The notes beneath the pieces were generated by a model. The model had not been told where the DNA came from. It worked only from the letters and a program-made list of their open reading frames with translations, and did not search any database. A DNA stretch of 64,000 nucleotides from Asticcacaulis endophyticus (GTDB lineage: Bacteria; Pseudomonadota; Alphaproteobacteria; Caulobacterales; Caulobacteraceae), in contig NZ_BMZB01000001.1 of the NCBI RefSeq assembly GCF_014652575.1, forward strand, positions 310,001 through 374,000, read 5' to 3'. A program made the position numbers and the translations under genes. Below are positions 1-64,000 of this stretch, in pieces; positions within the stretch are counted from its first letter, which is position 1, and every line of letters begins with the position of its first letter.

Positions 1-2
1 CC

Positions 3-293
3 CTGGCCGCGTCGATCTTAGGCGGCATCACCCGTGACACGGTGATCCAACTGGCCCGCGCGGAAGGGATTGAGGTCATCGAGCAGGTTCTGCCGCGTGA
101 GATGCTTTATCTCGCTGACGAAGTGTTCATGACCGGCACCGCGGCCGAAGTCACGCCGATCCGTTCGGTTGACGGCATTCCTACCCGCGTTGGCGGCCCC
201 GGCGATGTCACCAAGCTGATCCAAAAGCGCTTCCACGGCCTGTTCACCGGTGAAACGGAAGATCGCTGGAACTGGTTAGCGCCGGTCAACTAA
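3..293 (+). CDS. ilvE: Branched-chain-amino-acid aminotransferase, C-terminal part
   Basis: The open frame enters from the window edge and ends at TAA 291-293, giving the last 96 residues. The segment contains DEVFMTGTAAEVTPI followed by a VDG turn, the signature of class IV PLP-dependent aminotransferases of the IlvE type, which transfer the amino group between glutamate and the keto acids of valine, leucine and isoleucine. The N-terminal half, including the catalytic lysine, lies outside the window. Its place just upstream of leuC-D-B fits branched-chain amino acid synthesis. A strong terminator follows, so it is probably a separate unit from leuC. D-amino-acid or aminodeoxychorismate lyase relatives share the fold but not this motif. 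Confidence 0.88.
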   Translation: MAASILGGITRDTVIQLARAEGIEVIEQVLPREMLYLADEVFMTGTAAEVTPIRSVDGIPTRVGGPGDVTKLIQKRFHGLFTGETEDRWNWLAPVN

Positions 294-314
294 CCGCGCC
301 GAAATGTTACGGGA

Positions 315-346
315 TGCAAGGGGCGGTGCCCCTTGCACCTTTTATT
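315..346 (+). terminator. Intrinsic terminator after the aminotransferase gene
   Basis: A perfect 10-bp inverted repeat (TGCAAGGGGC at 315-324 and its complement at 328-337, loop of 3 nt) is followed by CCTTTTATT. It separates the aminotransferase gene from leuC. Confidence 0.75.
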
Positions 347-362
347 ATCAGGACAACCCAAG

Positions 363-1763
363 ATGTCAGAACAACCTAAGTCCTTATTCGACAAGGTATG
401 GGAAAAACACATAGTCGAAGACGAAAGCTACGACCGCCCGGCCGTGCTTTACATCGACCTGCATCTTGTCCACGAAGTCACCTCGCCGCAGGCCTTTTCG
501 GCGATTGAGGAACGCGGCTTAAAAGTCCGCCGCCCCGACCGCACCTTTGCGACGCTTGACCACTCGACCCCGACCTTGCCGCCAAATGCTGCGGGTGAGC
601 GTCCCTATTTTACGGCGGACGCCAAAAATCAGGTCGAAACCTTAGAGCGCAACACTCAAAACCACGGCGTGAAACTGTTCGGCTGGGGCTCCGAAAACCG
701 CGGCGTCGTCCACGTTATGGGGCCGGAAATGGGCCTGACCCAACCCGGCATGACCGTGGTGTGTGGTGATTCCCATACCTCAACCCACGGCGCGTTCGGC
801 TGCATTGCCTTTGGCATCGGCACCTCCGAAGTCGGCCATGTGCTGGCGACACAGTGCCTCGCGCAACGCAAGCCCAAGACCATGCTCATTACCGTCACCG
901 GCGAATTGCAGGCTGGGGTTTCGGGCAAGGACGTGGCCCTGACCATCATCAACCGCTTGGGCTTTGGTGGCGGCACCGGCTATGCGCTGGAATATTGCGG
1001 GCCCGTGATCGAAGCGCTCGATATGGAAGGGCGCATGACGGTCTGTAACCTGTCGATCGAGGCCGGTGCGCGCTGCGGCATGATAGCACCCGATCAAAAG
1101 ACCATTGAGTGGCTGCGTGGGCGGGCCTATGTGCCGGCCGATTATGAGGCCGCCGCCGCTGAATGGCTGAAACTGAAATCCGACGACGGTGCGGTCTTTG
1201 ACGACGAAATCACCATTGATGGCTCGATCATTGAGCCAATGGCGACCTGGGGCACCACGCCGGACCAAGGCGCTGCGGTCTCCAAAGCCGTGCCGGTGGC
1301 CTCGAACGAAAACGAAGCCAAAGCCCTGAAATATATGCACTTTGCGGGTGGCGAAGCCCGCGACCTGGCTAAGGTCGATGTGGTCTTTATCGGCTCTTGT
1401 ACCAATGGCCGCATGTCCGATTTGCGGGCGGCGGCTGAGATCATGAAGGGCCGCCATATCGCTGAGGGCGTACGCATGCTGGTCGTGCCGGGCTCTGAGC
1501 AGGTCCGCGCCGAAGCGGTCGCCGAAGGGTTGGATAAGATATTCACCGAAGCCGGTGCCGAATGGCGTCTGCCGGGCTGTTCGATGTGTATCGCCATGAA
1601 CGGTGATTTCGTTCAGCCGGGACAGTTGGCGGTCTCGACTTCCAACCGCAATTTCGAGGGCCGTCAGGGCCCCGGTGCGCGCACGGTTCTGGCCTCTCCG
1701 GCCACGGCGGCGGCGTCAGCCATTGCCGGTCACATCACCGATCCAAGACGGTATATCGCTTAA
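363..1763 (+). CDS. leuC: 3-isopropylmalate dehydratase large subunit
   Basis: This 466-residue protein is the large subunit of isopropylmalate isomerase, which converts 2- to 3-isopropylmalate in leucine synthesis with LeuD. The 4Fe-4S ligand motifs are visible: [12 protein letters not shown] in the N-terminal half, GSCTNGR, and PGCSMC near the end. Length is normal for the bacterial enzyme. I chose ATG 363 because AGGACA precedes it by 7 nt; an upstream in-frame TTG at 333 lies inside the terminator hairpin and is unlikely. leuD starts 52 nt downstream, and the gap holds a stem-loop that overlaps the leuC stop codon. Confidence 0.96.
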
Positions 1764-1797
1764 AAGTCCCTCGCTCCGCTCAGTGTACTTTTAAGCG
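1757..1797 (+). repeat. Stem-loop overlapping the leuC stop, shared with the polA 3' end
   Basis: An 11-bp perfect stem (1757-1767 with 1787-1797) encloses a 19-nt loop, ccctcgctccgctcagtgt. Nearly the same loop recurs after polA (62145-62164, one extra A) with a different stem. No T-tract follows, so this is not an ordinary terminator. It looks like a dispersed intergenic element or a processing/stability hairpin between leuC and leuD. Confidence 0.7.
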
Positions 1798-1815
1798 GAA
1801 ACTGGAAACGAAAAA

Positions 1816-2403
1816 ATGTCAAACCAAGAACCGATCAACACTTTCTCCTCACGCATCGCCGTGCTGCCCGAAGCCAATATCGACACCGACCAGATCATTC
1901 CGGCGCGCTTTTTGACAACCACGTCGCGTAAAGGGCTTGGCGTGGCGGCGTTCAACGACTGGCGCTACGAAAAAGACGGCACGCCCAAGCCAGACTTTAT
2001 CCTCAACACTATCGACCCATCCGAGCATCGCGTTCTGGTTGGCGGCAATAATTTTGGCTGCGGCTCATCGCGTGAACACGCGCCGTGGGCGCTCACGGAC
2101 TATGGTTTCAAGGCCGTGATTTCGACCGAGATCGCTGATATTTTCACCTCCAACAGCCTGAAAAACGGCCTGTTGCCGATCGTGGTAACACCGGAGATTC
2201 ACGCCAAGCTTCTGGCCAGTCCGCAGCAGCGTGTGACGATTGACCTTGAGGCCAACGAACTGCGCCTCGAAGACGGCACGGTCTTTATCTTCAAAATCGA
2301 AGCGTTTGCCCGCCAGTGCTTGTTGGAAGGCGTCGACGCTATGGGCTGGCTGATCAACCGCCTGCCCGCCATTGAAACCTATGAAAAAGAGCATGCCGCA
2401 TGA
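1816..2403 (+). CDS. leuD: 3-isopropylmalate dehydratase small subunit
   Basis: This 195-residue protein is the swivelling small subunit that closes the active site of the LeuCD isomerase. The family signature GGNNFGCGSSREHAPWAL is present around residues 76-93, and the N-terminus has the usual DTDQIIPARFL. Length matches bacterial LeuD. Its stop overlaps the leuB start by 4 nt (ATGA), so the two are probably translationally coupled. Only a weak purine-rich stretch (GAAACGAAAAA) precedes the start. Confidence 0.96.
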   Translation: MSNQEPINTFSSRIAVLPEANIDTDQIIPARFLTTTSRKGLGVAAFNDWRYEKDGTPKPDFILNTIDPSEHRVLVGGNNFGCGSSREHAPWALTDYGFKAVISTEIADIFTSNSLKNGLLPIVVTPEIHAKLLASPQQRVTIDLEANELRLEDGTVFIFKIEAFARQCLLEGVDAMGWLINRLPAIETYEKEHAA

Positions 2404-3467
2404 GCGCGTTTAAGATCGTAATCCTCCCCGGTGATGGCATCGGCCCGGAAGTCGCCGCCGCCGGCCGTCTGGCGCTGGAAACCATTGGTGATGTGTTCGG
2501 CCATAACTTCACGTTTGAAGAAAAGCTGATCGGCGGCATTGCCATTGATACGGTTGATGATCCCTATCCGGCCGATACCGATGCCGCCTGTCTGGCCGCC
2601 GATGCGGTTCTTCTGGGGGCGGTCGGTGGGCCGAAGTGGGACTTAAAGCCCAAGCGGCCTGAGCAGGGCTTGCTGGCCGTGCGTAAATCCATGGGCCTGT
2701 TTGCGAACTTACGTCCAATGGATGTAGCGCCGTCTCAGGCGTTCCGGTCACCGCTGAAAGAAGAGATCGTATCGGGCGCCGACATGCTGATCGTGCGCGA
2801 ACTGACCGGCGGCCTTTATTTCGGCAAGCGCACCCGCACGGAAACGACCGCGACCGATGAGTGTCTTTATACGGTGGCCGAAGTCGAGCGCGTCGCTCAT
2901 GTTGCCTTTCAGGCCGCTCGTAAGCGCCGCAATAAGGTCACCAGCGTCGATAAGGCCAATGTCATTGAAACCTCGCGCCTGTGGCGGGAGACGGTCAATA
3001 AACTGCACGCCGCGGAATATTCGGATGTCGAGCTGGAGCACGCCCTGGTCGATTCCATGGCCATGCATCTGGTGACTCGCCCCAAGGACTTCGATGTCAT
3101 TCTGACCGAGAATATGTTCGGCGATATCCTGTCAGATCTGGCCTCGGTCCTGCCGGGCTCGATTGGGTTGTTGGGGTCTGCGTCATTGGGGTCTACCGGC
3201 AAAGGTCTTTATGAGCCGATTCACGGTTCAGCCCCGGACATCGCCGGTAAGGATCTGGCCAACCCGATCGGCACGCTTAAATCCGTCAGCATGATGCTGC
3301 GCCACAGTCTGAACCTGACCAAAGAGGCCGATACGCTCGATGCCGCCATTGAGGCGGTGATCAAGGCAGGCACCCTGACCCGCGACCTTGGCGGCACCAC
3401 GTCCGGCTCTCAGGTCGCCAAGGCTGTCTCTGACCAAATCCGTATTCAGGCCAAAGTCGAAGCTTAA
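2400..3467 (+). CDS. leuB: 3-isopropylmalate dehydrogenase
   Basis: This 355-residue NAD-dependent dehydrogenase oxidises and decarboxylates 3-isopropylmalate to 2-oxoisocaproate. Visible signatures are LPGDGIGPEV at the N-terminus, the substrate loop RELTGGLYFG, and NMFGDILSDLAS followed by LPGSIGLLGSAS, which carries the metal-binding aspartates. It is the last gene of leuC-D-B, overlaps leuD by ATGA, and is followed by a bidirectional terminator. The length is normal and no key residue is missing. Confidence 0.97.
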   Translation: MSAFKIVILPGDGIGPEVAAAGRLALETIGDVFGHNFTFEEKLIGGIAIDTVDDPYPADTDAACLAADAVLLGAVGGPKWDLKPKRPEQGLLAVRKSMGLFANLRPMDVAPSQAFRSPLKEEIVSGADMLIVRELTGGLYFGKRTRTETTATDECLYTVAEVERVAHVAFQAARKRRNKVTSVDKANVIETSRLWRETVNKLHAAEYSDVELEHALVDSMAMHLVTRPKDFDVILTENMFGDILSDLASVLPGSIGLLGSASLGSTGKGLYEPIHGSAPDIAGKDLANPIGTLKSVSMMLRHSLNLTKEADTLDAAIEAVIKAGTLTRDLGGTTSGSQVAKAVSDQIRIQAKVEA

Positions 3468-3476
3468 TTCTCAGAA

Positions 3477-3514
3477 ATAAAAACCTCTCAGATTTTGATC
3501 TGAGGGGTTTTTAT
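3477..3514. terminator. Bidirectional terminator between leuB and the DUF167 gene
   Basis: CCTCTCAGAT (3484-3493) pairs with ATCTGAGGGG (3498-3507) with one mismatch, flanked by an A-run on the left and a T-run on the right. It can end leuB and, on the other strand, the DUF167 gene, whose last codons lie inside the hairpin. Confidence 0.8.
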
Positions 3515-3778
3515 TTGAGCCATAAGGGCATCATCGTTTAGACCTTCGACCTCAATCTGCTTATAGCGTGACGTATCACCCGACAACAGGGTCAGGCGCG
3601 ATTTCGGCAGGTCTAGTTCCTTGGCCAGAAACGCTAAAAGGGCCGCATTTGCGCGGCCCTCAATCGGTTGGGCTTTCACCCGTACTTTCAGAATTTTACG
3701 GCCAAACTCGTCTATATCCCAACCATCTATACGGTCGTGGGCGGCCTTGGGCGTCAGGCGTATGACCAGTCTGGCCAT
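3488..3778 (-). CDS. DUF167 (YggU-like) family protein
   Basis: This 96-residue protein has the DUF167 pattern: LTPKAAHDRIDGW, VKAQPIEGRANAALLAFLAKEL, then SRLTLLSGDTSRYKQIEVEG. The biochemical role of the family is unknown. It lies 7 nt downstream of a YggT-family gene, the usual partner in proteobacteria, so the two form a minus-strand operon. Its stop codon TGA and the codons for the final KTPQIKI are inside the shared terminator hairpin. Confidence 0.87.
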   Translation of the reverse strand: MARLVIRLTPKAAHDRIDGWDIDEFGRKILKVRVKAQPIEGRANAALLAFLAKELDLPKSRLTLLSGDTSRYKQIEVEGLNDDALMAQIKTPQIKI

Positions 3779-3785
3779 GACCCGT

Positions 3786-4091
3786 TTAGCCCAGAATAGG
3801 ATAAAGGCCGTTAGCTGCCATCGGGATCAGGAAGCGGCGCATCCCTGAAATGATCAGCAGCGCAAAGATCGGGCTGATGTCGATGCCGCCCAGCGTCGGG
3901 ATCAAGCGCCGGAACGGCTCAAGGATCGGGCCGGTGATCCGGTCCAGCGTGTAGTGGATATTATAGACGACACGGTTATGGGTGTTGATGACATTAAAGG
4001 CGATCAGCCAGCTCATGATGGCGCTGATGATGATGGCCCAATAGGCGATGCCCAAAATGCCGTCGAGAATAAAAATAACAAAACCGGTCAT
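3786..4091 (-). CDS. YggT family integral membrane protein
   Basis: This 101-residue protein has two hydrophobic spans (about residues 3-27 and 70-95) with RITGPILEPFRRLIPTLGGIDISPIFALL between them, the hallmark of the YggT family. These are small inner-membrane proteins, linked in plants to thylakoid or division functions and of uncertain role in bacteria. It is the first gene of the pair with the DUF167 protein. Confidence 0.9.
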   Translation of the reverse strand: MTGFVIFILDGILGIAYWAIIISAIMSWLIAFNVINTHNRVVYNIHYTLDRITGPILEPFRRLIPTLGGIDISPIFALLIISGMRRFLIPMAANGLYPILG

Positions 4092-4198
4092 GCGTGTCCT
4101 TAACTGGGATCGGGCGGCGCGGCTTTAAGCGCGCGTAATTATATCCATATAATGATTTGGCTGTGTCAAACAAGTAAGACCGGCAGGTTAAGGAGACC

Positions 4199-4226
4199 TT
4201 GACAGGTTCATATCCTGGTTTATTAA
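4199..4226 (+). promoter_or_regulatory. Sigma70-type promoter for tRNA-Ala
   Basis: A consensus -35 TTGACA (4199-4204) and a -10-like TATTAA (4221-4226) are separated by 16 nt, about 24 nt upstream of the mature tRNA 5' end. The spacing and position fit a strong stable-RNA promoter. Confidence 0.6.
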
Positions 4227-4249
4227 AAACCACACTTTGTCATGGACAA

Positions 4250-4325
<76 letters not shown>

Positions 4326-4488
4326 TTGAAAACACTGTTTACGCGACCGCTTTGGCCCGATGTTTCCCTTATAAATAAGCCCCTACTCACGCGCCGCCGT
4401 CGCGCGCTGCGGCGCAAACAACCGTCGGGTGATGTGTCTATACGCTCACATAACGCCGCTATAGGTTGTGAGCGATAGGGGATTCGAC

Positions 4489-5592
4489 ATGGCATCTGCG
4501 GCACCCAAACCGGCCCATCTTAACACGCTTGATGGTTTGCGCGGCATTGCCGCAGTTTCGGTCATGGCCTTTCACTGGCACATCGAAGCCGGTTCGCCCC
4601 TGTTTCAGCACAGCCGTTTGGCCGTCGACCTGTTCTTTTTAATGAGCGGTTTTGTGCTGGCCTATGCCTATGATGACCGCCTGAAGGCCGGTCTGCCCTT
4701 TTGGACTTTTTTCATTCCACGCCTGATCCGGCTTTACCCTATGATATTGATGGGGATCGGATTTGGCGCCGCCTGGTTTACACTCGACGGGCTGATTACG
4801 GGGGAGCAGGCATTTACGGTTCCCCAGTTCGTCATGTATCTGCTTATGAACCTGTTTATGATTCCGGTCGTGACCTGGGATCAGGACATCGCGATGTTTC
4901 CGCTTAACCTGGTGCTGTGGTCGCTGTTTTTTGAGCTTATAGCCTATGCCGCCTATGGCTTGGTGTTTGCCAAGGCCAAGACGCGCTGGCTTGTTCCGGT
5001 CATTGTGGCAGGCGCCATTGGCGTGACCGGTTGGCTAATCTTCAATTTTGGCGCTTCTCCCGCAGTGCCGACGGGTCTGGGGTTTCTTAAACAAGGCTTT
5101 CTGGCTGATCTGTCGCGGATCGGCCTGTCGTTTTTTCTGGGCGTTATGATCTTTCGCGGACTCCCACGATTAAACGCCTTTCCGTCTATTCCTGTCGTAT
5201 TCTTGCCCATGATGTGCCTGCTGATTTTCGTTCAGCCCGAAGGCAGCCTTAACTGGTGGACGTGCCTGTTCACCATACTAATCGTCCTCCCTGTCATGCT
5301 TTTATCAGCCATCCGGGAAAATATCACCGGACGCTATGGCGCCGTCTCCAAATTCCTCGGCGATATATCATACCCTCTGTATGTCACCCACCTGCCGGTC
5401 ATGTGGGCTATGCGCGCCGTTTTGCACAAACTATTCCCGAACCTGCCCATCATATGGCTGGGCCTCATCATATTGCCCGGATGCGTGTTGGTCGCTTATC
5501 TCCTGCTCAGGTCCTATGATCTGCCTGTGCGACGCTTCCTGAGCCAGAAGCTCAAGCCCATCAGCTTGAACAACCGCATACCAGCGGAGTAA
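4489..5592 (+). CDS. Acyltransferase-3 family membrane protein (OafA/YrhL type)
   Basis: This 367-residue polytopic inner-membrane protein starts with LDGLRGIAAVSVMAFHW, the acyltransferase-3 signature with the catalytic histidine. It continues with RLAVDLFFLMSGFVLA and about ten hydrophobic segments. Members move acetyl or other acyl groups onto surface polysaccharides or antibiotics. The substrate here cannot be read. ATG 4489 is chosen because AGGGGA ends 7 nt upstream; a GTG at 4468 has no such site. It stands alone between tRNA-Ala and a terminator. Confidence 0.88.
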   Translation: MASAAPKPAHLNTLDGLRGIAAVSVMAFHWHIEAGSPLFQHSRLAVDLFFLMSGFVLAYAYDDRLKAGLPFWTFFIPRLIRLYPMILMGIGFGAAWFTLDGLITGEQAFTVPQFVMYLLMNLFMIPVVTWDQDIAMFPLNLVLWSLFFELIAYAAYGLVFAKAKTRWLVPVIVAGAIGVTGWLIFNFGASPAVPTGLGFLKQGFLADLSRIGLSFFLGVMIFRGLPRLNAFPSIPVVFLPMMCLLIFVQPEGSLNWWTCLFTILIVLPVMLLSAIRENITGRYGAVSKFLGDISYPLYVTHLPVMWAMRAVLHKLFPNLPIIWLGLIILPGCVLVAYLLLRSYDLPVRRFLSQKLKPISLNNRIPAE

Positions 5593-5640
5593 GCTCTGAA
5601 ATTGCCGCTATTGCGCCATCACTTGGCCTGAGTTGACAAA

Positions 5641-5680
5641 CAAAAAACCCGACCTGATTGCTCAGGCCGGGCTCTTTTGT
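5641..5680. terminator. Bidirectional terminator between convergent genes
   Basis: CCCGACCTGA (5648-5657) and TCAGGCCGGG (5662-5671) form a stem with one mismatch, flanked by AAAAAA on the left and CTCTTTT on the right. It can serve both the acyltransferase gene and the OmpA-like gene. Confidence 0.75.
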
Positions 5681-5709
5681 CTTAAGACCTTAGAGGTCGC
5701 GATCTTAAA

Positions 5710-6885
5710 TTAGAACGCGATGTCGATGGTCGAACGACGGTTCAGAGGCTCTTTCACGCCGTCGCCGGTGGCGACTGCCGGGGCCGATTCACCCTTCCAG
5801 TCAACAGCCAGCTTGGAACCGTCAACGCCGAGGCCAGCGAGGGCATCAGCAACGGTCTTAGCGCGGCGTTCCGACAGGCGAATGTTATAAGCAGCCGAAC
5901 CGGAGGTGTCGGCGTGACCAACAACAACGATACGGGTCGCGTTACCAGCCTTGGCATAATCAGCCGCGGCCTGAACCACAGCCTGAGCATCTGCCGTCAG
6001 AGCCGATTGGTCGAATTCGAAGTACACGATGAATTCGCGGGCTTCATAGACCGGGGCTGGCGGCGCAACCGGCTCAACCACCGGAGGCGGAGGCGGCGGA
6101 GGCGGTGGGGGAGGAGGCGGCGGTGGAGGAGGCGGGGTCGGCGAACCGAAGGCCCAACGCAGACCAACCGAAACCGTTTGGTTATCGAAACGGCCAGAGA
6201 AGTCACCTGGCTGATAAGTAGCCAGCGGCGACGACGAGGTCGAAGCGATGCTGACTTTATCCAGCTTATGATAACGGTAGGTCAGGTCCAGGTCCAGCTT
6301 TTCGGACAGAGCCCAGACGAAGCCGGTCAGGAACTGGTAGGAAGCGACCGTGTCATCACCAGAGATGGACAGGGTCTGGCTGGCATTCGAGAACTTGCCT
6401 TGAATGTCGACGTCAACCTTGGTCAGACCAGCACCGATACCGACGAACGGATGGAAGCTGGATTCTGGCAGGAAGTCATAGATCAGGTTAGCCATGACCG
6501 AAGTTTGATCGATCGAACCGTCCGGCGAACCGCAGGTGGTGGCGGTTTGCGTTGAGGCACAAAGTGACTGAGCCGTAAGAGTGCGCGGGAAACCACGAGC
6601 TGCGGTCACGTCGCCGGGGCGATAGCCGCCTTCGAGTTCAACGCGCCAGTTCGGGCTGTAACGGTAGCCGAGACGGGCAAAACCAGCCCAGTCGTCATCC
6701 GTCGAAACGTCGAAGATGTAAGGACCGCCGTCAGGGGCCGTACCTTGCGAACGGGCACCCCATTCGTCCTTCCAGTTATAACCGAGGTCGACGGCGCCGT
6801 ACCATCCCTTGATTTCTTCAGCGACGGCACCAGAGGCCAACGCTAAAGAGGCGAGTGCAGCACTCGCCAGCAGTTTCAATTTCAT
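5710..6885 (-). CDS. OmpA-family outer-membrane protein with proline-rich linker
   Basis: This 391-residue protein has a signal peptide (about 1-22, cut after AVA), an eight-strand OmpA-like barrel (about 26-250), an almost pure proline linker, and a C-terminal OmpA domain (about 285-391). The latter has YFEFDQSALT and NIRLSERRAKTVADAL, the peptidoglycan-binding pattern. It should tie the outer membrane to the cell wall. ATG 6885 is preceded by GAGAGGG at good distance; the frame stays open to 7065 but that extension has no signal-like start. Two cysteines in a barrel loop may form a disulphide. Confidence 0.93.
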   Translation of the reverse strand: MKLKLLASAALASLALASGAVAEEIKGWYGAVDLGYNWKDEWGARSQGTAPDGGPYIFDVSTDDDWAGFARLGYRYSPNWRVELEGGYRPGDVTAARGFPRTLTAQSLCASTQTATTCGSPDGSIDQTSVMANLIYDFLPESSFHPFVGIGAGLTKVDVDIQGKFSNASQTLSISGDDTVASYQFLTGFVWALSEKLDLDLTYRYHKLDKVSIASTSSSPLATYQPGDFSGRFDNQTVSVGLRWAFGSPTPPPPPPPPPPPPPPPPPPVVEPVAPPAPVYEAREFIVYFEFDQSALTADAQAVVQAAADYAKAGNATRIVVVGHADTSGSAAYNIRLSERRAKTVADALAGLGVDGSKLAVDWKGESAPAVATGDGVKEPLNRRSTIDIAF

Positions 6886-7227
6886 AATTAGAGCCCTCTC
6901 TTGGCTTTTTCCAACAAACAGCCGACGCATTCGGCTGAAAGCTTTAATCATTACAAGCGCCTTTAATAACTTCACGAGGGGGGTTTGACTAGCCGTCAAA
7001 TTGAATAATGCCCCATATTCAGCCGTTTCAGGTGCGTTTAGGCGAACCTGACACCTTAAAGACACGCTTATCCCTATAAAATCAGAGGATGTAAAATTTC
7101 AATTCGTGATACCGAGCGTCAATAGTCTGAAAATACCGCACAAAAAAGCTTGCACAAACTTTCATCAGCCATTAGAGACACCCGCTCTGACGGCCACAGG
7201 CTTTACAGCCCCTACTCAGACCTCTGC
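6886..7227. other. Intergenic region between the OmpA-like gene and tRNA-Ser
   Basis: No gene is supported here. It must hold the promoters of the minus-strand ompA-like gene and the plus-strand tRNA. A TTGCAC (about 7151) with TAGAGA 17 nt later is a possible tRNA promoter, but it is weak. Confidence 0.4.
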
Positions 7228-7318
<91 letters not shown>

Positions 7319-7485
7319 CACACATTGATTTATATATATTTTTTTATGGATGAGCCTTCAGTCCCCTTAAAGGCTCCCTAATTCACTGTCGACTTGACCA
7401 ACTTGAAAGCTCTCGGTCTTAAAGATCAAATAAGCTACATGGAGACCGGGGGATAAAAATTGCTATAAATCGGGGGGTATCGTTA

Positions 7486-7617
7486 TTGAAATTGTTTTAT
7501 TCAGTTGTGGTTCTATTTGCTGCACAAGCAGGTGCTCAGGAGAGCGGCATTAGGGAAAGACCGTTCGACCTGCAATTGGCGATTACAGCGAAAGTCTGCA
7601 GTGCTTCGGATGAGTAA
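7486..7617 (+). CDS. Possible small exported protein (43 aa, TTG start)
   Basis: A TTG 7 nt after GGGGGG opens a 43-codon frame. It begins with a lysine and a hydrophobic stretch (LFYSVVVLFAAQAGA) that resembles a signal peptide, and ends at TAA 7615-7617. Nothing recognisable follows. The start codon, short length and lack of family resemblance keep confidence low. It lies inside element 1, upstream of another plus-strand membrane protein gene. Confidence 0.25.
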   Translation: MKLFYSVVVLFAAQAGAQESGIRERPFDLQLAITAKVCSASDE

Positions 7618-7712
7618 GGCCGCTTTCGCAAACGAATAGAGGACGCGAAGTCACAACATTTGCTTTCAGAGCTGTAGTGCGCAAAATGGCAATTGCGGCG
7701 CGGGGAATCGAA

Positions 7713-8309
7713 ATGAGCAAACTCAATTGGGGAATTGGTCTTAAACGCAGCTTTATCGCTTTGTCAGCCATTTACTGGGTGATAGCGCTGGCAGTCGCTG
7801 TGTTTTCGATTGGAACGACTTGGGAAGAGGCCCCGGATGTTCCGAAAGAAACGTGGTCGATCTATGAGGTTAGGTCACCAGATGGCAACATATATCTTAT
7901 TTATGGTGGCGAAGACGTAATCCCTTCTTTAGAGGCGTATCTGGCCGACGCGAACAAAGGTACTGCAGAAACAGTGTTCATTAATCCGTCGCCGCCACCG
8001 ACACAAACGCAGAGTAAGCCTCAGGAAAACACATTCGATCCAACTACCGCTAAAGCGATAGCAATGGAGACCGTTATCAGCGAAGGAGTTGCCTTTGTTT
8101 TTCCACCGGATACTCCGAACGACACAATCAAAGCAGCTATCTCTAAGCACCTAGAAACTGAAGCAAATAACAAATTAGTTGCTAATATTCAGGCAGCCTT
8201 AATCCCCAGGATTTGGGTTTTGTTCAGATTTGCGATAGGCTTCGGAGTGATCTTCGCCACAATTCTTACGGTCCGTTGGATTGTACGGGGCTTTAAAAGC
8301 TCATTATAG
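7713..8309 (+). CDS. Hypothetical membrane protein of element 1
   Basis: This 198-residue protein has one hydrophobic segment near the N-terminus (about 13-35) and one near the C-terminus (about 168-190), with a roughly 130-residue hydrophilic part between them that includes a short proline-rich stretch (NPSPPPTQTQ). The topology suggests an inner-membrane protein with a periplasmic central domain. I do not recognise a family. The start at 7713 follows GGGGAA by 5 nt; the frame extends upstream to 7677. It is one of only two plus-strand genes in element 1 and could be cargo. Confidence 0.6.
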   Translation: MSKLNWGIGLKRSFIALSAIYWVIALAVAVFSIGTTWEEAPDVPKETWSIYEVRSPDGNIYLIYGGEDVIPSLEAYLADANKGTAETVFINPSPPPTQTQSKPQENTFDPTTAKAIAMETVISEGVAFVFPPDTPNDTIKAAISKHLETEANNKLVANIQAALIPRIWVLFRFAIGFGVIFATILTVRWIVRGFKSSL

Positions 8310-8400
8310 TTGGACGTTAGCCCGAATAAGAATGGTGCCCAATGTAATTTCACAGCGAAATTTCTCATGACCCTGTTTGCCTTTTTAATGCCACGGTACG

Positions 8401-8688
8401 TCAAATTTCCTTAGCGAACTGATTAAACTCGCGCATCAGTTCCCTAACGCAAGCAATCTCACCTTTATTCGCGTCAGTGTATAGCCCGTGACGAAAGCGC
8501 CCATTTGCTTTCCCCTTCGGTGCGCCAGACCCTTTACCACCATGCATCCGGCACTTATCCTTGCCCCGGATTGCCGGGGCTTTACAGGTGTATCCCGTCC
8601 GCTTTGATTTGGCTTGGCATCTTGCTGCAAGGTGTGCCCGGCTTATGTTTGAGGGCTTTTGCAACGGGTTGATCGTCGATTTTTGCAT
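8401..8688 (-). CDS. Small Cys/His-rich HGG-type conserved protein
   Basis: This 95-residue protein has the pattern RCQAKSKRTGYTCKAPA, then CRMHGG, then GAPKGKANGRFRHGLYT. It is widespread in alphaproteobacterial mobile elements and has no assigned function. The Cys and His spacing suggests metal binding. AGAGGGGG sits 5 nt before ATG 8688, a strong ribosome site. It is last in the minus-strand operon and overlaps the preceding gene by 107 nt in another frame, so translation is probably coupled. Confidence 0.7.
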   Translation of the reverse strand: MQKSTINPLQKPSNISRAHLAARCQAKSKRTGYTCKAPAIRGKDKCRMHGGKGSGAPKGKANGRFRHGLYTDANKGEIACVRELMREFNQFAKEI

Positions 8689-9175
8689 TTTTACCCCCTC
8701 TGGTGTGATTGTGGATTTGATCGGCGATGACAGCCTGCCCGCCCTCGTTGACATGAACGTGGCGAACAGTCTGTTCTCGCGGTTGATGCAGCTTCGCTAG
8801 TGCCTCAAGCGTTGCACGGCTGTTTGCTTGCGCTTTGAGCGCTAAGCGCGCATAGGTCTCGGCGGCATTAATATATTCGCCTAGGTTCATAGCTGCACGT
8901 CTGGCAAACTCCGTAAACATATTATCAAGTGTGAGAGCCTGAGCTGCCAAAGTACGGCTTGCAAACGTCAAATCGCCTTCAATGGCGCTTTTTGAAACCT
9001 GATTGACGTAATGCGTGTAATCCCCGATCTCAGGCAGAGTAACCCCTTTTCCCATTATCTTTGAACCAAAGCTCGAAGCAACGTCACCGTGCCTTATGCC
9101 CGGCCTCAGGATGGCCCGCGCAACCGCTTCCCCTTCCGTTTCGTCTTTGGATGGTTCAACTAAAATCTTAGACAT
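8582..9175 (-). CDS. Conserved mobile-element protein of unknown function
   Basis: This 197-residue, mostly helical protein has a central segment AETYARLALKAQANSRATLE followed by ALAKLHQPREQTVRHVHVN, which I recognise as common in alphaproteobacterial elements next to HGG-type proteins. Its role is unknown. AAAGGA precedes ATG 9175. Its first codons overlap the end of the replication gene by 16 nt, and its 3' third overlaps the HGG gene in a different frame. Confidence 0.7.
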   Translation of the reverse strand: MSKILVEPSKDETEGEAVARAILRPGIRHGDVASSFGSKIMGKGVTLPEIGDYTHYVNQVSKSAIEGDLTFASRTLAAQALTLDNMFTEFARRAAMNLGEYINAAETYARLALKAQANSRATLEALAKLHQPREQTVRHVHVNEGGQAVIADQIHNHTRGGKNAKIDDQPVAKALKHKPGTPCSKMPSQIKADGIHL

Positions 9176-9993
9176 TTTTTGTCGTCCTTTCTGGCCTTTG
9201 GGCTGATGTTTTGAGAGACTCCGCAACGCTTGCCGATGATTAAGCCACCGGGTTCAACGCGGGTCAGATTGTGGGATTTGACGGCGGCTGCATCCGCACC
9301 TTTGAGGACGTAGCCAAGGGCCGTCTCTAGGTTTAGGGCATGCAAGGCAGGGTTACCTATTTCCAGCCCTAGGCGACCTCCTATGGGGCGGGAACATATG
9401 ACACCACACTGATAAGGGCTGTCTGTGATAGTTCGCAACCAGCGCTTTTGAAGCTTGCCGATAATGCTGACCATTTGGGCAGGCACATACATGAGAATAT
9501 GTGCATGACCGCCTTTTCGGTCGCCGTTTTCATGCACCCAAAGCCACGCAGTTTTGAAGGCATGCCGGGCAAGGGCTCTGGTGAGCAGGTCAATGAATCG
9601 GCCTGTTGCCTTCGCCATGCCTAAAAGGGGTATTCCAGCGCCTTGCCAGTGAACCGTGATCATGCGGTTGAAGGGCAACCCGATGGTTTCTGCAAACTCG
9701 CTTGCGGCAATGAGATTTGTAACCTGACTGACAGAGAGCGCGTGGCTTACACGGCTTGCGCTGTTGCGTGCGCCGCCGCGTGCTCCCCGCTTTATAGCCA
9801 AATTGGGTCTGACACCTAATATAAGATACTTAAGGAGGTTTGCGCGGCCAGCACCGGCGAACCTATATCCGGAGACCGGTTGGCGATTTAAACCCCGCAT
9901 TGAAACTTCACCGAAATAGCGCTTCCGGTGAAGTTTCAAACACGGCCCACGCCGCCCCTCATTTTGAGTTTTGAACATGGGCACCGTCATCAT
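9160..9993 (-). CDS. HUH-type rolling-circle replication initiator
   Basis: This 277-residue protein contains the three marks of single-tyrosine Rep proteins: a hydrophobic strand MITVHW (111-116), the metal-binding HUH-like motif GGHAHILMYVP with histidines 163 and 165, and the catalytic YVLK at 228-231. Such enzymes nick one strand, bind the 5' end through tyrosine and start rolling-circle replication. The start ATG 9993 overlaps the upstream stop as ATGA, supporting coupling. A 13-bp perfect inverted repeat lies inside codons about 19-31. Transposases of the HUH class are a less likely alternative because an integrase is already present. Confidence 0.72.
   Translation of the reverse strand: MMTVPMFKTQNEGRRGPCLKLHRKRYFGEVSMRGLNRQPVSGYRFAGAGRANLLKYLILGVRPNLAIKRGARGGARNSASRVSHALSVSQVTNLIAASEFAETIGLPFNRMITVHWQGAGIPLLGMAKATGRFIDLLTRALARHAFKTAWLWVHENGDRKGGHAHILMYVPAQMVSIIGKLQKRWLRTITDSPYQCGVICSRPIGGRLGLEIGNPALHALNLETALGYVLKGADAAAVKSHNLTRVEPGGLIIGKRCGVSQNISPKARKDDKKCLRF
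9901..9938. repeat. Perfect inverted repeat inside the rep gene, candidate origin
   Basis: TGAAACTTCACCG (9901-9913) is repeated in inverted form at 9926-9938 around a 12-nt loop. It lies within the 5' part of the HUH rep gene. Rolling-circle origins often lie in or beside rep with the nick site in a hairpin loop, so this is a candidate; a translational control hairpin is the alternative. Confidence 0.5.
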
Positions 9994-10313
9994 TGTGAGG
10001 GGCTCTCCCCACTATTGAGCATGGGCGCGATGATCCAAACGATTGCGCTTTTGCCCGTCCAATTTGAACGACGCAGACCGCTGTCGATTATGATCCCCAG
10101 ACGCTTTAGTTCAGAGGTTCTCGGTTGAATTGAACACCGATCTTGACCAAGCTTTGCGGCAAGCTCATCGGCTGTTAGGCCTTGCGTGCCTGCGTCCCGG
10201 ATGGCGGCCTCTGAGACGCGCTGAAGGCGTCCAAGCTTAGGATTGATGTCTATAGCGGCAGCGATAGAAGTCTCTATGCCCCGATGACCTGGCGTGTATG
10301 GGTATTTATCCAT
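9990..10313 (-). CDS. Winged-helix DNA-binding protein
   Basis: In this 107-residue protein residues about 35-95 read as a winged helix: AIRDAGTQGLTADELAAKLG, then PRTSELKRLGIIIDSGLRR, followed by a beta-wing. It is probably a regulator of element 1 or a replication accessory factor. ATG 10313 is preceded by GGAGG at 6 nt and overlaps the upstream stop by 8 nt. The upstream in-frame ATGs have poorer sites. Confidence 0.65.
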   Translation of the reverse strand: MDKYPYTPGHRGIETSIAAAIDINPKLGRLQRVSEAAIRDAGTQGLTADELAAKLGQDRCSIQPRTSELKRLGIIIDSGLRRSNWTGKSAIVWIIAPMLNSGESPSQ

Positions 10314-10506
10314 TAACGCCTCCATCATATGGCGGAAGCCCATTTTGCTTTAAAAGCACGTCCAGCCATTTAAGCTGTTTAGCTGTAGCGCTGTCTGCAA
10401 CGGAAATGTGGCCGCAAAAACCTGCCGCCTTATGGGATAAGTTTGGACATTGATTGAGCAGTGCCAGAGCAGCCGCGCGGTGGTGAATGAATGGTAGGTT
10501 AGTCAT
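10306..10506 (-). CDS. Hypothetical small protein of element 1
   Basis: This 66-residue protein is of unrecognised family. GGGAGG stands 8 nt before ATG 10506. The gene overlaps both neighbours by 8 nt, typical of a tightly coupled operon. The sequence is mildly helical with no clear motif. Confidence 0.6.
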   Translation of the reverse strand: MTNLPFIHHRAAALALLNQCPNLSHKAAGFCGHISVADSATAKQLKWLDVLLKQNGLPPYDGGVNG

Positions 10507-10696
10507 TCGCCGCCTCCCCAAAGGCTAGAGTTGCCGTGACGCCAGCGACCGACGGTGAGAGACCAAAGCGCCGCACAAGACGTTGCAACTGCCTGTCATG
10601 TGAGTTAAAGGTTTCGTGTGAGGCTCCGCCAAGAAAATCACACGATAAATTGCAAGCCCGGCCCACTTGGAGCCGGGTTTGTTGTGTTTGGGTCAT
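10499..10696 (-). CDS. Hypothetical small protein of element 1
   Basis: This 65-residue protein has a C-terminal half (RQLQRLVRRFGLSPSVAGVT) that could be a short helix-turn-helix, but no family is recognised. GGAGG lies 8 nt before ATG 10696. It starts 3 nt after the stop of the excisionase-like gene. Confidence 0.6.
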   Translation of the reverse strand: MTQTQQTRLQVGRACNLSCDFLGGASHETFNSHDRQLQRLVRRFGLSPSVAGVTATLAFGEAAND

Positions 10697-10699
10697 GGC

Positions 10700-10888
10700 T
10701 TAGGCCTCCGGTTTATAAGCTGGAAGGCTGGCCAGATAGGCCTGAAGGTCTGAAAACGCTATGAGCGTACGACGGCCTGCCTTGCGTGCGGTTAAATCGC
10801 CGCGTTTCAGCAACTCATAAAATCGAGTTTTTGACAGGCCAGAAAACTTAACAGCCTCTGGAATGGTCACTGTGATTGGTGCCTGCAT
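10700..10888 (-). CDS. Excisionase-like HTH protein (MerR/AlpA class)
   Basis: This 62-residue protein has the compact pattern TIPEAVKFSGLSKTRFYEL, then LKRGDLTARKAGRRTLI and FSDLQAYLASLP. It belongs to the helix-turn-helix family that includes phage excisionases and the AlpA regulator. It is the first gene of the minus-strand operon with the rep gene, so it may control excision or the operon itself. A short hairpin (CCCGC...GCGGG) lies just upstream. Confidence 0.75.
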   Translation of the reverse strand: MQAPITVTIPEAVKFSGLSKTRFYELLKRGDLTARKAGRRTLIAFSDLQAYLASLPAYKPEA

Positions 10889-11070
10889 TTAGGCATTTCC
10901 CGCAAAATTAGCGGGCTCCTCTAGCGAGGGACAAGTTCAGATCGGAAGTGATCACCTGGACGTCGCTGGAGGTAATGGTACCCTAAACCACACCACTGCC
11001 AAATAACAAATATTCATATTTTCAATGACTTATTTAATAACAATCTAATCGCTATTAAATTCTGTGGAAA

Positions 11071-11730
11071 TTAATCACCATTTTTATTAGACATTAGGTA
11101 CGCTGAGCCGAATAAGCCCAAAGAGGCTTTAGACGCTTCCAGCACATAATTTACCGGTTGTTTTAATACAGCTTCCCGAATTTCTTTCATTGTAAAGTGA
11201 GGCGGAATAGGGCCAATCCTTTGCACATGATCGTCAATCCAATGCTGAGAAATTTCTAAAAAACTCGGCCAGTGCTCAGCACTGGGAAGAGCTTTAATTA
11301 TACGATTTAAAGTTTTGATGTGGGTTTCATACGGATACTCTACTTCCGAATAGAAATAAGCCTTCAGGTAAACCCGATCTGGCCGCCCCTCTTTTAGATC
11401 GCGCAGCAAACGCCGAAATGTTGAAATTGGACTATGGCCAGGTTGTTTCTCTGCATAAAAATTAGCTATTTTATAGTTAGTGCGTAACTCAAAAGGATTG
11501 CGCCCTTCTATAAAATCAACCGCATCTATTCGAAAAATAGGAGCAAGAAACTTCCAATCTGTTCTTGTTTTCGGGCCACGTTTCTGCTTATTTTTCTTAA
11601 GAGCCTCAACAACCGCAGGCTTGCCGTACTTTTTTACAAGCCGTTGAATCTCCTCATCAAGATCACGAGAGGTGTCAGCGAGAGAGGCTGGCGGCCCCTT
11701 TCCCGGCAACTTCGGAGGGTATGATGTCAT
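11071..11730 (-). CDS. Hypothetical protein of element 1
   Basis: This 219-residue protein begins with a basic, helical region (QRLVKKYGKPAVVEALKKN, then KQKRGPKTRTDWK), followed by a larger helical domain; no family is recognised. The local DNA is more AT-rich than the host genes, as in its neighbours. ATG 11730 is used; a TTG at 11760 would add ten residues. It sits between the integrase and the rep operon and could be cargo or a regulator. Confidence 0.6.
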   Translation of the reverse strand: MTSYPPKLPGKGPPASLADTSRDLDEEIQRLVKKYGKPAVVEALKKNKQKRGPKTRTDWKFLAPIFRIDAVDFIEGRNPFELRTNYKIANFYAEKQPGHSPISTFRRLLRDLKEGRPDRVYLKAYFYSEVEYPYETHIKTLNRIIKALPSAEHWPSFLEISQHWIDDHVQRIGPIPPHFTMKEIREAVLKQPVNYVLEASKASLGLFGSAYLMSNKNGD

Positions 11731-11885
11731 GGATAAATCCGCCTCCCGAGCGGTTCCCAAGATGTGACAGGGAAACGCATGGGAGTTGCGCTTGTCGGCA
11801 GGCCAGCCTATCCCCGCTTGTATTTTGCCGGTTTACGCCGGATTTGGCAATTCCTCAGCGGGCAATATAATCGCATTGGCTTTGT

Positions 11886-13208
11886 TCATGCGACGGCTCC
11901 ACGAATAGGTGTTACACTGGCGTCGTACACGCCCTCGCCATTGCAGAAGTCTGCCCAATCATCCATGAGGCGGCGACGTTTCTCAAATAGGCTTCCGCGC
12001 CGATATGCCGCCTCGGCCTTATTTCCAATCGTATGAGCCAGGGCCATTTCACAGACTTCATGGGCATAGCTAGTGCGCTCCGCTGCCCAATCGCGGAAAG
12101 ATGACCGAAAGCCATGCACAGTCACGTCGGCTTTCATCCGTCGTAAAAGCATGGTCATCGCCATGCCTGAAAGTTTGCCGCCGCGATCACTAGGAAACAC
12201 AGGCTTCTCGCTTGTTTCAACGCGCGATCCGGAATTGAGACCCCGATGACTTGGGCCCTGTAGCGCTTTTATGGACTGAAGTATTTCAATGGCGCGTTTG
12301 GATAAGGGCACGCGATGTTCTACCCCTGCCTTCATGCGAATGGCCGGAATTGTCCACTCGGCCTTTTCAAGGTCAATTTCTGCCCATGTGGCGCCCAATA
12401 CCTCACCAGTCCGACCCGCTGTCAGTATGGCAAATTCCAATGCCAAAGCAGCTGTTGCCTGGCGTGACCTTAACCCCTGCATAAACTCCGGTAAGGTGTC
12501 GTATGGCATGGCGGTAAAGTGCCCACGCGACAAGCGAATGCGCGGCGGCAGGATTTGATCGATATGGCCACGCCACCGGGCGGGGTTTTCACCCGTCCGA
12601 TATTCTCGTGCCTTAGCAGCGTCCAAAACCGTTTCTATGCGCCCCCTGACGCGGCTGGCAGTTTCGGGCTTTGTGCCCCAAATCGGCTCCAAGATTTGCA
12701 GCACATGGGCGGTTCCGATCTCGGCCACTGGCAAATCACCAATTGCAGGATAAACATAGGTACTAAGGGTGTTCGCCCATTGTTGACGATGTTTGGGATT
12801 ACGCCAGCTATCCGAATTAGCAGCGATATGGGCCTCAGCTACCTCCCTAAATGTAATCTTGGCGATCTTCCCCGCTTGTGCTGTCGCAAGAGCGTGGGCG
12901 GCCCGTTCCGTGCGTTCCGCGAGCGGATCAATACCCTGCCTCACCTTCGACCGATAAACCTCAGCAACCACCCGAGCCTGCGCAAGTGTTAGCTCTCTGC
13001 TGTTTTCCTTCGCCATAATCTCGGCAGCTTCCGGGCAATTCGAAAGTCCAATGTCACGCGCCTTGCCCTTGAGCATGAACCTGAACACCCAAGAGCGCGC
13101 TCCAGTATCCTTGACCAACAGATATAAGCCACCACCGTCGGCATGCCGTCCAGAAGGCTTGGATTTGACTTCTATTGCCTTGAGCCTGTTACTGACCTTT
13201 TTGGGCAT
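11886..13208 (-). CDS. Tyrosine recombinase (P4-type integrase) of element 1
   Basis: This 440-residue protein has an N-terminal arm-binding DUF4102-like domain (GGGLYLLVKDTGARSWVFRF), a core-binding domain, and a catalytic domain with the RHRHY residues. ILTAGRTGEVLG holds the first Arg; VTVHGFRSSFRDW holds His and Arg; then LAHTIGNKAEAAYRRG holds the second His and the likely nucleophile Tyr. It would integrate and excise element 1 at tRNA-Ser. GGAGGG precedes ATG 13208. The 3' end carries phage-type P4 features and no truncation is seen. Confidence 0.92.
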   Translation of the reverse strand: MPKKVSNRLKAIEVKSKPSGRHADGGGLYLLVKDTGARSWVFRFMLKGKARDIGLSNCPEAAEIMAKENSRELTLAQARVVAEVYRSKVRQGIDPLAERTERAAHALATAQAGKIAKITFREVAEAHIAANSDSWRNPKHRQQWANTLSTYVYPAIGDLPVAEIGTAHVLQILEPIWGTKPETASRVRGRIETVLDAAKAREYRTGENPARWRGHIDQILPPRIRLSRGHFTAMPYDTLPEFMQGLRSRQATAALALEFAILTAGRTGEVLGATWAEIDLEKAEWTIPAIRMKAGVEHRVPLSKRAIEILQSIKALQGPSHRGLNSGSRVETSEKPVFPSDRGGKLSGMAMTMLLRRMKADVTVHGFRSSFRDWAAERTSYAHEVCEMALAHTIGNKAEAAYRRGSLFEKRRRLMDDWADFCNGEGVYDASVTPIRGAVA

Positions 13209-13369
13209 AGCGCCCTCCGTTCCCAAAACTGTTCCCCAATAATACGCTGGTTTTAGGGGAACGCAACAGGATAGTACGGGACGGTAAAAGCATTGCCTAG
13301 CGACAAAACTCCTTATTTATTTGGGATTTTTGGACATAATGAAATGCAGCAGAACAATAGTTAGGAGGA

Positions 13370-13384
13370 CACCCTCTCCGCCAC
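13370..13384 (+). repeat. Right attachment site of element 1
   Basis: An exact 15-bp copy of the tRNA-Ser 3' end (7304-7318), about 160 bp upstream of the integrase start codon. Confidence 0.85.
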
Positions 13385-13532
13385 TCCTCTTAATATAAAG
13401 CATCTGAACTAGCCCGTACGTCGCGCTGGCGCGTTAATAGCCAACCACATCAAACGCCTGGCGACGCTCAAAGGTCCATTATTTTAAGAGAATAATCAAG
13501 AGCCCGAAATCGCCTCAAACCCTTAAGGATTT
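13385..13532. other. Host DNA strip between the two integrated elements
   Basis: These 148 bp are the only chromosomal DNA between the right end of element 1 and the left end of the prophage. They contain a weak hairpin (ATTATT...AATAAT) and no gene. Before integration they would have separated the convergent tRNA-Ser and tRNA-Arg genes. Confidence 0.7.
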
Positions 13533-13548
13533 TGGCGCACCCGACAGG
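13533..13548 (+). repeat. Left attachment site of the prophage
   Basis: TGGCGCACCCGACAGG is identical to 58205-58220 in tRNA-Arg. The match ends at both flanks. Confidence 0.88.
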
Positions 13549-13771
13549 TATAACTTTAATTAATTAATTCAATATGATAATCAGCCAAACCGACCGTATG
13601 CCCTAATTGATTTCATTGAGGTATTTTCGCGTTTGCCAAACCCACCATCAGGTGGAATTTCACTCAGGCGCCATCTCAATCACCTGCGAACAACCGGACA
13701 TTGACGCCGCCGCAAGCCGTGCGGCGCGATCCTGAGTTCGCTAAAATAATTCAGCAACCTGCATTTTCCGC

Positions 13772-13800
13772 TTGCAATATGTACAAAGGCATTGTACATT
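13772..13800 (+). promoter_or_regulatory. Promoter with embedded palindromic operator
   Basis: TTGCAA (13772-13777) and TACATT (13795-13800) are 17 nt apart. A palindrome with 8-bp arms, ATGTACAA and TTGTACAT (13779-13786 and 13792-13799), fills the spacer. It drives the two small plus-strand genes that follow, the second of which encodes an HTH protein that may bind here. Confidence 0.5.
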
Positions 13801-13847
13801 TAATTATCGACACGGGGTTGGCCCGGTCGCACTAAGGGATGACCACT

Positions 13848-14051
13848 ATGAACACTATGAACACTCAGGCAAACATCACCGTATTTTCTAACGGTCAAAT
13901 CAACATCAACAACCGTCGTGTCGGCTTCATCCGCTTGAATGAAAAGACAGGCAAGCGCACCCTAAAGCACAACGACCAGGTCCACGACTTGACACACGTA
14001 TTCCACACCGTCGAACTCAATACCAACCTCGCAAAAATCTTTGCCCTGTAA
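13848..14051 (+). CDS. Small phage protein, unknown function
   Basis: This 67-residue protein has a beta-rich look (ITVFSNGQININNRRVGF, then LNEKTGKRTLKHND). No family is recognised. AAGGG lies 9 nt before ATG 13848, with other in-frame ATGs at 13839 and 13857. The stop overlaps the next start by one base. Its own promoter and orientation opposite to the late genes suggest expression in the lysogen. Confidence 0.6.
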   Translation: MNTMNTQANITVFSNGQININNRRVGFIRLNEKTGKRTLKHNDQVHDLTHVFHTVELNTNLAKIFAL

Positions 14052-14449
14052 TGACCCCCATCAGCCTTTTAATTCAAGCGTGCGGCCTCTCTACGGCAGA
14101 GGCTGCTACCTTCTTAGACATCAGGCCCGACACCGTGAGATCGTGGTCAACCGGGCGGCGGAAACCGCACCCCGAAAACATTGACCGGCTACGTGAGCTA
14201 TATGACACGATCAGTCACGCCGCCCTATCAGCCGTCGAGCAGATAGATTCGATCGTGCCTGATGGCGCGCCCTGTGAAATCGGATACCCATCAGATGATC
14301 ACGAAGCCCAAACGCTTGGATATCCATGCGTCGGCGCTTGGAAAGTCATGGCGGGCATGGTGATCGCCGAACTTGACAGGCCCGTCACCCTAGTGCCGCG
14401 CGGGTCAACCCCGGCCAGCGCAGCGGCCATGGACGCCCACAATAAATAG
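14051..14449 (+). CDS. Cro/YdaS-like HTH regulator
   Basis: This 132-residue protein has residues about 3-45 forming a helix-turn-helix of the XRE/YdaS type: LLIQACGLSTAEAATFLDI, then RPDTVRSWSTGRRKPHPENI. A second part of unknown fold follows. It is coupled to the preceding small gene by a TAATG overlap and could autoregulate the palindromic promoter at 13772-13800. It lies at the left end of the prophage, separate from the main immunity region. Confidence 0.7.
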   Translation: MTPISLLIQACGLSTAEAATFLDIRPDTVRSWSTGRRKPHPENIDRLRELYDTISHAALSAVEQIDSIVPDGAPCEIGYPSDDHEAQTLGYPCVGAWKVMAGMVIAELDRPVTLVPRGSTPASAAAMDAHNK

Positions 14450-14854
14450 TCAGCCCGAAAACAGCTTCGTCAGAATCGTCGCCACCGATGCACCGCCTAT
14501 GGTGCCGATGATCATCAGGCCCAGACCATAGCGACCTATGGCGATCTCAGCCTTGTTGACACGATCCTTGACCCCATCGACAGCCTTATTGGTGGCGTCC
14601 ATTTCGCGACGGAAATCCTCACTCAGCCGCACAGTCTCTTTTTCGACCTCAAGGCGCAGGCTGGCCAGTTGGGCCTCATACCGCACTGCTTTGATCTCAA
14701 TCACGTCATCACGCACAGACATGACACTGTCGGTCAGTTTGGCGACTTGAGCCTGTAACGCGGCCATTCCATCGGAAATAGTTTTCAACGCTATCAACTC
14801 GGTCTGTCTCGCTACTTCGGCACTCATAGGCTTGAGGATATCCGCTTCACTCAT
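14450..14854 (-). CDS. Coiled-coil protein with C-terminal membrane anchor
   Basis: This 134-residue protein is predicted as a long heptad-like helix (about 10-105) followed by a hydrophobic segment GLGLMIIGTIGGASVATIL near the end. This is the last gene of the late minus-strand operon and overlaps the o-spanin stop by ATGA. Its place behind the lysis genes suggests an accessory lysis or membrane role, but no family is recognised with certainty. Confidence 0.65.
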   Translation of the reverse strand: MSEADILKPMSAEVARQTELIALKTISDGMAALQAQVAKLTDSVMSVRDDVIEIKAVRYEAQLASLRLEVEKETVRLSEDFRREMDATNKAVDGVKDRVNKAEIAIGRYGLGLMIIGTIGGASVATILTKLFSG

Positions 14855-15156
14855 GGCCTGACCCTGCACTGCTTCGCGGTACTTGTCAGCCGCGCCGTGT
14901 TCTCTTCGGCCACAGAAATGAAGTCCATGAACCACTTTGAGCCTTCGCGACCGAGAGCCTGAAAAACGGGGCGCGCGAACACCTCAGCCGGGGCGATTGG
15001 CAGCAGCTCAACATCAGCAGATGCGCCGGTCGGGCAATTAATCGCGAGGGGTTTCGGCTCTTCCAGCGATGACATCCCTAAGTCGGGGGCCGGTCTCGAC
15101 GCGCACCCCGTCAGGAGGATTAGAACCGACAGCAAAGCCAGCCTCATAACCGGCAT
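14851..15156 (-). CDS. Outer-membrane spanin (Rz1-like lipoprotein)
   Basis: This 101-residue protein has a short signal ending in a lipobox, LLTGC, with the lipidated cysteine at residue 18, followed by a proline- and charge-rich region. It starts inside the i-spanin gene in another frame (119 nt overlap), the classic Rz/Rz1 layout. With the i-spanin it would fuse inner and outer membranes in the last step of lysis. AGAGG stands about 8 nt before ATG 15156. The frame is open upstream to 15363, but that part is only the shadow of the i-spanin gene. Confidence 0.8.
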   Translation of the reverse strand: MPVMRLALLSVLILLTGCASRPAPDLGMSSLEEPKPLAINCPTGASADVELLPIAPAEVFARPVFQALGREGSKWFMDFISVAEENTARLTSTAKQCRVRP

Positions 15157-15442
15157 CGAACGACCTCTGGCAAGCGCTTCGGGCGCGTTGGCGTGTTTCT
15201 TTGTGGACGACATCGGATTCACCCTTGATGCGGTTAGATTCTTGTTGAGCGAAGGTTTTCCATTCGAGATATCGGGCTTGGAATTTACCGGCGGCGTGCT
15301 GCCAGTTGGCGGACGTGACCTCGCAAGTGGCCAGATTGGTTTCAGCCTCGATTCGGTCGTCACGCTGATCGAGCGCCACCCAGCCGAACAAAGCGGCGGC
15401 TGCGACGAAACCAGCGCCAGCCGGTAACCATGTGGGGATCAT
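15038..15442 (-). CDS. Inner-membrane spanin (Rz-like)
   Basis: This 134-residue protein has one N-terminal membrane segment (GAGFVAAAALFGWVAL) followed by a long charged helical periplasmic domain with ALDQRDDRIEAETNLATCEV at its start. This is the i-spanin topology. It overlaps the endolysin stop by 4 nt and contains the start of the Rz1-like gene in a second frame. Confidence 0.8.
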   Translation of the reverse strand: MIPTWLPAGAGFVAAAALFGWVALDQRDDRIEAETNLATCEVTSANWQHAAGKFQARYLEWKTFAQQESNRIKGESDVVHKETRQRARSACQRSFDAGYEAGFAVGSNPPDGVRVETGPRLRDVIAGRAETPRD

Positions 15443-16074
15443 TGTGCGTCCTCCAAGAGTTTGGCATTGGCCGCGGCGATATTTCCCATCAGGCTGCGCT
15501 GGAACGGCAAGACAGGCGTGTTCAACAGCGACGCCTCAAGCTTGCGGCGGCTCAATAGTCCGGGCATCTGGCGCTTACGGGGGCCGCAATGGGCGAACGG
15601 ATAGCGCGGGTCTTTCGTTGGCGCGCACGACCACGCCAGCAAAGCCTTAGCCGCACCGAAGAAATCACCAGCATTGACCCGCTTGATGGCTGTAGACGTG
15701 CACGCGGCGGGGCCTACGTTGATCGTGAACAGGATCAGACCGTTGCTCTGGTTCTGGTTCAATGGCCGTGTGACGCAGGTGTTGAGGATCGCCCGCGCAT
15801 CTTCGGCAATCTCATGGTTTACCGCCTCGCACTGCTTGGCCGTGAGGGTGAGCCCCTTAACGACACGTATGCGCTTGCCATCCACCGTGATCCAGCCCGT
15901 GGCCCCGCCACAGATCGTCCAGGGATCAGCTTTGGTTGCCGGATCGGCGTAGGCCGTCAGTTTATTGCCCTCAAGCTGCGTGTGCAGTTCGACACCGGCC
16001 ACGGACAGCGACATGACCATCAGGCCAGTGGCGCCCGCCGCCAGCTTACCCTTGAGATTAACCGGCTGTTTCAT
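15439..16074 (-). CDS. GH24 endolysin with SAR-type N-terminus
   Basis: This 211-residue lysozyme cuts peptidoglycan between MurNAc and GlcNAc. The glutamate-aspartate-threonine pattern of the family is visible (E35, D44, T53 in LEGNKLTAYADP and PWTICGG). Residues 8-30 (KGKLAAGATGLMVMSLSVAG) form a weakly hydrophobic, glycine- and alanine-rich segment typical of signal-anchor-release endolysins, which cross the membrane by Sec and are freed by membrane depolarisation. It lies between holin and spanin genes with overlaps at both ends. Confidence 0.9.
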   Translation of the reverse strand: MKQPVNLKGKLAAGATGLMVMSLSVAGVELHTQLEGNKLTAYADPATKADPWTICGGATGWITVDGKRIRVVKGLTLTAKQCEAVNHEIAEDARAILNTCVTRPLNQNQSNGLILFTINVGPAACTSTAIKRVNAGDFFGAAKALLAWSCAPTKDPRYPFAHCGPRKRQMPGLLSRRKLEASLLNTPVLPFQRSLMGNIAAANAKLLEDAQ

Positions 16075-16321
16075 CGCTCGACACCTCTGGCTTTTTCCGC
16101 TGCTTGATGAACATGGCAATGACCGCACCGACAACGATTAGAGCCGCCAGCCGAAGCAGGAACTCCGGTGCCATGGCCTGCTTGATTTCCGCCGGGAACA
16201 GCGACCATAGCGTGAAAAGGTTCACAGGGTCAGCCAACCACGTCACGGCCAGCGCTCCGACCGCGCCAAGTTTGAACGACCACCTGCGAAGTATGGCGCG
16301 CCAATCGTCTACAATTTTCAT
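16058..16321 (-). CDS. Holin (DUF7940-like)
   Basis: This 87-residue protein starts with MKIVDDWRAILRRWSFKLGA and has two or three hydrophobic segments and a charged C-terminal tail (KQRKKPEVSSDE), matching small phage holins of this start pattern. It would depolarise the membrane and time lysis. It is the first of the lysis genes, overlaps the endolysin start by 17 nt, and follows a terminator behind the large fibre gene. Confidence 0.82.
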   Translation of the reverse strand: MKIVDDWRAILRRWSFKLGAVGALAVTWLADPVNLFTLWSLFPAEIKQAMAPEFLLRLAALIVVGAVIAMFIKQRKKPEVSSDETAG

Positions 16322-16344
16322 CTTCCACCTGCGATTTAGGCGTT

Positions 16345-16371
16345 AAATAACCCGCCGAAGCGGGGCGGGTT
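16345..16371 (-). terminator. Terminator between fibre gene and lysis genes
   Basis: On the minus strand an 8-bp stem AACCCGCC/GGCGGGTT encloses a 7-nt loop and is followed by a weak ATTTAA tract. It could lower expression of the lysis genes relative to the tail genes. Confidence 0.55.
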
Positions 16372-16399
16372 TAGGGTCGATTATGGTTTGGATCGTGGC

Positions 16400-19300
16400 T
16401 TACACTGAACCATCAGCAATGACGGTCAGGGTGACTACCGCCGTACCTGCGATGATCTGAGCGACCGTGAAGCCATGCGCCATGATTATCTCGCGAGCAC
16501 CTAACCGTTCCCGGTCGTACACAACACGTACATCGCCTGTAGTCTGGTCAATGATAATGTCAGGATACGAGGTATCCGTACGAGCATCGAGCAGCAGGGT
16601 ATAGGGTTCTGTAGCCAGGTTGTCCGTGCTTACTCGTAAGGTCATATTGGCGCGAGCCGAACCGATAGCGGAGGCGTTATAAGCCCACACCACAGCACCG
16701 CCGGGACCTTTGAAGAAGGTTGAGCGGCTCGCTGCGTTTGTGCCTGATACGACTGTTGCCGCGCCCCAAGTCCCACCGATGCCACCTGTAAGGATGGATT
16801 GCTTAGCGCCGGATTTAGTCCGCCAGCGAGCAGCCACGGTGCCGTTAGGCAATTCGACAGCGCTGGTTTCATCGAAGGTTCGATCAAGAGCCACCGCCTC
16901 ATTCGGTAGCGTAGACACGAGTGTCAGGCTGTCGAAAGCTCCGTTGATCTGGTAGATGAAGCGCCCAGCAGTCACGCCAGCGTGTACCGGAGTAACTTCG
17001 TTGGCCCACACATCGACCGTGACATAGTTGGACGTGCCGATCTTGAACATCTTCATGCCCACACCGTTGACCAGTTTTCGTGGCGTGCCGATGCTTGGGG
17101 TAGACGAAGTAGGGTTCAGGATTTGGGCAACCCAAACGCCGTAACGGCCATTGTACAGCAGCCCATCACCAGCGATGGAGTACATCAGCCACATGGTGCC
17201 ATCAGGGGCTTCAAATACGGCTGGCTGACCGATCCACGCGTCGTAGTAGTTGGGGACAAAGTACCCAGCAACAGTCCAAGCGGTGTCGTTGTCACTGAAC
17301 GCAAGCACGGCGGTCGTGCCGGGGCGCTCACCGAACGCGCTGCCGAGGCCAAAACGACGGCCCCAAACAGCGAACGTACGACCCGCCGTTGATCTACCGA
17401 TGCCGGGGATGGCTTGGAATGTAGCCAATGTTTCTTTCAACGCGGCGCTGGCGGCGGGCACGAACACCGGAGCAGCATCAGCGATCTGCGTAAGCACACG
17501 GAACTCAGCGACGGTAGGGTTTACGTCCAGTTTAGTGAACGACTTAACGTAAACAGGCGCCGAGTTGCCAGCACCACCACCATTGTCAGAACCTAATCGC
17601 ATATGGGTCAGACCGACAGGCGCAGGCCCAGCGGTGCCGACCGTGACCGTGGTGCCGTTGACGACCAGCGACCACGTTGCTGTAGTCAGCTTAGCGCCGA
17701 CCGAAACACGACGAGGCGAGTAGATCGATTGGTTTTCAGTAATGACAGTGGTTTCACCAGACCCAGAGTTTGCGGTGAGCGAAATCTGGCCTGTGGTCGT
17801 GCACTTAATACGAACATACTGAGTGGGGGCGCTGGCTGCGTTGGCCCACTCGAACAGGATGCCGCCGATTGGGTTTGTCGGGAGGATGATGGCGTCCAAA
17901 AGGAAAGCGAGGTCACCTGTCGTGGCGGGAACGATCCGTGTCAGGCTGTCAGCGGCACGAGTACCGTCGATCAGGCTGGTGGGGTAGCTGTTAGCGGCCA
18001 TCTGCGCACCGCGGAACAGCAGGAACTCAGTACCCGTAGGGACCCAAGCCTGGTTACGAGCGGAGGTGCGACTGTCAACGATTCTGACAAAGAACACGGA
18101 GTTAGCCACCGTGGCCAGAGCGCTCGCTCCGATATATAGGCGGAACCAGCCGTCAGCCAGAAGTTCAACGCGATTGTCTGCCAGGCCAGCCCCCACGGTA
18201 CCCGCTTCTGCGCTGAGCAGGTCGAAGTTAGCGTAATGGGTCGAGCCGAAGCCGAATGAAGAGTACACAAGCTGAACGTAGCGAGCGCCACCGCCTGGCT
18301 TCACATCGACATACGCACCGTTAAATCCGCCGTTTGTGACGGCGACGTTTTGAGAGCTGAACCCATGCGCTGCGGATACAGTGTTCGTCAGAAACTTGTA
18401 GACGCCCCCACCTTCTGAGGTGACCGTACCATCGTTAGCAACCCATGCTGAGAGGTTTAGCGGGCTGGGAATGATGTTGGTGGTGGTCCGCTCCAAAGAG
18501 AAGCCCATATCGGTAATTGCTTTTACACCACTGGCGAAACTGACGATGGAACCGTCATAGTTTCGCGCCGTCCTTGCTGATGCGCGACTGAACGTCCATT
18601 CGTCGTACCATGCTGGCGCTGCCTCGACCGTGATCGTGAAATCATTATCTTTCGGGCTTCCCACCGCCCCCGCCAAGGTCTCCACAATGGTGATTGCGAT
18701 GTCGCCGTCCGACGAAACCGTAGGGCCAACGACAAGGTTTGTGCCGACGATCTTGAACCGACCGTCATTTGGCACGACCGACAGCGTGGAGCCGCTTGCC
18801 TTACCTGTTATAGCGCCGATAACGGTGTCTTCCGGGTCACCCTCGGTAAATGTGTCGTTCGATAGCGCAAGGTCAGCCAGAACCGGCGCGGCGGCTTCAA
18901 CGGTCAAAGTGAACGGTGTGTCGCGCGGCGTGTTTGTCGCCCCGGCAAGGGTTTCGCGCACAGTTATGCTGAAATCACCATCGGTCGCAGGTGTCAGGCC
19001 CACCACCAGATTTGTGCCCGCGATGGCCACACGCCCATCGGACGGGGTGATTGATAGGGTAGATCCAGATGTCTTGCCGGTAATAGCTCCAATGACCGTC
19101 CCGCTGGCATCATCTTCCGCAAACGTGTCATTCGACAGGGACAGGGCAGCCAGCGTCGGAGTCGCTTCATTGACAGTAATTGGGAATGTCGTGTCTCTTG
19201 GAGTGTTGGTCGCGCCAGCCAGAGTCTCTCGGATCGTTATGCTGAACGTACCGTCTGTGGCCGGTGTTGATCCGACAACTAGGTTGCTGCCGCTGATCGC

Positions 19301-19855
19301 CACGCGGGTATCGGCCGGGAATATGCTGAGCGTCGAGCCTGTGGTTTTGCCGGAGATTGTCCCGATTACAGTTCCAGCGGTCGCGCCCTCGGTGAACTCA
19401 TCAGCGGACAGGGTTAAGGCTGAAAGGGTTGGTGCGCCGCTTGGCGTAACCACAGGCAGTCGCGACGACGTGGCGCTGAACGTCACCGTGGCGAAATTGC
19501 CGAAAGAACCTGACGTGGTGTAATCAATCGCTGCCCCAATGGTAGCGTTCAGGCCGTTCTCGAACTTGGCAATAAGTATACCCCAGCGATTGGGGGTGGC
19601 CATGGCGAGGAATTGATTGATTTCGCCGCTTGATATTTCGACCTTGGCAGTCAGAGTTGTGACGCGTCCGATCTGCATCCCGGCAATGATAATCGCCACC
19701 AATGCATTCAGGTCAGTGATTTGCGACAAAACAAGCGAGGCCGGAAGCGATGCAGCCCCAACCTTGACCAGTTCGCCAATCTCAAACGCTTCGGCGTCAT
19801 CGGTCTCAGCAAACCACAGCGTGCCTGTGCCATCGGGAAGGTCGTGAACAGCCAT
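16400..19855 (-). CDS. Large tail fibre / adhesin with three Ig-like repeats
   Basis: This 1151-residue protein has an N-terminal part (1-145) with tail-attachment character, three repeats of about 85 residues (roughly 147-410) each ending in ITxRETLAGA followed by a threonine-rich strand, a jelly-roll-like region (SAWVANDGTVTS onward), and a C-terminal region with WAxNE, LPNGT and DTSYPDI strands resembling a sialidase-type beta-propeller. It is probably the distal receptor-binding fibre. ATG 19855 has AAAGG at 9 nt; ATG 19864 touches that site. A terminator lies on each side, so it may have its own level of expression. Confidence 0.75.
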   Translation of the reverse strand: MAVHDLPDGTGTLWFAETDDAEAFEIGELVKVGAASLPASLVLSQITDLNALVAIIIAGMQIGRVTTLTAKVEISSGEINQFLAMATPNRWGILIAKFENGLNATIGAAIDYTTSGSFGNFATVTFSATSSRLPVVTPSGAPTLSALTLSADEFTEGATAGTVIGTISGKTTGSTLSIFPADTRVAISGSNLVVGSTPATDGTFSITIRETLAGATNTPRDTTFPITVNEATPTLAALSLSNDTFAEDDASGTVIGAITGKTSGSTLSITPSDGRVAIAGTNLVVGLTPATDGDFSITVRETLAGATNTPRDTPFTLTVEAAAPVLADLALSNDTFTEGDPEDTVIGAITGKASGSTLSVVPNDGRFKIVGTNLVVGPTVSSDGDIAITIVETLAGAVGSPKDNDFTITVEAAPAWYDEWTFSRASARTARNYDGSIVSFASGVKAITDMGFSLERTTTNIIPSPLNLSAWVANDGTVTSEGGGVYKFLTNTVSAAHGFSSQNVAVTNGGFNGAYVDVKPGGGARYVQLVYSSFGFGSTHYANFDLLSAEAGTVGAGLADNRVELLADGWFRLYIGASALATVANSVFFVRIVDSRTSARNQAWVPTGTEFLLFRGAQMAANSYPTSLIDGTRAADSLTRIVPATTGDLAFLLDAIILPTNPIGGILFEWANAASAPTQYVRIKCTTTGQISLTANSGSGETTVITENQSIYSPRRVSVGAKLTTATWSLVVNGTTVTVGTAGPAPVGLTHMRLGSDNGGGAGNSAPVYVKSFTKLDVNPTVAEFRVLTQIADAAPVFVPAASAALKETLATFQAIPGIGRSTAGRTFAVWGRRFGLGSAFGERPGTTAVLAFSDNDTAWTVAGYFVPNYYDAWIGQPAVFEAPDGTMWLMYSIAGDGLLYNGRYGVWVAQILNPTSSTPSIGTPRKLVNGVGMKMFKIGTSNYVTVDVWANEVTPVHAGVTAGRFIYQINGAFDSLTLVSTLPNEAVALDRTFDETSAVELPNGTVAARWRTKSGAKQSILTGGIGGTWGAATVVSGTNAASRSTFFKGPGGAVVWAYNASAIGSARANMTLRVSTDNLATEPYTLLLDARTDTSYPDIIIDQTTGDVRVVYDRERLGAREIIMAHGFTVAQIIAGTAVVTLTVIADGSV

Positions 19856-19884
19856 CGCGGCCATCCTTTCTCAGAAATTGGGCA

Positions 19885-19909
19885 TAAAAAAACCGCCTCA
19901 AAGGGCGGT
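19885..19909 (-). terminator. Terminator upstream of the large fibre gene
   Basis: On the minus strand ACCGCC (19909-19904) pairs with GGCGGT (19897-19892), followed by seven T. It follows the 19935-20120 gene. Confidence 0.7.
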
Positions 19910-19934
19910 GGGTGTGTCGACTATGGTGGAGATA

Positions 19935-20120
19935 TTAAGTCGTCGGTACGTTCTGGCTGTGGAGCCACGCCTTAAACCCGATTTCAAAAGTCTCTATTTC
20001 GAGCGTCAGGTTTACAGGACCATTCGACAGAGGCGTTTCGCCCGTCACGGTGATCGTGCTGCCGTCAATCGCTGTGACCTCGAAGCCGCCACCAACGATA
20101 TCGCCAATATTCAATGTCAT
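19935..20120 (-). CDS. Small phage structural-region protein
   Basis: This 61-residue beta-rich protein (MTLNIGDIVGGGFEVTAIDG, then STITVTGETPL) begins 4 nt after the tailspike-like gene ends and is followed by a terminator. It may be a fibre chaperone or cap, but no family is recognised. Confidence 0.55.
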   Translation of the reverse strand: MTLNIGDIVGGGFEVTAIDGSTITVTGETPLSNGPVNLTLEIETFEIGFKAWLHSQNVPTT

Positions 20121-20124
20121 GTTA

Positions 20125-22080
20125 TTACCCTATGTTCCGCCAATGCATCGTAGGCGCTGCGGAGTATGTGATTGCAAAGGCGTCGGACGGCAAAAGGACT
20201 ACCGTGATCGGATTTCCATTGATCACAGTATAGTTGAATCCGTTGACAGAATAGGCCGAAACCGTGCCGCCCCAGAAAGTGACCTCGACACGACGACCCT
20301 TGTTATTGAAGAGTGACACGCCGCTCGCGGGAAGAGTTGGCGTCGTGAGGCCCGCCCTGTCCTGGATGCGAACCCCGACGTAATTTACAGGGTCAAGCAG
20401 AACCGCGCCGGGCGATGATGGAGCGGCGGCAAAGTTCGGATTGTTGATCGCCAGTATCTTGTCGTTCAGCATACCCTCAGACGATACGGCGTATTCAACA
20501 ACCTCTGTGAACTGGCACTGCTGGAAGACGTGACCGCCCGCCGAACTTGAGCGGTGGGATACCGAAATGTCCGTGTTCTCAAGCGTGCAGCTCGAAACCG
20601 TCCATCCGGTTGAAAATCCATCCGTGAAGTCGATGCCGCGGTGAGCATTACCCATCGATCCGCCGACCCATTCAATAAACTGAGCGTTGCGAGACCTGAC
20701 GCCTGTGCCCTTGTTGTCGCCAAGGCCGTTAGCATAGGCCACTGAGCGGCTGTTTATGATCGCGCCGCCCGCGATACCATTGAGGCGCAGGCCCTCGTTA
20801 TCGTCGTGGTTGGCCGAGTTCTCAATCGACACATTGGTCAGATTGAGCATGTTGATAAAGTCGACGTACAGATTGCCGCCAAGGGTCAATAATGGACCGT
20901 TGACGACGCCCGCGATGGTCAAATCCTGAATGAACAGGTCAAGCCAGTGCTCCGTCGCGTGCCGGATCGTAAGCGCGCCCGATGCCGGAGCGTTGACAAA
21001 GTGCAGATCCGATTGACCCACGCCCGCACCAATGATCTTGATGGCCCGATTGGCGCCGCGGTTAATCCGCGTTACGTCCCAGAATTTGGACGTGCCCATG
21101 CAGTCCATTTTGTATGTGCCTGCCGGAAAGAGCAGAGGCGCGCCCGTGTTTAAAGCCACCGCCAATGCGTCATCGATCTTAGGCATGTCGTTGGCAGCAT
21201 CATTACCTAGTGCCCCATAGGCTTTAACGTTGACGCCTTGGTCCCTGACAAGGGTTTGCAGCGCGTAATTGATCGCCCCTGTGCCGCCGTAGGTATGGCC
21301 TATAAGGGATGTACCAGAAGATGCGGCAAGCAATGCCAGAAGTGCGGCGCGCATCAGGAATACGCCGTCAGAGCTTACGGCGCGGGTCGTGTCGCCGGAT
21401 GTTACAGACTGGGTCAGGCCATAGAGCGAGGTCTTATAAACCAGCACACCGCCGGACTTCTGATAGACCGTTGACATGCCGCTATGGGTTTCATCGATCA
21501 GCACTTGAATGTAAGCGTCGGCAGCGATACCAGCCAAACCGGCATTGGCCAGCGCATAGGTGTCAAACACCTTCGTCAGGCCCGCCGCATTTGCGTAGCC
21601 AGATGCGATCAGCGCGGCAGCCTGAGCATCATCCGCCGAAGCCTCTGCCGCAACAGCGCTTGCCTGCGCCGCCGTAGCCGCTGCAGCCGCTGCAGCCAGA
21701 TCGACATCAATGGACTCGTAAGCTTCAAGTATCTCTGCGATTTGAGCCGCAAGCGCAGGCGTGATCAGCAGGTTTAGCTTGGTCCACGAACCCGTACCCG
21801 ATGTGCCATTTTTAAGGTAGAAGTCATTGTTTGATGGCAATGGGTCGGCATAAACCAGCGCCAAAGTTCCGGCGGCATGGGCCAGATCGGCGTTCAGATC
21901 ACTTCGCGCGGCCTTGATGACACCAACCCCGCCGCTCAGACCGATAGCCGACAGCACCGAGTCAATAAGCGTGAATAGCGCCACAACCTCAGACTTGATC
22001 GGTTCATGCGCACCACTGGCGGGAACGCCTGCGAGTTCGTATGGACGCAGCGCGATTTGCGCCTGTGCCGAAAGGGACAT
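20125..22080 (-). CDS. Tailspike-like protein with pectate-lyase fold
   Basis: This 651-residue protein has an N-terminal 250 residues with an alanine-rich helical stalk (LAAAAAAATAAQASAVAAEA). The typical entry into a right-handed beta-helix follows: VNVKAYGALGNDAANDMPKI, then DDALAVALNTG and PLLFPAGTY. Such trimeric spikes bind and often cleave surface polysaccharide. It is the likely depolymerase or receptor-binding spike, next to the large fibre. The catalytic residues cannot be assigned by eye. Confidence 0.8.
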   Translation of the reverse strand: MSLSAQAQIALRPYELAGVPASGAHEPIKSEVVALFTLIDSVLSAIGLSGGVGVIKAARSDLNADLAHAAGTLALVYADPLPSNNDFYLKNGTSGTGSWTKLNLLITPALAAQIAEILEAYESIDVDLAAAAAAATAAQASAVAAEASADDAQAAALIASGYANAAGLTKVFDTYALANAGLAGIAADAYIQVLIDETHSGMSTVYQKSGGVLVYKTSLYGLTQSVTSGDTTRAVSSDGVFLMRAALLALLAASSGTSLIGHTYGGTGAINYALQTLVRDQGVNVKAYGALGNDAANDMPKIDDALAVALNTGAPLLFPAGTYKMDCMGTSKFWDVTRINRGANRAIKIIGAGVGQSDLHFVNAPASGALTIRHATEHWLDLFIQDLTIAGVVNGPLLTLGGNLYVDFINMLNLTNVSIENSANHDDNEGLRLNGIAGGAIINSRSVAYANGLGDNKGTGVRSRNAQFIEWVGGSMGNAHRGIDFTDGFSTGWTVSSCTLENTDISVSHRSSSAGGHVFQQCQFTEVVEYAVSSEGMLNDKILAINNPNFAAAPSSPGAVLLDPVNYVGVRIQDRAGLTTPTLPASGVSLFNNKGRRVEVTFWGGTVSAYSVNGFNYTVINGNPITVVLLPSDAFAITYSAAPTMHWRNIG

Positions 22081-22109
22081 GCGTTAAAGCCTTTAAATTG
22101 TGGGTTTGT

Positions 22110-24128
22110 TTAGGTTGACGAGGCGGTTACGGGGCCAACGGGATCGGACGGGTTATCGTCGTCATCAAAAGCCCTGACCCAGTACCAGTAAGGCCCCGGA
22201 GATATCGTGTCGGTGACGGTCACGGTCTGACCCAGCCCGCCGGTGTGTTCCGTTCCGAGTTCCGTGGCCGTGCCGTAATTGTTCGTGGTGTTGCGCTTGA
22301 TCTTGACGTAGGCGAATGGCTGCTGCGGATAGCGCCACGACACATTGACCTGCCCCACGCCGCCGGTCGCTGACAGGTTTGTGGGCTCAGGTACGGACAG
22401 TATGGTGCTGTTCACGTCAAACGGGTCCGATGGTGGCGAAAGAGATTCCTGACCCGTGCGGTACATCACCCTGACCTCAAGATTTGACACCTGCGGCACA
22501 GAACCGGTCAGGAGCGTGACCGTACCGCCTGATGCGCTACTGGCCTCTTCAACCCACGTCCCGCTTGACCCAACGCGCCATGCCGTGAACCATGTCAGGT
22601 CGGTTCGGTCCGGTCCCGTCGCGTCAATACTGACCCTGACAAGCGTTCCGTCCTGCACTGCGTCTGCGTCAGTGATTTCAGGCGCTGCCAGTGGTTCACC
22701 CGCCGCGGCCGCGACATATTCAACCGGATCACCTTCTTCCGTGGCGGCGTTCCAGCTATCGACAGCCGGTTCAGCCTCTCTGAGTGTATAGGTGTATGTC
22801 CCGCCGTCGCTCGACAGATCGCGCTGCATGACCTCGCACAGCACGTCCGCCATCAGCGGTTCGTCAGGGTTTTGGATACGCAGGTAGCGATAACCCTTAA
22901 AAGTCCGGCCTACCCGCCCCATCGACACCGTCCCACGGCTCTTGGGGTTCAGTTTCGGCACCATCCGCTTTGCGAGGCGGCGAGACTGTGACAGCCATTT
23001 TACCCACGGCACATCAAGAGTTTCGCCCCTTGATGCCAGTTCATTGATCACCCACGGGTCTGGGCTGACGTCGTTATATTTGTGATCCGGCGACTGATAT
23101 TTGATCACGATCTCTTTGACCGCGTCCTCGGTTGGCGTGCCGTGCTCCCAGACCCAACCCTCAATCATGTCAGCCGTGATGATCGGCACATCGGTTTCGA
23201 CGCGACCGGCTTTGACGATCAGATTTCCGAAGCGGTCAAAGTCGTACCAGCCGTCCATACAATCCAGCAGGCGGGAGCGCACAGAACTTTCCGAATCCGT
23301 GCCGTAGTGCCAGCCAGCGCACCTGTATCGCGGCTCAGTCCCTCCCGCCTTAAGAGCAACAGGTTCGTCGCAATAATCCGCCTCAGCCGTCAGATCGGCC
23401 AGTACCGGTGCAATCTGCGTGTCCCAATCGACGCCCCATTCGCGCCAAGCCTTGAATACGGTCCAGACGACAGGGTTAGCGCAGGCCTCCCACGACATCG
23501 GATCATCGATATCCTGTGCCACATCGCGCCAGTCAAAGCACACAGCCCGCGCTGCGCAGGATAATTCAGGGATGCCGCCGGGATAATATTCGCGACGGTT
23601 CGACGGCATGATGCCGCGCAGGTATATCGTGGCGATATTGTCACCGCGCCAGTTGGGATCGGTCCAGTAATAGGGGAAGCGGTCTAAGAAGCTGTCGGTG
23701 TATTTCGTCTCTGTTGGCAGGCCGGTGCGTGCGAAGATATAGGTCCCCGCGTTCGTGTATCGTCCATCATTTGGGCCATCAATCACCGCGTCGACATAAC
23801 CGCCCGGTGCCAACTGAACCTCGTCGTCATGTAGCCAATATCGCGGCGGGACCTCGGCAATGCGTCCGGCGTGGATCGCTTGCATGTTGACCATCGCCTG
23901 ATCCTGCGCGTCCCGCATAATCAAGGCCCCGGCAACACGGGTAAAGTCGCCCACAAGGTTCGTGGTCGGCGGTATGCCCTCTTTGACGGGGTACATGCCT
24001 TGCGATGCGCGCTGTTTGTCGCCGCCGAATAGGCCGCGAATCCCAGCCTCGACGCTCGCCGCCACAGCCACAGCCGCAACCGCGACAATGACATCACCGA
24101 CATCGCCCCAATCCCACTCGTCAGCCAT
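22110..24128 (-). CDS. Tail tip protein (central fibre, J-like) with Fn3 domains
   Basis: This 672-residue protein has a glycine/alanine-rich hydrophobic start (VIVAVAAVAVAASVEAGIRG), a central region with YPGGIPELSCAARAVCFDWR, and two fibronectin type III-like domains at the C-terminus (about 480-670; LSVPEPTNLSATGGVGQVNV begins the last). This layout matches host-specificity tail tip proteins. It sits between two smaller tail proteins and the tailspike gene. Confidence 0.8.
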   Translation of the reverse strand: MADEWDWGDVGDVIVAVAAVAVAASVEAGIRGLFGGDKQRASQGMYPVKEGIPPTTNLVGDFTRVAGALIMRDAQDQAMVNMQAIHAGRIAEVPPRYWLHDDEVQLAPGGYVDAVIDGPNDGRYTNAGTYIFARTGLPTETKYTDSFLDRFPYYWTDPNWRGDNIATIYLRGIMPSNRREYYPGGIPELSCAARAVCFDWRDVAQDIDDPMSWEACANPVVWTVFKAWREWGVDWDTQIAPVLADLTAEADYCDEPVALKAGGTEPRYRCAGWHYGTDSESSVRSRLLDCMDGWYDFDRFGNLIVKAGRVETDVPIITADMIEGWVWEHGTPTEDAVKEIVIKYQSPDHKYNDVSPDPWVINELASRGETLDVPWVKWLSQSRRLAKRMVPKLNPKSRGTVSMGRVGRTFKGYRYLRIQNPDEPLMADVLCEVMQRDLSSDGGTYTYTLREAEPAVDSWNAATEEGDPVEYVAAAAGEPLAAPEITDADAVQDGTLVRVSIDATGPDRTDLTWFTAWRVGSSGTWVEEASSASGGTVTLLTGSVPQVSNLEVRVMYRTGQESLSPPSDPFDVNSTILSVPEPTNLSATGGVGQVNVSWRYPQQPFAYVKIKRNTTNNYGTATELGTEHTGGLGQTVTVTDTISPGPYWYWVRAFDDDDNPSDPVGPVTASST

Positions 24129-24134
24129 GTCAGA

Positions 24135-24710
24135 TCACCACTTTATGATACGCATAACGGACATGGACGGCACCATCTTGAACACGTTATCGGTCGGGTT
24201 CTCGATCTTGTGCTGCGATGGCGTCCAGTGGGTGTTGATAGTACCGGCCATCGTGGCAGAGCCGGTGATGCACGACAGGCTCACGGTTCTCACGCCATTA
24301 TCGAAACTGGATCGCGCCACATCAGCGGTCGCGGAAGCCTCCCAATCGATGGCCTCAAGCATCTGAAACTCAGAGTCGAAATCCACAGTGCCGATACGCA
24401 CCGGAGATCCGAAAATATCCGTAGTGGGAAGCATCCACGACCGCGGCAATGCATCGACGCCCGAAAAACTGATATCAAAACGCCGCGCCGCACCACTTGG
24501 AACTGAAGACAATTCCGGCAGTTCGCGCAGGATGCCCATGCCCTTGTAGATCGCGCCTGGCTCGTAATCATCATCAGCCGTAGCCGCAATGTCGCCAACA
24601 CCGGTCCATAGCCGATCCGTGCCACCTTCCCGCTCAATCCGCAGAAAAAGCGCATAACTGGGCGCTTCCATCTGCTGCATGATGGCGACTTGGGCAGGGG
24701 TGAGGGGCAT
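24135..24710 (-). CDS. Tail assembly / distal tail protein
   Basis: This 191-residue protein has no catalytic motif. The sequence is beta-rich (GVGDIAATADDDYEPGAIYK), typical of distal-tail or baseplate proteins, and it lies between the tape measure side genes and the tip protein as in lambda-like siphoviruses (M-L region). The stop and next start are 6 nt apart. Assignment is by position. Confidence 0.65.
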   Translation of the reverse strand: MPLTPAQVAIMQQMEAPSYALFLRIEREGGTDRLWTGVGDIAATADDDYEPGAIYKGMGILRELPELSSVPSGAARRFDISFSGVDALPRSWMLPTTDIFGSPVRIGTVDFDSEFQMLEAIDWEASATADVARSSFDNGVRTVSLSCITGSATMAGTINTHWTPSQHKIENPTDNVFKMVPSMSVMRIIKW

Positions 24711-25399
24711 TAATTTACCGGAACCGGATCTAGAGATTCTTCAAACACGAGGGTCATGCTGGATAGATACGGAGGCCTTATGTCCTCCATTGCCTCATCG
24801 GCATTAATCAAGTGCATGACGCATTTCGGATTGTCGAAGTTAAGCGGGGTTTCGGCATTTGATGCCTCGCGCCACGGCGGTCTTATGCGCCACGACCCAT
24901 CATCAAGGATGCGCGTCACGACATAGATATGCTCGCCGTATGTGTCATGCACCGCGCTGAACATTTCGCCGCCGTCGAGGTCCGCAATGGCCGTGAGCGT
25001 AGGAAAAACAGTTGTCGCTCTCAGCGCCACACTCTGAGCCAATTCAACCTCAATCGCATCTGATTGATACATAGTGTCGTCGCTAAACGTAGATCCGTCA
25101 CTGTGGGTCACGAGCGCGCCCGGAACGCCCAAAGGATAGGGCGCCTCAGCTTCGGGGTAGAACGGCACCAAGATTTGCGCTGCGCCGCCGTCCATATCCT
25201 CCAGAAACGCGCGCGCCACTTTGATGCTTGGCACGTTGAGGAGAGGAACCGTCATTTCGCAGCGCCACAGCCCGCCACCATCAGTCCGGCCGCGACGCGT
25301 GACGCCATTCGCACCCTGCCCGCCGGATACCGTCACCATCGTACGTCTCCAGCGCATTGATGATGGCCAGAATAATTCAATCGGAAAGGTGTCGATCAC
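24710..25399 (-). CDS. Tail protein downstream of the tape measure
   Basis: This 229-residue protein starts at GTG 25399, whose first base is the last base of the tape measure stop (TAGTG). The later part is rich in beta strands (VELAQSVALRATTVFPTL). By position it corresponds to a minor or distal tail protein; no enzymatic motif is visible. A start at an internal ATG is possible because no clear ribosome site precedes GTG 25399. Confidence 0.65.
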   Translation of the reverse strand: MIDTFPIELFWPSSMRWRRTMVTVSGGQGANGVTRRGRTDGGGLWRCEMTVPLLNVPSIKVARAFLEDMDGGAAQILVPFYPEAEAPYPLGVPGALVTHSDGSTFSDDTMYQSDAIEVELAQSVALRATTVFPTLTAIADLDGGEMFSAVHDTYGEHIYVVTRILDDGSWRIRPPWREASNAETPLNFDNPKCVMHLINADEAMEDIRPPYLSSMTLVFEESLDPVPVN

Positions 25400-27042
25400 T
25401 ACGAATACGTCCCGATTTTGGCGTAACGGTTATTCATGGCCGGGACAGACTTCTTGATTTCGCGGTCAACGTAGCGGCGATTGTCTTCCACTACGGATCG
25501 AATCCCGCTCATCAGCCGGTCCGTCAGCGCCTCGCCGTTGATCTGGATATTCGGCGCGAAGTTGAAACCGCCTTGGCCCTTGGTGTGATCCGTAACCGTC
25601 TCACGCGGGTGCAGGATGGCCGGGAAACCGCCCTTGCCGTCTATGCCCCCAGAGCGTGAGCCATTGCCTGTGAAACCGCCCCCGTCAAAACTAAACAGGC
25701 TCTTGGCATAACCGCTGAACCCGCCCGCATCTGAGATGCTGTTACCCTTTTTCCCATCGACCATAGAGGCAAAGATATCGCCCAATTTATTCGCGGCCCA
25801 CTCCGCAGCGATCCGGCGCAGGGAGTTGGTGACGCTTTCGCCCAGTTTGTCGCCATAAGCAGCGGCGTAACCCAGATTTTCACCGACAGATCGGGCTGCA
25901 TCGGCAAAGGCTTCCATGCGTTGTATGGCAGGATTTGGGATGCCGGTAACGTCGAACTGGCTGTTAAGTTTTTTCAGCTTATCGCCTAGCGGATCAGCAA
26001 CCCGCTCCATGGCCGCAAAGCGATCCGTAATGTCTCTGTACATGTCGGATGTTTTCGTAAAATCGAACCCATCATTCAGAGCGCCGCTTTCCAGTATACC
26101 CTCATATCGGGGCTGCCGTGTCGATCGATCCGAGCGGCTTCCTCTTAGTGCGTTAGCCGCTTTAGTTAAGCGCTCTTCACTGGCGCGTGTTGCATTGGCC
26201 CCAACCTTAGCCCCGAAGTCGTCCATGCGGGCCTCGGCCATCTTGGTATAGAATTTGGTAGCCTCCCAAATTCCCTCCAGATCAGTGATACGCCCCGCTT
26301 TAAACTCTTTCCAAGCCCTGTCGGCGCCATATAGGCCAGCGATGGCGGTCTTGATCGCGTCAAGTATCGCCCTGAACGAATCCACAGCTACGGTTTTGAT
26401 GTCCGTGAACACCTTCGAGACACGACCGCCCTCATCAATCGTCATCCATAGGCCCTTGAACATATCGCCCACGGTGACGCTGGTATCGCCAAGCTTTTTC
26501 AATTCCTTGTCAGTCAGGCCAAGGGATTTCACAAAATCATCGTTGTTCGCGGCTTTATCGACGTCAGATTTGAAGAGGGCAAAAGCACCTGCGGCAACGC
26601 CGACAGCGACGGTTGTGGCTAGTACAACCGGATTGAGAAGTCCGAACGCTCTTGCCCACTGCGTGACGCTCATTTCAGCCTGTGCCGCAATAGGCCCCAT
26701 CTGCGCCGCTTGCTGAATGAACGCGACAAGCATATTTGCGCCGCCTACACCCTGCACGCCAAGATCTATAAATTGATGGCCCATGTTTAAAACGTGGTGC
26801 CGGTTAGCCTGGGCCGACTTACCAACCCTATCAATATCAGTCGCTAGCTTTCTGACTCCTGATGTACGCGCAACCGACGCTGCCATGCGATCAAACGAGC
26901 CCGCAGTGGATTGCGCCTCATCACCTAGGGATTCTATAGCGCTATCTGCGCGCCTCGCACTTTCGGTCAGGGCGTTAAGATCGCCTGACGCCCCCTTAGC
27001 CTGAGAGGAATCAACAGCGATGCCGAGCGAGGCGACGTCCAT
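25399..27042 (-). CDS. Tape measure protein
   Basis: This 547-residue protein has an N-terminus helical and rich in Ala, Ser and Asp, a hydrophobic central segment (LLNPVVLATTVAVGVAAGAF), and a C-terminus carrying FDGGGFTGNGSRSGGIDGKG followed by GFPAILHPRETV. This motif is characteristic of lambda-family tape measure proteins. It sets tail length and is probably placed inside the tail tube. The length suggests a tail near 80 nm. It follows the tail chaperone pair directly. Confidence 0.92.
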   Translation of the reverse strand: MDVASLGIAVDSSQAKGASGDLNALTESARRADSAIESLGDEAQSTAGSFDRMAASVARTSGVRKLATDIDRVGKSAQANRHHVLNMGHQFIDLGVQGVGGANMLVAFIQQAAQMGPIAAQAEMSVTQWARAFGLLNPVVLATTVAVGVAAGAFALFKSDVDKAANNDDFVKSLGLTDKELKKLGDTSVTVGDMFKGLWMTIDEGGRVSKVFTDIKTVAVDSFRAILDAIKTAIAGLYGADRAWKEFKAGRITDLEGIWEATKFYTKMAEARMDDFGAKVGANATRASEERLTKAANALRGSRSDRSTRQPRYEGILESGALNDGFDFTKTSDMYRDITDRFAAMERVADPLGDKLKKLNSQFDVTGIPNPAIQRMEAFADAARSVGENLGYAAAYGDKLGESVTNSLRRIAAEWAANKLGDIFASMVDGKKGNSISDAGGFSGYAKSLFSFDGGGFTGNGSRSGGIDGKGGFPAILHPRETVTDHTKGQGGFNFAPNIQINGEALTDRLMSGIRSVVEDNRRYVDREIKKSVPAMNNRYAKIGTYS

Positions 27043-27437
27043 TATTTGTTCCTTCCTCGCTCAAGCATTGTGTCAAAGGCGTCCATCGCCATCGCCGGTT
27101 TCGCGGCGGCGGCAGATTTATCATTTGGGTCTTTTGGGGTGGATCGGGAGAGATAAACCTCATCGCAGGCACGTATTATGCTGCGAAAATCCGCCACTCG
27201 GTCTGGGTCGTAGATCCCAATGTCTGAAGCGGCCTTAGATATCAGTGAGCCGGGTATGGGCCCAACGCCGAACCCAATCTGCCGCTCAGTTGAAAGTTCC
27301 CAGAAGGCTTTCAGGATTGAGTGGCCACCAGCCATAACGGGCGGCGGCATCTTATCCTTATGAATGGGCTGTTGTTTTTCGATCAGAGCCCGATATTCAG
27401 CGCCGTGGTCAAGGTTCCATGCCACGGCTTTGGCTAG
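27042..27437 (-). CDS. Tail assembly chaperone, frameshift extension (gpT-like)
   Basis: This frame is entered by a -1 shift at AAAAAAC (27443-27437) from the upstream chaperone gene and adds about 131 residues, giving a fusion of about 268. Residues include AFWELSTERQIGFGVGPIPG followed by SLISKAASDIGIYDPDRVAD. The isolated frame could start only at a GTG (27425) without a ribosome site. In lambda the gpG and gpGT products bind the tape measure protein during tail assembly; the gene stands immediately before the tape measure gene here too. Confidence 0.8.
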   Translation of the reverse strand, partial: LAKAVAWNLDHGAEYRALIEKQQPIHKDKMPPPVMAGGHSILKAFWELSTERQIGFGVGPIPGSLISKAASDIGIYDPDRVADFRSIIRACDEVYLSRSTPKDPNDKSAAAAKPAMAMDAFDTMLERGRNK

Positions 27438-27847
27438 TTTTTTTCAAGCGCCTCGCGTTTGCCGGTGTTTATGCGCACGACCTTTGCTGCGGCCCAAGTG
27501 ATCTTGTCCTGGAAATTCTTGAAGTTTTTGTCGAGGCATAGCGGGCGGGCGGCCTCAAGGCTGTATGGCAACGGTTTTCCGCCGCTCTCAATGCCGTCCC
27601 AATCAAGAAGAATGGCCTCATGCAGCACTTCGCGGGCGATGCGTTCAACGACTTCATCTTTAACGCCACCATCGACGTTGATAGCATCTGGGCCCAAGGC
27701 TCTAAGCTTGGCGTCGCGCAGGTTTTCCGCAGTGTCACCGGCTGTTCCGCGAACCTTCAGCCTGACGCCGGGAAGTCCGGGAATGTTATCAACCCAATCG
27801 CCCGCATCAATCGCGGCGCGATCCTGTTTAATGTCTAAAATGTCCAT
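27434..27847 (-). CDS. Tail assembly chaperone (gpG-like)
   Basis: This 137-residue protein starts at ATG 27847 with AGAGGA upstream and ends GAA AAA AAC TAG. The last codons form the slippery heptamer for the -1 frameshift. The protein is small, helical and acidic, as expected for G-type chaperones. The frame stays open upstream to 27907 but without a good start. Confidence 0.8.
   Translation of the reverse strand: MDILDIKQDRAAIDAGDWVDNIPGLPGVRLKVRGTAGDTAENLRDAKLRALGPDAINVDGGVKDEVVERIAREVLHEAILLDWDGIESGGKPLPYSLEAARPLCLDKNFKNFQDKITWAAAKVVRINTGKREALEKN
27437..27443 (-). promoter_or_regulatory. Programmed -1 frameshift site
   Basis: The heptamer A AAA AAC, in the right phase, directly precedes the UAG stop of the chaperone gene. 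Shifting back one base continues CTA GCC AAA GCC GTG into the downstream open frame without a stop. Confidence 0.82.
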
Positions 27848-27943
27848 TGAATCCTCTTGTCGGTAGGACGGGGATGGAGTCCGACAACCACCACCCCCTA
27901 GCCGCACAAGGCGACGTCTTGACCCGCTGTCGGCGGGATGGGG

Positions 27944-28675
27944 TTAGCCGAGCGGAACCTGCTTGACGATATTCGAGTTGATTTCCACGTTCACCGACAG
28001 CATCTGCACCGTATTGGCGTTTCCGCCGGTCTCGCTGTTCGACATGATCAAGCCGACGAAATAACGCTCCGATGGCGCAGGCTCGGTCGTAAGTGTGTGC
28101 GTGCCGCTGCCAGCGCCGGTCGTATTTATCGCCGCGCCGCCCTTTGTGGCCGAAAGCGTGAAGGTGCCGTTGGTTAGCACTTCTTCGACATAATAGGTCG
28201 TTGCGGGCAAAAGCCCCGTCGGCAGTGAGCCGGTCGTGGCGAGGTCGAACGCAGCGCCTTCAGTTAATCCGTGTAACGCAAAAGATACAACCGCAGGAGA
28301 CGCGTTGGAAATCGTGACCGCGGCGCTTCGGGCCGCTGGTTCATCATTGCCAAGTATCTTCACGGCATAGTTTGAATTGGAGGCCACAGCAGCGTCGAGA
28401 AGCGCCTGACCCGCGTCACCAGGCACGTAGGCAAAATTATTCTCCATCGACCCAGCGTTCTTGGTGCCCTTCTGCTTCGTGTCGCGGGCTCGGTTGATTA
28501 GGGATGTGGTGATAACCTGCGCCGTGTCACCAATGGCGCCGTGCGTTTCCCATCCGTCCACTTCGGTGTACGTCAGTGACGCAAGTTCGCTGTAAATGTA
28601 ATTAGCCGCCTTAAGGGCGATGGCCGGGCCAAGGTAAAAGCGTTTACCCGCAACGGCATATAGGTCACCGGACAT
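27944..28675 (-). CDS. Major tail tube protein
   Basis: This 243-residue protein has residues 1-110 that look like a siphophage tail tube subunit, followed by a C-terminal insertion rich in Gly, Thr and Ser (ATKGGAAINTTGAGSGTHTL) that resembles an Ig-like or surface-exposed domain. It lies between the tail terminator and the tail chaperone genes, the canonical position. Confidence 0.8.
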   Translation of the reverse strand: MSGDLYAVAGKRFYLGPAIALKAANYIYSELASLTYTEVDGWETHGAIGDTAQVITTSLINRARDTKQKGTKNAGSMENNFAYVPGDAGQALLDAAVASNSNYAVKILGNDEPAARSAAVTISNASPAVVSFALHGLTEGAAFDLATTGSLPTGLLPATTYYVEEVLTNGTFTLSATKGGAAINTTGAGSGTHTLTTEPAPSERYFVGLIMSNSETGGNANTVQMLSVNVEINSNIVKQVPLG

Positions 28676-28697
28676 CGGTATTCCTTTCGGTTAGCGT

Positions 28698-29126
28698 TTA
28701 AGAGAAGGATTGCCACCGCACCTGAACCGGGCAGCGGTAGTTCGTATCGTCGCGGTATGGCGCGACACAGCGAGGGGATTGCGTGACGCGCACCCGCAGA
28801 CCGTCAAAAGCGGGTAGGAAGCCTTTCGGAAACTCGGCCGCCATTAATCCCTGCTTCTCGACCATGACCGGCAGCTTCCATTTCATCGTGACCGGCGCCA
28901 TCAGCGACAGGGTTAGAATGCCTTGCCGGTTGTCCTTTCCGCTATCACCAATGGTGATCCTGTCGGGCACGTTCGGCACGTTCTCCGCGATGATGTATGG
29001 CAGCGATTTTTGACCGTCGATCGGCGGTGTGAAACCGTCATCTCCCCATGTAACGGGGTATTCGAGTAGCGTTTCACCGACGCGCGCCATTAGGACGGCC
29101 ATGATTTTCGTCTCAACCGTCGCCAT
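28698..29126 (-). CDS. Tail terminator-like protein
   Basis: This 142-residue protein has a position between the neck protein and the tube protein that is that of the tail terminator or completion protein (lambda gpU class), and the size fits. The sequence gives VETKIMAVLMARVGETLLEY, then a beta-rich part. No firm family assignment by eye. Confidence 0.65.
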   Translation of the reverse strand: MATVETKIMAVLMARVGETLLEYPVTWGDDGFTPPIDGQKSLPYIIAENVPNVPDRITIGDSGKDNRQGILTLSLMAPVTMKWKLPVMVEKQGLMAAEFPKGFLPAFDGLRVRVTQSPRCVAPYRDDTNYRCPVQVRWQSFS

Positions 29127-29154
29127 CGCCCGCCTGTTGTGTTATGCGTTTACC

Positions 29155-29400
29155 GTGAGCCGCGCCCCGTTAACCGATCGCCAGATTTATGACCTGCTTC
29201 ATCAGGTCAGCCTGCTACTGCGCGATCATTCGGGCCAGACTGTGCACGGCGATACAGCCATCAAAGCCCTGACAGAGCATGTAGGTCTTATCAAAACCGC
29301 GATCCTGATAATCAGCGAGCGTTCCGGCCCTGACGCGCCACCGTACCCCGAACTCCACCGGCCTGACGGCTCTGGACCGTCTTCTGAACCTGAAAGTTAG
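29155..29400 (+). CDS. Possible small plus-strand gene inside the late operon
   Basis: The interval 29127-29311 has no minus-strand gene, although the late genes are otherwise nearly contiguous. On the plus strand a frame from GTG 29155 (or ATG 29101) reads as a plausible 81-residue helical protein with APLTDRQIYDLLHQVSLLLR. It overlaps the end of the neck gene by 89 nt. No ribosome site precedes GTG 29155; AGGA precedes ATG 29101, which would overlap the tail terminator start. It may equally be a shadow. Confidence 0.3.
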   Translation: MSRAPLTDRQIYDLLHQVSLLLRDHSGQTVHGDTAIKALTEHVGLIKTAILIISERSGPDAPPYPELHRPDGSGPSSEPES

Positions 29401-29812
29401 CCTCAGCCACGATTTGCTGCCAGCGCTGGGCCGCCAGTCCAACGAAGTTCCGCCCCGTCTGATTGTACGTCCGGCCCAGACTGTCCGTACCGGTAAACCC
29501 GTAATTGACGCGACGGGCATATATGGCCTGAAAGCCCAGATAGATAGTCTGGCCAAGTTCGGCGCCACTAATAGTCAGGGTATTGTTCGGCTCAGTAAAA
29601 ACCCCGTCAGACTTTATTGACGGCATCACGTCACGGCTGGCCAGTAGTGAGCGATAAAGGTTGCCAGACACAACCGGCATATTACCGCCCTGCGCCGTCG
29701 GCTTCTTCATCTCCTGCTCAAGCATCTGAACCGAGACGTGAAATACCGCTTCTATGCGCTGCTCGGTCATTCTAGCCCAAGCATTCACCTGCGCCGAAAA
29801 ACTACCCATCAC
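29312..29812 (-). CDS. Neck protein (HK97 gp10-like)
   Basis: This 166-residue protein includes VSGNLYRSLLASRD and LGFQAIYARRVNYGFTG, the pattern of HK97 gp10/minor tail proteins that join head and tail. It overlaps the preceding head morphogenesis gene by 4 nt. Order (portal, protease/scaffold, decoration, capsid, connector, stopper, MuF, neck) supports the call. Confidence 0.75.
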   Translation of the reverse strand: MMGSFSAQVNAWARMTEQRIEAVFHVSVQMLEQEMKKPTAQGGNMPVVSGNLYRSLLASRDVMPSIKSDGVFTEPNNTLTISGAELGQTIYLGFQAIYARRVNYGFTGTDSLGRTYNQTGRNFVGLAAQRWQQIVAEANFQVQKTVQSRQAGGVRGTVARQGRNAR

Positions 29813-30855
29813 TTAAGCCCGCGCGTAAAGTCGAATATAATGTCTTCGTCACAACGACACGCGACGACCTCAGAGGCCGGAGCGCCCAGACTGCGGTCCA
29901 AGGGATACATCAGCCGTGCACCCGATGGCGACACGAACGCCTGAGACATGCCGATCACCGTCTGCCGGTTCATGCCCCTGTGCGTGTGCCGCGTCTTATC
30001 GTCGCCCACAGCCCGCCAGCGCCGCTTAACGTCTAGTTCTGTCGCGCCCCTTGCCTCAATAGCCTGCCAGACAGCCGCGTGACGTGCCGCCATGACTGCA
30101 TTGCCAGTTTCGGTGCGGGCGATCATTTCACCCCGCATACGGATGGCTTTGTCGGCGTATCGCGCCACCATCTTGTCGGCATCAGCCTGACTGAGCGGCT
30201 TTTCCGCATCTATGGCCTTTCGGATCGAGGCATCAAACCGCTTATCACGCAGTTTCATGTCCAGAACCTTGCGCATCTCAGCAGGATCGCCACTGAGAAG
30301 GCGTTCACGCATATTCGTGGCGGCCTCAGCCTGTGGCGCTGACATACCCACCAGCCCGCCCTCACGCCGGTTCGATGCGCGATTGATCCGGCCCGCCAGT
30401 GAAAGTGCTATCTGGCTTGGCCCTTGCCCCGCCGCATAACCCTCGGTGATAGCGACACGCGCCGCCTTAATTGTTTCCTCAGTCACCTGGGTAATGAGGC
30501 TGGACGACAATTCAGCCAGAACTGCCTCAGCCCGCAGATTCCTTACATCCCACTGCACCACAGCCCTAAGCCCGTTGGGTTGGGTCAGGCGCGGAAGAAA
30601 CTCAGTTTGTAGCCGCCCGCCCTGATTAAATGCCAGCGCGAACACGTCTGCCAGTTGGCCGAATGACGCTCGGCTGATGTGTAGCACCTCAAGCGCCTGC
30701 TCGACGTTGCCCGCTTCAAGCGCCAGGATCAGTTCGGCCAGAACGATGTTGTTGCGAATATCATCCACACTCGACACGAACGCGGCCTGTAACTCAGGCT
30801 CAAGCGTGGCGATCAAGTCTCTGACCCTGCGGCGCTGCTCGGCTATACTGGCCAT
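29809..30855 (-). CDS. Minor head / MuF-like head morphogenesis protein
   Basis: This 348-residue protein has an N-terminal helical half and a C-terminal part with RGEMIARTETGNAVMAARHA, then KRRWRAVGDDKTRHTHRGMN and VACRCDED. This is the SPP1 gp7/Mu gpF signature, including the R-T-E-T segment and the terminal His/Cys region. A few copies would lie in the capsid near the portal. Its location after the connector genes is slightly unusual, since MuF genes often follow the portal directly. Confidence 0.82.
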   Translation of the reverse strand: MASIAEQRRRVRDLIATLEPELQAAFVSSVDDIRNNIVLAELILALEAGNVEQALEVLHISRASFGQLADVFALAFNQGGRLQTEFLPRLTQPNGLRAVVQWDVRNLRAEAVLAELSSSLITQVTEETIKAARVAITEGYAAGQGPSQIALSLAGRINRASNRREGGLVGMSAPQAEAATNMRERLLSGDPAEMRKVLDMKLRDKRFDASIRKAIDAEKPLSQADADKMVARYADKAIRMRGEMIARTETGNAVMAARHAAVWQAIEARGATELDVKRRWRAVGDDKTRHTHRGMNRQTVIGMSQAFVSPSGARLMYPLDRSLGAPASEVVACRCDEDIIFDFTRGLK

Positions 30856-30856
30856 G

Positions 30857-31216
30857 TCAGCCCTTTATGATGATGTGCCACCCCAGACGGCGCTCGGTAA
30901 TAGGCTTGATGGCCAGCACGGTCTGAACCTGCCCATTGACGGTCAGCACGTCACCTTGTCGCGGCTCATCCTCGAATGGCGCGATGACCAATTGTCGATC
31001 GGTCGCCTTGATGGTCATGCCATCGACGTATTTTTGCTCGACGGTCTTGGATATGCCTTTAAGCGTCCACGTTTCAGGCGCGGGCAGTTCCGGCTCATCC
31101 CACGGGTTAGATCCTGGGATCGGCTCGCCTTGGCGCGATAAAATGTATTCGGCCTGATTGAACTCGGTCAGCATTTCCAATGCTACCGCGGACATTTCGT
31201 CGTAGAAGTCAGCCAT
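30857..31216 (-). CDS. Head-tail stopper / neck protein
   Basis: This 119-residue protein begins ADFYDEMSAVALEMLTEF and has a beta-barrel-like second half (ISKTVEQKYVDGMTIKATDR). Size, position after the connector gene and fold impression fit a head-tail joining protein of the lambda gpFII/HK97 gp6-gp7 zone. Confidence 0.65.
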   Translation of the reverse strand: MADFYDEMSAVALEMLTEFNQAEYILSRQGEPIPGSNPWDEPELPAPETWTLKGISKTVEQKYVDGMTIKATDRQLVIAPFEDEPRQGDVLTVNGQVQTVLAIKPITERRLGWHIIIKG

Positions 31217-31218
31217 GA

Positions 31219-31704
31219 TCAGACCACAGCGATGGCGGCATCTTCATATGCGCCGCGCAAATATGGAGCCAGTAATCCGTCAACAGACGTGATTAGCGGT
31301 GTGATGCTTTGAGCCAGTTTATCGGACGAAGCGGTCTGATACTCGATCTCGATCACATCAACCTTTTTACGCTTCACCTGTCCCGAAGCCGTTCCTGTGA
31401 CCACAAGGCCGTCAGGGTTGATAAAGGCGTATCTGGCAGCGTGATATGACGCTTCAATGACTGCGAACGGTATTGCGTCGTCAGTTATATCAATGCCGCG
31501 GATATGTGCGCATGACCTTGGCCAAGCCCGCTCTTGAGCAACGCCGCCAGCTTGATGCCCCACAAAACGAGCGCCATAAGTCGCGTCGATATAGGACGAT
31601 CCTTTTTGGCGCAGGACAGCTAGTTGATTAGGGTCTATGGCAAGGGTGTAGCCATTGGCGGCGAGCCAGTCCGTAAAGCCCTGATCGGTGCCATATCCAG
31701 CCAT
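31219..31704 (-). CDS. DnaT-like / head-tail connector protein
   Basis: This 161-residue protein carries GFTDWLAANGYTLAIDPNQL and AVLRQKGSSYIDATYGARFV, then AVIEASYHAARYAF. This pattern belongs to a phage family annotated as DnaT-like ssDNA-binding. Genomic position behind the capsid gene argues for a head-completion connector of the gp6 type. Separated by 2 nt from the next gene. Confidence 0.68.
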   Translation of the reverse strand: MAGYGTDQGFTDWLAANGYTLAIDPNQLAVLRQKGSSYIDATYGARFVGHQAGGVAQERAWPRSCAHIRGIDITDDAIPFAVIEASYHAARYAFINPDGLVVTGTASGQVKRKKVDVIEIEYQTASSDKLAQSITPLITSVDGLLAPYLRGAYEDAAIAVV

Positions 31705-31751
31705 GCCGCCCTCGTTTAAGAAATCGGCGGGTGTCGGGCCCGCCCTTACGC

Positions 31752-32072
31752 TTACTTCTTTTCGCCGCCTTGGCCTGTAGCGGCAGCCTTAGCCGCAGCC
31801 TCAGTCTTGTCGGCATCAGCTTTCAGCTTGTCGTTGGCGGCTTTCAGCGCGGCCACTTCTTCACGAAGCTTAGCCACTTCATCATCAGCCGCAGCCTCAG
31901 TCTTGTCGGCCTTTTCAGCGTCTTTAGCGAAAGCAAACCACTTCGTCGCCTTAGAAGCTTTCAGTTCGTCGTCGCTGATTTCGACATCAGCAGTCTGCCC
32001 CGGCTCAAGAACAACCTGACCGGCCAGCGCATTCAGGCCTTTAGGCCCATTGGTGATGTTTTTCACAAGCAT
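31752..32072 (-). CDS. Small head-region protein with charged coiled coil
   Basis: This 106-residue protein has an N-terminal beta-like unit (LVKNITNGPKGLNALAGQVV) followed by a heptad-like, Lys/Glu/Ala-rich coil (EVAKLREEVAALKAANDKLK) ending in EKK. It lies directly behind the major capsid gene. It could be a head fibre or accessory decoration protein; the function is not known. Confidence 0.55.
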   Translation of the reverse strand: MLVKNITNGPKGLNALAGQVVLEPGQTADVEISDDELKASKATKWFAFAKDAEKADKTEAAADDEVAKLREEVAALKAANDKLKADADKTEAAAKAAATGQGGEKK

Positions 32073-32084
32073 GTCGGTCGCTCC

Positions 32085-33035
32085 TTAAGAGATGCCATCC
32101 AAATAACGGACTTCTTTCGGCAGTCGGATTTCAGTGCCACCGGTACGCATGATGCCGGCCACTTCGTAGGTCATCGACCCCTTCTGCCAAGGTGCCAGGA
32201 ATTTATGAGGCATCGGCAGATGGAAGCGAAGAACCTCCGGATCGCGGCGATAGGCGACGGCCCGGCCTGACGAAGATGCGCCAGCCGTGTTGAGCGCCCG
32301 CAAAGAGCGGATGACAAGCGGCAGGCCGGTTTCGCCGGTATAGGCGTTATTCTCACGCAGGAATGTGAGAATGGTCTTGTCGGCGTTATCACCAATCGGC
32401 GTGGTGGCCATATAGTTCAGCACGCCCCACGGCAGGAGCACAGTATCAGCCATCGCGGTTTCCGCGGTGCCGAGATACTGGTTGGTGATAAGGGCGTTAA
32501 AGTCGCGTAACACCTGGGTCGGCGTCTTGCTGGCCCAAGTCGTGGCCGAACCCGTGCCGTCAGCAGGAGCCGTAGTTGCGGTGACGTTCGTGTCGTTGAC
32601 AAGCCCGGTCCAACCCTTTTCGCCCGTCCCGGTCATGGCTACGCCCCACAGGAACTGTTCTGCGATGCGGCGTGCGCCCTGGCCTTTTTCGTCGCCAAGC
32701 TGACGACCTTCAGCCGCCGCGACGTTGATCTCTTCCAGTGACCATTCGTAGCCGATACCGGCCAGTTCGAATGCTTTCAGGAATTGATCGCGGGTCACGT
32801 CGGCATAGGGCATGTCGAAGCCCTTGCCAGACAGAAACTCAGCCTTACCGGCAGCGTCAGACGAACGGAACAGTGTGCCGCGCGCCCATTCGCTGCCTTC
32901 GGTGATCACGGGGATAACCGAGGCGTAGTCGAATGACGGGTATTTCTTCTGGTAGACGGTGCGCTCGATATTATAGAACGCAGGCGTCACGAAGCCGAGC
33001 GCGGATTGCGCGTCGGTGAAAACCAATTGGTTCAT
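32085..33035 (-). CDS. Major capsid protein (DUF2184 type)
   Basis: This 316-residue protein has the start QSALGFVTPAFYNIERTVYQ and the strands WARGTLFRSSDAAGKAEFLS and RFHLPMPHKFLAPWQKGSMT, which match the DUF2184 group of HK97-fold capsid proteins. It sits between the decoration protein and the small coil protein. No scaffold domain is fused; that function is probably in the DUF2213 protein upstream. Confidence 0.85.
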   Translation of the reverse strand: MNQLVFTDAQSALGFVTPAFYNIERTVYQKKYPSFDYASVIPVITEGSEWARGTLFRSSDAAGKAEFLSGKGFDMPYADVTRDQFLKAFELAGIGYEWSLEEINVAAAEGRQLGDEKGQGARRIAEQFLWGVAMTGTGEKGWTGLVNDTNVTATTAPADGTGSATTWASKTPTQVLRDFNALITNQYLGTAETAMADTVLLPWGVLNYMATTPIGDNADKTILTFLRENNAYTGETGLPLVIRSLRALNTAGASSSGRAVAYRRDPEVLRFHLPMPHKFLAPWQKGSMTYEVAGIMRTGGTEIRLPKEVRYLDGIS

Positions 33036-33047
33036 AGTGGCGCCTCC

Positions 33048-33506
33048 TTAGCGCTTGGCCAGACGGGTCAGGCCCGCAGCGCCGATGGTGTCTTGGAAGA
33101 ACCAGCCCGGCAGAATGACGTTGCTGGTCGATACGTTGGTGATGACCCCGGCCGGCGTCACATAAGCCTGATCACCATCCGCGACGGCCACCGAGGACGA
33201 AACCCAGATAACACCAAGGGTCAAAATGCCAGCGGTGGAATATTGCGGATAGGAATCGGCTTGTGCGCCAGTCGCAGCAACCGGTGGTGCGGCATAGTTG
33301 GCGATGGTGATGCCCAGAAGCGCACCGGCTGTCGGAGCCAGAATGCAGCCGTGGTCCCCAGCGCCGCGGAACACAGCCTTACCAAACGGGATGGCGGCTG
33401 CATCTTCAACGGTGCGGGAAATGCGGTTTGAGGTTTCACCATTCGCAATCATCCCGGCATAACCGACAGGATGCGTGGTGTCATAGGTGGATTGAACGAC
33501 AGCCAT
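33048..33506 (-). CDS. Capsid decoration / cement protein (DUF2190-like)
   Basis: This 152-residue protein is beta-rich, with VQSTYDTTHPVGYAGMIANG at the start and FGKAVFRGAGDHGCILAPTA, typical of phage structural cement proteins that stabilise capsid axes. It stands directly before the major capsid gene. Confidence 0.75.
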   Translation of the reverse strand: MAVVQSTYDTTHPVGYAGMIANGETSNRISRTVEDAAAIPFGKAVFRGAGDHGCILAPTAGALLGITIANYAAPPVAATGAQADSYPQYSTAGILTLGVIWVSSSVAVADGDQAYVTPAGVITNVSTSNVILPGWFFQDTIGAAGLTRLAKR

Positions 33507-33524
33507 TTTCGGTGTCTCCTTCGA

Positions 33525-34667
33525 TTAAGCCGCGTCGGCGGGAGATTTCCACCCGTCGCGCAGAGCTTGGTTGCGGGCATTACGGGCAGCGTCGGCCTGA
33601 GCACGCATGTCGCCCTTGGGCGCAACACCGTCAGACAGCACGGATTGGAACGGATCGGCGGGCTTGGCATCCTTGGCGATAGCCTTGAACATGCCGCTGA
33701 TTTCGGCGTCGGAAGCGTCCTTAGCCATTTCGTCACCAAGCTTGGAAACGACAGCGGCGCGGCGAAGTTCAGCGTCAGACTTGCCTGACACGTCGATTTT
33801 ACCGTCAAGCTTATTGACGGTGGAAACCAGCGCGGCGCGATCTGCCACCAACTTATCCAGATCAGCGGGCTTTGGCGCGCCGTCTTGGGCCTTTTTCAAG
33901 TCGGCCTTGAGTGTGCCGATTTCCTCATCCTTGGACGCAATTGCAGCCTTGTGCGCGGTGTCAGCATCGGAAAGTTTTGCCGCTGCGGCATCACGATCCT
34001 TGGTCAGCTTATCGATGGCTTGCGCGCCCTGATCGGTCGTAGAGACCGAGAGGCCGTCAACCATGACGTTACGCAGATTGTCCGGCATGTGCGGATTCCT
34101 TTCGTCTGCTACAGTGATCGGGGCAGCGCCCCATGAAATCGCACCGTCACCGATGCGAGCCTTTGAGCCAGCCCGCGCCCGGTCAACGAGTGCGAGGTGG
34201 TTGAACTTGATATGACGTTGAACCGCGTCGTATTCCTCGCCATCAGCCGTGACGCCCGGAACCCAATCGATCACGCAGGTATAGCCCGCGCTCAATTCGC
34301 GCTTGCCAGCCTCGAACGCCTTGATCGCGGCCGCATCCTTGACAATGAGCGGAAACTGAACCCACTCTCCGTCCTTCTTGGCCAGCGTGGATACCTCACC
34401 CGCGGCCAACTCTTTCCAGTTGTCAGCCGTGACGCCGTCCTTTGGGTGGTCGATGGTGATGGGCATGTGTGACGCAGAGCGGAGGCTTTCGTCGGAAAAG
34501 ACCTCTTCGGCGGGCCGATACACCCGCACAACCGCCTTGTCAGTGACGCCCATTTCGGAGCCGGTGTAAATCTGAACGCCGGTCCGAACCGCCCTTGCCT
34601 CAGCAATCAGGTAGCCGTCAGCGCTCCGGCGCGTGCCCGCGACGGTTACAGCATCGGTAAATTGCAT
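33525..34667 (-). CDS. DUF2213 prohead protease/scaffold protein
   Basis: This 380-residue protein has residues 1-180 forming a DUF2213 domain (VRVYRPAEEVFSDESLRSAS; HMPITIDHPKDGVTADNWKE; HLALVDRARAG), thought to be a prohead protease relative. The rest is a charged helical region (ATHK and DTAHKAAIASKDEEIGTLK) like a scaffold. A fused protease-scaffold makes sense between portal and capsid genes. It starts right after the portal stop (2 nt). Confidence 0.8.
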   Translation of the reverse strand: MQFTDAVTVAGTRRSADGYLIAEARAVRTGVQIYTGSEMGVTDKAVVRVYRPAEEVFSDESLRSASHMPITIDHPKDGVTADNWKELAAGEVSTLAKKDGEWVQFPLIVKDAAAIKAFEAGKRELSAGYTCVIDWVPGVTADGEEYDAVQRHIKFNHLALVDRARAGSKARIGDGAISWGAAPITVADERNPHMPDNLRNVMVDGLSVSTTDQGAQAIDKLTKDRDAAAAKLSDADTAHKAAIASKDEEIGTLKADLKKAQDGAPKPADLDKLVADRAALVSTVNKLDGKIDVSGKSDAELRRAAVVSKLGDEMAKDASDAEISGMFKAIAKDAKPADPFQSVLSDGVAPKGDMRAQADAARNARNQALRDGWKSPADAA

Positions 34668-34669
34668 GG

Positions 34670-36523
34670 TTAAACCTCAGCTATCTCAGCGTGCCAATTC
34701 GGCTTTATCTCTTCGAATATCTCAACACCCAGCTCGATCTTGCCTTTCCATGGCTCGATATTAGCGATGTCTATACCTACTGGCAGTGCATAGGTGATTG
34801 TGATGTGCGGGTTGTAATCCTGATGATCCCAAGACGCCCCAGCCTCTTTGACCCGCTCATGGCGATATGAAAGATTCCACGCGCCGAACACCATTACTGT
34901 GGCGTCACCAAATTGCTCCATCATACGAGGGCCGCCCGCGTTGATGGTTAGTTCCCCATCTACATTTCCCCAGTCGTCGCCGACCTTGAGCCAGTCGATG
35001 GGCGTTTTAGAGAAGGCAATCGTGACGTGCATGTCGTCAGCCGCAAGAGTCGTTTCAACGCCTTGAACCTTGAAATGCTCGATAATCTCAGCAGCGTTCT
35101 TCACGTCGCGGCGGATGTAAAGCGTGCGCGGTGTAGCGTCATTTGCAGCCAGTCGCGCGTTCGGATCGGTTAACGCAGCGCCCAATGCCGCCGTCTCGTC
35201 ATCACCATCCGGCTCTTGCTCTGATAGCTTGCCGTATTCATCAATGGCGGCCTCTAAGCCCGGCAACGAACCATCCTCAATAAATGCGTTCACCAGAGCG
35301 TCAGATAGAACTTCAATCGGCATAAGCTGAGGCGATGCGCCACCACTGCCCGCAATGGCGCGGGCGGCGTCAGCCTTGATTTTGAACACGTCGGCCTTTT
35401 CCTTGGCGCTCATTTGCCACAGAGGTGACCAACGATAATGAACCTCGTCGGGCCTCGAACCCAAAGCTGAGCGGATAAGGCATTCATCGAGCCGATAAAG
35501 CGCGGGTGTGGTCTCTATCTCCTGATCGGCACTCAGGCGGTCGTAATAGTTGCGCAGATCGCTATCACCGGTCGCGTTCATGCCAGCGGGGGCTTGCCCC
35601 AACAGCCGCGTGGCAGGAATATCCGCCGCACCAGACACGATCTGTAAAAACCTATCCAGCACGTCAGGCAAGCCCGCAAAAGACGCCGCTTTGGTTTCGT
35701 ATTCTTCCTCTTTGTCGAGGATGATTGTGCCGTTTATTCCTTTGGCCGTGTTGGCCAGCGTGAAGCGCTTTAACAGCCGCGCCTCATATCCGGGGTCCAT
35801 CATGCCCTGCATAAAGCCGGGAATGCGGATCACATCAACCTTGGCCTCAAAGACCAGAGAGGCGATATTGCCAGCGGTTGCGTCAGTGTTCTTGATTTCA
35901 GTAATGACCGAATTTAGAACGCTGTCGCCCCATCCTTTTCGTGCGTTTGTCGATAGGTCGGGGTCAGCCTGTTTCGCTCCAAGAAATATCGCCAGCCGCG
36001 ACGGGTGGATTGTAAGCTGCTGGCCGCTGGCATTGGCCAACGTGTAATATTTTGGCTTGCCGTACCACTCGGATGTCGGATCTCGGTCTATTTCGCCCGC
36101 GGCCAGAAATCGGCACGACAGGACGGTTAGATACTTCACACCACCCCTTGATACGCGGTCCATGTTGAGCGGCAAAGTCGGGTTTAGATCGCCCGTACCA
36201 ATCATGATGGCAGCTCCGCCCCACAAACGGGCCAAACGCCGTGCCTCCTGAACCTTAGCTTTCAGACCGAGGCGTTTTTCCTCAGCCTCTAAGGCTTCAA
36301 TCTGCTCAGGCTTCGCTTGCCAGTCGCGCCATGCTCGGACGCTGTCAAACGCCGGGATATCCACAATCTTACGCGGCAACCACGACCCGTCATAGCCGAA
36401 TGCGATCTGATCATCACTCAACATCGGCGCGCCGTAGAACGTGGTCGCCGCCTTATCTCGGTCTGTCCCCATACGGGAAACAAGAGAGGTGAGGCCGTCA
36501 GTAATGCGGGCAACGATACTCAT
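34670..36523 (-). CDS. Portal protein with C-terminal Acb1-like 2H phosphoesterase domain
   Basis: This 617-residue protein has residues about 1-440 that are a DUF1073-type portal (GYDGSWLPRKIVDIPAFDSV; PATRLLGQAPAGMNATGDSD; LYRLDECLIRSALG), the dodecameric DNA channel. Residues about 465-617 are a separate domain with two H-h-T motifs, MHVT (H499, T501) and PHIT (H573, T575), the mark of 2H phosphoesterases. The nearest known relative is Acb1, which cleaves cyclic nucleotide signals of CBASS defence. Whether the domain is active here is an inference. The two halves are joined by an acidic linker (EQEPDGDDETAAL). Confidence 0.85.
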   Translation of the reverse strand: MSIVARITDGLTSLVSRMGTDRDKAATTFYGAPMLSDDQIAFGYDGSWLPRKIVDIPAFDSVRAWRDWQAKPEQIEALEAEEKRLGLKAKVQEARRLARLWGGAAIMIGTGDLNPTLPLNMDRVSRGGVKYLTVLSCRFLAAGEIDRDPTSEWYGKPKYYTLANASGQQLTIHPSRLAIFLGAKQADPDLSTNARKGWGDSVLNSVITEIKNTDATAGNIASLVFEAKVDVIRIPGFMQGMMDPGYEARLLKRFTLANTAKGINGTIILDKEEEYETKAASFAGLPDVLDRFLQIVSGAADIPATRLLGQAPAGMNATGDSDLRNYYDRLSADQEIETTPALYRLDECLIRSALGSRPDEVHYRWSPLWQMSAKEKADVFKIKADAARAIAGSGGASPQLMPIEVLSDALVNAFIEDGSLPGLEAAIDEYGKLSEQEPDGDDETAALGAALTDPNARLAANDATPRTLYIRRDVKNAAEIIEHFKVQGVETTLAADDMHVTIAFSKTPIDWLKVGDDWGNVDGELTINAGGPRMMEQFGDATVMVFGAWNLSYRHERVKEAGASWDHQDYNPHITITYALPVGIDIANIEPWKGKIELGVEIFEEIKPNWHAEIAEV

Positions 36524-36532
36524 GTCCGCTCC

Positions 36533-37918
36533 TTAGAGGCCGTCAAGGGTGTAGGTGCTGCTCGATAGAAGGGCATTAAATGCCCGGCTGGTACTGTCGG
36601 CGTCGTCATCGTGCGTGGCTTCTGGGAAGCCTTCTAGGGCCGAGAACCAATCTTCGTTCCACGCCCCTTTGAGAACCAAAACATTGCCCGCCTCAGCTTG
36701 GGCCGAGAACGGGCTGAATCGCGTAACCTTGTCGCCAGATTCCGGCGTGGCCCGCGCAGTGAATCCGCTCAGAAGTTTGATGAGGTTAGTGACTTGCGAT
36801 TTACCGGCCTGCCCAGGATCTTGCGGAAGCGAAACTTCAGTCCCGATACCGTCCTGTTCGGCGGTGTTTTTTATAAGCGATTCTACGCCACTTGGAGATA
36901 GCCACGCCTTGACATGATGGCCCACAATGTATCGACCATCCGGCAGTTTGCCGAGCTTAGTGCCAGCCGTGCCATCAGGATCATTACCTTCAATCTTCGG
37001 CGTAGCGCCTAAATCCCAACCGCGAACCCACCGAACACCGGCGGGCGCGACCTCAACGACCTGACACCAGCCACGCTGAAACAGCAGACCCGCGGCTGGA
37101 CGTATATTCCAGTTGCCACCAAGGAGCCGTTCGCGCTCAACCGTGCCAAGGGCCATCAGGTTCGCAAGGTAGCCCGGATCAGCGGCCATTAACGCCCTGT
37201 TGTCCGTCAACTTCGCCGGAACGAAGGTCACAGACTTGGGTGGAATGGGCTTCTGAGCCCCATCGGCATCAGGCGCCGTGTGACTTGCTAGGTCGTCGGG
37301 ATTATCACCCCAAACTATCGTATCGCCTACCCGTATAAACCACCTGAGAACGCCAGCACGCTCCGGAATCGGAAGGCCCGTTTCTGGGTTGATCCACCAT
37401 GATATGAATTTCGCGACCCAACTATCCGCATCAGGATTGCATGTCGCTCTGATATATGGCCGCACACCGCTCATTGAGCGATTTCGGCTGACCATGTACC
37501 AGAATTGCTTTTCGCTGAAATGCGTCAACTCATCGAAGCAAATCAGCGGTATCTGTGAGCCCTGCCAGTTCAGGACGGTCTTATCGTGCTCAAGGTGAGC
37601 GAAACTTACTGATGCGCCGGAAGGAAACTTCCACTCCAGAACATGCTCTTTAGGAACTGCCCCCATCGAAGGATAAAGTTTCTGGCTTTCATCCCAAAGG
37701 CCACCCTCGTTACGAACCTGCACCGTGGAACGACGAAAGAAAACCGCGCCGAAGTTGGCGTTAGCTATATGCCTTAGGGGCTCCATCAGGAGCGCCCAAG
37801 TCTTTCCGCCGCCAGCAGAGCCGCCGTATATCGCAATATCAGCCGGTGACGACAGGAAGGCCATTTGCGGACCGTCCTGCGGCCTTATGACCGTTTGGCT
37901 CGGCTCACCCCCTGCCAT
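36533..37918 (-). CDS. Terminase large subunit
   Basis: This 461-residue packaging ATPase-nuclease has Walker A GGSAGGGKT (33-41), Walker B-like LICFDELTHF, and the nuclease start VRGWDLGATPK. It cuts the concatemer and pumps DNA into the head through the portal encoded next. It overlaps the small subunit stop by 14 nt. The length is normal for the family. Confidence 0.93.
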   Translation of the reverse strand: MAGGEPSQTVIRPQDGPQMAFLSSPADIAIYGGSAGGGKTWALLMEPLRHIANANFGAVFFRRSTVQVRNEGGLWDESQKLYPSMGAVPKEHVLEWKFPSGASVSFAHLEHDKTVLNWQGSQIPLICFDELTHFSEKQFWYMVSRNRSMSGVRPYIRATCNPDADSWVAKFISWWINPETGLPIPERAGVLRWFIRVGDTIVWGDNPDDLASHTAPDADGAQKPIPPKSVTFVPAKLTDNRALMAADPGYLANLMALGTVERERLLGGNWNIRPAAGLLFQRGWCQVVEVAPAGVRWVRGWDLGATPKIEGNDPDGTAGTKLGKLPDGRYIVGHHVKAWLSPSGVESLIKNTAEQDGIGTEVSLPQDPGQAGKSQVTNLIKLLSGFTARATPESGDKVTRFSPFSAQAEAGNVLVLKGAWNEDWFSALEGFPEATHDDDADSTSRAFNALLSSSTYTLDGL

Positions 37919-38549
37919 TGTCAGGCAGTTGGAATATGGTCACTGAGGGGGCTGGAAGATCCGCCCCATCCCTCCCCGTCAACTCAACCTTATCCTTGAA
38001 CATTCCCAAGTGTCGGCCGATCTTCTCAAGCGCGCCAACCTTGTCGTGCATCTTGATCGCGAATCCGTCTTTGGTCAGCTTGACCTCGGAAACGGCGGCC
38101 TTGATATCATCCGGCAGATCGTCGCGATTGATAGGGTCAACGAACGGTGCGTCGACATATTTGACCAAAGACGCGCTGCCAATTTCCTCAGCGGGAAGGC
38201 GCTTGCCATCATCAGTGAAGCCGAACGCGACCTCTTTCGTGCCCCAGTTCACTACGTCCGAAGCGTTGGCAAAACCTACCTTGGCAAGTTCTTGCAGCAC
38301 CCGGTCGGCGGTGATTTCGGTGCGTTTTGAACGTGAAGCCTGCGCCTCGGAGATCGCAAAAATTATCTCAGGTTTGCTAAGGTTCTCATGGCCTATCGAA
38401 TGGGCGGTCGAGACGCTGTATCCCGCCCTTACCGCAGCCTGTGTGGCATTGAGGTCGATAAGGTATTCCTCAACGAACCGCTTCTGCTTGTCCGTCAAAT
38501 CGCGTCGAGGCGCATCATCAGGCCAAGGCTTTTCCTTGCCTTCCGACAT
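37905..38549 (-). CDS. Terminase small subunit
   Basis: This 214-residue protein shows LTDKQKRFVEEYLIDLNATQ followed by AAVRAGYSVSTAHSIG, the Terminase_2 helix-turn-helix that recognises the packaging site. A central oligomerisation part and a C-terminal VELTGRDGADLP tail follow. It begins the morphogenesis block. No obvious cos or pac site could be pinned down near it. Confidence 0.9.
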   Translation of the reverse strand: MSEGKEKPWPDDAPRRDLTDKQKRFVEEYLIDLNATQAAVRAGYSVSTAHSIGHENLSKPEIIFAISEAQASRSKRTEITADRVLQELAKVGFANASDVVNWGTKEVAFGFTDDGKRLPAEEIGSASLVKYVDAPFVDPINRDDLPDDIKAAVSEVKLTKDGFAIKMHDKVGALEKIGRHLGMFKDKVELTGRDGADLPAPSVTIFQLPDNGRG

Positions 38550-38695
38550 CGTGATTACCCATGTGATGAAAATGAAAAAAGACCGCGACGGTTCCCCGTG
38601 CGGCCTGATCTTGTGACGCTACTTCAGCGCATAGTGATTAATTGGCTGATTTGCGCGCGCACGTCAACGGGGAATTTATCGCGCGTTGATTTAGT

Positions 38696-39283
38696 TCACA
38701 ACCCAGCCTCAAAAGCGAACCTGACATTCTCAACAGCCGACACGATGAAGGCCGATAACTTCTTCTCATCCCGCACGGTGTAAACCGATCTTACCGCATC
38801 TTGCCACGACCTGCCAGTGTCCATGATCCAGTCGTGGCACAGCGCCTCGATCAGCTTAGCTGACCCGCCGCCGATGTGAGCTTTGATCTCGTCGTAGCGT
38901 CGTGCAGCCGCCATCTGGATATCGAGGCGCCCCTTACTGTCGCCGCGGTCATTGTCCACGAACTCGGCCCTCATGCCGCGTGATCCGTCCATGCCGTGAG
39001 CCTTGGCGTATAGCTCGACAATGGCCCTGCCGGCGTTCTGCTGGTTCTGGTCGATCACGGATTTGCGGAACAGCGCATCGAACACCAAGCATCGCTCAAG
39101 GCGTGTGACACGCTTGCGATGATCCTGCGCCATGTCGTAGGCCTCAGGCTGGCTCTGGGCGCGGCTGACGGTATCGGGATTGACGCCCCAATTGCCGGTC
39201 TGCCGCATGGCCTCACGCTCAGCCGCAGCCTTCTTGAGCGCATAATCCGGGTCGAGGAACTTGGCTCGGTCAGCTCTGGCCAT
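38696..39283 (-). CDS. Hypothetical phage protein ahead of the terminase genes
   Basis: This 195-residue protein is helical and charged, with AAARRYDEIKAHIGGGSAKL and IEALCHDWIMDTGRSWQDAV near the C-terminus, which gives the impression of a DNA-binding late regulator of the type often found just before terminase in alphaproteobacterial prophages. No firm family. ATG 39283 overlaps the preceding stop as TGATG. Confidence 0.6.
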   Translation of the reverse strand: MARADRAKFLDPDYALKKAAAEREAMRQTGNWGVNPDTVSRAQSQPEAYDMAQDHRKRVTRLERCLVFDALFRKSVIDQNQQNAGRAIVELYAKAHGMDGSRGMRAEFVDNDRGDSKGRLDIQMAAARRYDEIKAHIGGGSAKLIEALCHDWIMDTGRSWQDAVRSVYTVRDEKKLSAFIVSAVENVRFAFEAGL

Positions 39284-39519
39284 CAATCGGCTGCCTTTTC
39301 TGCTGATAGCGGGAACTGGCCCGGAAACGTGTCGATGATGAGCCGGGCATCTGCGAACAATTCCGACTTGGCGCGGTTGGCCCAGACGAAGGATTTCAGG
39401 TCATCACCGATGCCGCCGATCTGCTGGCGTGCACGGATGCGGCCCGCGATGTAGCGCAGTTTTTCGGTGTAGAGGCCGTCGTCAGCCTCGGCCTCGCGCT
39501 GTTCGGCGTAGTGGGTCAT
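39283..39519 (-). CDS. Small phage protein, unknown function
   Basis: This 78-residue helical protein (THYAEQREAEADDGLYTEKL) has AAGGGA 7 nt before ATG 39519. It overlaps the DUF1376 gene by ATGA and the next gene by one base. Function not recognised. Confidence 0.6.
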   Translation of the reverse strand: MTHYAEQREAEADDGLYTEKLRYIAGRIRARQQIGGIGDDLKSFVWANRAKSELFADARLIIDTFPGQFPLSAEKAAD

Positions 39520-40394
39520 GCTGCGTCCCTTTCGTCGCGGATTTGTTTTTCTTCGGCCCATGTCGGCTCAGGCCCCCAAGACGGCATCCATTGGCCAGTT
39601 TTCACCTTGTGCCGGACAAGGTTTTTGCGGATATCATCAGGCACTTCCTCAGCCTCAGCGGGCGGAACCCATACCTCGTGAGCCTCCCGCATAACGTCGT
39701 TGAACCACGACCAGGTGGTGATTGGCTTAACTCTGGACTTTCGGGTTTTGGCATCAATCACCTGCCTGACCATTCGCCAATCGTAACCCATCGCCAGCCA
39801 TGAGGTCACGGCGTGGGTGGTCTGGATCATGCTTGCCGTCGAGTGCGGGTTGACTATGCCGGGGCCGCAGACCTTGCCCAACTCGGCCATGATTTGGTTT
39901 CGCTCAGGCCAGTTTTTGCCTTCGAGTTTTGGGCTCTTAGCTATAGCTTCTTTTGGCTTTTGGCTTTTGGTTTTTGGATGGCATTCCTCAAGCAATGCTT
40001 CGGGCATGCTTGTAGCATTGCTAATAGCATCTTCGATTGGTGCTTGCGCATTGCTACCCCATCGTTTTTCTGCGGCGATACGGGCGCGATCCTGATTGCG
40101 CTCAGATGCAGTTTTAATCTCGCCAATACGCTTGTCCATGCCGTCGTGACGGTAACCCCCATCAGCCTGAATGAACTTTGACGCCAGAACGCTTTTAACA
40201 GCTTTCTGTTCATCTTTCGCCATAGCGGCGCAGATGCGTAAGCACTCGGTGACCGTCCATCCTTCGCCTTGATCGAGATAGTATTGGTGGCACAAAGTGA
40301 TATATGCGCCACGTTCAGCCAGCGACATGCGTGATGTGCCGCTATGCCAATCACCTATGTGCATCGGGTATGTATTTATCTTAAGGTCGCTCAT
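39516..40394 (-). CDS. DUF1376 (YdaU-like) replication protein
   Basis: This 292-residue protein begins KINTYPMHIGDWHSGTSRMS followed by LAERGAYITLCHQYYLDQG, the DUF1376 signature. Members act as phage replication initiators or helicase loaders. The gene is coupled to the DnaB-type helicase by an ATGA overlap, which supports that role. A variable, lysine-rich middle part separates the DUF1376 domain from a C-terminal helical unit. Confidence 0.85.
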   Translation of the reverse strand: MSDLKINTYPMHIGDWHSGTSRMSLAERGAYITLCHQYYLDQGEGWTVTECLRICAAMAKDEQKAVKSVLASKFIQADGGYRHDGMDKRIGEIKTASERNQDRARIAAEKRWGSNAQAPIEDAISNATSMPEALLEECHPKTKSQKPKEAIAKSPKLEGKNWPERNQIMAELGKVCGPGIVNPHSTASMIQTTHAVTSWLAMGYDWRMVRQVIDAKTRKSRVKPITTWSWFNDVMREAHEVWVPPAEAEEVPDDIRKNLVRHKVKTGQWMPSWGPEPTWAEEKQIRDERDAA

Positions 40395-41743
40395 GCACCC
40401 CTCCAATTGTCCGGGCGTTCATTCAGGATTACGTCGTGGGCCATCGATGCCCACATGACATCATCACCCACCTCACCGCCTCTGTTCTTGGCGCAGATGA
40501 CCACCATTTCATGTGACTTGGCCGCGCACTCAGCCTCCCAGTCCAGAAGGCGCATAGCGTCCGTGGGTGGATTATTGCGGAGGTAAACGACCTCACGATA
40601 TGGGAATAGGATAGCGTTGGCGTCCTGCTCAAACCCGCCACTGTCGCGAAGGTCTGACATTTGAGGCCGCTTGTTCTCACGGCTTTCAAGATTGCGGTTT
40701 AACTGGGCCACAAGCATGATGGTGCAGCCAAGCTCCTTAGCCATCCGCTTAACCTCCGCGGTCATCTCAGCGAGGGCTTTCGCGTCTGTCTTGCCGCGAT
40801 AATCCGGCATAGTTAGAAGCTGAACATAATCTATGACGATTAGCGCCAGTTCAGACCGTGATTTATGACGCCAGGCATCGCGCCTGATGTCGTCTATGCT
40901 CATGCGGCTGCAATCGTTTATGAAAAGGTTGCGTGGCACGTCACCGGCGACGGAAGAGACGTGATCCAGCGTGTCTTTAGATGGGCTTGATATGTCTTTG
41001 TAGGCCACGCTCCATCCGGTCTCAAATGTCAGGTGAGACAGGCAGCGCTCCGACATTTCACCCCGTGTCATTTCAAGCGCGTAAAAGACCACGCGGTGAT
41101 CTGGGTTGAGTCGGGCAGCGCCGAATGAGACATTACGACTGAATGCCGTCTTGCCCATCGATGGACGCCCGCCGGTCACGATGACGTGCCCCGGCTTTAA
41201 TCCCCCCAACCTATCGTCTATGCACTTTAGGCCCGTCATTAGTCCGGACGGACGCCCACTCTCAACCTGACCGTAGAGCATAGACAGATGATCCGTGGCC
41301 GCGGCTGTCGCGTTTACCGACTCTTCTCCCGATCCGGCAGCTATCTCAATGCGTGCGATGTCCTGCTTGACGGCGTCTATGGCTGCCAGTGCGTCGGTCA
41401 TCTTCGCTACACTGGTGAAGCTATTAGCGACCTCATTGACCTGCCATGCGTTTATGATCGCTCCCGCATTGTCAGATATCGTGAAGGTCGGCGGGCACTT
41501 ATCGATCATCGTAAACAGGTATTTAGACCCGCCATACTTCTCTGCGGAATCACCTAAGAGGGGCGCAATGGTCTGCGGGCCTATGTTTTTACCCGCAGAG
41601 ACGCCTTCACGGATTAGCCCCCATATGAAACCGTGTAGATCGTCGTGGAAATGGTATTCATGCAGGTGCATGACCAGCGGGAGCACTGACTGATCATATA
41701 GCGCGATGCCGATCACGGCTTGTTCAGCGTCAAGAGCGTGCAT
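40391..41743 (-). CDS. Replicative DNA helicase (DnaB type)
   Basis: This 450-residue protein has an N-terminal DnaB-N-like domain (LDAEQAVIGIALYDQSVLPL), Walker A TGGRPSMGKTAFS, Walker B LIVIDYVQLL, and LRDSGGFEQDAN, the DnaB motif 4 region. It would unwind the phage origin. AAGGGGG precedes ATG 41743; the annotated frame extends 8 codons upstream without better support. Confidence 0.93.
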   Translation of the reverse strand: MHALDAEQAVIGIALYDQSVLPLVMHLHEYHFHDDLHGFIWGLIREGVSAGKNIGPQTIAPLLGDSAEKYGGSKYLFTMIDKCPPTFTISDNAGAIINAWQVNEVANSFTSVAKMTDALAAIDAVKQDIARIEIAAGSGEESVNATAAATDHLSMLYGQVESGRPSGLMTGLKCIDDRLGGLKPGHVIVTGGRPSMGKTAFSRNVSFGAARLNPDHRVVFYALEMTRGEMSERCLSHLTFETGWSVAYKDISSPSKDTLDHVSSVAGDVPRNLFINDCSRMSIDDIRRDAWRHKSRSELALIVIDYVQLLTMPDYRGKTDAKALAEMTAEVKRMAKELGCTIMLVAQLNRNLESRENKRPQMSDLRDSGGFEQDANAILFPYREVVYLRNNPPTDAMRLLDWEAECAAKSHEMVVICAKNRGGEVGDDVMWASMAHDVILNERPDNWRGA

Positions 41744-41894
41744 TGTCACCCCCTTGAGCCATAGCAATAGTGATCTGAGCTTGTGCCATCGGCAGGATGG
41801 ACAGGCGAACGCTTGGTTCTTTAGCCAGCGAAGCTATGGAAAGTAACGCCACGGCCTTGTTGATGCGCTCTGCTGGTGTGAATCTGTCTCGCAT
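41730..41894 (-). CDS. Small protein between DnaB helicase and its upstream gene
   Basis: A 54-codon gene (starts MRDRFTPAERINKAVALLSI) has GGGGAGG upstream. Its start overlaps the previous stop as TGATG and its end overlaps the helicase start by 14 nt. The protein is helical; no family is recognised. The tight coupling on both sides makes it a likely real gene. Confidence 0.65.
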   Translation of the reverse strand: MRDRFTPAERINKAVALLSIASLAKEPSVRLSILPMAQAQITIAMAQGGDNARS

Positions 41895-42262
41895 CACGCC
41901 ACCTCCCCGAATAGGGTCATCTGATCGCCCGGCTTAGACTGTAGTGACTTAGCCCACGCGATCTGAGCAGCCATCAAGACCGGGCGACCATATATCTTTT
42001 CGAGCATACGCGCGGCCGCGTCATTTACGGCCTCTGAGCGAGTTCTGAATAAACGGCTGGTATTGCCGTTATAAATCCCCAGAGGCTCGCCCATGCCCCA
42101 GCAATCGCCCATCATTTGATGGAACTCTATCGCGGCGGCCCATAGACCATTGTGCTGACCAAGCCGGATCATGGCTAGAGGCAGTTTTCCGGGGCGGCCG
42201 GGACAGTCAAGCCTCAGGTATTCGGCCTGCTCGATGCGGGTGTATTTGTCCGTTGATGCCAT
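41894..42262 (-). CDS. Hypothetical phage early protein
   Basis: This 122-residue protein starts ASTDKYTRIEQAEYLRLDCP and has conserved-looking IRLGQHNGLWAAAIEFHQMM. The family is unknown. ATG 42262 has a GGGGG stretch upstream and overlaps the previous stop (TGATG). It is part of the early minus-strand operon before the replication genes. Confidence 0.6.
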   Translation of the reverse strand: MASTDKYTRIEQAEYLRLDCPGRPGKLPLAMIRLGQHNGLWAAAIEFHQMMGDCWGMGEPLGIYNGNTSRLFRTRSEAVNDAAARMLEKIYGRPVLMAAQIAWAKSLQSKPGDQMTLFGEVA

Positions 42263-42561
42263 CACTTCGCCCCCGTCAGTTTTATGTCCACGCCGTGAAT
42301 GTGCTTCATCCGGCGGCGCGTCCTGACATTCCACGCCGGTTTATCAGCGGGTTTATCGGCGGCTTGAGGCTCACTTATAGACGCTTCCCGCTTATACCCG
42401 CCGTCATATTGAGCGCGCACAGCATCAATCGACCGGCCCTCGATGGCGGCGATATTCTGCCACTGACGCAGACCGATCAGCCGCACAATCGAGATGCCGA
42501 GCTGCGGGGATTTAATCGGCTCAAGGCCATTGCGGAGGCGGTCTTGTCTATCGAACGACAT
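42262..42561 (-). CDS. Hypothetical phage early protein
   Basis: This 99-residue basic protein contains GLRQWQNIAAIEGRSIDAVR, which could be a short helix-turn-helix. The family is not recognised. It overlaps the preceding gene by 14 nt. Confidence 0.55.
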   Translation of the reverse strand: MSFDRQDRLRNGLEPIKSPQLGISIVRLIGLRQWQNIAAIEGRSIDAVRAQYDGGYKREASISEPQAADKPADKPAWNVRTRRRMKHIHGVDIKLTGAK

Positions 42562-43030
42562 TGCCAGCCTCCCCGAACAGCACGACGGCCAGCACGATCA
42601 GAACCAGCGATACGACGCCAGCCAATCCAAGACGGCGCTTGGGATGAATTCGGCGCCACTGGCCCTCACCCATGAAATATCCCGCCGACCCCTTGGGATA
42701 GTCGTCATTGACCGGGTTCAGGCCATCACGAACACACTTTGCCGCCAACGCATCCGCCTCGTCACGGCATTCACGGCAGGCGTAGCGCGGCTCAACGTCC
42801 TCAACGCGGGTGCAGATGTCGCAGGGCCGGTATGTGTCAAGCTGGTGGACGCTTGGGAACTGACCAAGCGGGTCGAGCGCCGGGGCCTTGTACCGCGCAT
42901 CCACGGCGGCTTTCAAACCCGCGGTCGTGGCGTTCTTGACCCGTTTCTGTGCCGTCTTACATCCTGGCATCCCGGACGCAGCGGCGGCGCGAACCTTCTC
43001 AAAGCGTGTGTTGTCGATGATGTCACCCAT
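42548..43030 (-). CDS. Zinc-finger-like protein with C-terminal membrane segment
   Basis: This 160-residue protein has paired CDIC and CREC motifs (about 75-100) that should bind zinc, and a hydrophobic C-terminal stretch (LGLAGVVSLVLIVLAVVLFG) that should insert in the membrane. GGAGGACG stands before ATG 43030. It may be a membrane-bound early protein that interferes with host processes; no family is recognised. Confidence 0.65.
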   Translation of the reverse strand: MGDIIDNTRFEKVRAAAASGMPGCKTAQKRVKNATTAGLKAAVDARYKAPALDPLGQFPSVHQLDTYRPCDICTRVEDVEPRYACRECRDEADALAAKCVRDGLNPVNDDYPKGSAGYFMGEGQWRRIHPKRRLGLAGVVSLVLIVLAVVLFGEAGNVVR

Positions 43031-43358
43031 GACGTCCTCCGAAAACACGATTGATAAGGCCGTCGACATCAGGCTTGGTTTTGTTGGATGGGCGTCCGGC
43101 TCGGCATTCCGCGCAATCACATGGCGCGCCGGAAACGACATTGGCCAGAGCGTGAGCATGGGCGATAGCTTGGCCAATGGCCTGGTGCATGATCTCAGGG
43201 CAGACCGCGCCGAAATCAAAGCCTTCCACCTGCTGCACGAAATACCCGAAAGTGCCTATGCCGCCGTCACTATCGGCTTTGGACAGGTTGTTGAGCATGT
43301 CCTGAACCAGATCAAGCGCATCAGCCGGGATATTGTCGGGGATATTGAGGCGGCTCAT
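43023..43358 (-). CDS. Hypothetical phage early protein
   Basis: This 111-residue protein has a CDCAEC motif near the C-terminus and a helical N-terminal half (ADALDLVQDMLNNLSKADSD). The start overlaps the stop of the preceding small gene (ATGA). Function unknown. Confidence 0.55.
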   Translation of the reverse strand: MSRLNIPDNIPADALDLVQDMLNNLSKADSDGGIGTFGYFVQQVEGFDFGAVCPEIMHQAIGQAIAHAHALANVVSGAPCDCAECRAGRPSNKTKPDVDGLINRVFGGRHG

Positions 43359-43531
43359 GACCGCACCGCCAGTCCATGGGCCACATAACCTTCGGGGGCG
43401 CACGATTTTTCGAGATCGGACTCATCCACATACGACGACGCGCGGGGCCGGAATTTGACGCGGCCATGCTGCTCGACGGGGGTGTTATGGTTAAATTTTA
43501 CGCCCGTAGGCGAACTTTGACTCTTGGTCAT
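43355..43531 (-). CDS. Small protein, first gene of the early leftward operon
   Basis: A 58-codon gene from ATG 43531 to TGA 43357-43355, overlapping the next start by ATGA. AGGG lies about 10 nt upstream. The sequence (TKSQSSPTGVKFNHNTPVEQ) matches nothing known to me. It is preceded by a long structured leader. Confidence 0.6.
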   Translation of the reverse strand: MTKSQSSPTGVKFNHNTPVEQHGRVKFRPRASSYVDESDLEKSCAPEGYVAHGLAVRS

Positions 43532-43640
43532 GGCTTGATGCCCTTTTTGAGGGTATGCTCATGACGCGGTGCGGTAAATCGTAATAAATTACCGCCCATG
43601 CGTGAGGGCAGACCTGCGGTTCCAAATTGTTGGTTCCCTC

Positions 43641-43689
43641 AAAAAAGCGGGGTGTCCGTTCCGAATTGGCGTTTAGAGCCGGACACCCC
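43641..43689 (-). terminator. Terminator or attenuator in the early leader
   Basis: A 10-bp perfect stem (GGGGTGTCCG at 43649-43658 with 43680-43689), loop 21 nt, is followed on the minus strand by CGCTTTTTTGAG. An outer 8-bp stem (43631-43638 with 43699-43706) includes the T-tract and could compete with or cap it. Confidence 0.6.
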
Positions 43690-43906
43690 CAGTTATTCGG
43701 GAACCATAGGCCTTGGCTTCATCATGGTTAAAAGTTAACCTTAACGAAGCCGCTTATCCGACAGTCGCAAAAGCAACCCGCCGAACCACTTGTGGGAAGT
43801 CGCTGCATCAGCGCCATCACCTAAACCTCACCGCGCTTTTATCGAACCAGAGCGCGGCCATCTGGCGAAAGACCGGGGCTAAATCCGGCATCGATCTTGT
43901 TGTGTG

Positions 43907-43967
43907 GGGCCAGCAACCGGGGGGATTGGTCACTGGCCCGTTCGCGCACCCAGGGGAGGTGCGCGAA
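43907..43967 (-). promoter_or_regulatory. Paired hairpins just after the cro-like gene
   Basis: TTCGCGCAC (43941-43949) pairs perfectly with 43959-43967, and GGGCCAG (43907-43913) with 43933-43939. The two stems are one base apart. They start 4 nt after the cro-like stop and have no T-tract, so they look like an RNA signal, not terminators. Confidence 0.5.
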
Positions 43968-43970
43968 TGG

Positions 43971-44162
43971 TTAGGCGGCGGAGTTCTCCTGCGCCACTTT
44001 TTCAAGTTGCTCTAACGTGGTGACAGTCTGGGGTTTGAAGTCGCGAGTAATCAGAGACCGAATGGTTGTGTACGGGACACCGGATCGGCGGGACATTTCC
44101 TGCACACCGATCTCATCTACCTTGGCTTTGATTTTTTCGATTGAAGCATTGATGTCTGTCAT
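43971..44162 (-). CDS. Cro-like HTH repressor
   Basis: This 63-residue protein has a helix-turn-helix in VQEMSRRSGVPYTTIRSLIT followed by FKPQTVTTLEQLEKVA. It is divergent from the S24 repressor gene, as Cro is from CI. Its inferred promoter places +1 at or next to ATG 44162 and an operator between -35 and -10. No ribosome site is seen, in line with a leaderless message. Confidence 0.75.
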   Translation of the reverse strand: MTDINASIEKIKAKVDEIGVQEMSRRSGVPYTTIRSLITRDFKPQTVTTLEQLEKVAQENSAA

Positions 44163-44169
44163 GGTGACG

Positions 44170-44198
44170 ACATTACGATTTATCGTAAATAATGGCAA
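44170..44198 (-). promoter_or_regulatory. Leftward early promoter with operator
   Basis: On the minus strand TTGCCA (44198-44193) and TAATGT (44175-44170) are 17 nt apart. The operator palindrome TTACGATTTATCGTAA (44173-44188, plus-strand reading) fills the spacer and overlaps the first three bases of the -10, exactly as at the 48-kb promoter. Confidence 0.6.
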
Positions 44199-44204
44199 GT
44201 AAAA

Positions 44205-44251
44205 TTACGAAATATAGCAGTTACGAAATTTCGCACCAAATGGCATATATT
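44205..44251 (+). promoter_or_regulatory. Repressor promoter region with two further operators
   Basis: Two imperfect operators lie in tandem 16 bp apart: TTACGAAATATAGCAG (44205-44220) and TTACGAAATTTCGCAC (44221-44236). A -10-like TATATT (44246-44251) would set the start of transcription near 44258, the A of the repressor ATG. Confidence 0.5.
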
Positions 44252-44257
44252 TCCCTC

Positions 44258-44956
44258 ATGGACGACACCACATTTACCTCACGACAGTTGAATTTTATCG
44301 AGTGGATGAGCCTGAACGGCCTCACCTTTGTTGGCGTTTCAGACGCTTCTGGTATTCCTTACTCGTCGCTGAAATCTTTCGCAAAAAACCCCGGCCAAAG
44401 CATGAATGATAGAAACATTCAAAAGCTGGTCTCGGCATTTGGCGTATCAGCGGATGATATTTTTAAAGATCCTCAACCGATAAAGAGCGCTTCGTCCTGG
44501 TATGATCCGGATACGGAAGATGCAAAACCAGACATGGGCGATATTTTAAACCTGCCCGAATACGAGTTGAAGATTTCAGCGGGAGGTGGCTACACAATCG
44601 ACCGCGAGAGAATTAAAGGTCACTGGCCTTTTTCACGGCACTATATTCGCGACGAATTACGCCTTGAACCCAGAAACCTTTCAGTGATCGAGGTCAAGGG
44701 CGACAGCATGGAGCCACTGCTTAGACCTGGCGATCGTGTAGTCGTAGATCATAACGACAAAAACGCCGCCGAGGGCGGCTTGTATGTGATTTGGAACGGC
44801 GGCGCGACGGTAGTTAAGCGGGTAGAAGCCGTGCCTTATTCCGATCCGCCAATGCTTGTGTTGATCTCAGAAAATAAAACGCACAATCAATATCCAGTCC
44901 ACGCCGAACTCGTGAATGTCGTCGGGCGCGTGGTCTGGGTCGCAAGGAGGATGTGA
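44258..44956 (+). CDS. Phage repressor, CI-like with S24 peptidase domain
   Basis: This 232-residue protein has an N-terminal helix-turn-helix (VGVSDASGIPYSSLKSFAKN) and a C-terminal LexA/S24 domain with the catalytic serine in GDSMEPLLRPGD and lysine in TVVKRVE. A possible self-cleavage Ala-Gly lies in KISAGGGY. It should keep the prophage silent and be destroyed on DNA damage with RecA. ATG 44258 is chosen because it avoids the operators; in-frame ATGs at 44240 and 44192 are alternatives and none has a ribosome site. Two exported-protein genes follow in the same direction. Confidence 0.85.
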   Translation: MDDTTFTSRQLNFIEWMSLNGLTFVGVSDASGIPYSSLKSFAKNPGQSMNDRNIQKLVSAFGVSADDIFKDPQPIKSASSWYDPDTEDAKPDMGDILNLPEYELKISAGGGYTIDRERIKGHWPFSRHYIRDELRLEPRNLSVIEVKGDSMEPLLRPGDRVVVDHNDKNAAEGGLYVIWNGGATVVKRVEAVPYSDPPMLVLISENKTHNQYPVHAELVNVVGRVVWVARRM

Positions 44957-45453
44957 TGAAATATCGGGCGACAATTAAAGCGTTAGTAATATTGGCAACA
45001 TTGTCGGCCGCACCAGCGCGCGCTGATTATATGGACGTCTCAAACCAACTAGAGCGAGATGCGGCCTTTGCTGGCCACGCTTTTAAATGCGGACGGGTGG
45101 GCTACCCGATAGACCCTGACGCCATTGTCGGATTCGCAAAGCTCGCTATCCACAGGGCGTCGCGCGAGATGGGCCGGACATCGGCTGAGTATCAATTTTA
45201 CAAGATCGTCAATCAGGAAATGGACGATATAGACAGTACCGATAAGAACATTTTTGTCGGCGCTGAAACGTGGGGTGAGATGGAGCGTCGTGAGAAAGCG
45301 CAGCGTGTAGTTTGGGATGAAATTTGCTCAGACTACCAGCGTGACAAGGCTTACATCCAATATTTCAATGGCGAGAAGCCCAAGCAGAGCCACATGAACT
45401 ATTTGCACAGCATTGGGAAGTTCGATAAAAACAATTTCGCGGTGCCTCAATGA
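44956..45453 (+). CDS. Exported protein downstream of the repressor
   Basis: This 165-residue protein has a clear signal peptide (about 1-23, ending APARA), then a helical, soluble domain with two cysteines (one each at about 45 and 125). No family is recognised. AAGGAGG stands 5 nt before the ATG, which overlaps the repressor stop (TGATG). Being in the repressor transcript it should be made in the lysogen, so a role in superinfection exclusion or host envelope change is an attractive inference. Confidence 0.75.
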   Translation: MKYRATIKALVILATLSAAPARADYMDVSNQLERDAAFAGHAFKCGRVGYPIDPDAIVGFAKLAIHRASREMGRTSAEYQFYKIVNQEMDDIDSTDKNIFVGAETWGEMERREKAQRVVWDEICSDYQRDKAYIQYFNGEKPKQSHMNYLHSIGKFDKNNFAVPQ

Positions 45454-45806
45454 AACCCACCATCCTCACCCTGGCACTAACCGCCCTCGCCTTTCCGGCC
45501 ATTGCCGACGAAAAACAGAACCTGTTCCATGTGCGGATCAATAAGCTGGAGGTTGGTCTGCCGGCGGATCGGGTCATCGACATCATGGGGCCTGCCGCAG
45601 ATCGGCAGTTTCAGGGCAACCGTGAGGCGTTGCAATATTGCTCCCGCGATGGCTGGGCATATAACGACTTCGTGGTGGTCTGGCTCAGCGATGGCAACGT
45701 CTCCGGCCTGACGCGCTATAACAAGCCCTACACCGGCAAGTGCGAGCGCCATTTCAGGGACTTGGACTGGCGACAGGCGCCTGGGGCGACCGAAGAACCG
45801 AAATGA
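45450..45806 (+). CDS. Exported protein with BamE/SmpA-like domain
   Basis: This 118-residue protein has a signal peptide (about 1-19, ending PAIA) followed by a fold pattern of the SmpA/OmlA type: LEVGLPADRVIDIMGPAADR, then YNDFVVVWLSDGNVSGL. BamE-like domains occur in many small periplasmic proteins. It overlaps the previous gene by ATGA, so the two are made together, probably in the lysogen. Confidence 0.75.
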   Translation: MKPTILTLALTALAFPAIADEKQNLFHVRINKLEVGLPADRVIDIMGPAADRQFQGNREALQYCSRDGWAYNDFVVVWLSDGNVSGLTRYNKPYTGKCERHFRDLDWRQAPGATEEPK

Positions 45807-45951
45807 CCGCCCCCTCCGACCGCGCTTTCTGGACAAGGTCGCGCTACTGAAAGAGCGGATAGAGAAGGACTTGAACGGCGCGGCAGAGGACAGGGCCAAG
45901 GCGGCGGAACTACGGCGGCAGGCGTTCAAAATTGAGGAAACAGGACGATGA
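45803..45951 (+). pseudogene. Frameshifted small coiled-coil protein gene
   Basis: ATG 45803 overlaps the previous stop, but its frame ends after 15 codons. From about 45826 the -1 frame continues as LDKVALLKERIEKDLNGAAE followed by DRAKAAELRRQAFKIEETGR, ending at TGA 45949-45951 with an ATGA overlap to the next gene. One extra T in the CTTTC tract would restore a 49-residue protein. Either a real one-base deletion, a sequencing error, or frameshifting. Confidence 0.5.
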
Positions 45952-46178
45952 TAAAATCTGACGGCATAGATCCTGATCAGGTCATTGAGCTTTCAAGAGA
46001 CATTCTCAGGGCCAGCGACGCGCACTTTATGGGAGTTGATCGTCAGGTCGTGGTTCATGCACTCTTGGCGTTGGCGTTGGACATTACTGTGGCCGCCACG
46101 GAATGCACGGCTGGCGAGGCTGTGGAATACCTGAAGTCGATTCTGCAGGATGGGATTGATGGGGAGATGGCGGAGTGA
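45948..46178 (+). CDS. Hypothetical phage protein
   Basis: This 76-residue helical and acidic protein contains VIELSRDILRASDAHFMGVD and VVVHALLALALDITVAATEC. The family is unknown. It is the last gene of the repressor operon; the next genes are on the other strand and a minus-strand terminator lies between them. Confidence 0.6.
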   Translation: MIKSDGIDPDQVIELSRDILRASDAHFMGVDRQVVVHALLALALDITVAATECTAGEAVEYLKSILQDGIDGEMAE

Positions 46179-46186
46179 TTGAGATA

Positions 46187-46213
46187 CAAAAAAGCCGCCT
46201 CAATAGAGACGGC
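46187..46213 (-). terminator. Terminator of the toxin-antitoxin operon
   Basis: GAGACGGC and GCCGCCTC (46206-46213 with 46194-46201) form a stem with one mismatch and a 4-nt loop, followed on the minus strand by seven T. Confidence 0.7.
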
Positions 46214-46226
46214 TAATCTTGTGGCC

Positions 46227-46745
46227 TCAAGCGGCCTTCTTTTCTTCCCAGCCGCTATCAAATAGCCCGAACTGGGCCTGAGCGTTACTAAGTTCGTCCA
46301 TAGAGTCCAACTCTTCGAGCTTAGACGTGATTAAATTTAGAACAGTATCTCCCTCACCGTCCGTCAACGCAAGGAAGAGTATCCTTAGAAGTTTCTCAGC
46401 AGCGCCTGGCATCTCGGTGTCGCCCTTTTCCCACCTAGCCACTGACTGGCTGGTTGTTCCAAGTAACGCCGCCAGCTCGCCTTGCGTTAAACCTAGGGTA
46501 TTACGTAAAAAACGTGTCTCCTTAGGAGTAAGGCCTTTTCGGTGGCAGACAATATGCCTCCCAATCGCCTTGTGAAGACCGTCCACATTCTTGATAGCTA
46601 CGGTGCGCTCACCGTCATACTCGGATATTTCATAACCGTTTAATAGATAGATGCCTTCTAAGCCCGCTGTTCTGTAGTGATAGGGTTCATCGTTAATTGC
46701 CTCGTTCCCAAAGCAAAAATGTTGTGGTTTCACATGTCTTCCCAT
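46227..46745 (-). CDS. HTH antitoxin (MqsA/HigA class)
   Basis: This 172-residue protein has residues about 90-145 carrying an XRE-type helix-turn-helix: LTPKETRFLRNTLGLTQGEL, then AALLGTTSQSVARWEKGD. The N-terminal part should bind the toxin. The order toxin-antitoxin with a 16-nt overlap is that of MqsRA and HigBA systems. It should repress the palindrome at 47070-47088. The frame is open to 46844 but ATG 46745 fits the overlap. Confidence 0.78.
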   Translation of the reverse strand: MGRHVKPQHFCFGNEAINDEPYHYRTAGLEGIYLLNGYEISEYDGERTVAIKNVDGLHKAIGRHIVCHRKGLTPKETRFLRNTLGLTQGELAALLGTTSQSVARWEKGDTEMPGAAEKLLRILFLALTDGEGDTVLNLITSKLEELDSMDELSNAQAQFGLFDSGWEEKKAA

Positions 46746-47068
46746 TCTACCGTTTTGATGACAAGTCGCCCCAACTGAGAGACGACTGTAACGACCCCCA
46801 CTTCTCGGCTGGCCCGCTTTCGCGCGACGACCTTGCATTTCCATTCTCCATTGCTTCTGCCAGGTTCAATGTCTCCAATAATATCCCCGGTTCGCAGAAC
46901 CAGCAGTGCGTCCGGGGTAGTGATGTCCCGCAATTCCATCCTTTCAAGCGCATGCTCTGTAAAAGCCACATTCGAAGAATCCGAAGCCAGCGACCTGATT
47001 GTGGTCAGGAGTTGCTGAGGTTTCGGCTTGAATACGGCGACAGACGCGCCTAATCGGTTACGTGTCAT
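46730..47068 (-). CDS. DUF4258-type toxin
   Basis: This 112-residue protein includes AFTEHALERMELRDITTPDA and CKVVARKRASREVGVVTVVS, the DUF4258 pattern related to RelE/MqsR mRNA-cutting toxins. It is first in the operon. ATG 47068 is directly beside the 19-bp operator, so repressor binding would also cover the translation start region. A GTG at 47071 is an alternative. Confidence 0.72.
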   Translation of the reverse strand: MTRNRLGASVAVFKPKPQQLLTTIRSLASDSSNVAFTEHALERMELRDITTPDALLVLRTGDIIGDIEPGRSNGEWKCKVVARKRASREVGVVTVVSQLGRLVIKTVEWEDM

Positions 47069-47069
47069 C

Positions 47070-47088
47070 ACCTATCATTATGATAGGT
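47070..47088. promoter_or_regulatory. Operator of the toxin-antitoxin operon
   Basis: ACCTATCATTATGATAGGT is a perfect 9-bp inverted repeat around one central base. It starts one base upstream of the toxin ATG. Antitoxins of this class bind ACCT...AGGT palindromes. Confidence 0.7.
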
Positions 47089-47129
47089 ACGGGTTAATGT
47101 CAAATGAATAAGGAAGATGCATCGGAATA

Positions 47130-47170
47130 ACAAAATAAAATAAAATAAGGCCGGGGCGTTAACCCCGGCC
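47130..47170 (-). terminator. Terminator of the structured RNA
   Basis: GGCCGGGG (47170-47163 on the minus strand) pairs perfectly with CCCCGGCC (47156-47149) around a 6-nt loop and is followed by TTATTTTATTTTATTTTG. Confidence 0.85.
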
Positions 47171-47875
47171 CTACCTACATCGGGTCATGACTCCCGATGG
47201 CCTGTTGTCAGGTCTTAAACACCAAACCGTTTCCAGTTCAGTAACTCCACCGCCTAAAGCGAAGGATAGGTTTTGATCTGGCAGGGCTTGATACCTGCTC
47301 CATATTCTGTCGCCTGCTATATAGACCCTTTCGGGGAACGCCCAGCGTGGACACGGTCGGTTGCGTTTCCTTCAACGCCGCAGATCAATCTTGTTTAGCC
47401 CGAAGGCTGAAACTTAGTTGCTTACCCTAGGCCCTCAGTTATTCCCCGGCTTGGAGGGCTCCGCGGGACTCTTTCGAGTTTCTGTGCATTTCAGCACTTC
47501 GTCAGCCGCATAGCGCCGGGCTAGATGTTCCCTTGTCAGGTAAGCCGGGGAACCCACGGCTTAGTTGCCATTTCTGGCGAAACTTAAAGAGCCTTTTTGT
47601 GCCATGCTCAGGGCGCTATATGGGGCCGAAGGGTAACGGCGGATTTTCTTCCCATAAGGCTGATCGAAGGGCGAACCTTCAAGTCATCAATCCCTATTTG
47701 TGTGAACCGAGGCCGCTACACCAGACCGGTTCACCATCATGACTTCCCTCACCTCGCGGCAAAGGCCCCTCATGTATTTCTCCGGCGAATTACCCCGCGC
47801 CGGATCGGGTTATTTCTCCCATCGACTCAATGTAGGGTCGAGGTCGGCACAACCACGGGAGAAGATTAATGAGTG
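47140..47875 (-). ncRNA. Large structured noncoding RNA candidate (about 730 nt)
   Basis: No gene fits this interval, but the minus strand folds into many local and nested helices. From the 5' end (plus coordinates): 47857-47863/47814-47820; 47798-47804/47781-47787; 47739-47745/47681-47687 enclosing 47727-47734/47702-47709; 47676-47680/47666-47670; 47557-47563/47541-47547; 47515-47520/47445-47450 enclosing 47506-47509/47463-47466 and two hairpins; 47193-47199/47178-47184; then the terminator. Four hairpins have GAAA loops (47567-47578, 47468-47479, 47326-47335, 47225-47238) and one has cUUCGg (47397-47408), all only on this strand. A TTGCAA/TATGCG promoter (47909-47882) would start it near 47875. 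Size and prophage setting recall ROOL or GOLLD RNAs. Confidence 0.75.
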
Positions 47876-48147
47876 AATCGACGCATAAAATCCTCTGTAA
47901 CGCTTGCAAGGTGGAGCTTAAAGGCCTCGCTGACACCGACCCGCAGCTTTACGGATGCCCCGTCTGCGGGATCAGCGACACACGAGATAACGTCATGCGG
48001 GAAGCTACTGAGTACACTAAAGAAATGATTGCGCGCGACTTCCAAGACAGCGTCAGGAATACCGCCCGGAAAAGCAAACTGCTTAAGTTCAGCGGCAAGC
48101 CCATCCCACATGGCGTCTATAGATTTATTACAGACTACAAGGGATAG
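47869..48147 (+). CDS. Small zinc-ribbon protein
   Basis: This 92-residue protein has a CNAC and CPVC pair (residues about 10-34) forming a zinc ribbon, followed by a charged helix (MREATEYTKEMIARDFQDSV) and a basic tail. GGGAGAAG lies 5 nt before ATG 47869. It diverges from the structured RNA, whose inferred 5' end overlaps the start of this gene. An open minus-strand frame here is a shadow. A plus-strand terminator follows. Confidence 0.68.
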   Translation: MSESTHKILCNACKVELKGLADTDPQLYGCPVCGISDTRDNVMREATEYTKEMIARDFQDSVRNTARKSKLLKFSGKPIPHGVYRFITDYKG

Positions 48148-48174
48148 GCTCTCCATAACCACCTCTGTTTGATT

Positions 48175-48200
48175 AGCCCGCCCTAACCGGCGGGCTTTTC
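48175..48200 (+). terminator. Terminator after the zinc-ribbon gene
   Basis: AGCCCGCC (48175-48182) pairs perfectly with GGCGGGCT (48189-48196) and is followed by TTT. Confidence 0.75.
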
Positions 48201-48244
48201 CATACCCCCTTTATGCCACGGGTTGGCGGCGTCGTCAAAAGAAA

Positions 48245-48294
48245 TTACGATTTGTCGTAACTTTGTTGTTGCGTGTTACGATTTTTCGTAATAT
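48245..48294 (+). promoter_or_regulatory. Rightward early promoter with two repressor operators
   Basis: TTACGATTTGTCGTAA (48245-48260) and TTACGATTTTTCGTAA (48276-48291) match the immunity-region operator. The second lies between TTGTTG (48266-48271) and TAATAT (48289-48294), 17 nt apart, with the same offset to the -10 as in the leftward promoter. Transcription would start near 48301. Confidence 0.7.
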
Positions 48295-48324
48295 TGTCAT
48301 CCCATCAACAGGGATACGACGACG

Positions 48325-48552
48325 ATGACACGCGATGAACTTCTTACCCGCCGCGCCGCCAAGGCCAATGAACTCGATCTGCTCATGACGGCAGCCTATT
48401 GGGAGCGTGTCCGCGATGGTCGTGCAGACGCCGAGGACAAGGCGTTCATGCGTGAAGAGCGTGACGCGGCTTACGAAGATGTCTGGGCCGAATTCTACGC
48501 TCACGACCTCGCCCTTGTTGCCGAATTTAACGCCAGCAAGGAGGCCGCGTAA
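48325..48552 (+). CDS. First protein of the rightward early operon
   Basis: This 75-residue protein is acidic and almost fully helical (RRAAKANELDLLMTAAYWER). No family is recognised. It is the first gene behind the operator-controlled promoter and is coupled to the next by TAATG. A small early phage protein at this place could act against a host process. Confidence 0.65.
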   Translation: MTRDELLTRRAAKANELDLLMTAAYWERVRDGRADAEDKAFMREERDAAYEDVWAEFYAHDLALVAEFNASKEAA

Positions 48553-48752
48553 TGCCCTCCGAAATTGACACCATCATCCGCGTTATCGAGGCCCGTATCA
48601 TCGGCGCGACCGAGAGCCTAGAGGCCATTCATCCCGGCCAGCCCGGCATCGGCACGCTGCCCCAGATGATCCTTCGCGACATCGCGGCGTACCGCTCCAT
48701 CCTTTCCGACATCAACATCATCGCCGGTCGTGTGCCGGTACAGGGGGCTTAA
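48552..48752 (+). CDS. Small early phage protein
   Basis: This 66-residue helical protein (PSEIDTIIRVIEARIIGATE) has overlaps of one base on the 5' side. Its stop is directly followed by the GTG of the repeat protein. Function unknown. Confidence 0.6.
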   Translation: MPSEIDTIIRVIEARIIGATESLEAIHPGQPGIGTLPQMILRDIAAYRSILSDINIIAGRVPVQGA

Positions 48753-49655
48753 GTGGCCGAAGAAAAAACCATCAACCGCTCGTTTCTGGCTATGTTGGCC
48801 AGTAATCAGACTGGCGCCCTCAGATCGGCTGGCTACAGCTTGTCCGACCTCATATCGGCTGGCTACAGCGCGTCCGCCCTCATATCGGCTGGCTACAGCG
48901 CGTCCGCCCTCAGATCGGCTGGCTACAGCTTGTCCGACCTCATATCGGCTGGCTACAGCGCGTCCGCCCTCAGATCGGCTGGCTACAGCGCGTCCGCCCT
49001 CAGATCGGCTGGCTACAGCGCGTCCGCCCTCAGATCGGCTGGCTACAGCTTGTCCGACCTCATATCGGCTGGCTACAGCGCGTCCGCCCTCAGATCGGCT
49101 GGCTACAGCTTGTCCGCCCTCAGATCGGCTGGCTACAGCGCGTCCGACCTCATATCGGCTGGCTACAGCTTGTCCGCCCTCAGATCGGCTGGCTACAGCG
49201 CGTCCGACCTCATATCGGCTGGCTACAGCTTGTCCGACCTCATATCGGCTGGCTACAGCGCGTCCGCCCTCAGATCGGCTGGCTACAGCTTGTCCGACCT
49301 TGACGCGCTAGAGGCTGAAATTCCTCTGGTAGAAAAGCCATACACGCAGCTTTGGAATGACATCCAGGCTAAAAAGCGAGCTTTCGATCAGGGCACATTC
49401 GGCCCATTTGAACGCGCACCTGAAAAGAACATTTGCGGCTCGCCTATGTGCACAGCCGGTCACCTCGTTCACATGGGTGGCGAGGCCGGATACGCGCTCA
49501 AGGCCAAATATGGTTGGGCCAAGGCTGGCGCACTGATCCACTTTAAAGCGCATCCCGATTGGCCGTGCCAGAACTTCGGTACGATCCCCGATGCGTGGGC
49601 CTTGGCTTACATAGAAGAGATGGCCGAGCGTGAAGCATCTGAGGTCCCCGCATGA
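48753..49655 (+). CDS. Decapeptide-repeat protein
   Basis: This 300-residue protein starts at GTG 48753 directly behind the previous stop. Residues about 22-182 are 16 copies of a ten-residue unit of form SAGYS(A/L)S(A/D)L(R/I). The rest (about 185-300) is a unique domain with CGSPMCTAGHLVHMGGEAGY and HPDWPCQNFGTIPDAWALAY. The repeat would form a solenoid-like rod. The unique domain has a conserved-looking Cys/His set. Function unknown; its place is early after infection. Confidence 0.8.
   Translation: MAEEKTINRSFLAMLASNQTGALRSAGYSLSDLISAGYSASALISAGYSASALRSAGYSLSDLISAGYSASALRSAGYSASALRSAGYSASALRSAGYSLSDLISAGYSASALRSAGYSLSALRSAGYSASDLISAGYSLSALRSAGYSASDLISAGYSLSDLISAGYSASALRSAGYSLSDLDALEAEIPLVEKPYTQLWNDIQAKKRAFDQGTFGPFERAPEKNICGSPMCTAGHLVHMGGEAGYALKAKYGWAKAGALIHFKAHPDWPCQNFGTIPDAWALAYIEEMAEREASEVPA
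48816..49300 (+). repeat. 30-bp tandem repeat array within the decapeptide-repeat gene
   Basis: Sixteen units of 30 bp share the constant core TCGGCTGGCTACAGC. They vary at only four base positions (GCG or TTG, GCC or GAC, AGA or ATA). All variable positions change the amino acid. The array length is a multiple of three, so copy changes keep the frame. Confidence 0.95.
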
Positions 49656-49822
49656 ACCGCGCCGACATAGACGCCATCACCTGCCGCATATCCACAATCG
49701 AGGTTTCGCCCGCATCGTTCTGGTGCGTGGTCGAGGCGCTTGGGGTTAGCGGTGTTTTAAAAACGTTTGCCTGCGCTGCGGTTGTCGCGGTCGGGATCGT
49801 GGCCGCACTGGGAGGGTTTTGA
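49652..49822 (+). CDS. Small membrane protein
   Basis: A 56-codon gene overlaps the repeat-protein stop by ATGA and ends with a hydrophobic helix (FACAAVVAVGIVAALGGF). The N-terminal half is soluble. No family known. Coupling and codon pattern support it. Confidence 0.65.
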   Translation: MNRADIDAITCRISTIEVSPASFWCVVEALGVSGVLKTFACAAVVAVGIVAALGGF

Positions 49823-49824
49823 TT

Positions 49825-50118
49825 ATGGTTCAACTCAAAGTCGGGCGCTACTACCGCTTCCGTGACGAAGCGCAGATTGAGCCGCGTCGTCACGTTCGCG
49901 TCCTTTATGTCGGGCGGAACTGGGCGTCATGGGTTGGATGCGAAGGGCCTAAAAATATAGCCGTGACCGCGGTTTTTTATGGTGACCTTTGCGCGCAGGT
50001 TTTGGATCACTGCGCCGATACTGGGGCGTATCGCGGCATAGGCCATTCAGGAATGGATCTGGTCGAGGATATCACCAAGCCTGTGAAAGATCTCATTAAA
50101 CGTGAGGCCGCCGCATGA
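49825..50118 (+). CDS. Hypothetical early phage protein
   Basis: This 97-residue protein starts at ATG 49825 with GGAGGG about 9 nt upstream. The N-terminal VQLKVGRYYRFRDEAQIEPR and later VRVLYVGRNWASWVGCEG suggest a small beta-barrel, as in SH3-like folds. Function unknown. Overlaps the next gene by ATGA. Confidence 0.62.
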   Translation: MVQLKVGRYYRFRDEAQIEPRRHVRVLYVGRNWASWVGCEGPKNIAVTAVFYGDLCAQVLDHCADTGAYRGIGHSGMDLVEDITKPVKDLIKREAAA

Positions 50119-50354
50119 CCGCGCTCGTGATCCCCTTCCCCGAAGCGCGCACCATCGCATACCGCTTTGACGGCGGATGGATCGTGTCAAGCGGCGGCGA
50201 ACGGTTGAACCTCGTCAGGGCCAATATCCGGCTGCAGTCGATTGATCGCATCATCGGACGGCTTGAACGCGCGGGAAACGTGGCCGGTGTGGCCGAACAG
50301 CAAACCGAGCGCGCCGATCTGGTGCGCGCGATTGAGAAGATGGGGGTTGAGTGA
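50115..50354 (+). CDS. Hypothetical early phage protein
   Basis: This 79-residue protein has a beta hairpin (AYRFDGGWIVSSGGERLNLV) followed by a helix (ERAGNVAGVAEQQTERADLV). It overlaps both neighbours (ATGA before, TGATG after). It precedes the exonuclease gene and may be its helper; no family recognised. Confidence 0.6.
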   Translation: MTALVIPFPEARTIAYRFDGGWIVSSGGERLNLVRANIRLQSIDRIIGRLERAGNVAGVAEQQTERADLVRAIEKMGVE

Positions 50355-51034
50355 TGGCTATCACTTATCACCGCGACTTGATCCAAGGCACGGACGAATG
50401 GAAAGACGCTCGTTGCGGACTGCTCACGGCTTCGGAAATGAAGCTAATTCTGACGCCGACTTTGAAGCTGGCGTCGAACGATAAAGAGCGCAACCACCTG
50501 TGGGAATTGGCCGCGCAACGCATCAGCCGGTTCGTTGAGGTGGCTTATATCGGTGATAACGCTCTGCGCGGCTGGGAAGACGAAATTGAGGCACGCAACC
50601 TCTATTCCAAACATTACGCGCCAGTCGAGGAAGTCGGCTTCATCACTAATGACAAGTGGGGCTTTACGCTTGGTTATTCGCCTGACGGTCTTGTGGGTGA
50701 TGACGGCCTTATCGAAAGCAAGAGCCGCCGTCAGAAGTTCCAGATCGAAACCATCGCCACTCAAGAGGTTCCGGCAGAGCACGTCTTGCAGCTACAGGCC
50801 GGACTTCTCGTCAGTGAACGGCAATGGATCGACTTCATTAGTTACAGCGGCGGTCTGCCGATGTGCGTGATGCGTGTCTACCCATCGGACGAAATCCAGA
50901 CAGCGATAATCGAAGCCTCAGAGAAGTTTGAGGAGCGGATCGCCGTTCGGATCGCTGAATACCATCAATCAATCGCGGATATGCAGGTCGTTATTCAGAC
51001 TGAGCGCCGCGTAGAGCAGGAAATGTATATCTAA
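50354..51034 (+). CDS. YqaJ-type viral recombinase exonuclease
   Basis: This 226-residue protein has the fold pattern of lambda exonuclease: GTDEWKDARCGLLTASEMKL at the start, FTLGYSPDGLVGDDGLIESK (catalytic Asp, Glu and Lys), then HVLQLQAGLLVS. It degrades one strand of broken ends to make single strands for annealing. The gene after it is a good candidate for the annealing or binding partner. ATG 50354 overlaps the previous stop. Confidence 0.88.
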   Translation: MAITYHRDLIQGTDEWKDARCGLLTASEMKLILTPTLKLASNDKERNHLWELAAQRISRFVEVAYIGDNALRGWEDEIEARNLYSKHYAPVEEVGFITNDKWGFTLGYSPDGLVGDDGLIESKSRRQKFQIETIATQEVPAEHVLQLQAGLLVSERQWIDFISYSGGLPMCVMRVYPSDEIQTAIIEASEKFEERIAVRIAEYHQSIADMQVVIQTERRVEQEMYI

Positions 51035-51035
51035 A

Positions 51036-51713
51036 ATGAACGATATGACGGCGGTGATCACGCCAAAATCAGATCAGTGGAATGCCGATGACTTCTTGTC
51101 CGGCCCACGCACGTTCACGATCCGTGGCGTCAAAATCAATGGGGGTCAGGAGCAGCCGGTCAACATCAGCCTTGAGGGCACGGATAAATTCTATCGCCCA
51201 TGCAAGTCTATGTCACGCGTTCTGGTTTCGGCTTGGGGCGCAGATGCCACGGCTTACGTCGGGCGCTCCCTGACGCTCTATACCGATCCGAAAGTCAAGT
51301 GGGGCGGGATGGAGGTTGGGGGCATCCGCATCAGCCACATGTCTCATATTGACGGTAAACTGCAACTGGCACTCACCGCGACTAAAGGCCAGCGCAAGCC
51401 ACATACCGTCACGCCGCTTGTGGCCAATGGCAATCAGACCGCGCAGGTGCAATCTACCGCTAAACCAAAGAAAACCCCCGCAGACTGGCGCACTGAAATC
51501 GACGCGCTTTCCGACATGGCCGCAATCGCTGTTTGGCTCAATGATTTCGCAGGCATGAAAACCCACGACAGTCAGGCGGCTCGCGATGTCTACGCATATG
51601 CCGAGACACGCGCTCAACAGATGGTGGGCACGACATCGGATGACAGCTTCGACATGGACACCGCCACCGACGACGACTTCCCCGGCGACCGGGCCACACA
51701 AGGAGCGCGGTGA
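51036..51713 (+). CDS. Exonuclease-linked phage protein, probably single-strand binding or annealing
   Basis: This 225-residue protein has a conserved-looking core SMSRVLVSAWGADATAYVGR, then SLTLYTDPKVKWGGMEVGGI and RISHMSHI that I associate with proteins next to YqaJ exonucleases in many phages; function there is unproven. An acidic tail (SFDMDTATDDDFPGD) at the end is like those of single-strand DNA binding proteins. It starts 1 nt after the exonuclease stop. Confidence 0.6.
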   Translation: MNDMTAVITPKSDQWNADDFLSGPRTFTIRGVKINGGQEQPVNISLEGTDKFYRPCKSMSRVLVSAWGADATAYVGRSLTLYTDPKVKWGGMEVGGIRISHMSHIDGKLQLALTATKGQRKPHTVTPLVANGNQTAQVQSTAKPKKTPADWRTEIDALSDMAAIAVWLNDFAGMKTHDSQAARDVYAYAETRAQQMVGTTSDDSFDMDTATDDDFPGDRATQGAR

Positions 51714-52870
51714 TGGACGATCTTTTGAACCTTGAAACTCTGCCGCCTGAAACGGAAACCGGCACGGCGGTCGCGCTTTTGGAGGCGACAACGCTCATAG
51801 CCTTCACCGATAAGGCCAAGCACGAAAAGCTTTATGCCGATGTCGAGCAGGAGATCGCCGATTTCGTTCCGGATGTGACCACTGACAAGGGCCGTAAAGC
51901 CGTGGCATCGCTGGCATTCAAGGTCACGAAGCTCAAGGCCGGTATTGATAAGGCTGGCCTGAAACTGACCGAAGAGGCGCGCTCTCAGATTGACCTCGTG
52001 AACGCCAGCCGCCGCGACATCAAAGCCCGCCTTGAGGCTCTGGCTGATCAGGCCCGCGAACCCCTGACCAAGTGGGAAGAGGCCGAGGAAAAGCGCATTG
52101 ACTACGCCAAGCGCATGATCGTTCACATCGAAAATGTTGGCAAAGGTCTGATCGGCGGCGAACCTCAAGCCTTTGGAATCCTGTTCCATGAACTGGACGA
52201 AAAGATCAACATATCTGATCTTGCCGAATTTGAACCGGCGGCGCGCAAGGCTATGGAAACCGCCCGCGAATTGCTGACCGTTTCGTATGAGGCTCACAAG
52301 AGGGCTGCGGCTGACCGCGCAGAACTTGAACGGTTTCGGGCGGCCGAAGCCGAGAGGCTGGCTCAGGAAGAAGCCCGTGCCGAAGCCAAACGGATCGCAG
52401 CCGAACGGGTAGCAGAGGCTCAGCGATTGGCCGATGAAGCCAAAGAGCGTGAAGTCGCCGCCGAACGCGCAAAGGTGGCTGAGGCAGAACGCCTCGCACA
52501 AGCCGCCGAACAGGCCCGTTTGGCCGCCATCGCGGAACAACAGGCAAAAGCTAAGGCTGAGCAGGATCAGCGTGACCGTGAACACGCTCAGGCTTTGGCC
52601 GACGCTAAACGCCGTGCTGATGAGGCCGAAGCCGCGCGCATGGCAGAAGCTAAACGCATCGAAGACGAGCGTCTGGCGAAGGAAAAGGCCGACAGATTGG
52701 CCCGTGAAGCCGACGAAAAGCGCCAGCGCGACCAAAAGCACCGCAGCCAGATCATGAGTGCCGCAAAAGAGGCCCTGATGCAGCACGCCGACATTCCAGA
52801 AGACATCGCCAAACGTGTCGTCCTGGCGATCACCGGCGGCAATGTCCCGGCTGTTTCAATCCAGTTTTAA
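51713..52870 (+). CDS. Long coiled-coil phage protein
   Basis: This 385-residue protein has residues about 25-185 that are a helical globular part (LAFKVTKLKAGIDKAGLKLT), residues about 195-345 a continuous Ala/Glu/Arg-rich coiled coil, and the end a small helical domain (ADIPEDIAKRVVLAITGGNV). AAGGAG lies before ATG 51713, which overlaps the previous stop (TGATG). It is found near recombination genes in related phages; the function is unknown to me. Confidence 0.72.
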   Translation: MDDLLNLETLPPETETGTAVALLEATTLIAFTDKAKHEKLYADVEQEIADFVPDVTTDKGRKAVASLAFKVTKLKAGIDKAGLKLTEEARSQIDLVNASRRDIKARLEALADQAREPLTKWEEAEEKRIDYAKRMIVHIENVGKGLIGGEPQAFGILFHELDEKINISDLAEFEPAARKAMETARELLTVSYEAHKRAAADRAELERFRAAEAERLAQEEARAEAKRIAAERVAEAQRLADEAKEREVAAERAKVAEAERLAQAAEQARLAAIAEQQAKAKAEQDQRDREHAQALADAKRRADEAEAARMAEAKRIEDERLAKEKADRLAREADEKRQRDQKHRSQIMSAAKEALMQHADIPEDIAKRVVLAITGGNVPAVSIQF

Positions 52871-52935
52871 CCCCTCACCCACGTCGGACGGCGGGTTGCC
52901 CAATAAGCGCCCGCCGATGACGGAAAGGAATGATG

Positions 52936-53328
52936 ATGACTGAGTACACACACAAACGGGCGATCAAGTGGCTGTTGAGTGACGATGTCGGCACGTCCAG
53001 TAAGGCTTTGTTGTCTGCCGGACTGGGTCTTGACCAGACATACTATTCATACCCGTCAGACGGTGGCGACTTTGGGCGGTGCGTTCGGCTTCTTATAAAT
53101 GTTCCAGAAGTTAAGAGCGGCTTCTCCATTCTTGCCGAAAAAAGCCCGTACTGGAAAGCGCTGATTGAGCGTTGGGACGATATCGAAGTGGCTTACATTA
53201 AAGCACTAGAAACCCGCGATGGTGCCGAACTCTACAAGCTTATGCGCTCCATACTCAAGCCGATTGAGGATGCCGACCGCAACGTCACCCGCATTGGCGA
53301 AGGTGTCCGCATCAGGACATCAACCTAA
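52936..53328 (+). CDS. Hypothetical early phage protein
   Basis: This 130-residue protein carries KRAIKWLLSDDVGTSSKALL and FGRCVRLLINVPEVKSGFSI, resembling unassigned phage proteins. Three ATGs in a row (52930, 52933, 52936) follow GGA; the third has the best spacing. A GC-rich hairpin without T-tract (52897-52917) lies before it and may affect expression. Confidence 0.65.
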   Translation: MTEYTHKRAIKWLLSDDVGTSSKALLSAGLGLDQTYYSYPSDGGDFGRCVRLLINVPEVKSGFSILAEKSPYWKALIERWDDIEVAYIKALETRDGAELYKLMRSILKPIEDADRNVTRIGEGVRIRTST

Positions 53329-53421
53329 CCCCCTTTCGCCGTCGCATCACATCAACCCTTGGCCGCGCGCCATGCCTGTCCACAAACTCCGCGACGGCGC
53401 TTTTTATCAGAAAGAAGAACA

Positions 53422-53694
53422 ATGACTGACAACAACGCAATCACATCCGATGATGTCATCAACGCCGCTGCACAGGGTCGGCTTCGGACGATTATCGAGC
53501 GCATTGAACGCCTTGAGGAAGACAAGGCCGTCATCGCGGGAGACATCAAGGAGGTCTACGCGGAAACAAAGTCGGAAGGCTTTGACGTCAAGATCATCCG
53601 CAAGATCGTGTCCCTACGCCGGATCGACAAAGTGAAACGGCAAGAGATTGACGCGCTCCTGGATCTCTACATGCACGCCATCGGGGAAGCCTGA
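53422..53694 (+). CDS. GapR-family DNA-binding protein (DUF2312)
   Basis: This 90-residue protein has the core RTIIERIERLEEDKAVIAGD, then IKEVYAETKSEGFDVKIIRK, which is the GapR/DUF2312 signature. In Caulobacter GapR clamps overtwisted DNA and assists topoisomerases during replication. A phage copy could serve phage replication or compete with the host protein. The start ATG 53422 follows AAAGAAGAA. The start of the next gene overlaps its stop by one base. Confidence 0.9.
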   Translation: MTDNNAITSDDVINAAAQGRLRTIIERIERLEEDKAVIAGDIKEVYAETKSEGFDVKIIRKIVSLRRIDKVKRQEIDALLDLYMHAIGEA

Positions 53695-53966
53695 TGCGGA
53701 CCCACCCACAACACTCATTCCTTGACAGCGTGTCTGCGCAGGAGGCTACCGGCAACACTTTCGAGGCCCCTACGCGCCGGATCAGCGTCACCGAACAACG
53801 CGACATAGCGGTAGAGGCTTTGCGGGAGGCAAAAACACTGGTCGAAAGCATAGAGCAAACGACACTTAATGTTTGGTTTGTGACTGCCGACGATCCTGAA
53901 TCGGCGGTTTGCGGCACAAACGAGAAGATCGACGCCGCCCTTAAAGCCTGTGGGGTGAGCGAATGA
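53694..53966 (+). CDS. Hypothetical early phage protein
   Basis: This 90-residue protein contains ITVTEQRDIAV-like helical segments (EQRDIAVEALREAKTLVESI). No family known. It follows the GapR homologue with one base overlap and ends in an ATGA overlap with the tiny membrane protein. Confidence 0.58.
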   Translation: MRTHPQHSFLDSVSAQEATGNTFEAPTRRISVTEQRDIAVEALREAKTLVESIEQTTLNVWFVTADDPESAVCGTNEKIDAALKACGVSE

Positions 53967-54052
53967 CGCACAATGAAGCTTTTCGTTGCGGCATTTTCGT
54001 TGGTGCTGCCGCTGTCGCTTTCGGAATATTTTTAGGATTTTTATTGCCATGA
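53963..54052 (+). CDS. Tiny membrane protein (29 aa)
   Basis: A 29-codon gene overlaps both neighbours by ATGA. The product has a short soluble head (MTHNEAFRCG) and a single hydrophobic helix (IFVGAAAVAFGIFLGFLL). The double coupling makes it likely to be translated. The role is unknown. Confidence 0.6.
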   Translation: MTHNEAFRCGIFVGAAAVAFGIFLGFLLP

Positions 54053-54516
54053 CCCCCACCCCCCAAGAGGCGCGGGAGGCGACCGCGATAATTAGGGATG
54101 CATCAGTCCGCAAGATCGTCAGCGACTACATTGCGGCGCTTGAAAAAGCTGGCGCGTTTGAAAACCCGTCAGACACTAAAGACGATTTATCGGAAGCTAT
54201 TCGTGCGGCTCACCCAACACTCAATAAGGCAAATTGGCCTCACTGGACGAAGGCAATCGAACTGGTCAGCAATCGGCACAGTAAATACGCGCTGGTCGAT
54301 CTTACAAGCTACCTTCTGTCTGAGAATGCCTCACGTGAAGCCCTTCTCACCGAGGCTAAGGAGGTGTTGGGGCACGTCTTGCGATGCGATGCAGATGATA
54401 CAGGCTTGCGTGATTGTCACGATAATCACGGCAAAGCGTATCAATCCGCAGACATGGCTAATGTCTTGAAGGCCGCCGCCGCACTCGTGGCAAAGATAGA
54501 GGGGATGGTGACGTGA
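54049..54516 (+). CDS. Hypothetical early phage protein
   Basis: This 155-residue helical and charged protein (TPTPQEAREATAIIRDASVR) has a His/Cys/Asp-rich stretch RCDADDTGLRDCHDNHGKAY. The family is not recognised. Coupled on both sides. Confidence 0.6.
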   Translation: MTPTPQEAREATAIIRDASVRKIVSDYIAALEKAGAFENPSDTKDDLSEAIRAAHPTLNKANWPHWTKAIELVSNRHSKYALVDLTSYLLSENASREALLTEAKEVLGHVLRCDADDTGLRDCHDNHGKAYQSADMANVLKAAAALVAKIEGMVT

Positions 54517-54743
54517 GCGATTTAATCCCGCCCGACCAAATCCTGCTTCATGTTCCGCGCAGTCGATACGAATTAACAGAGCGCGGGGGGCAGCATGCCG
54601 GGACATCCCGAGAGCTATGCGCTGAGCACGTCCCTACCGGCGTCAAGGTAATCGTTCCGTCTGCTCGCGGTCAACACCGGGCGAGAAATGTGGCCATCGC
54701 CGCGTTGGAATTTATCCTGACGCACCCAGATTTTCATGGATAA
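54513..54743 (+). CDS. Mini release-factor-like protein with GGQ motif
   Basis: This 76-residue protein has GGQH at residues 25-28, HVPTG at 39-43, and RGQH at 52-55. These follow the order and spacing of the release-factor GGQ domain (GGQxxN...HxPTG-N9-RSQH). The GGQ domain hydrolyses peptidyl-tRNA in the ribosome. The stop-codon-reading domains are missing, as in ArfB/YaeJ rescue factors. A strong site AGAGGGG lies 8 nt before GTG 54513. The Asn two residues after GGQ in classic factors is Gly here (GGQHAGT), so activity is uncertain. Confidence 0.7.
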   Translation: MSDLIPPDQILLHVPRSRYELTERGGQHAGTSRELCAEHVPTGVKVIVPSARGQHRARNVAIAALEFILTHPDFHG

Positions 54744-54762
54744 CCCACACCGGAGACAAGAC

Positions 54763-55191
54763 ATGACCAACCCTAAAGAGTGGAAGATCGTCCCTTGCCA
54801 GCCAACGCCGGAAATGATCGACGCTGCCGTATTGTGCAAGACGAAGCCAAAAGCGGCCAACACGCTTGATCGCATGAATGAAACGGTCGGTATTCTGTAC
54901 GCATCGGCACTCAACGCCGCCCCGCCGTCTCCGTTCGTGATGGTGGCGAGGGAGGATTTGTGTGCCGTGCTACGCTGCGTTGAATCTCCAAGCGGCCATA
55001 CCGCAGCATCAATTAACCGCCTCACCCAAGAAGAGGTGGCGAAGGCGGCATATGACGCAAACCCTTGCATGGAAAGAAACGCGCCGGTGCCTTGGACGCG
55101 TATCCTTAACGCCGGTTACACGCATCACTCAAGCAGGGCCTATCGAATTGCCGACGCCGTGCTTGAACTGCTTAACAAAGGGAGGGGGTGA
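54763..55191 (+). CDS. Hypothetical early phage protein
   Basis: This 142-residue protein has a start pattern EWKIVPCQPTPEMIDAAVLC seen in accessory phage proteins and a helical middle (LDRMNETVGILYASALNAAP). GGAGA lies 8 nt before ATG 54763. The overlap with the next gene is one base (TGATG). Function unknown. Confidence 0.62.
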   Translation: MTNPKEWKIVPCQPTPEMIDAAVLCKTKPKAANTLDRMNETVGILYASALNAAPPSPFVMVAREDLCAVLRCVESPSGHTAASINRLTQEEVAKAAYDANPCMERNAPVPWTRILNAGYTHHSSRAYRIADAVLELLNKGRG

Positions 55192-55373
55192 TGGAAATCA
55201 TAAGCCGAGGACAACATCCAGAAAAGACCGTGCATAAGGTTACGTGCCAAAACTGCAAGACCATTTTTGAGTTTGAACAGCATGAAGCCAATCACGCTTT
55301 TGATAAACGGGATGGCAATTATTACGAAATTGATTGTCCCGTATGTAGCAAGAAAGTGACGAAATCCACATGA
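55191..55373 (+). CDS. Small zinc-ribbon protein
   Basis: This 60-residue protein has CQNC and CPVC pairs about 28 residues apart around a short beta region (FEFEQHEANHAFDKRDGNYY). Likely binds zinc. The function is unknown. Overlaps the next gene by ATGA. Confidence 0.65.
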   Translation: MEIISRGQHPEKTVHKVTCQNCKTIFEFEQHEANHAFDKRDGNYYEIDCPVCSKKVTKST

Positions 55374-56308
55374 CCACTAACACACCCGCCTTAGAGGCGT
55401 TAATACGTGCGGTTAGGTATGCCGACAAGATGATTAAAGCAGGCGAACCCGCGAAGGTTAAAGATTTCATCACTGAGAACGAACTGAGGGAAATCGCCGC
55501 CCTTCCCGCAAGCGACGAACCTCAGCCAAATGATACAGATGAACTTGACCTATATGATGACAAGGTGCAGCAAGCTATATCATGGACGCTTGATCAAGTT
55601 GGCGCGGCTCTTGGTGCCGAAAATTGGGACGGTGGCGACGGGTTAGAGAGCGTCGAAGGTGATGTTTACGTTGAAATCGCAAACATTTTAAAAGCGGCTG
55701 GGCTAGTCGACGCAGAGGGCGAACCTATTACCGCAGCAACCTATCGCATTCCGGTAAGCAGTGAGGCGGTCGAATACCCAGTTCAAGATGCTTTGGAAGG
55801 TCTTGAAATCAACTGCCCTATGTATGTCGAGAAATACGAGCATATAAAGTGTATCGCTGATTTTATTGAACGACACACCTCTTCTCAACCCGCACCGGAT
55901 GAAAAGCCGGTTGATCTGGAGTGGCGAACAAACGAAAGAACATCTGACAAGAATGTTAAACGCTCTCTATTCCTTTCTGGTTGGGAGATTGGGCGGGCCG
56001 TTCCAACGTGGACTGACCAAGACCCCACTGGGGGAGGATGGTCTTACGCAACCCTAAATCGCGCGGCTGTCAGTCATGAATTCAGGACGGAACTTGAAGC
56101 AAAGGCGGCCCTTGAAAAAGCCGCCCGTGAATGGCTTGCGCCGATCACCCACCCACAGCCACAAAGCGACGTGGATATCGACGCGCTCATGAGAAAGTGC
56201 ATAAAAGCTTACGCAGCAAAACACGGCTTAGACCCTGAATTTGACGGACCGTTTTGCGAAATGTTGGTCAAAGAAGCCCTTAGAACCGCAGGGGGTGAGC
56301 ATGAGTAA
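55370..56308 (+). CDS. Hypothetical acidic phage protein
   Basis: This 312-residue protein has an N-terminal helical part (LEALIRAVRYADKMIKAGEP), an acidic middle (DEPQPNDTDELDLYDDK), and a C-terminal helical unit with DALMRKCIKAYAAKHGLDPE. It looks like a mosaic of short modules. Not assignable by eye. The last codons overlap the next start by 8 nt. Confidence 0.58.
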   Translation: MTTNTPALEALIRAVRYADKMIKAGEPAKVKDFITENELREIAALPASDEPQPNDTDELDLYDDKVQQAISWTLDQVGAALGAENWDGGDGLESVEGDVYVEIANILKAAGLVDAEGEPITAATYRIPVSSEAVEYPVQDALEGLEINCPMYVEKYEHIKCIADFIERHTSSQPAPDEKPVDLEWRTNERTSDKNVKRSLFLSGWEIGRAVPTWTDQDPTGGGWSYATLNRAAVSHEFRTELEAKAALEKAAREWLAPITHPQPQSDVDIDALMRKCIKAYAAKHGLDPEFDGPFCEMLVKEALRTAGGEHE

Positions 56309-56498
56309 GGTTATGATCCATGAGTGGCGCTGTGATGCTGGTTGCGGCGCTAAACATCAATCCGAAGAACATTGGACGCCCGAAGGGTGGCTTGCATTCA
56401 GGCTTGGTGAGTTCGGCAAGAAAGGCACTGAGCATTTCTTTTGCCCTGAATGCCGCCATAAGGTTGAGGGCTTGATCGCAGGGGGTGAGCATGGGTGA
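56301..56498 (+). CDS. Small Cys-rich protein
   Basis: This 65-residue protein has cysteines near RCDAGCG and CPECRHK, suggesting one zinc site. GGGGGTGAG precedes the ATG. The 5' signal is repeated almost exactly before the next gene. Confidence 0.6.
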   Translation: MSKVMIHEWRCDAGCGAKHQSEEHWTPEGWLAFRLGEFGKKGTEHFFCPECRHKVEGLIAGGEHG

Positions 56499-56856
56499 AA
56501 CAACAATGGGGCCGCTTGAGAAGGGTTTTGCCGAACGCACGAACAATGCTGATTATTGGTTGCCAAAGGGTGAAATCAGCAGGATTTACCGACACCTCGA
56601 CGCTATGTCAGACCATAACGTTGACGTCACCGAAATGGTCAACCCCCACGCAGAAGCGCTACGGGTGGCGGTGGAGGCTTTGGAGCCGTGGTGCTTTTTT
56701 GCCGCTGATTTGGAGGACGGTGAAGAGGATACCGTTCAATCGGCTTGGGAAATTCGTTACAAGGACAGGTTTAAAGATTGGTGTTGTTACAAGGACATTG
56801 AACAAGCCAGAACCGCCCTCGCCCGCATCAAGGAAATCATGGGAGACGTGAAGTGA
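56491..56856 (+). CDS. Hypothetical early phage protein
   Basis: This 121-residue protein includes NNADYWLPKGEISRIYRHLD and a C-terminal helix (YKDIEQARTALARIKEIMGD). Preceded by GGGGGTGAGC and overlapping the previous stop. Function unknown. Confidence 0.58.
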   Translation: MGETTMGPLEKGFAERTNNADYWLPKGEISRIYRHLDAMSDHNVDVTEMVNPHAEALRVAVEALEPWCFFAADLEDGEEDTVQSAWEIRYKDRFKDWCCYKDIEQARTALARIKEIMGDVK

Positions 56857-57095
56857 CCAGGCGAAGCCCTTCAATACTATCATGGGCTGGAAAAATGGCG
56901 CTGGCAGGCGTAGCAGTCAGGGTCACGCAGTTAGACGACGGCTCGGTCACGGTTGACACCTTGACAGGCGGGAACTTTCCACCGCCCATAGCGTCAATTA
57001 AAGAAAACGAAGCAAGATTGGGCGACGAGGCTATCAATGGCGCGTTTAGTAAAGGTGTACGCAAATCTAGAGGCCTTCAAAGACAGGCACGGTAA
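56853..57095 (+). CDS. Small protein directly upstream of the integrase
   Basis: This 80-residue protein starts at GTG 56853, overlapping the previous stop by 4 nt (GTGA). Its last 59 nt overlap the integrase gene in another frame. The position fits an excisionase, but I see no clear helix-turn-helix in it (ALAGVAVRVTQLDDGSVTVD is beta-like). Confidence 0.5.
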   Translation: MTRRSPSILSWAGKMALAGVAVRVTQLDDGSVTVDTLTGGNFPPPIASIKENEARLGDEAINGAFSKGVRKSRGLQRQAR

Positions 57096-58128
57096 AGAGC
57101 GGCACTATTTTAGGAAGTCTGGTCACAAACGCATACCTGTAAAAGGTACGTTTGGGTCGCATGAATTTGACGAATCCTATGAGGCCGCAAAGGCAAGCGT
57201 GGCCGCCCCCTCCCGCCCCGGCGAGTCGTCCATCCGCCCCGGTACGGTTGATGATCTTTGCGCCAGGTATTACGATTCCTACGGCTTTAAAAACCTCAAA
57301 GCGCCATCACAGAAGCATTACCGTCACCAGATTGAAGCCTTCAGAAGCGTCATGGGATTCATGATGGTGCGCAGCCTCGCTAAGCGACACTTTAACCAGA
57401 TCAAATCCGATATGGCTGAAAGGCCGGGCGCGTGCCGGACGCTGTTAAAGCGCCTGACCACCCTACTCAACTTCGCCATAGACGAAGAGATGATCGATAT
57501 TAATCCGATGGCAAGGGTTAAGCTTCCGGAAGAGGGCGATGGATTTACCCCGTGGTCTGACGAGGATATAAAGCATTATCTTTTAAAATGGGGCGCAGGC
57601 ACAAGGGAGCGTCTTGGCCTGTATCTATGTTTGTTCACCGGGCAGCGTCGTTCTGACGTGGTGCGCATGACGCAATCCGATATTCGCGACCACGAGATAA
57701 GGGTTGTGCAGCAGAAAAGCAGTCGCAGATTTAAAGCTGGCAAACAGCTATGGATACCGCTTCACCCGCTCTTACAGGCCGAACTGGCGCTTTGGCCGCA
57801 CAATCAAAAGGCCCTAATCGTAAACAGCCGCGGTGGCGCATTTTCGTCAGAGGGGTTTGGAAACTGGTTACGGCAGGCAGCTAAGGATGTGAACCTTAAC
57901 GATCAAGGCGTGTCATTTGATCCACCGCTGATCGAAGGTACACGCGGACCGCACGGCCTCAGAAAGGCAGCAGCAAGGCGCTTAATTGAGGCTGGCTGCG
58001 ATGGGGAATCGGCGCGGGCAATAACTGGACACGCCAGTGAAAAAGAGCTTGCGGTCTATATTCGTGACGTAAACCAGCTAAAAAAGGCGCGTCAAGCCAT
58101 AGGTAAATTGGATCAGGAAAAGGTTTGA
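57037..58128 (+). CDS. Tyrosine integrase of the prophage
   Basis: This 363-residue protein has the catalytic set LFTGQRRSDVVRM (Arg), GPHGLRKAAARRL (His and Arg), ITGHASEKELAVYIRD (His and Tyr). The stop is 77 bp from the tRNA-Arg end, the typical int-att arrangement. It would recombine the 16-bp core at 13533 and 58205. It lies at the end of the rightward operon, so it may be made in the early phase. Confidence 0.93.
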   Translation: MARLVKVYANLEAFKDRHGKERHYFRKSGHKRIPVKGTFGSHEFDESYEAAKASVAAPSRPGESSIRPGTVDDLCARYYDSYGFKNLKAPSQKHYRHQIEAFRSVMGFMMVRSLAKRHFNQIKSDMAERPGACRTLLKRLTTLLNFAIDEEMIDINPMARVKLPEEGDGFTPWSDEDIKHYLLKWGAGTRERLGLYLCLFTGQRRSDVVRMTQSDIRDHEIRVVQQKSSRRFKAGKQLWIPLHPLLQAELALWPHNQKALIVNSRGGAFSSEGFGNWLRQAAKDVNLNDQGVSFDPPLIEGTRGPHGLRKAAARRLIEAGCDGESARAITGHASEKELAVYIRDVNQLKKARQAIGKLDQEKV

Positions 58129-58204
58129 GACTGCCAAACCATCGCAAAATACCTGCCAAACCTTTTTGATAGCGCATTGTATTTGTTATGAATTGTATTT
58201 TGAA

Positions 58205-58220
58205 TGGCGCACCCGACAGG
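58205..58220 (+). repeat. Right attachment site of the prophage (tRNA-Arg 3' end)
   Basis: TGGCGCACCCGACAGG is identical to 13533-13548. Confidence 0.88.
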
Positions 58221-58281
58221 ATTCGAACCTGTGACCTTTGCCTTCGGAGGGCAACACTCTATCCAGCTGAGCTACGGGTGC
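58205..58281 (-). tRNA. tRNA-Arg (anticodon CCG)
   Basis: The minus-strand cloverleaf has acceptor GCACCCG/CGGGTGC, D arm GCTC..GAGT, anticodon stem TTGCC/GGCAA with loop CTCCGAA, T arm ACAGG/CCTGT with TTCGAAT, discriminator G and encoded CCA. It decodes CGG. The prophage integrase restored the intact gene on this side. Confidence 0.96.
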
Positions 58282-58472
58282 GCACGATCAGGGAGGCCCT
58301 TTGAGGCCTGCGCGGGCGGAACCTATGCTAAACGCGCGCCCCGCTCAACTTAAAATTTGGCTCACTCACACGATTTACGCAGCCTACATACAAACGCCAA
58401 ATTGACGAAGGTGCGGCAATTGCTTTAATGACCTTGATTAAGGCCCCCACCCCGCCAAAGGTATTTTACGAC

Positions 58473-58682
58473 ATGAGCACGACCCAGCCCCCCGAAGTCA
58501 TCTATGTGGACAGCCACAAGGTCGGATGTAATGGCGGCGGCGGCGCGCTGGGTCACCCGATGGTTTATCTGGAACTTGGCCAGGACGGCGAAGTTGAGTG
58601 CGGCTATTGCGACCGCAAATTCGTCCATAAGGATCACGCACACGACTATGCAGATCCATCGCCTCGTCCTGAAGAGCATTAG
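58473..58682 (+). CDS. CHCC-type zinc finger protein
   Basis: This 69-residue protein shows the CHCC order in [19 protein letters not shown] then CGYCDRKF, as in the C-terminal part of mitochondrial complex I subunit NDUFS6 and its short alphaproteobacterial relatives. It should bind one zinc. The start used is ATG 58473; an ATG at 58428 is in frame but has no ribosome site. Next gene is gloA. Confidence 0.85.
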
Positions 58683-58755
58683 CAAGCGCATTCCCAAAAG
58701 TGCCAATATAGTTCTCTGGCGGTTTTTGGAATCAAATGCGCGACAGGAAAAAATC

Positions 58756-59223
58756 ATGCGATACCTACATACCATGGTGCGCGTCAAAAACCTTGAGGCG
58801 TCGCTGGAGTTTTACTGCAAGGGCTTAGGCCTCTACGAAGTCCGCCGCCATGAGAGTGCGCAGGGCCGGTTTACACTAGTGTTTCTGGCCGCACCTGCCG
58901 ACAAGGCGACCGCTGAGATTAATGGCGGCGACCGCGCCGCACCCCATGTCGAGTTGACCTATAACTGGCCGGATGAGAACGGTAAGGTCGAGGATTACAC
59001 CGGCGGGCGTAATTTCGGCCACCTGGCCTATGAGGTCGATGATATCTATGCGACCTGCCAGCACTTGATGGATATGGGCGTGATCATCAACCGCCCGCCG
59101 CGCGACGGTAATATGGCCTTTGTGCGCTCACCCGATAATATCAGCATTGAATTGCTGCAAAAGGGCCCGCCCAAGGCCCCTGCCGAACCGTGGGCCTCCA
59201 TGCCTAACATCGGAAGTTGGTGA
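58756..59223 (+). CDS. gloA: Lactoylglutathione lyase (glyoxalase I)
   Basis: This 155-residue protein converts the hemithioacetal of methylglyoxal and glutathione to lactoylglutathione. The metal ligands of the family are visible: His near the start ([14 protein letters not shown]), Glu in HVELTYNWP, His in [10 protein letters not shown], and Glu in [15 protein letters not shown] stands about 8 nt before ATG 58756. It lies between the CHCC gene and polA. Confidence 0.92.
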
Positions 59224-59302
59224 GCACCTGACATCCTGACTTGATCTGACATCATATAGGTTTAGGTATAGCCGACTATATTTCGCAGTGAGGGCAGGAT
59301 AG

Positions 59303-62128
59303 ATGAGCAGGAAATGTCTGGTTCTGGTGGATGGCTCCGGCTACATTTTCCGTGCCTATCACGGCTTGCCGCCGCTGACGCGTAAATCCGACGGGCTGCC
59401 GGTCGGGGCCGTCTCCGGCTTTTGCAACATGCTTTATAAGCTGATCAAGGAAAACCGCGGCGATGGCGGACCGTCGCATCTGGCGGTTATTTTCGATGCC
59501 GGCTCAAAGACCTTTCGCAACGATCTTTATGAAGCCTATAAGGCCCATCGCCCCCCCGCCCCCGAAGACCTGATCCCGCAGTTCCCGCTAATCCGTGAGG
59601 CGACCATCGCCTTTGGGGTGCCCAGTGTCGAACTGGCCGGATTTGAGGCCGACGATCTGATCGCCACCTATGCCCGGATGGCAGTCGAGCAGGACTTTGA
59701 TGTCACCATAGTATCCTCCGACAAAGACCTGATGCAGTTGGTCAATGACCGCGTGACTATGCTGGAGCCGGTCAAGGCGGTCTCCATCGGCCGTGAACAG
59801 GTCTATGAGAAATTTGGCGTGCCGCCGGAACTGGTGGTCGATGCGCAGGCCTTGATTGGCGATACCGCTGACAATGTGCCGGGGGCACCGGGGATTGGCG
59901 TCAAGACCGCCGCGCAGTTACTGGCCGAATATGGCAACCTTGACGCCCTGCTGGCCCGCGCCCATGAGATCAAGCAGCCCAAACGCCGGGAGGCCCTGAC
60001 CGATTTCCGTGATCAGATTTTGCTGTCGCGCGAACTGGTCAAACTGCGCGATGATGTGCCGCCACCGTTTGATATTGATAGTTTTGCGCTCAAAGACCCC
60101 AACGCCGATGATTTGATTCCGTTTCTGACGCGGATGGAGTTTGTCTCACTGGCCCGGCGCATGGGTGGCGCTATCACGGCGATGGAGGAGGCGCGTCTGG
60201 ATGCCGCCAAAACCCCGTCCGCGCCCATTTCACGCCCGCTTTACGGCAATATCGGTGAGAAGCCGGTCACCAGCGTCATTGAGCCGTTTAATCACGAGGC
60301 TTATGCCTGCGTGCAGGATATCGACATCCTTAAAACCTATGTCGCGCGCGCGCAAAAGCTTGGTTATGTCGCCGTCGATACCGAAACCGACGATCTGTCG
60401 GCCACCCATTCGGGGCTTGTCGGTGTGTCCTTAAGCCTTGGCGCCAATGATGCCTGCTATATTCCGCTGGCCCATGAAAGCGATGACGGGCTGGCCTTTG
60501 GTGACGCCCTTCAGCAGATTCCGATGGCCGAGGCTATTGCGGTCCTGAAACCGCTGCTGGAAGATCCGTCGGTGCTGAAAATCGGCCAGAACATCAAATA
60601 TGACCTGAGCGTTCTGAAACGCCACGGCATTAATGTCGCGCCCTATGACGACACCATGCTGATTTCCTATGTGCTTGAGGGCGGGCTGCATGGCCACGGC
60701 ATGGATACCCTGTCGGAACTGCATCTGGGCCATACGCCGATCACTTTTAAGCAGGTGGCAGGTACGGGCAAGGCGGCCAAGAGCTTTAAATATGTCGGCC
60801 TGGTTGAGGCCACCAAATACGCTGCCGAAGACGCCGATGTGACCTTACGGCTATGGCGATTGTTGAAACCGCGCCTGCAGGAAAACGGTTTGCTGACGGT
60901 CTATGAGACGCTGGAACGCAAGATGCCGACCGTGCTGTCGGACATGGAATTGACCGGCATCCGTATCGACCCGCAAGTATTGCGCGGTCTGTCGCAGGAT
61001 TTCGGGGTGCGCATGGGGGCTTTGGAACAAGAGGCCCATGCGGTGGTCGGACGACCGTTTAACCTCAACTCCCCCAAACAACTGGGTGAGATTTTCTTTG
61101 ATGAGCTGAAACTGCCGGGCGGCAAGCGAACGGCATCCGGTACCTGGGCGACCGATGTTAAGGTGCTGGAAGATCTGGCCGAACAGGGCATACCACTGGC
61201 CAAAATCCTGATGGATTACCGCCAACTGGCCAAACTCAAAGGCACCTATACCGACACCCTGCATCAGGTCGCTGATCCAAAAACTGACCGCGTCCATACC
61301 TCATTCCATCTGGCCTCGACCACCACCGGGCGGCTGTCGTCCAATGAGCCCAACCTGCAAAATATCCCGATCCGCACCGGTGAAGGCCGCAAGATCAGAA
61401 CGGCCTTTATCGCCAAGCCGGGCCACCGTCTGATCAGCGCCGACTATTCGCAGATAGAGTTGCGTCTGCTGGCTCATATCGGGGATATCGGCCAACTTAA
61501 AAAAGCGTTCTCGGACGGTATCGACATTCACTCACTGACCGCGTCTGAAATGTTCGGTGTGCCGCTGAATGAGATGACGTCTGAAATCCGCCGGCGGGCC
61601 AAGGCGATTAATTTCGGCATTATCTACGGCATTTCGGCGTTCGGTCTGGCCAATCAGTTAGCGATCCCCAACGATGAAGCTGGCCGCTACATCAAGACCT
61701 ATTTCGAGCGCTTTCCCGGCATCAAGGCCTATATGGACGCCACCAAGGCGTTCGTGAAAGACCATGCCTATGTGACGACCATCATGGGCCGGAAAATCCA
61801 CATACCTGACATCCATGCCAAGGCCGGTGGCCAGCGTCAGTTTGCCGAACGCGCCGCCATCAACGCCCCGATTCAGGGCACCGCCGCCGATATCATCCGC
61901 CGCGCTATGATTAAGATGCCGGGGGCCTTGGTTGCGGCGGGTTTCAAGACCAAAATGCTGCTGCAGGTTCACGACGAACTGATCTTTGAAGCCCCCGATG
62001 ATGAGGTCGAAGCGGTTATGCCGCTGATTGTCTCGGTGATGGAAAAAGCGCCGTTGCCTGCGGCTGAAATCAGCGTGCCTCTCGTCGTCGAAGCGAAAGC
62101 TGCCCTCAATTGGGATGAGGCACACTAA
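59303..62128 (+). CDS. polA: DNA polymerase I
   Basis: This 941-residue protein has three domains: 5' nuclease (1-310, GSGYIFRAYHGLPPLTRKSD; FEADDLIATYA), proofreading 3'-5' exonuclease (about 330-520; VAVDTETDDL, QNIKYDLSVL, YAAEDADVTLRLW keep the acidic residues), and polymerase (about 550-941; DYSQIELRLLAHI motif A, RRRAKAINFGIIYG motif B, LLQVHDELIFEA motif C). It fills gaps and removes RNA primers. The AGGGCAGGA site precedes ATG 59303. A stem-loop like that after leuC follows the stop. Confidence 0.97.
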   Translation: MSRKCLVLVDGSGYIFRAYHGLPPLTRKSDGLPVGAVSGFCNMLYKLIKENRGDGGPSHLAVIFDAGSKTFRNDLYEAYKAHRPPAPEDLIPQFPLIREATIAFGVPSVELAGFEADDLIATYARMAVEQDFDVTIVSSDKDLMQLVNDRVTMLEPVKAVSIGREQVYEKFGVPPELVVDAQALIGDTADNVPGAPGIGVKTAAQLLAEYGNLDALLARAHEIKQPKRREALTDFRDQILLSRELVKLRDDVPPPFDIDSFALKDPNADDLIPFLTRMEFVSLARRMGGAITAMEEARLDAAKTPSAPISRPLYGNIGEKPVTSVIEPFNHEAYACVQDIDILKTYVARAQKLGYVAVDTETDDLSATHSGLVGVSLSLGANDACYIPLAHESDDGLAFGDALQQIPMAEAIAVLKPLLEDPSVLKIGQNIKYDLSVLKRHGINVAPYDDTMLISYVLEGGLHGHGMDTLSELHLGHTPITFKQVAGTGKAAKSFKYVGLVEATKYAAEDADVTLRLWRLLKPRLQENGLLTVYETLERKMPTVLSDMELTGIRIDPQVLRGLSQDFGVRMGALEQEAHAVVGRPFNLNSPKQLGEIFFDELKLPGGKRTASGTWATDVKVLEDLAEQGIPLAKILMDYRQLAKLKGTYTDTLHQVADPKTDRVHTSFHLASTTTGRLSSNEPNLQNIPIRTGEGRKIRTAFIAKPGHRLISADYSQIELRLLAHIGDIGQLKKAFSDGIDIHSLTASEMFGVPLNEMTSEIRRRAKAINFGIIYGISAFGLANQLAIPNDEAGRYIKTYFERFPGIKAYMDATKAFVKDHAYVTTIMGRKIHIPDIHAKAGGQRQFAERAAINAPIQGTAADIIRRAMIKMPGALVAAGFKTKMLLQVHDELIFEAPDDEVEAVMPLIVSVMEKAPLPAAEISVPLVVEAKAALNWDEAH

Positions 62129-62136
62129 GGCTTCGC

Positions 62137-62172
62137 CCCAAAGTCCCTCGCTACCGCTCAGTGTACTTTGGG
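62137..62172 (+). repeat. Stem-loop after polA, copy of the element at leuC
   Basis: An 8-bp stem (CCCAAAGT at 62137-62144 with 62165-62172) encloses ccctcgctaccgctcagtgt. The loop equals the leuC one except for an added A, while the stem bases differ and still pair. Confidence 0.7.
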
Positions 62173-62201
62173 CCGTGAAAAATAAATCTTAGGGGATAAG
62201 A

Positions 62202-62630
62202 TTGACCGAAAATCTCACTGGCGTGTGGCATGGTACGTACAGCTACCCATTAGAATATATGATGCCGGATTGTTACTTTGTGGCCGTGATTATTCATACA
62301 AACAGCATTTTATCGGGAACCATTTTCGAGACGGTAACCGCGGATTTCGATATTTCTGGCGACCTTAACGCGGTTATCGATGGCACAGTTGCAGGTGGTG
62401 CGATTACGTTTTTAAAAACCTACGATGGTCAAAATGGCTGGGATCACAGCGTTCATTACTCAGGCCTCTTGAATGGCGAACACAATGAAATAACCGGGTC
62501 TTGGACAATCCACGACGTACAAGGCACTTTCTCCGGCACATTTATTATGATCCGCAAACGGAGCACTGAAAGTAAAGCTGCCCTGACAGAAAGCATCGCT
62601 TTGCATGTAGCGTCAGTATTGTCTCAATAA
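62202..62630 (+). CDS. Conserved-looking hypothetical protein
   Basis: This 142-residue protein is beta-rich, with GVWHGTYSYPLEYMMPDCYF at the N-terminus and TGSWTIHDVQGTFSGTFIMI later. The strand pattern suggests a lipocalin-like or small barrel fold. The start is TTG 62202 with AGGGGA at 6 nt; no ATG fits. No family assigned. Confidence 0.7.
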   Translation: MTENLTGVWHGTYSYPLEYMMPDCYFVAVIIHTNSILSGTIFETVTADFDISGDLNAVIDGTVAGGAITFLKTYDGQNGWDHSVHYSGLLNGEHNEITGSWTIHDVQGTFSGTFIMIRKRSTESKAALTESIALHVASVLSQ

Positions 62631-62657
62631 TGTTTTAACCTCGAAAGTACGATTGTT

Positions 62658-63062
62658 ATGCCCGTCACCGTCAAACGCCTTGATCATATCAATATCCAGA
62701 CCCGCGATATGGCGGGGACGATTGCGTTTTATCATGACCTGCTGGGGCTGGAGGCGCGGGTAGCCCCTGAGCGTGATCCCTCCCTGCGGCAATGGCTGTA
62801 CGACAGCGGAGACCGCGCCATCATTCACCTCAACCTGTTTGGCACCGACAACACCATCCCGCGTGAGGTTGTGCCCGGCGATCCGACCGGCGCCATTCAC
62901 CATGTCGCCTTTGAGTGCGAAGGCTATGACGACATGATTGAGCGATTAACCGCGCGCGGCCTTAACTATGCCACCAACGAAGTTAAACCGATTAGTCTGC
63001 GTCAGATATTCGTCGCTGACCCCAATAACGTCTTGCTGGAACTCAATTTCCGCAGCACATAA
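62658..63062 (+). CDS. VOC family (glyoxalase-like) protein
   Basis: This 134-residue protein has two beta-alpha-beta-beta-beta units with KRLDHINIQTRDMAGTIAFY, then AIHHVAFECEGYDDM and DPNNVLLELNF. The metal-site residues (His9, His in AIHHVAF, Glu in LLELNF) are present. Substrate unknown; may be a dioxygenase, isomerase or resistance protein of the vicinal oxygen chelate superfamily. Confidence 0.85.
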   Translation: MPVTVKRLDHINIQTRDMAGTIAFYHDLLGLEARVAPERDPSLRQWLYDSGDRAIIHLNLFGTDNTIPREVVPGDPTGAIHHVAFECEGYDDMIERLTARGLNYATNEVKPISLRQIFVADPNNVLLELNFRST

Positions 63063-63215
63063 CGCTTCGGCCAGTGTGGAACAATTCATACTTTATTTAG
63101 CATAAGCGGTTAACCCTACTGACGGGAGCGAGGAAGGCTTAAGTCGTGTGCGCGTTGCGTCGGGGCAAAAGCTTTTAGTCAGTATTGTTTGTGTTCTTGA
63201 GCTTAGGGGTTTTCC

Positions 63216-64000
63216 ATGCTTAGCCGTCTTACCATTCGCGCGCGTGTTATCGCCGCCTTCGCCATCGTCCTTTTAAGCACCGCGGCCTTGGGGATTTTCT
63301 CGATCAACCGCCTGGACAGTGTCAATAAGGCCGTTGACGATCTGGGGTCAAACTGGCTGCCGACCGCCAATCAGCTTGGCGACATGTCCCAGACCTTTGA
63401 GCTTTTGCGCCTGCGCCAGTCCCAGCTTTTGACCACGACCGGTGAGCAGCAACAGGAAATTTTCGGTAACGTCGATAAGTCGTCCAAGGATCTGGATAAG
63501 GCTTACGCCGACTATCTCCCTATGATTGCCAATCCGGATGAAAAAGTTCACGCCGATAAGATCGAAGCCGAACTGAAAACCTATCAGGCCAATAGCGGAC
63601 AATATATCGCCATGGTCAAATCCGGCGAGCTGGCGGGGGCTCAGAGCTTCTTCCTCGGCGAAATGCAGGACCAAGGCCGCACCTTCCGCGAAGCCATTCG
63701 TGCCGACCGGACCTATCAAGTCGAAGCGGGCGGCAAAGCCGCAGCCGACGCTACAGCCGACGGCAAGCAAGCCTCGATGCTGATCCTGATCGCTCTGGGC
63801 ATCACCGCCGCGGTGTCAGTCGCCATCGGCTTTGTCATGATCCGCACCATTTCCGCGCCGATCGGCAAGATGGCCGACACCATGCGCACCCTCTCAGGCG
63901 GCAATACCGAAGTTAAGATCCCGAACCTGGGTGAACCCAACGAAATCGGCAACATGGCCGCCGCCGTTGAAGTGTTTAAAGATGGTATGATCCGCACTCG
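63216..64000 (+). CDS. Methyl-accepting chemotaxis protein, 5' part
   Basis: The frame from ATG 63216 runs off the window end (261 codons seen). It has an N-terminal membrane helix (ARVIAAFAIVLLSTAALGIF), a four-helix-bundle sensor (about 35-180), a second membrane helix (MLILIALGITAAVSVAIGFV) and the start of a HAMP domain (ISAPIGKMADTMRTLSGGNT). The signalling domain lies outside. The ligand cannot be read. Confidence 0.88.
   Translation, partial: MLSRLTIRARVIAAFAIVLLSTAALGIFSINRLDSVNKAVDDLGSNWLPTANQLGDMSQTFELLRLRQSQLLTTTGEQQQEIFGNVDKSSKDLDKAYADYLPMIANPDEKVHADKIEAELKTYQANSGQYIAMVKSGELAGAQSFFLGEMQDQGRTFREAIRADRTYQVEAGGKAAADATADGKQASMLILIALGITAAVSVAIGFVMIRTISAPIGKMADTMRTLSGGNTEVKIPNLGEPNEIGNMAAAVEVFKDGMIRT

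Follow-up and report, generated by a model that had tools for sequence, protein, structure and literature searches.

2H phosphoesterase domains joined to phage portal proteins, which form the ring that DNA passes on its way into and out of the head, have been described in two surveys of polyvalent proteins. The relevant passages of the first (PMC5512222, published in 2017) describe fusions of 2H domains with MuF or portal domains, for which either RNase activity or the destruction of immune nucleotides is suggested. The corresponding passages of the second (PMC9503650, published in 2022) report the 2H-portal fusion again and suggest that it is packaged, injected and directed against SMODS signalling. 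The fusion and the idea of counter-immunity are the same as those considered below; however, these passages name neither the Acb1 family nor the portal families, and gain and loss of the domain are not described in them. Temperate phages provide a comparable arrangement: their MuF polymorphic toxins (PMC5576092) are likewise described as head proteins with C-terminal enzyme domains, encoded beside the portal gene. There, however, the carrier is MuF rather than the portal protein, and the cargo is described as toxins.

Acb1 proteins of phage T4 and of Erwinia phage FBB1 (PDB IDs: 7T26 and 7T27) are standalone enzymes of a family that breaks down alarm molecules of bacteria, the FBB1 frame being 153 residues long. 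In contrast, the Acb1 domain described here, encoded by a prophage of Asticcacaulis endophyticus, is fused to the portal protein. The same two-domain architecture extends over the whole length of the portal protein of Pseudanabaena phage Pam3 (PDB ID: 8HDS), which is 43.7% identical to the Asticcacaulis protein (tblastn) and differs from it in having H-I-S instead of H-I-T as the second motif of the 2H domain. RHEph04, a phage of Rhizobium etli, has the fusion as well. The Pam3 sequence of 621 residues aligns with the Asticcacaulis protein to its residue 616, and the deposited coordinates contain 442 residues (aligned range 24–451). As the coordinates stop short, the Acb1 domain is absent from the virion model, which is what would be expected if it were mobile or removed.

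The 2H-portal fusion and the idea that it counters immune signalling are thus already published (2017 and 2022). The present analysis adds the Acb1 assignment of the domain with its nucleotide pocket, the finding that three portal families carry the fusion, the evidence that near-identical portals have gained or lost the domain, and its absence from the Pam3 model. The papers listed in our literature searches include no report of a portal fusion under the name Acb1, and no experimental work on a 2H- or Acb1-portal fusion.

The portal-Acb1 gene and its surroundings

The window, i.e. the whole stretch of DNA that was analysed, comprises 64,000 nucleotides (contig NZ_BMZB01000001.1, positions 310,001–374,000). 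Its relevant features, in window coordinates, are:

34670–36523, minus strand: portal-Acb1 fusion gene, 617 aa, ATG at 36523
35363–36394, minus strand: Phage_portal_3 (PF06381) domain, residues 44–387 (Pfam, E = 3.1e-107)
35129–35233, minus strand: linker region, residues 431–465 (from AlphaFold confidence; lowest part, 452–461)
34688–35128, minus strand: predicted Acb1 (PF23474) 2H phosphoesterase domain, residues 466–612 (Pfam and predicted fold)
36533–37918, minus strand: terminase large subunit, upstream neighbour (Pfam PF03237 and PF17289)
37905–38549, minus strand: terminase small subunit (Pfam PF03592)
33525–34667, minus strand: DUF2213 protein, immediate downstream neighbour (Pfam PF09979)
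32085–33035, minus strand: major capsid protein (Pfam PF09950)
57037–58128: integrase, adjoining a tRNA-Arg gene

The fusion gene lies on the minus strand, exactly at the coordinates given in an earlier, sequence-only reading of the window, and the plus strand across the same interval is stop-rich throughout. Downstream of it, the genes for the DUF2213 protein, a cement protein, the major capsid protein and a MuF-like protein follow in this order. The window thus holds a prophage, as shown by the terminase, portal and capsid genes together with an integrase gene next to a tRNA-Arg gene, and the head module of this prophage looks complete.

That the gene encodes a genuine portal protein, as had been proposed, is borne out by its position in a terminase-portal-capsid operon and by the PF06381 match, which scores 358.8 bits against a Pfam cut-off of 33.8. 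The gene adjoins the terminase gene within the head operon, as is characteristic of DUF1073 portals; NCBIfam assigns the protein to the HI1409 family, and the match to the PHROGs portal family spans residues 7–612. A profile search of the source genome returned a single Acb1 match and a single Phage_portal_3 match, both of which correspond to the portal-Acb1 gene. PADLOC gave no match, a result of little weight, since the models of that program describe defence systems.

Family, fold and active site of the C-terminal domain

According to the sequence-only reading, a separate Acb1-like domain with H-hydrophobic-T motifs at residues 499–501 and 573–575 follows the portal beyond residue 440. Both motifs are present at precisely these positions (H499-V-T501 and H573-I-T575), but the domain begins later than was thought, near residue 463, and is preceded by a low-confidence linker (residues 452–461). 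Taken alone, the motifs are weak evidence, because two or more of them occur in ∼1% of shuffled versions of residues 451–617 (204/20,000). The assignment nevertheless stood up to profile comparison: residues 466–612 match the Pfam Acb1 family with 117.4 bits (E = 5.5e-34; cut-off 27) and contain both catalytic motifs as well as most of the published nucleotide pocket. In addition, the sequence of the structurally characterized FBB1 Acb1 is matched by the domain at E = 1.6e-7.

Structure prediction, which had been suggested as a check, yielded a confident 2H fold that is closest to Acb1, and not a different one. The full-length AlphaFold model, built with 68 aligned portals, has a mean pLDDT of 84.7, with most of the Acb1 part above 85 and residues 452–461 below 50; modelled alone (42 rows), the domain reaches 91.2. 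The top match of the domain model among solved structures is FBB1 Acb1 with 3'3'-cGAMP in the post-reaction state (7T27; Z 16.5, 2.0 Å over 133 residues), and further matches include apo Acb1 (Z 15.4), the phosphoesterase 4QAK (Z 10.8) and E. coli LigT (Z 10.6). The portal part of the model matches the Pam3 portal with a Z score of 30.3. On the strength of sequence profile and model together, the C-terminal domain is assigned to the Acb1 family. The next closest fold after Acb1 is that of a phosphodiesterase of Burkholderia phage BCSR5 (Z 13.8), which has been solved with both an open and a closed lid (PDB IDs: 9q2y and 9q2g).

The roles of the pocket residues Y12, H44, T46, F107, H113, T115, E141 and W147 of T4 Acb1 are set out in the relevant part of PMC9117128. 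Their equivalents in the window protein, aligned through FBB1 or, for Y469, read from the FBB1 sequence, are:

35117–35119, minus strand: Y469, equivalent of T4 Y12 (base stacking)
35021–35029, minus strand: first H-x-T motif, H499-V-T501, equivalent of T4 H44 and T46
34799–34807, minus strand: second H-x-T motif, H573-I-T575, equivalent of T4 H113 and T115
34712–34714, minus strand: E604, equivalent of T4 E141 (adenine contact)
34694–34696, minus strand: W610, equivalent of T4 W147 (lid)

The predicted domain thus resembles the T4 and FBB1 enzymes in its 2H fold, in having both H-x-T motifs and in keeping counterparts of Y12, E141 and W147, and differs from them at the position of F107, which is a histidine (H567) in the window protein and W, H, F or Y among its relatives.

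Conservation of these positions was assessed in 222 portal-fused Acb1 domains from among the matches listed, which were told apart by the final 160 residues of their frames, are not independent of each other, and form 113 clusters at 80% identity. H499, T501 and H573 are invariant (113/113 clusters), while position 575 is occupied by T in 98 clusters, by S in 14 and by A in one. Y469 is kept in 112 of the 113 clusters and E604 in 87 (E141 being replaced in the other 26); however, conservation of these two residues is inflated, because the peptide patterns used in the search included the surroundings of Y469 and the stretch G599–E604. Neither H-x-T motif was part of any pattern, so that only the counts for these motifs escape this inflation. 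W610 is represented by W in 89 of the 99 clusters that have a residue at this position and by another residue in 10, and has no counterpart in 14 of the 113. The median dN/dS over 55 independent pairs is 0.14 for the Acb1 domain and 0.13 for the portal core, with wide scatter and with recombination ignored. The Acb1 domain is under purifying selection. A residue of the catalytic tetrad is lost in only two of the 222 domains (H499 to R in L095 and T575 to A in L184), which are candidates for naturally inactive versions.

Because the equivalents of F107, E141 and W147 vary, T4 Acb1 and the fused domains may differ in substrate range. A more radical departure, namely that the domain is an active 2H enzyme for some other substrate, such as RNA with 2',3'-cyclic phosphate ends, a different immune nucleotide or RNA as such, appears quite unlikely to us. 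The 2H fold does serve several reactions, the BCSR5 enzyme is the nearest fold outside Acb1, the residues equivalent to E141 and F107 are variable among relatives, and there is a weak similarity to LigT (PF02834), although at 21.3 bits it falls under the Pfam cut-off of 23.3. On the other hand, Acb1 itself is the best match in both sequence and fold, E604 and W610 are kept in the window protein, and the 2017 survey found these 2H domains not to be associated with RNA ligases (PMC5512222).

Gain and loss of the domain on closely related portals

In order to characterize the distribution of the domain, complete portals were surveyed, frames cut by contig ends being excluded (3/77, 1/20 and 6/61). 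Among the listed complete portals of viral contigs nearest to the core of the window protein, Acb1 is present on 28 of 74 and absent from 46. The extension behind the portal core measures 197–222 residues in the former and 40–73 in the latter, with two exceptions. When the surveyed portals were compared with each other, with the window protein and with further phages, at least 80% core identity to an Acb1-bearing portal was found for 31 of the 48 portals without the domain, the best value being 97.6%. On a quick tree of the portal cores, made without bootstraps, the state changes 14 times, and well-supported branches force no fewer than 9 of these changes.

In five such pairs the DNA on both sides of the exchanged stretch (the portal before it and the DNA after it) is ∼89–95% identical; for L332 and L327 the exchanged stretches measure 492 and 345 bases, respectively. 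The portal of RHph_N28_2 is 58.6% identical to that of the window over residues 2–436 and ends without Acb1, and in Yong-M3-232 Acb1 is a separate gene that overlaps the portal gene. The gap behind portals without Acb1 contains small ORFs only and no recurrent cargo family (the largest cluster has 4 members). The domain is therefore dispensable on portals and is exchanged as a block.

A related arrangement was observed in a Roseococcus prophage (L066:2522–6483), in which a separate Acb1 gene is located two genes behind a weak Phage_portal match and precedes a gene for a minor-head-protein-like product, i.e. in the same place as the fusion.

The distribution also bears on whether the domain might be a non-catalytic appendage with a structural or binding function. 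Although the domain is part of a structural protein and has lost a catalytic residue in two cases, we regard such a function as very improbable: the catalytic residues are among its most conserved columns, near-identical portals do without it, and it is exchanged as a block. Dispensability combined with catalytic conservation thus makes a purely structural domain unlikely.

Three portal families and other cargo

Locus scans, in which the best 80 loci per scan were considered, led to 310 loci with, among the matches listed, 235 distinct frames that contain Acb1. The carrier is Phage_portal_3 in 201 of these frames, Portal_Mu (PF06074) in 13 and Phage_portal (PF04860) in 8, the remaining 13 containing none of these domains. 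Pfam confirmed PF04860 and Acb1 in one frame in five cases (L054, L166, L203, L233 and L237), and likewise PF06074 and Acb1 (L055, L065, L153, L185 and L216). The portal is N-terminal and Acb1 C-terminal in all 222 fusions. Within the survey, and among the proteins listed, Acb1 is present on 11 of 19 complete Portal_Mu proteins and on 10 of 55 PF04860 relatives. Portal_Mu fusions (L055 and others) have a C-terminal tail of 78–95 residues behind Acb1. Portal_Mu relatives that lack Acb1 end in a similar tail, an arrangement suggestive of insertion of the domain in front of it.

The Acb1 domains were placed in a tree (57 rows, clustered at 65%) on which the portal family changes 3 times, the minimum possible being 2, and starred branches alone require at least 2 changes for Portal_Mu carriers. 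Because this tree has many weak branches and two long ones that come together, we do not press the exact numbers. The tree and the position of Acb1 at the same end of portals from three families indicate that the domain either reached different portals repeatedly or moved between them.

Acb1 is not the only domain in this position. Matches to an ADP-ribosyltransferase (PF03496) follow Acb1 on the Phage_portal_3 proteins of L104 and L215, a PBECR3 nuclease follows it on that of L255, and in L354 an ADP-ribosyltransferase is located directly behind a Phage_portal_3 portal that has no Acb1. An apparent fusion of a portal with an Abi_alpha match (L359) looks frame-shifted and was not counted. Acb1 was also encountered away from portals: joined to ART-PolyVal (L220:3251–4657), within long multi-domain frames typical of polyvalent proteins (L225:624–6386, 1921 aa, and L230:863–6328, 1822 aa), and as standalone Acb1-like genes annotated, apparently in error, as prohead protease or prohead protein (L002:3989–4441, L003:2116–2715 and L494:3007–3423). 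The last of these is on a Rhizobium plasmid, near genes for DUF932, NUDIX and VapC proteins, suggesting that plasmids may carry Acb1 too.

It is conceivable, though on balance doubtful, that the portal C-terminus is a general slot for exchangeable cargo, in which three portal families swap cassettes encoding anti-immunity enzymes (Acb1, ADP-ribosyltransferase and PBECR nuclease); about a dozen copies of such an enzyme per head would either be freed by processing and enter the cell along with the genome or act while the particle is being built.

Time and place of action

In portals of the HK97 fold the C-terminus faces the interior of the head, and the portal ring normally remains with the head. 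For the domain to act at DNA entry, it would consequently have to be severed from the ring and ejected. Entry was one of the two placements offered in the sequence-only reading, which envisaged neutralization of defence either at the site of DNA entry or during assembly and considered the role of the fusion in the particle unsettled, with which we agree. In its full form, a virion-borne effector would be present in about a dozen copies per head, and the domain, once cut or otherwise released, would enter the new host with the DNA and pre-empt CBASS. Such injection has been put forward in the passages on the fusion in both polyvalent-protein papers (PMC5512222 and PMC9503650). The window protein shares one trait with injected effectors, namely that an effector domain is joined to a head protein; the fusion is C-terminal, and genes for DUF2213 and MuF-like proteins belong to the same operon. 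ADP-ribosyltransferase or PBECR3 domains behind Acb1 or in its place recall injected polyvalent proteins, and the deposited Pam3 chain (442 of 621 residues) is compatible with a domain that is either flexible or removed. We nevertheless judge this scenario unlikely, given that the ring stays behind and that, to judge by length, no conserved processing site is evident in a linker which, measured in relatives from the end of the core profile to Acb1, varies from 37 to 277 aa with no fixed value and is rich in E, A and D. With the C-terminus in the head and no sign of cutting or ejection, entry is the less likely of the two placements.

Production of free Acb1 from an internal translation start was considered as well and rejected as a general mechanism: start codons with SD-like sequences are as frequent at the junction (33/200) as in a control stretch (33/200), and codons 426–470 of the window gene include neither ATG nor GTG.

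An anti-CBASS role of the portal-fused domain is predicted as likely, and we infer its substrate, activity, time and place as follows: a portal-tethered, catalytically competent Acb1 probably destroys CBASS signals in the cytosol late in infection. The domain would be flexibly tethered to the portal, a protein synthesized late in infection. Cyclic di- and trinucleotides (3'3'-cGAMP, cAAA) would then be cleaved in the cytosol by newly made subunits, and by portals of still open procapsids, before cell suicide sets in. As part of the portal protein, the enzyme would be timed to the moment at which capsid-assembly proteins trigger CBASS. According to the relevant part of PMC9117128, activity of T4 Acb1 appears from ∼15 min of infection, coincident with the late onset of CBASS, and a passage of PMC12409349 describes one CBASS system in which the sensor interacts with the prohead protease. 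Both observations fit late action against CBASS.

The genomes that hold such loci provide a further, suggestive indication. SMODS, one of the cyclase families of CBASS, scored over the cut-off in 9 of 42 locus-holding genomes versus 14 of 385 genomes of the class to which the window belongs (Fisher p = 1e-4); the restriction control HSDR_N also rises, though less (16/42 versus 92/385, p = 0.06). The enrichment is only suggestive because of this rise in the control and because the two sets are unmatched in genome size, taxon and assembly type, the 42 genomes being named isolates of 3–8 Mb that include Gammaproteobacteria (57 genome loci were tried first, of which 15 titled as MAGs were left out). 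In the source genome itself, the profile search gave no match to SMODS or to HSDR_N.

If the domain is active, a structural protein of the phage would itself be a counter-defence factor, confined in time and space to head assembly, the stage at which CBASS is triggered, and a gene annotated only as a portal could alter the sensitivity of a phage to CBASS. Near-identical phages with and without the domain, such as L332 and L327, are ready pairs for asking whether a component of the particle cleaves an immune signal.

Follow-up and report, generated by a model that had tools for sequence, protein, structure and literature searches.

Evidence for a new class of phage-borne RNA with two interlaced pseudoknots and, in most members, a predicted hammerhead ribozyme

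The minus strand at positions 47419-47559 of the window, the 64,000-nucleotide stretch of Asticcacaulis endophyticus DNA analysed here, almost certainly carries the core of an RNA class that has no Rfam 15 family and for which no description was found in the open-access literature, an earlier description elsewhere being possible. In this class, h1 crosses h2 and h3 crosses h4 to give two interlaced pseudoknots, with the layout N-CGUGG-h1-CAG-h2-UGACAN-h1'-AUCUGG-h3-(insert)-N-CGUGGA-h4-CNN-h3'-GAAUAACU-h4'-CUAG-h2'-CA. The conserved unit spans ~95-145 nt across the class (~140 nt in the window), as compared with the 730 nt proposed earlier. The features assigned in the window are as follows, in the direction of transcription.

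47560-47875, minus strand: 5' segment of the 730-nt RNA proposed earlier, structure by prediction only
47515-47559, minus strand: half 1 of the core (half-1 model R2, 59.5 bits); N (47559) and CGUGG; h1, 47553-47548 with 47532-47527; h2 5' strand, 47544-47539; UGACAA; AUCUAG; h3 5' strand, 47520-47515
47467-47514, minus strand: predicted hammerhead core between the halves, assigned by sequence, by the core common to 75 recognised cases and by folding of the segment into three stems; stem I 5' strand GCGG, 47509-47506; CUGACGA, 47505-47499; stem II, 47498-47483, with a closing A-A mismatch; GAAA, 47482-47479; stem III, 47478-47469; UC, 47468-47467; predicted cleavage at 47467/47466
47419-47466, minus strand: half 2 of the core (half-2 model R3, 65.7 bits); N (47466) and CGCGGA; h4, 47459-47454 with 47436-47431; h3', 47450-47445; GAAUAACU; CUAG; h2', 47426-47421, extended by 47420
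47269-47390, minus strand: tentative tRNA-like piece, with a ~8-bp outer stem, a hairpin with a UGAAGGAA loop and the T-arm-like hairpin GCAGGUAUCAAGCCCUGC
47143-47176, minus strand: intrinsic terminator, its hairpin a 93% match to an alphaproteobacterial terminator-like site (L002)
46227-47071, minus strand: neighbour outside the RNA, a toxin-antitoxin-like pair (DUF4258 protein, 46730-47071; MqsA-like HTH protein, 46227-46844)

The minus-strand RNA of the window

The initial annotation described 47140-47875 as a gene-free stretch folding on one strand only into a single large RNA. A convincing gene was indeed absent from 47140-47865, and the intrinsic terminator was located on the minus strand at 47176-47143. 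The minus strand also legibly carries the GAAA loops and the cUUCGg hairpin (AGCCUUCGGGCU) reported for it, and its predicted structure (-284.5 kcal/mol as compared with -257.5 kcal/mol for dinucleotide shuffles; z -3.2) was better than that of 20 out of 20 shuffles. However, folding is not confined to one strand, as the plus strand (z -4.8) is at least as striking. Since both strands fold, folding energy cannot pick the strand, and it was rejected as a strand test. The assignment to the minus strand was nevertheless borne out by the relatives described below, as those with an adjoining promoter-like box or tRNA are all in the same sense. Neither the hammerhead core nor the pseudoknots formed part of the earlier description, the latter being features that nested folding programs are unable to show.

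The single 730-nt RNA was supported only in part. Evolutionary comparison supports 47419-47559 and, less strongly, 47269-47390 and the terminator, whereas no relatives of the first ~315 nt (47560-47875) were found. There was no clear candidate for a minus-strand promoter near 47875, and an ORF that runs rightward from 47869 has a ribosome-binding site. The 47560-47875 segment may be the promoter region of this ORF rather than RNA. The structured minus-strand RNA in the window is real, though conserved only in part, and its 3' end is likely the terminator at 47143-47176.

The assignment of 47269-47390 as a tRNA-like piece is tentative, as it draws on few sequences. The T-arm-like hairpin recurs unchanged in a tRNA of phage DSS3P8, and L132, L159 and Alcaligenes phage QDWS595 have a similar layout. 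In L159, the core sits between the two hairpins of the piece, while QDWS595 has the piece without the core. Overall, this second RNA piece, with UGAAGGAA and GGUAUCAAGCC loops, was seen in the window, L132, L159 and L193, with the core present or absent.

Other features were noted nearby. The toxin-antitoxin-like pair adjoins the window copy. A 9-nt direct repeat, GCAACTAAG, lies on both sides of the conserved core (47413-47421 and 47560-47568, minus strand) and may be either a duplication or a coincidence. On the plus strand, repeated TTACGAnnnTCGTAA-like sites at 48220-48310, upstream of rightward genes, are probably repressor operators, and 48753-49655 encodes a protein with a long decapeptide-repeat region (PF25296) specified by near-identical 30-nt DNA repeats.

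No Rfam 15 family matched 47060-47920 at the gathering threshold, and at E<=10 the stretch gave only sub-threshold terminator-hairpin look-alikes and other noise. Membership of GOLLD or ROOL, raised in the initial annotation, was thus not supported, the stretch matching neither the GOLLD covariance model (RF02032, gathering 150 bits) nor that of ROOL (RF03087, gathering 99.1 bits), with a positive control that covered GOLLD only. The GOLLD result is informative, as the same library detected GOLLD (150.7 bits) in Roseobacter phage DSS3P8, which also indicates that alphaproteobacterial phages do carry this RNA. The DSS3P8 match lies in an unannotated, gene-free stretch of ~2.1 kb that contains the GOLLD RNA and an alphaproteobacterial/permuted tmRNA match (L192, 705-1138 and 1309-1695). 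No description of the class under study was found in the open-access full text covered by the search.

Relatives and architecture of the core

A sensitive BLASTN search of 50,697 phage records returned as its sole match a 134-nt piece (73-76% identity) in Arthrobacter phages Karkharias and Constance and Mycobacterium phage Gaia, in which the copies directly adjoin tRNA genes or tRNA-like sequence. Exact-pattern scans derived from this alignment gave well over 100 IMG/VR contigs among the matches listed. BLAST with relatives as queries added Microcystis phage Mwe-JY26, M. abscessus prophages, Enterobacter phage SDFMU_EhYP, Pectobacterium phages Pappous and Taid, and Dickeya phage Setonix. In total, at least 117 distinct members were collected from alphaproteobacterial, actinobacterial, cyanobacterial and enterobacterial phages, and prophage copies were present in 15 of 5,426 complete E. 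coli genomes. Across 84,980 GTDB genomes, no more than two contigs matched the first pattern, suggesting that the element is carried mostly by phages. The plasmids searched gave no match, and among host genomes of the same family and order the element was found only in the window's own genome. BLAST matches of query positions 500-536 in seven host relatives were rejected as chance, as they fall inside a peroxiredoxin-like coding gene, and other short same-family matches were terminator look-alikes (L002), with L009 covering the same query positions.

Each member consists of two homologous halves of ~45 nt, both starting with NCGUGG (half 1 consensus NCGUGG-GUYCCC-CAG-...-UGACAU-GGRRAC-AUCUGG; half 2 consensus NCGUGGA-GUCCUC-CCA-...-AAUAACU-GAGGAC-CUAGG). 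Each half forms a 6-bp hairpin, the loop of which pairs with the tail of the other half (h2 and h3), so that the pair of halves amounts to two H-type pseudoknots with their second stems swapped. Selection of the 117 elements required at least 5 of 6 pairs in h1, h3 and h4, which inflates percentages for these helices; the N base, the long-range pair and h2 were never criteria. The N preceding CGUGG is identical between the halves in 114 of 117 elements (C in 56, G in 44 and U in 14), as compared with 39% for non-cognate halves. A long-range pair between position 4 of the half 1 CGUGG box and position 7 of GAAUAACU is G-C or U-A in all 117 (non-cognate, 80%), and h2 has at least 6 bp in 97% of elements but in 22% of non-cognate halves. 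In 17 elements, half 2 comes first and every helix is retained. This permuted order was confirmed with the half models in L038, and the half-2-first layout was read in L078 and L079. In L157, two adjacent elements with different N bases and different long-range pairs are each self-consistent. The N identity, the long-range pair and the 17 permutations together indicate that the halves are true modules, and, as judged by the sequences, either half may stand first in the gene.

The possibility that the two N bases are identical because both pair with the hammerhead strand was rejected, as the identity persists in members without a hammerhead. Pairing of the half 1 N with a downstream ACGN' was likewise dismissed (24 of 100 elements, 16 expected). 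Outer stems of 8 bp or more occurred in 22 of 100 elements, as compared with about 0.6 expected. At a pseudo-dyad, the two N bases are probably in contact with each other and may form a symmetric homopair. To our knowledge, no other RNA displays covariation of two distant bases by identity rather than complementarity.

A pseudoknotted model of 30 pairs, comprising h1-h4, hammerhead stem I and one long-range pair, was evaluated on 38 aligned sequences. In these, 97.8% of the modelled pairs are formed, falling to 36-47% when the partner strand is slid. Double-change cells numbered 162 as compared with 37 after shuffling, with the observed values reached in 0 of 500 shuffles, and 23 of the 30 pairs changed on both sides. 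A covariance model with part of the pairs recovered pattern matches outside its building set. The window copy scored 128.7 bits with the full-core model R1 and conforms to the class definition, having C at both N positions, G-C at the long-range pair (X4-Z7) and all helices. The outcome expected of a new class in the initial annotation was therefore obtained, namely a phage-borne RNA without an Rfam family and with covarying pairs in its relatives. From these comparisons, there is very little doubt that the members form a new RNA class with the predicted pseudoknotted secondary structure.

The embedded hammerhead and the genomic setting

In about two thirds of members, half 2 is immediately preceded by a type I hammerhead core, with 75 recognised automatically and that of L111 by eye; none was seen 5' of half 1 among the collected elements. 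The remaining third, most of which have a linker of 1-5 nt, keep all other features. The predicted cleavage falls exactly before the N of half 2. The CUGANGA/GAAA/UH core is present in 74 of the 75 recognised hammerheads, and in the sole variant, UUGAUAA in Gaia, C3 and G8 are jointly changed to U and A, as would preserve the known pair between these positions. Stem I covaries in the 38-sequence model. The closing position of stem II, 10.1-11.1, is G-C in 39, A-A in 24, U-U in 8, C-A in 3 and A-G in 1 of the 75.

The window copy includes the catalytic core C3U4G5A6N7G8A9/G12A13A14A15.1/U16.1H17 and three stems, with A-A at 10.1-11.1, where a pair served as a filter in Perreault et al. 2011. 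No Rfam hammerhead match was reported for this copy even at E<=10, and the best hammerhead score, HH9 for L039 (E 0.094), was below the cut-off. In that survey, candidates mispaired at 10.1-11.1 were discarded unless activity had been measured (PMC3088659), which may explain why this set of hammerheads escaped notice. The hammerhead is likely to be active in most carriers, and activity of the window copy is somewhat favoured.

Of the 117 elements, 39 have same-strand tRNAs at a distance of up to 1.5 kb, and none had only antisense tRNAs nearby. Several tRNA genes end exactly at the start of half 1, as in L027, where tRNA-Ser occupies 245-330 and the core 331-477, and in L038 a tRNA-Leu lies ahead of half 2 in the usual place of the hammerhead. 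A -10-like hexamer was found 4-9 nt upstream of half 1 in 7 of 91 elements (about 1 expected). In E. coli A35, the element (L195, 5001-5196) is located between a Q-type antitermination gene and a holin gene, where lambdoid phages have their late leader, and in strain 2017.17.01CC it accompanies a Gp49 gene in the opposite sense to the portal and terminase genes, like a moron. On viral contig L051, ARAGORN called 34 genes within about 9 kb, most of them tRNAs and one a tmRNA, with the new element among them.

Possible roles and comparison with known systems

Taken together, the element is likely to be a self-processed phage RNA of the following kind. The hammerhead 5' of half 2 would cleave itself to leave the 5' end of half 2 at its N base, and an abutting tRNA gene or promoter would set the 5' end of half 1 at the equivalent base. 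After the cut, the halves would be held together via h2 and h3 as a compact RNA of pseudo-two-fold symmetry. Expressed alongside tRNA arrays or late transcripts, it would act in trans in the lytic phase by binding a partner from the host or the phage, and in the window copy the core would be joined to the tRNA-like piece and the terminator. The chances of a trans-acting role in the lytic phase are about even. Since about a third of members lack the hammerhead, cleavage would not be essential to the class, and the neighbouring genes are too variable to point to one partner. A bolder reading, put forward tentatively and at somewhat less than even probability, is that the fold is a fused 'dimer' of homologous, domain-swapped pseudoknots, permutable and nicked by the hammerhead, with a central C-C, G-G or U-U contact, acting in trans with or against a host partner conserved among the distant hosts of these phages.

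The best-placed alternative, though unlikely, is that the element insulates by processing, cutting polycistronic phage transcripts such as tRNA arrays and late mRNAs, with the role of the pseudoknots limited to holding or tuning the hammerhead. Perreault et al. 2011 proposed a processing role for prophage hammerheads (PMC3088659), and both the position of the hammerheads immediately 5' of half 2 and the tRNAs abutting many copies would suit it. However, the members that keep every other feature without a hammerhead argue against a mere processing insulator, the cut ends in the common order would still be bridged through h2 and h3, and the core is conserved far beyond the need of such a role.

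A cis-acting leader, whether a riboswitch-like or an antitermination element for a downstream gene, is rather less probable. Pseudo-symmetric folds are able to bind symmetric ligands, which would fit such a leader, an ORF begins 25-250 nt downstream of some copies, and the copy in E. coli A35 occupies the place of a late leader. The variable neighbours, together with the window copy's own terminator, argue against this reading: no shared downstream gene was apparent, as judged from positions, and downstream of many copies come tRNAs or ORFs on the opposite strand.

Slightly less probable again is a new self-cleaving class, in which the double-pseudoknot core would cut 5' of each NCGUGG, the hammerhead being a later replacement at one site. 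The ends set exactly 5' of N by tRNA ends, promoter-like boxes and hammerheads are consistent with this, and theta ribozymes provide a precedent for tRNA-linked phage ribozymes (PMC10879173). However, no catalytic site was identified in the core, its helix order is unlike that of HDV-like ribozymes, and promoter-driven copies need no cut at the half 1 N. That the element belongs to, or is a fragment of, a giant cage-forming RNA such as GOLLD, which occurs near tRNAs and is induced on lysis (PMC12286853), or ROOL is highly improbable, as the similar niche (phage-borne, near tRNA islands, with a tRNA-like piece and ~700 nt in the window) is outweighed by the lack of an Rfam match at E<=10 with a library that detects GOLLD in DSS3P8, by the conserved unit of ~95-145 nt and by the absence of the 700-nt context from most members.

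New, widespread structured RNA classes with strong covariation seldom appear, and the architecture of this one is unusual in combining internal duplication, domain-swapped pseudoknots, natural circular permutation and an embedded hammerhead. The N identity rule points to a tertiary contact that can be tested, the class supplies a defined molecular setting for bacterial hammerheads, and the prophage copies open it to experiment in E. coli.

Among known systems, GOLLD (RF02032) is likewise a phage-borne ornate RNA near tRNA islands, whereas the new class has a far smaller conserved unit, a hammerhead and permuted forms, and leaves the GOLLD model unmatched. ROOL (RF03087) occupies a similar phage niche, but its model is unmatched and its size and layout are unrelated. 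The helix order of the new class is h1 h2 h1' h3 h4 h3' h4' h2', and that of HDV-like ribozymes is P1 P2 P3 P3' P1' P4 P4' P2'. An HDV-like or theta ribozyme was accordingly rejected, as the helix order does not fit the nested double pseudoknot P1-P4 and an Rfam match is absent. The class does share with theta and other HDV-like ribozymes its occurrence as a tRNA-linked phage RNA with two interlaced pseudoknots (PMC10879173). The VIPR vrRNAs are also small phage RNAs, and in one type hammerheads are interspersed in arrays (PMC13142463), but they were ruled out, since the new class has neither GGY/NN tandem repeats nor an array. With type I hammerheads (Rfam clan CL00010), the class shares the CUGANGA, GAAA and UH core and the three stems, with stems II and III closed. 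It differs from them in placing the ribozyme inside a larger conserved RNA whose two halves flank it, in a stem I of 3-4 bp that is shared with half 2, and in a 10.1-11.1 position that is often unpaired.
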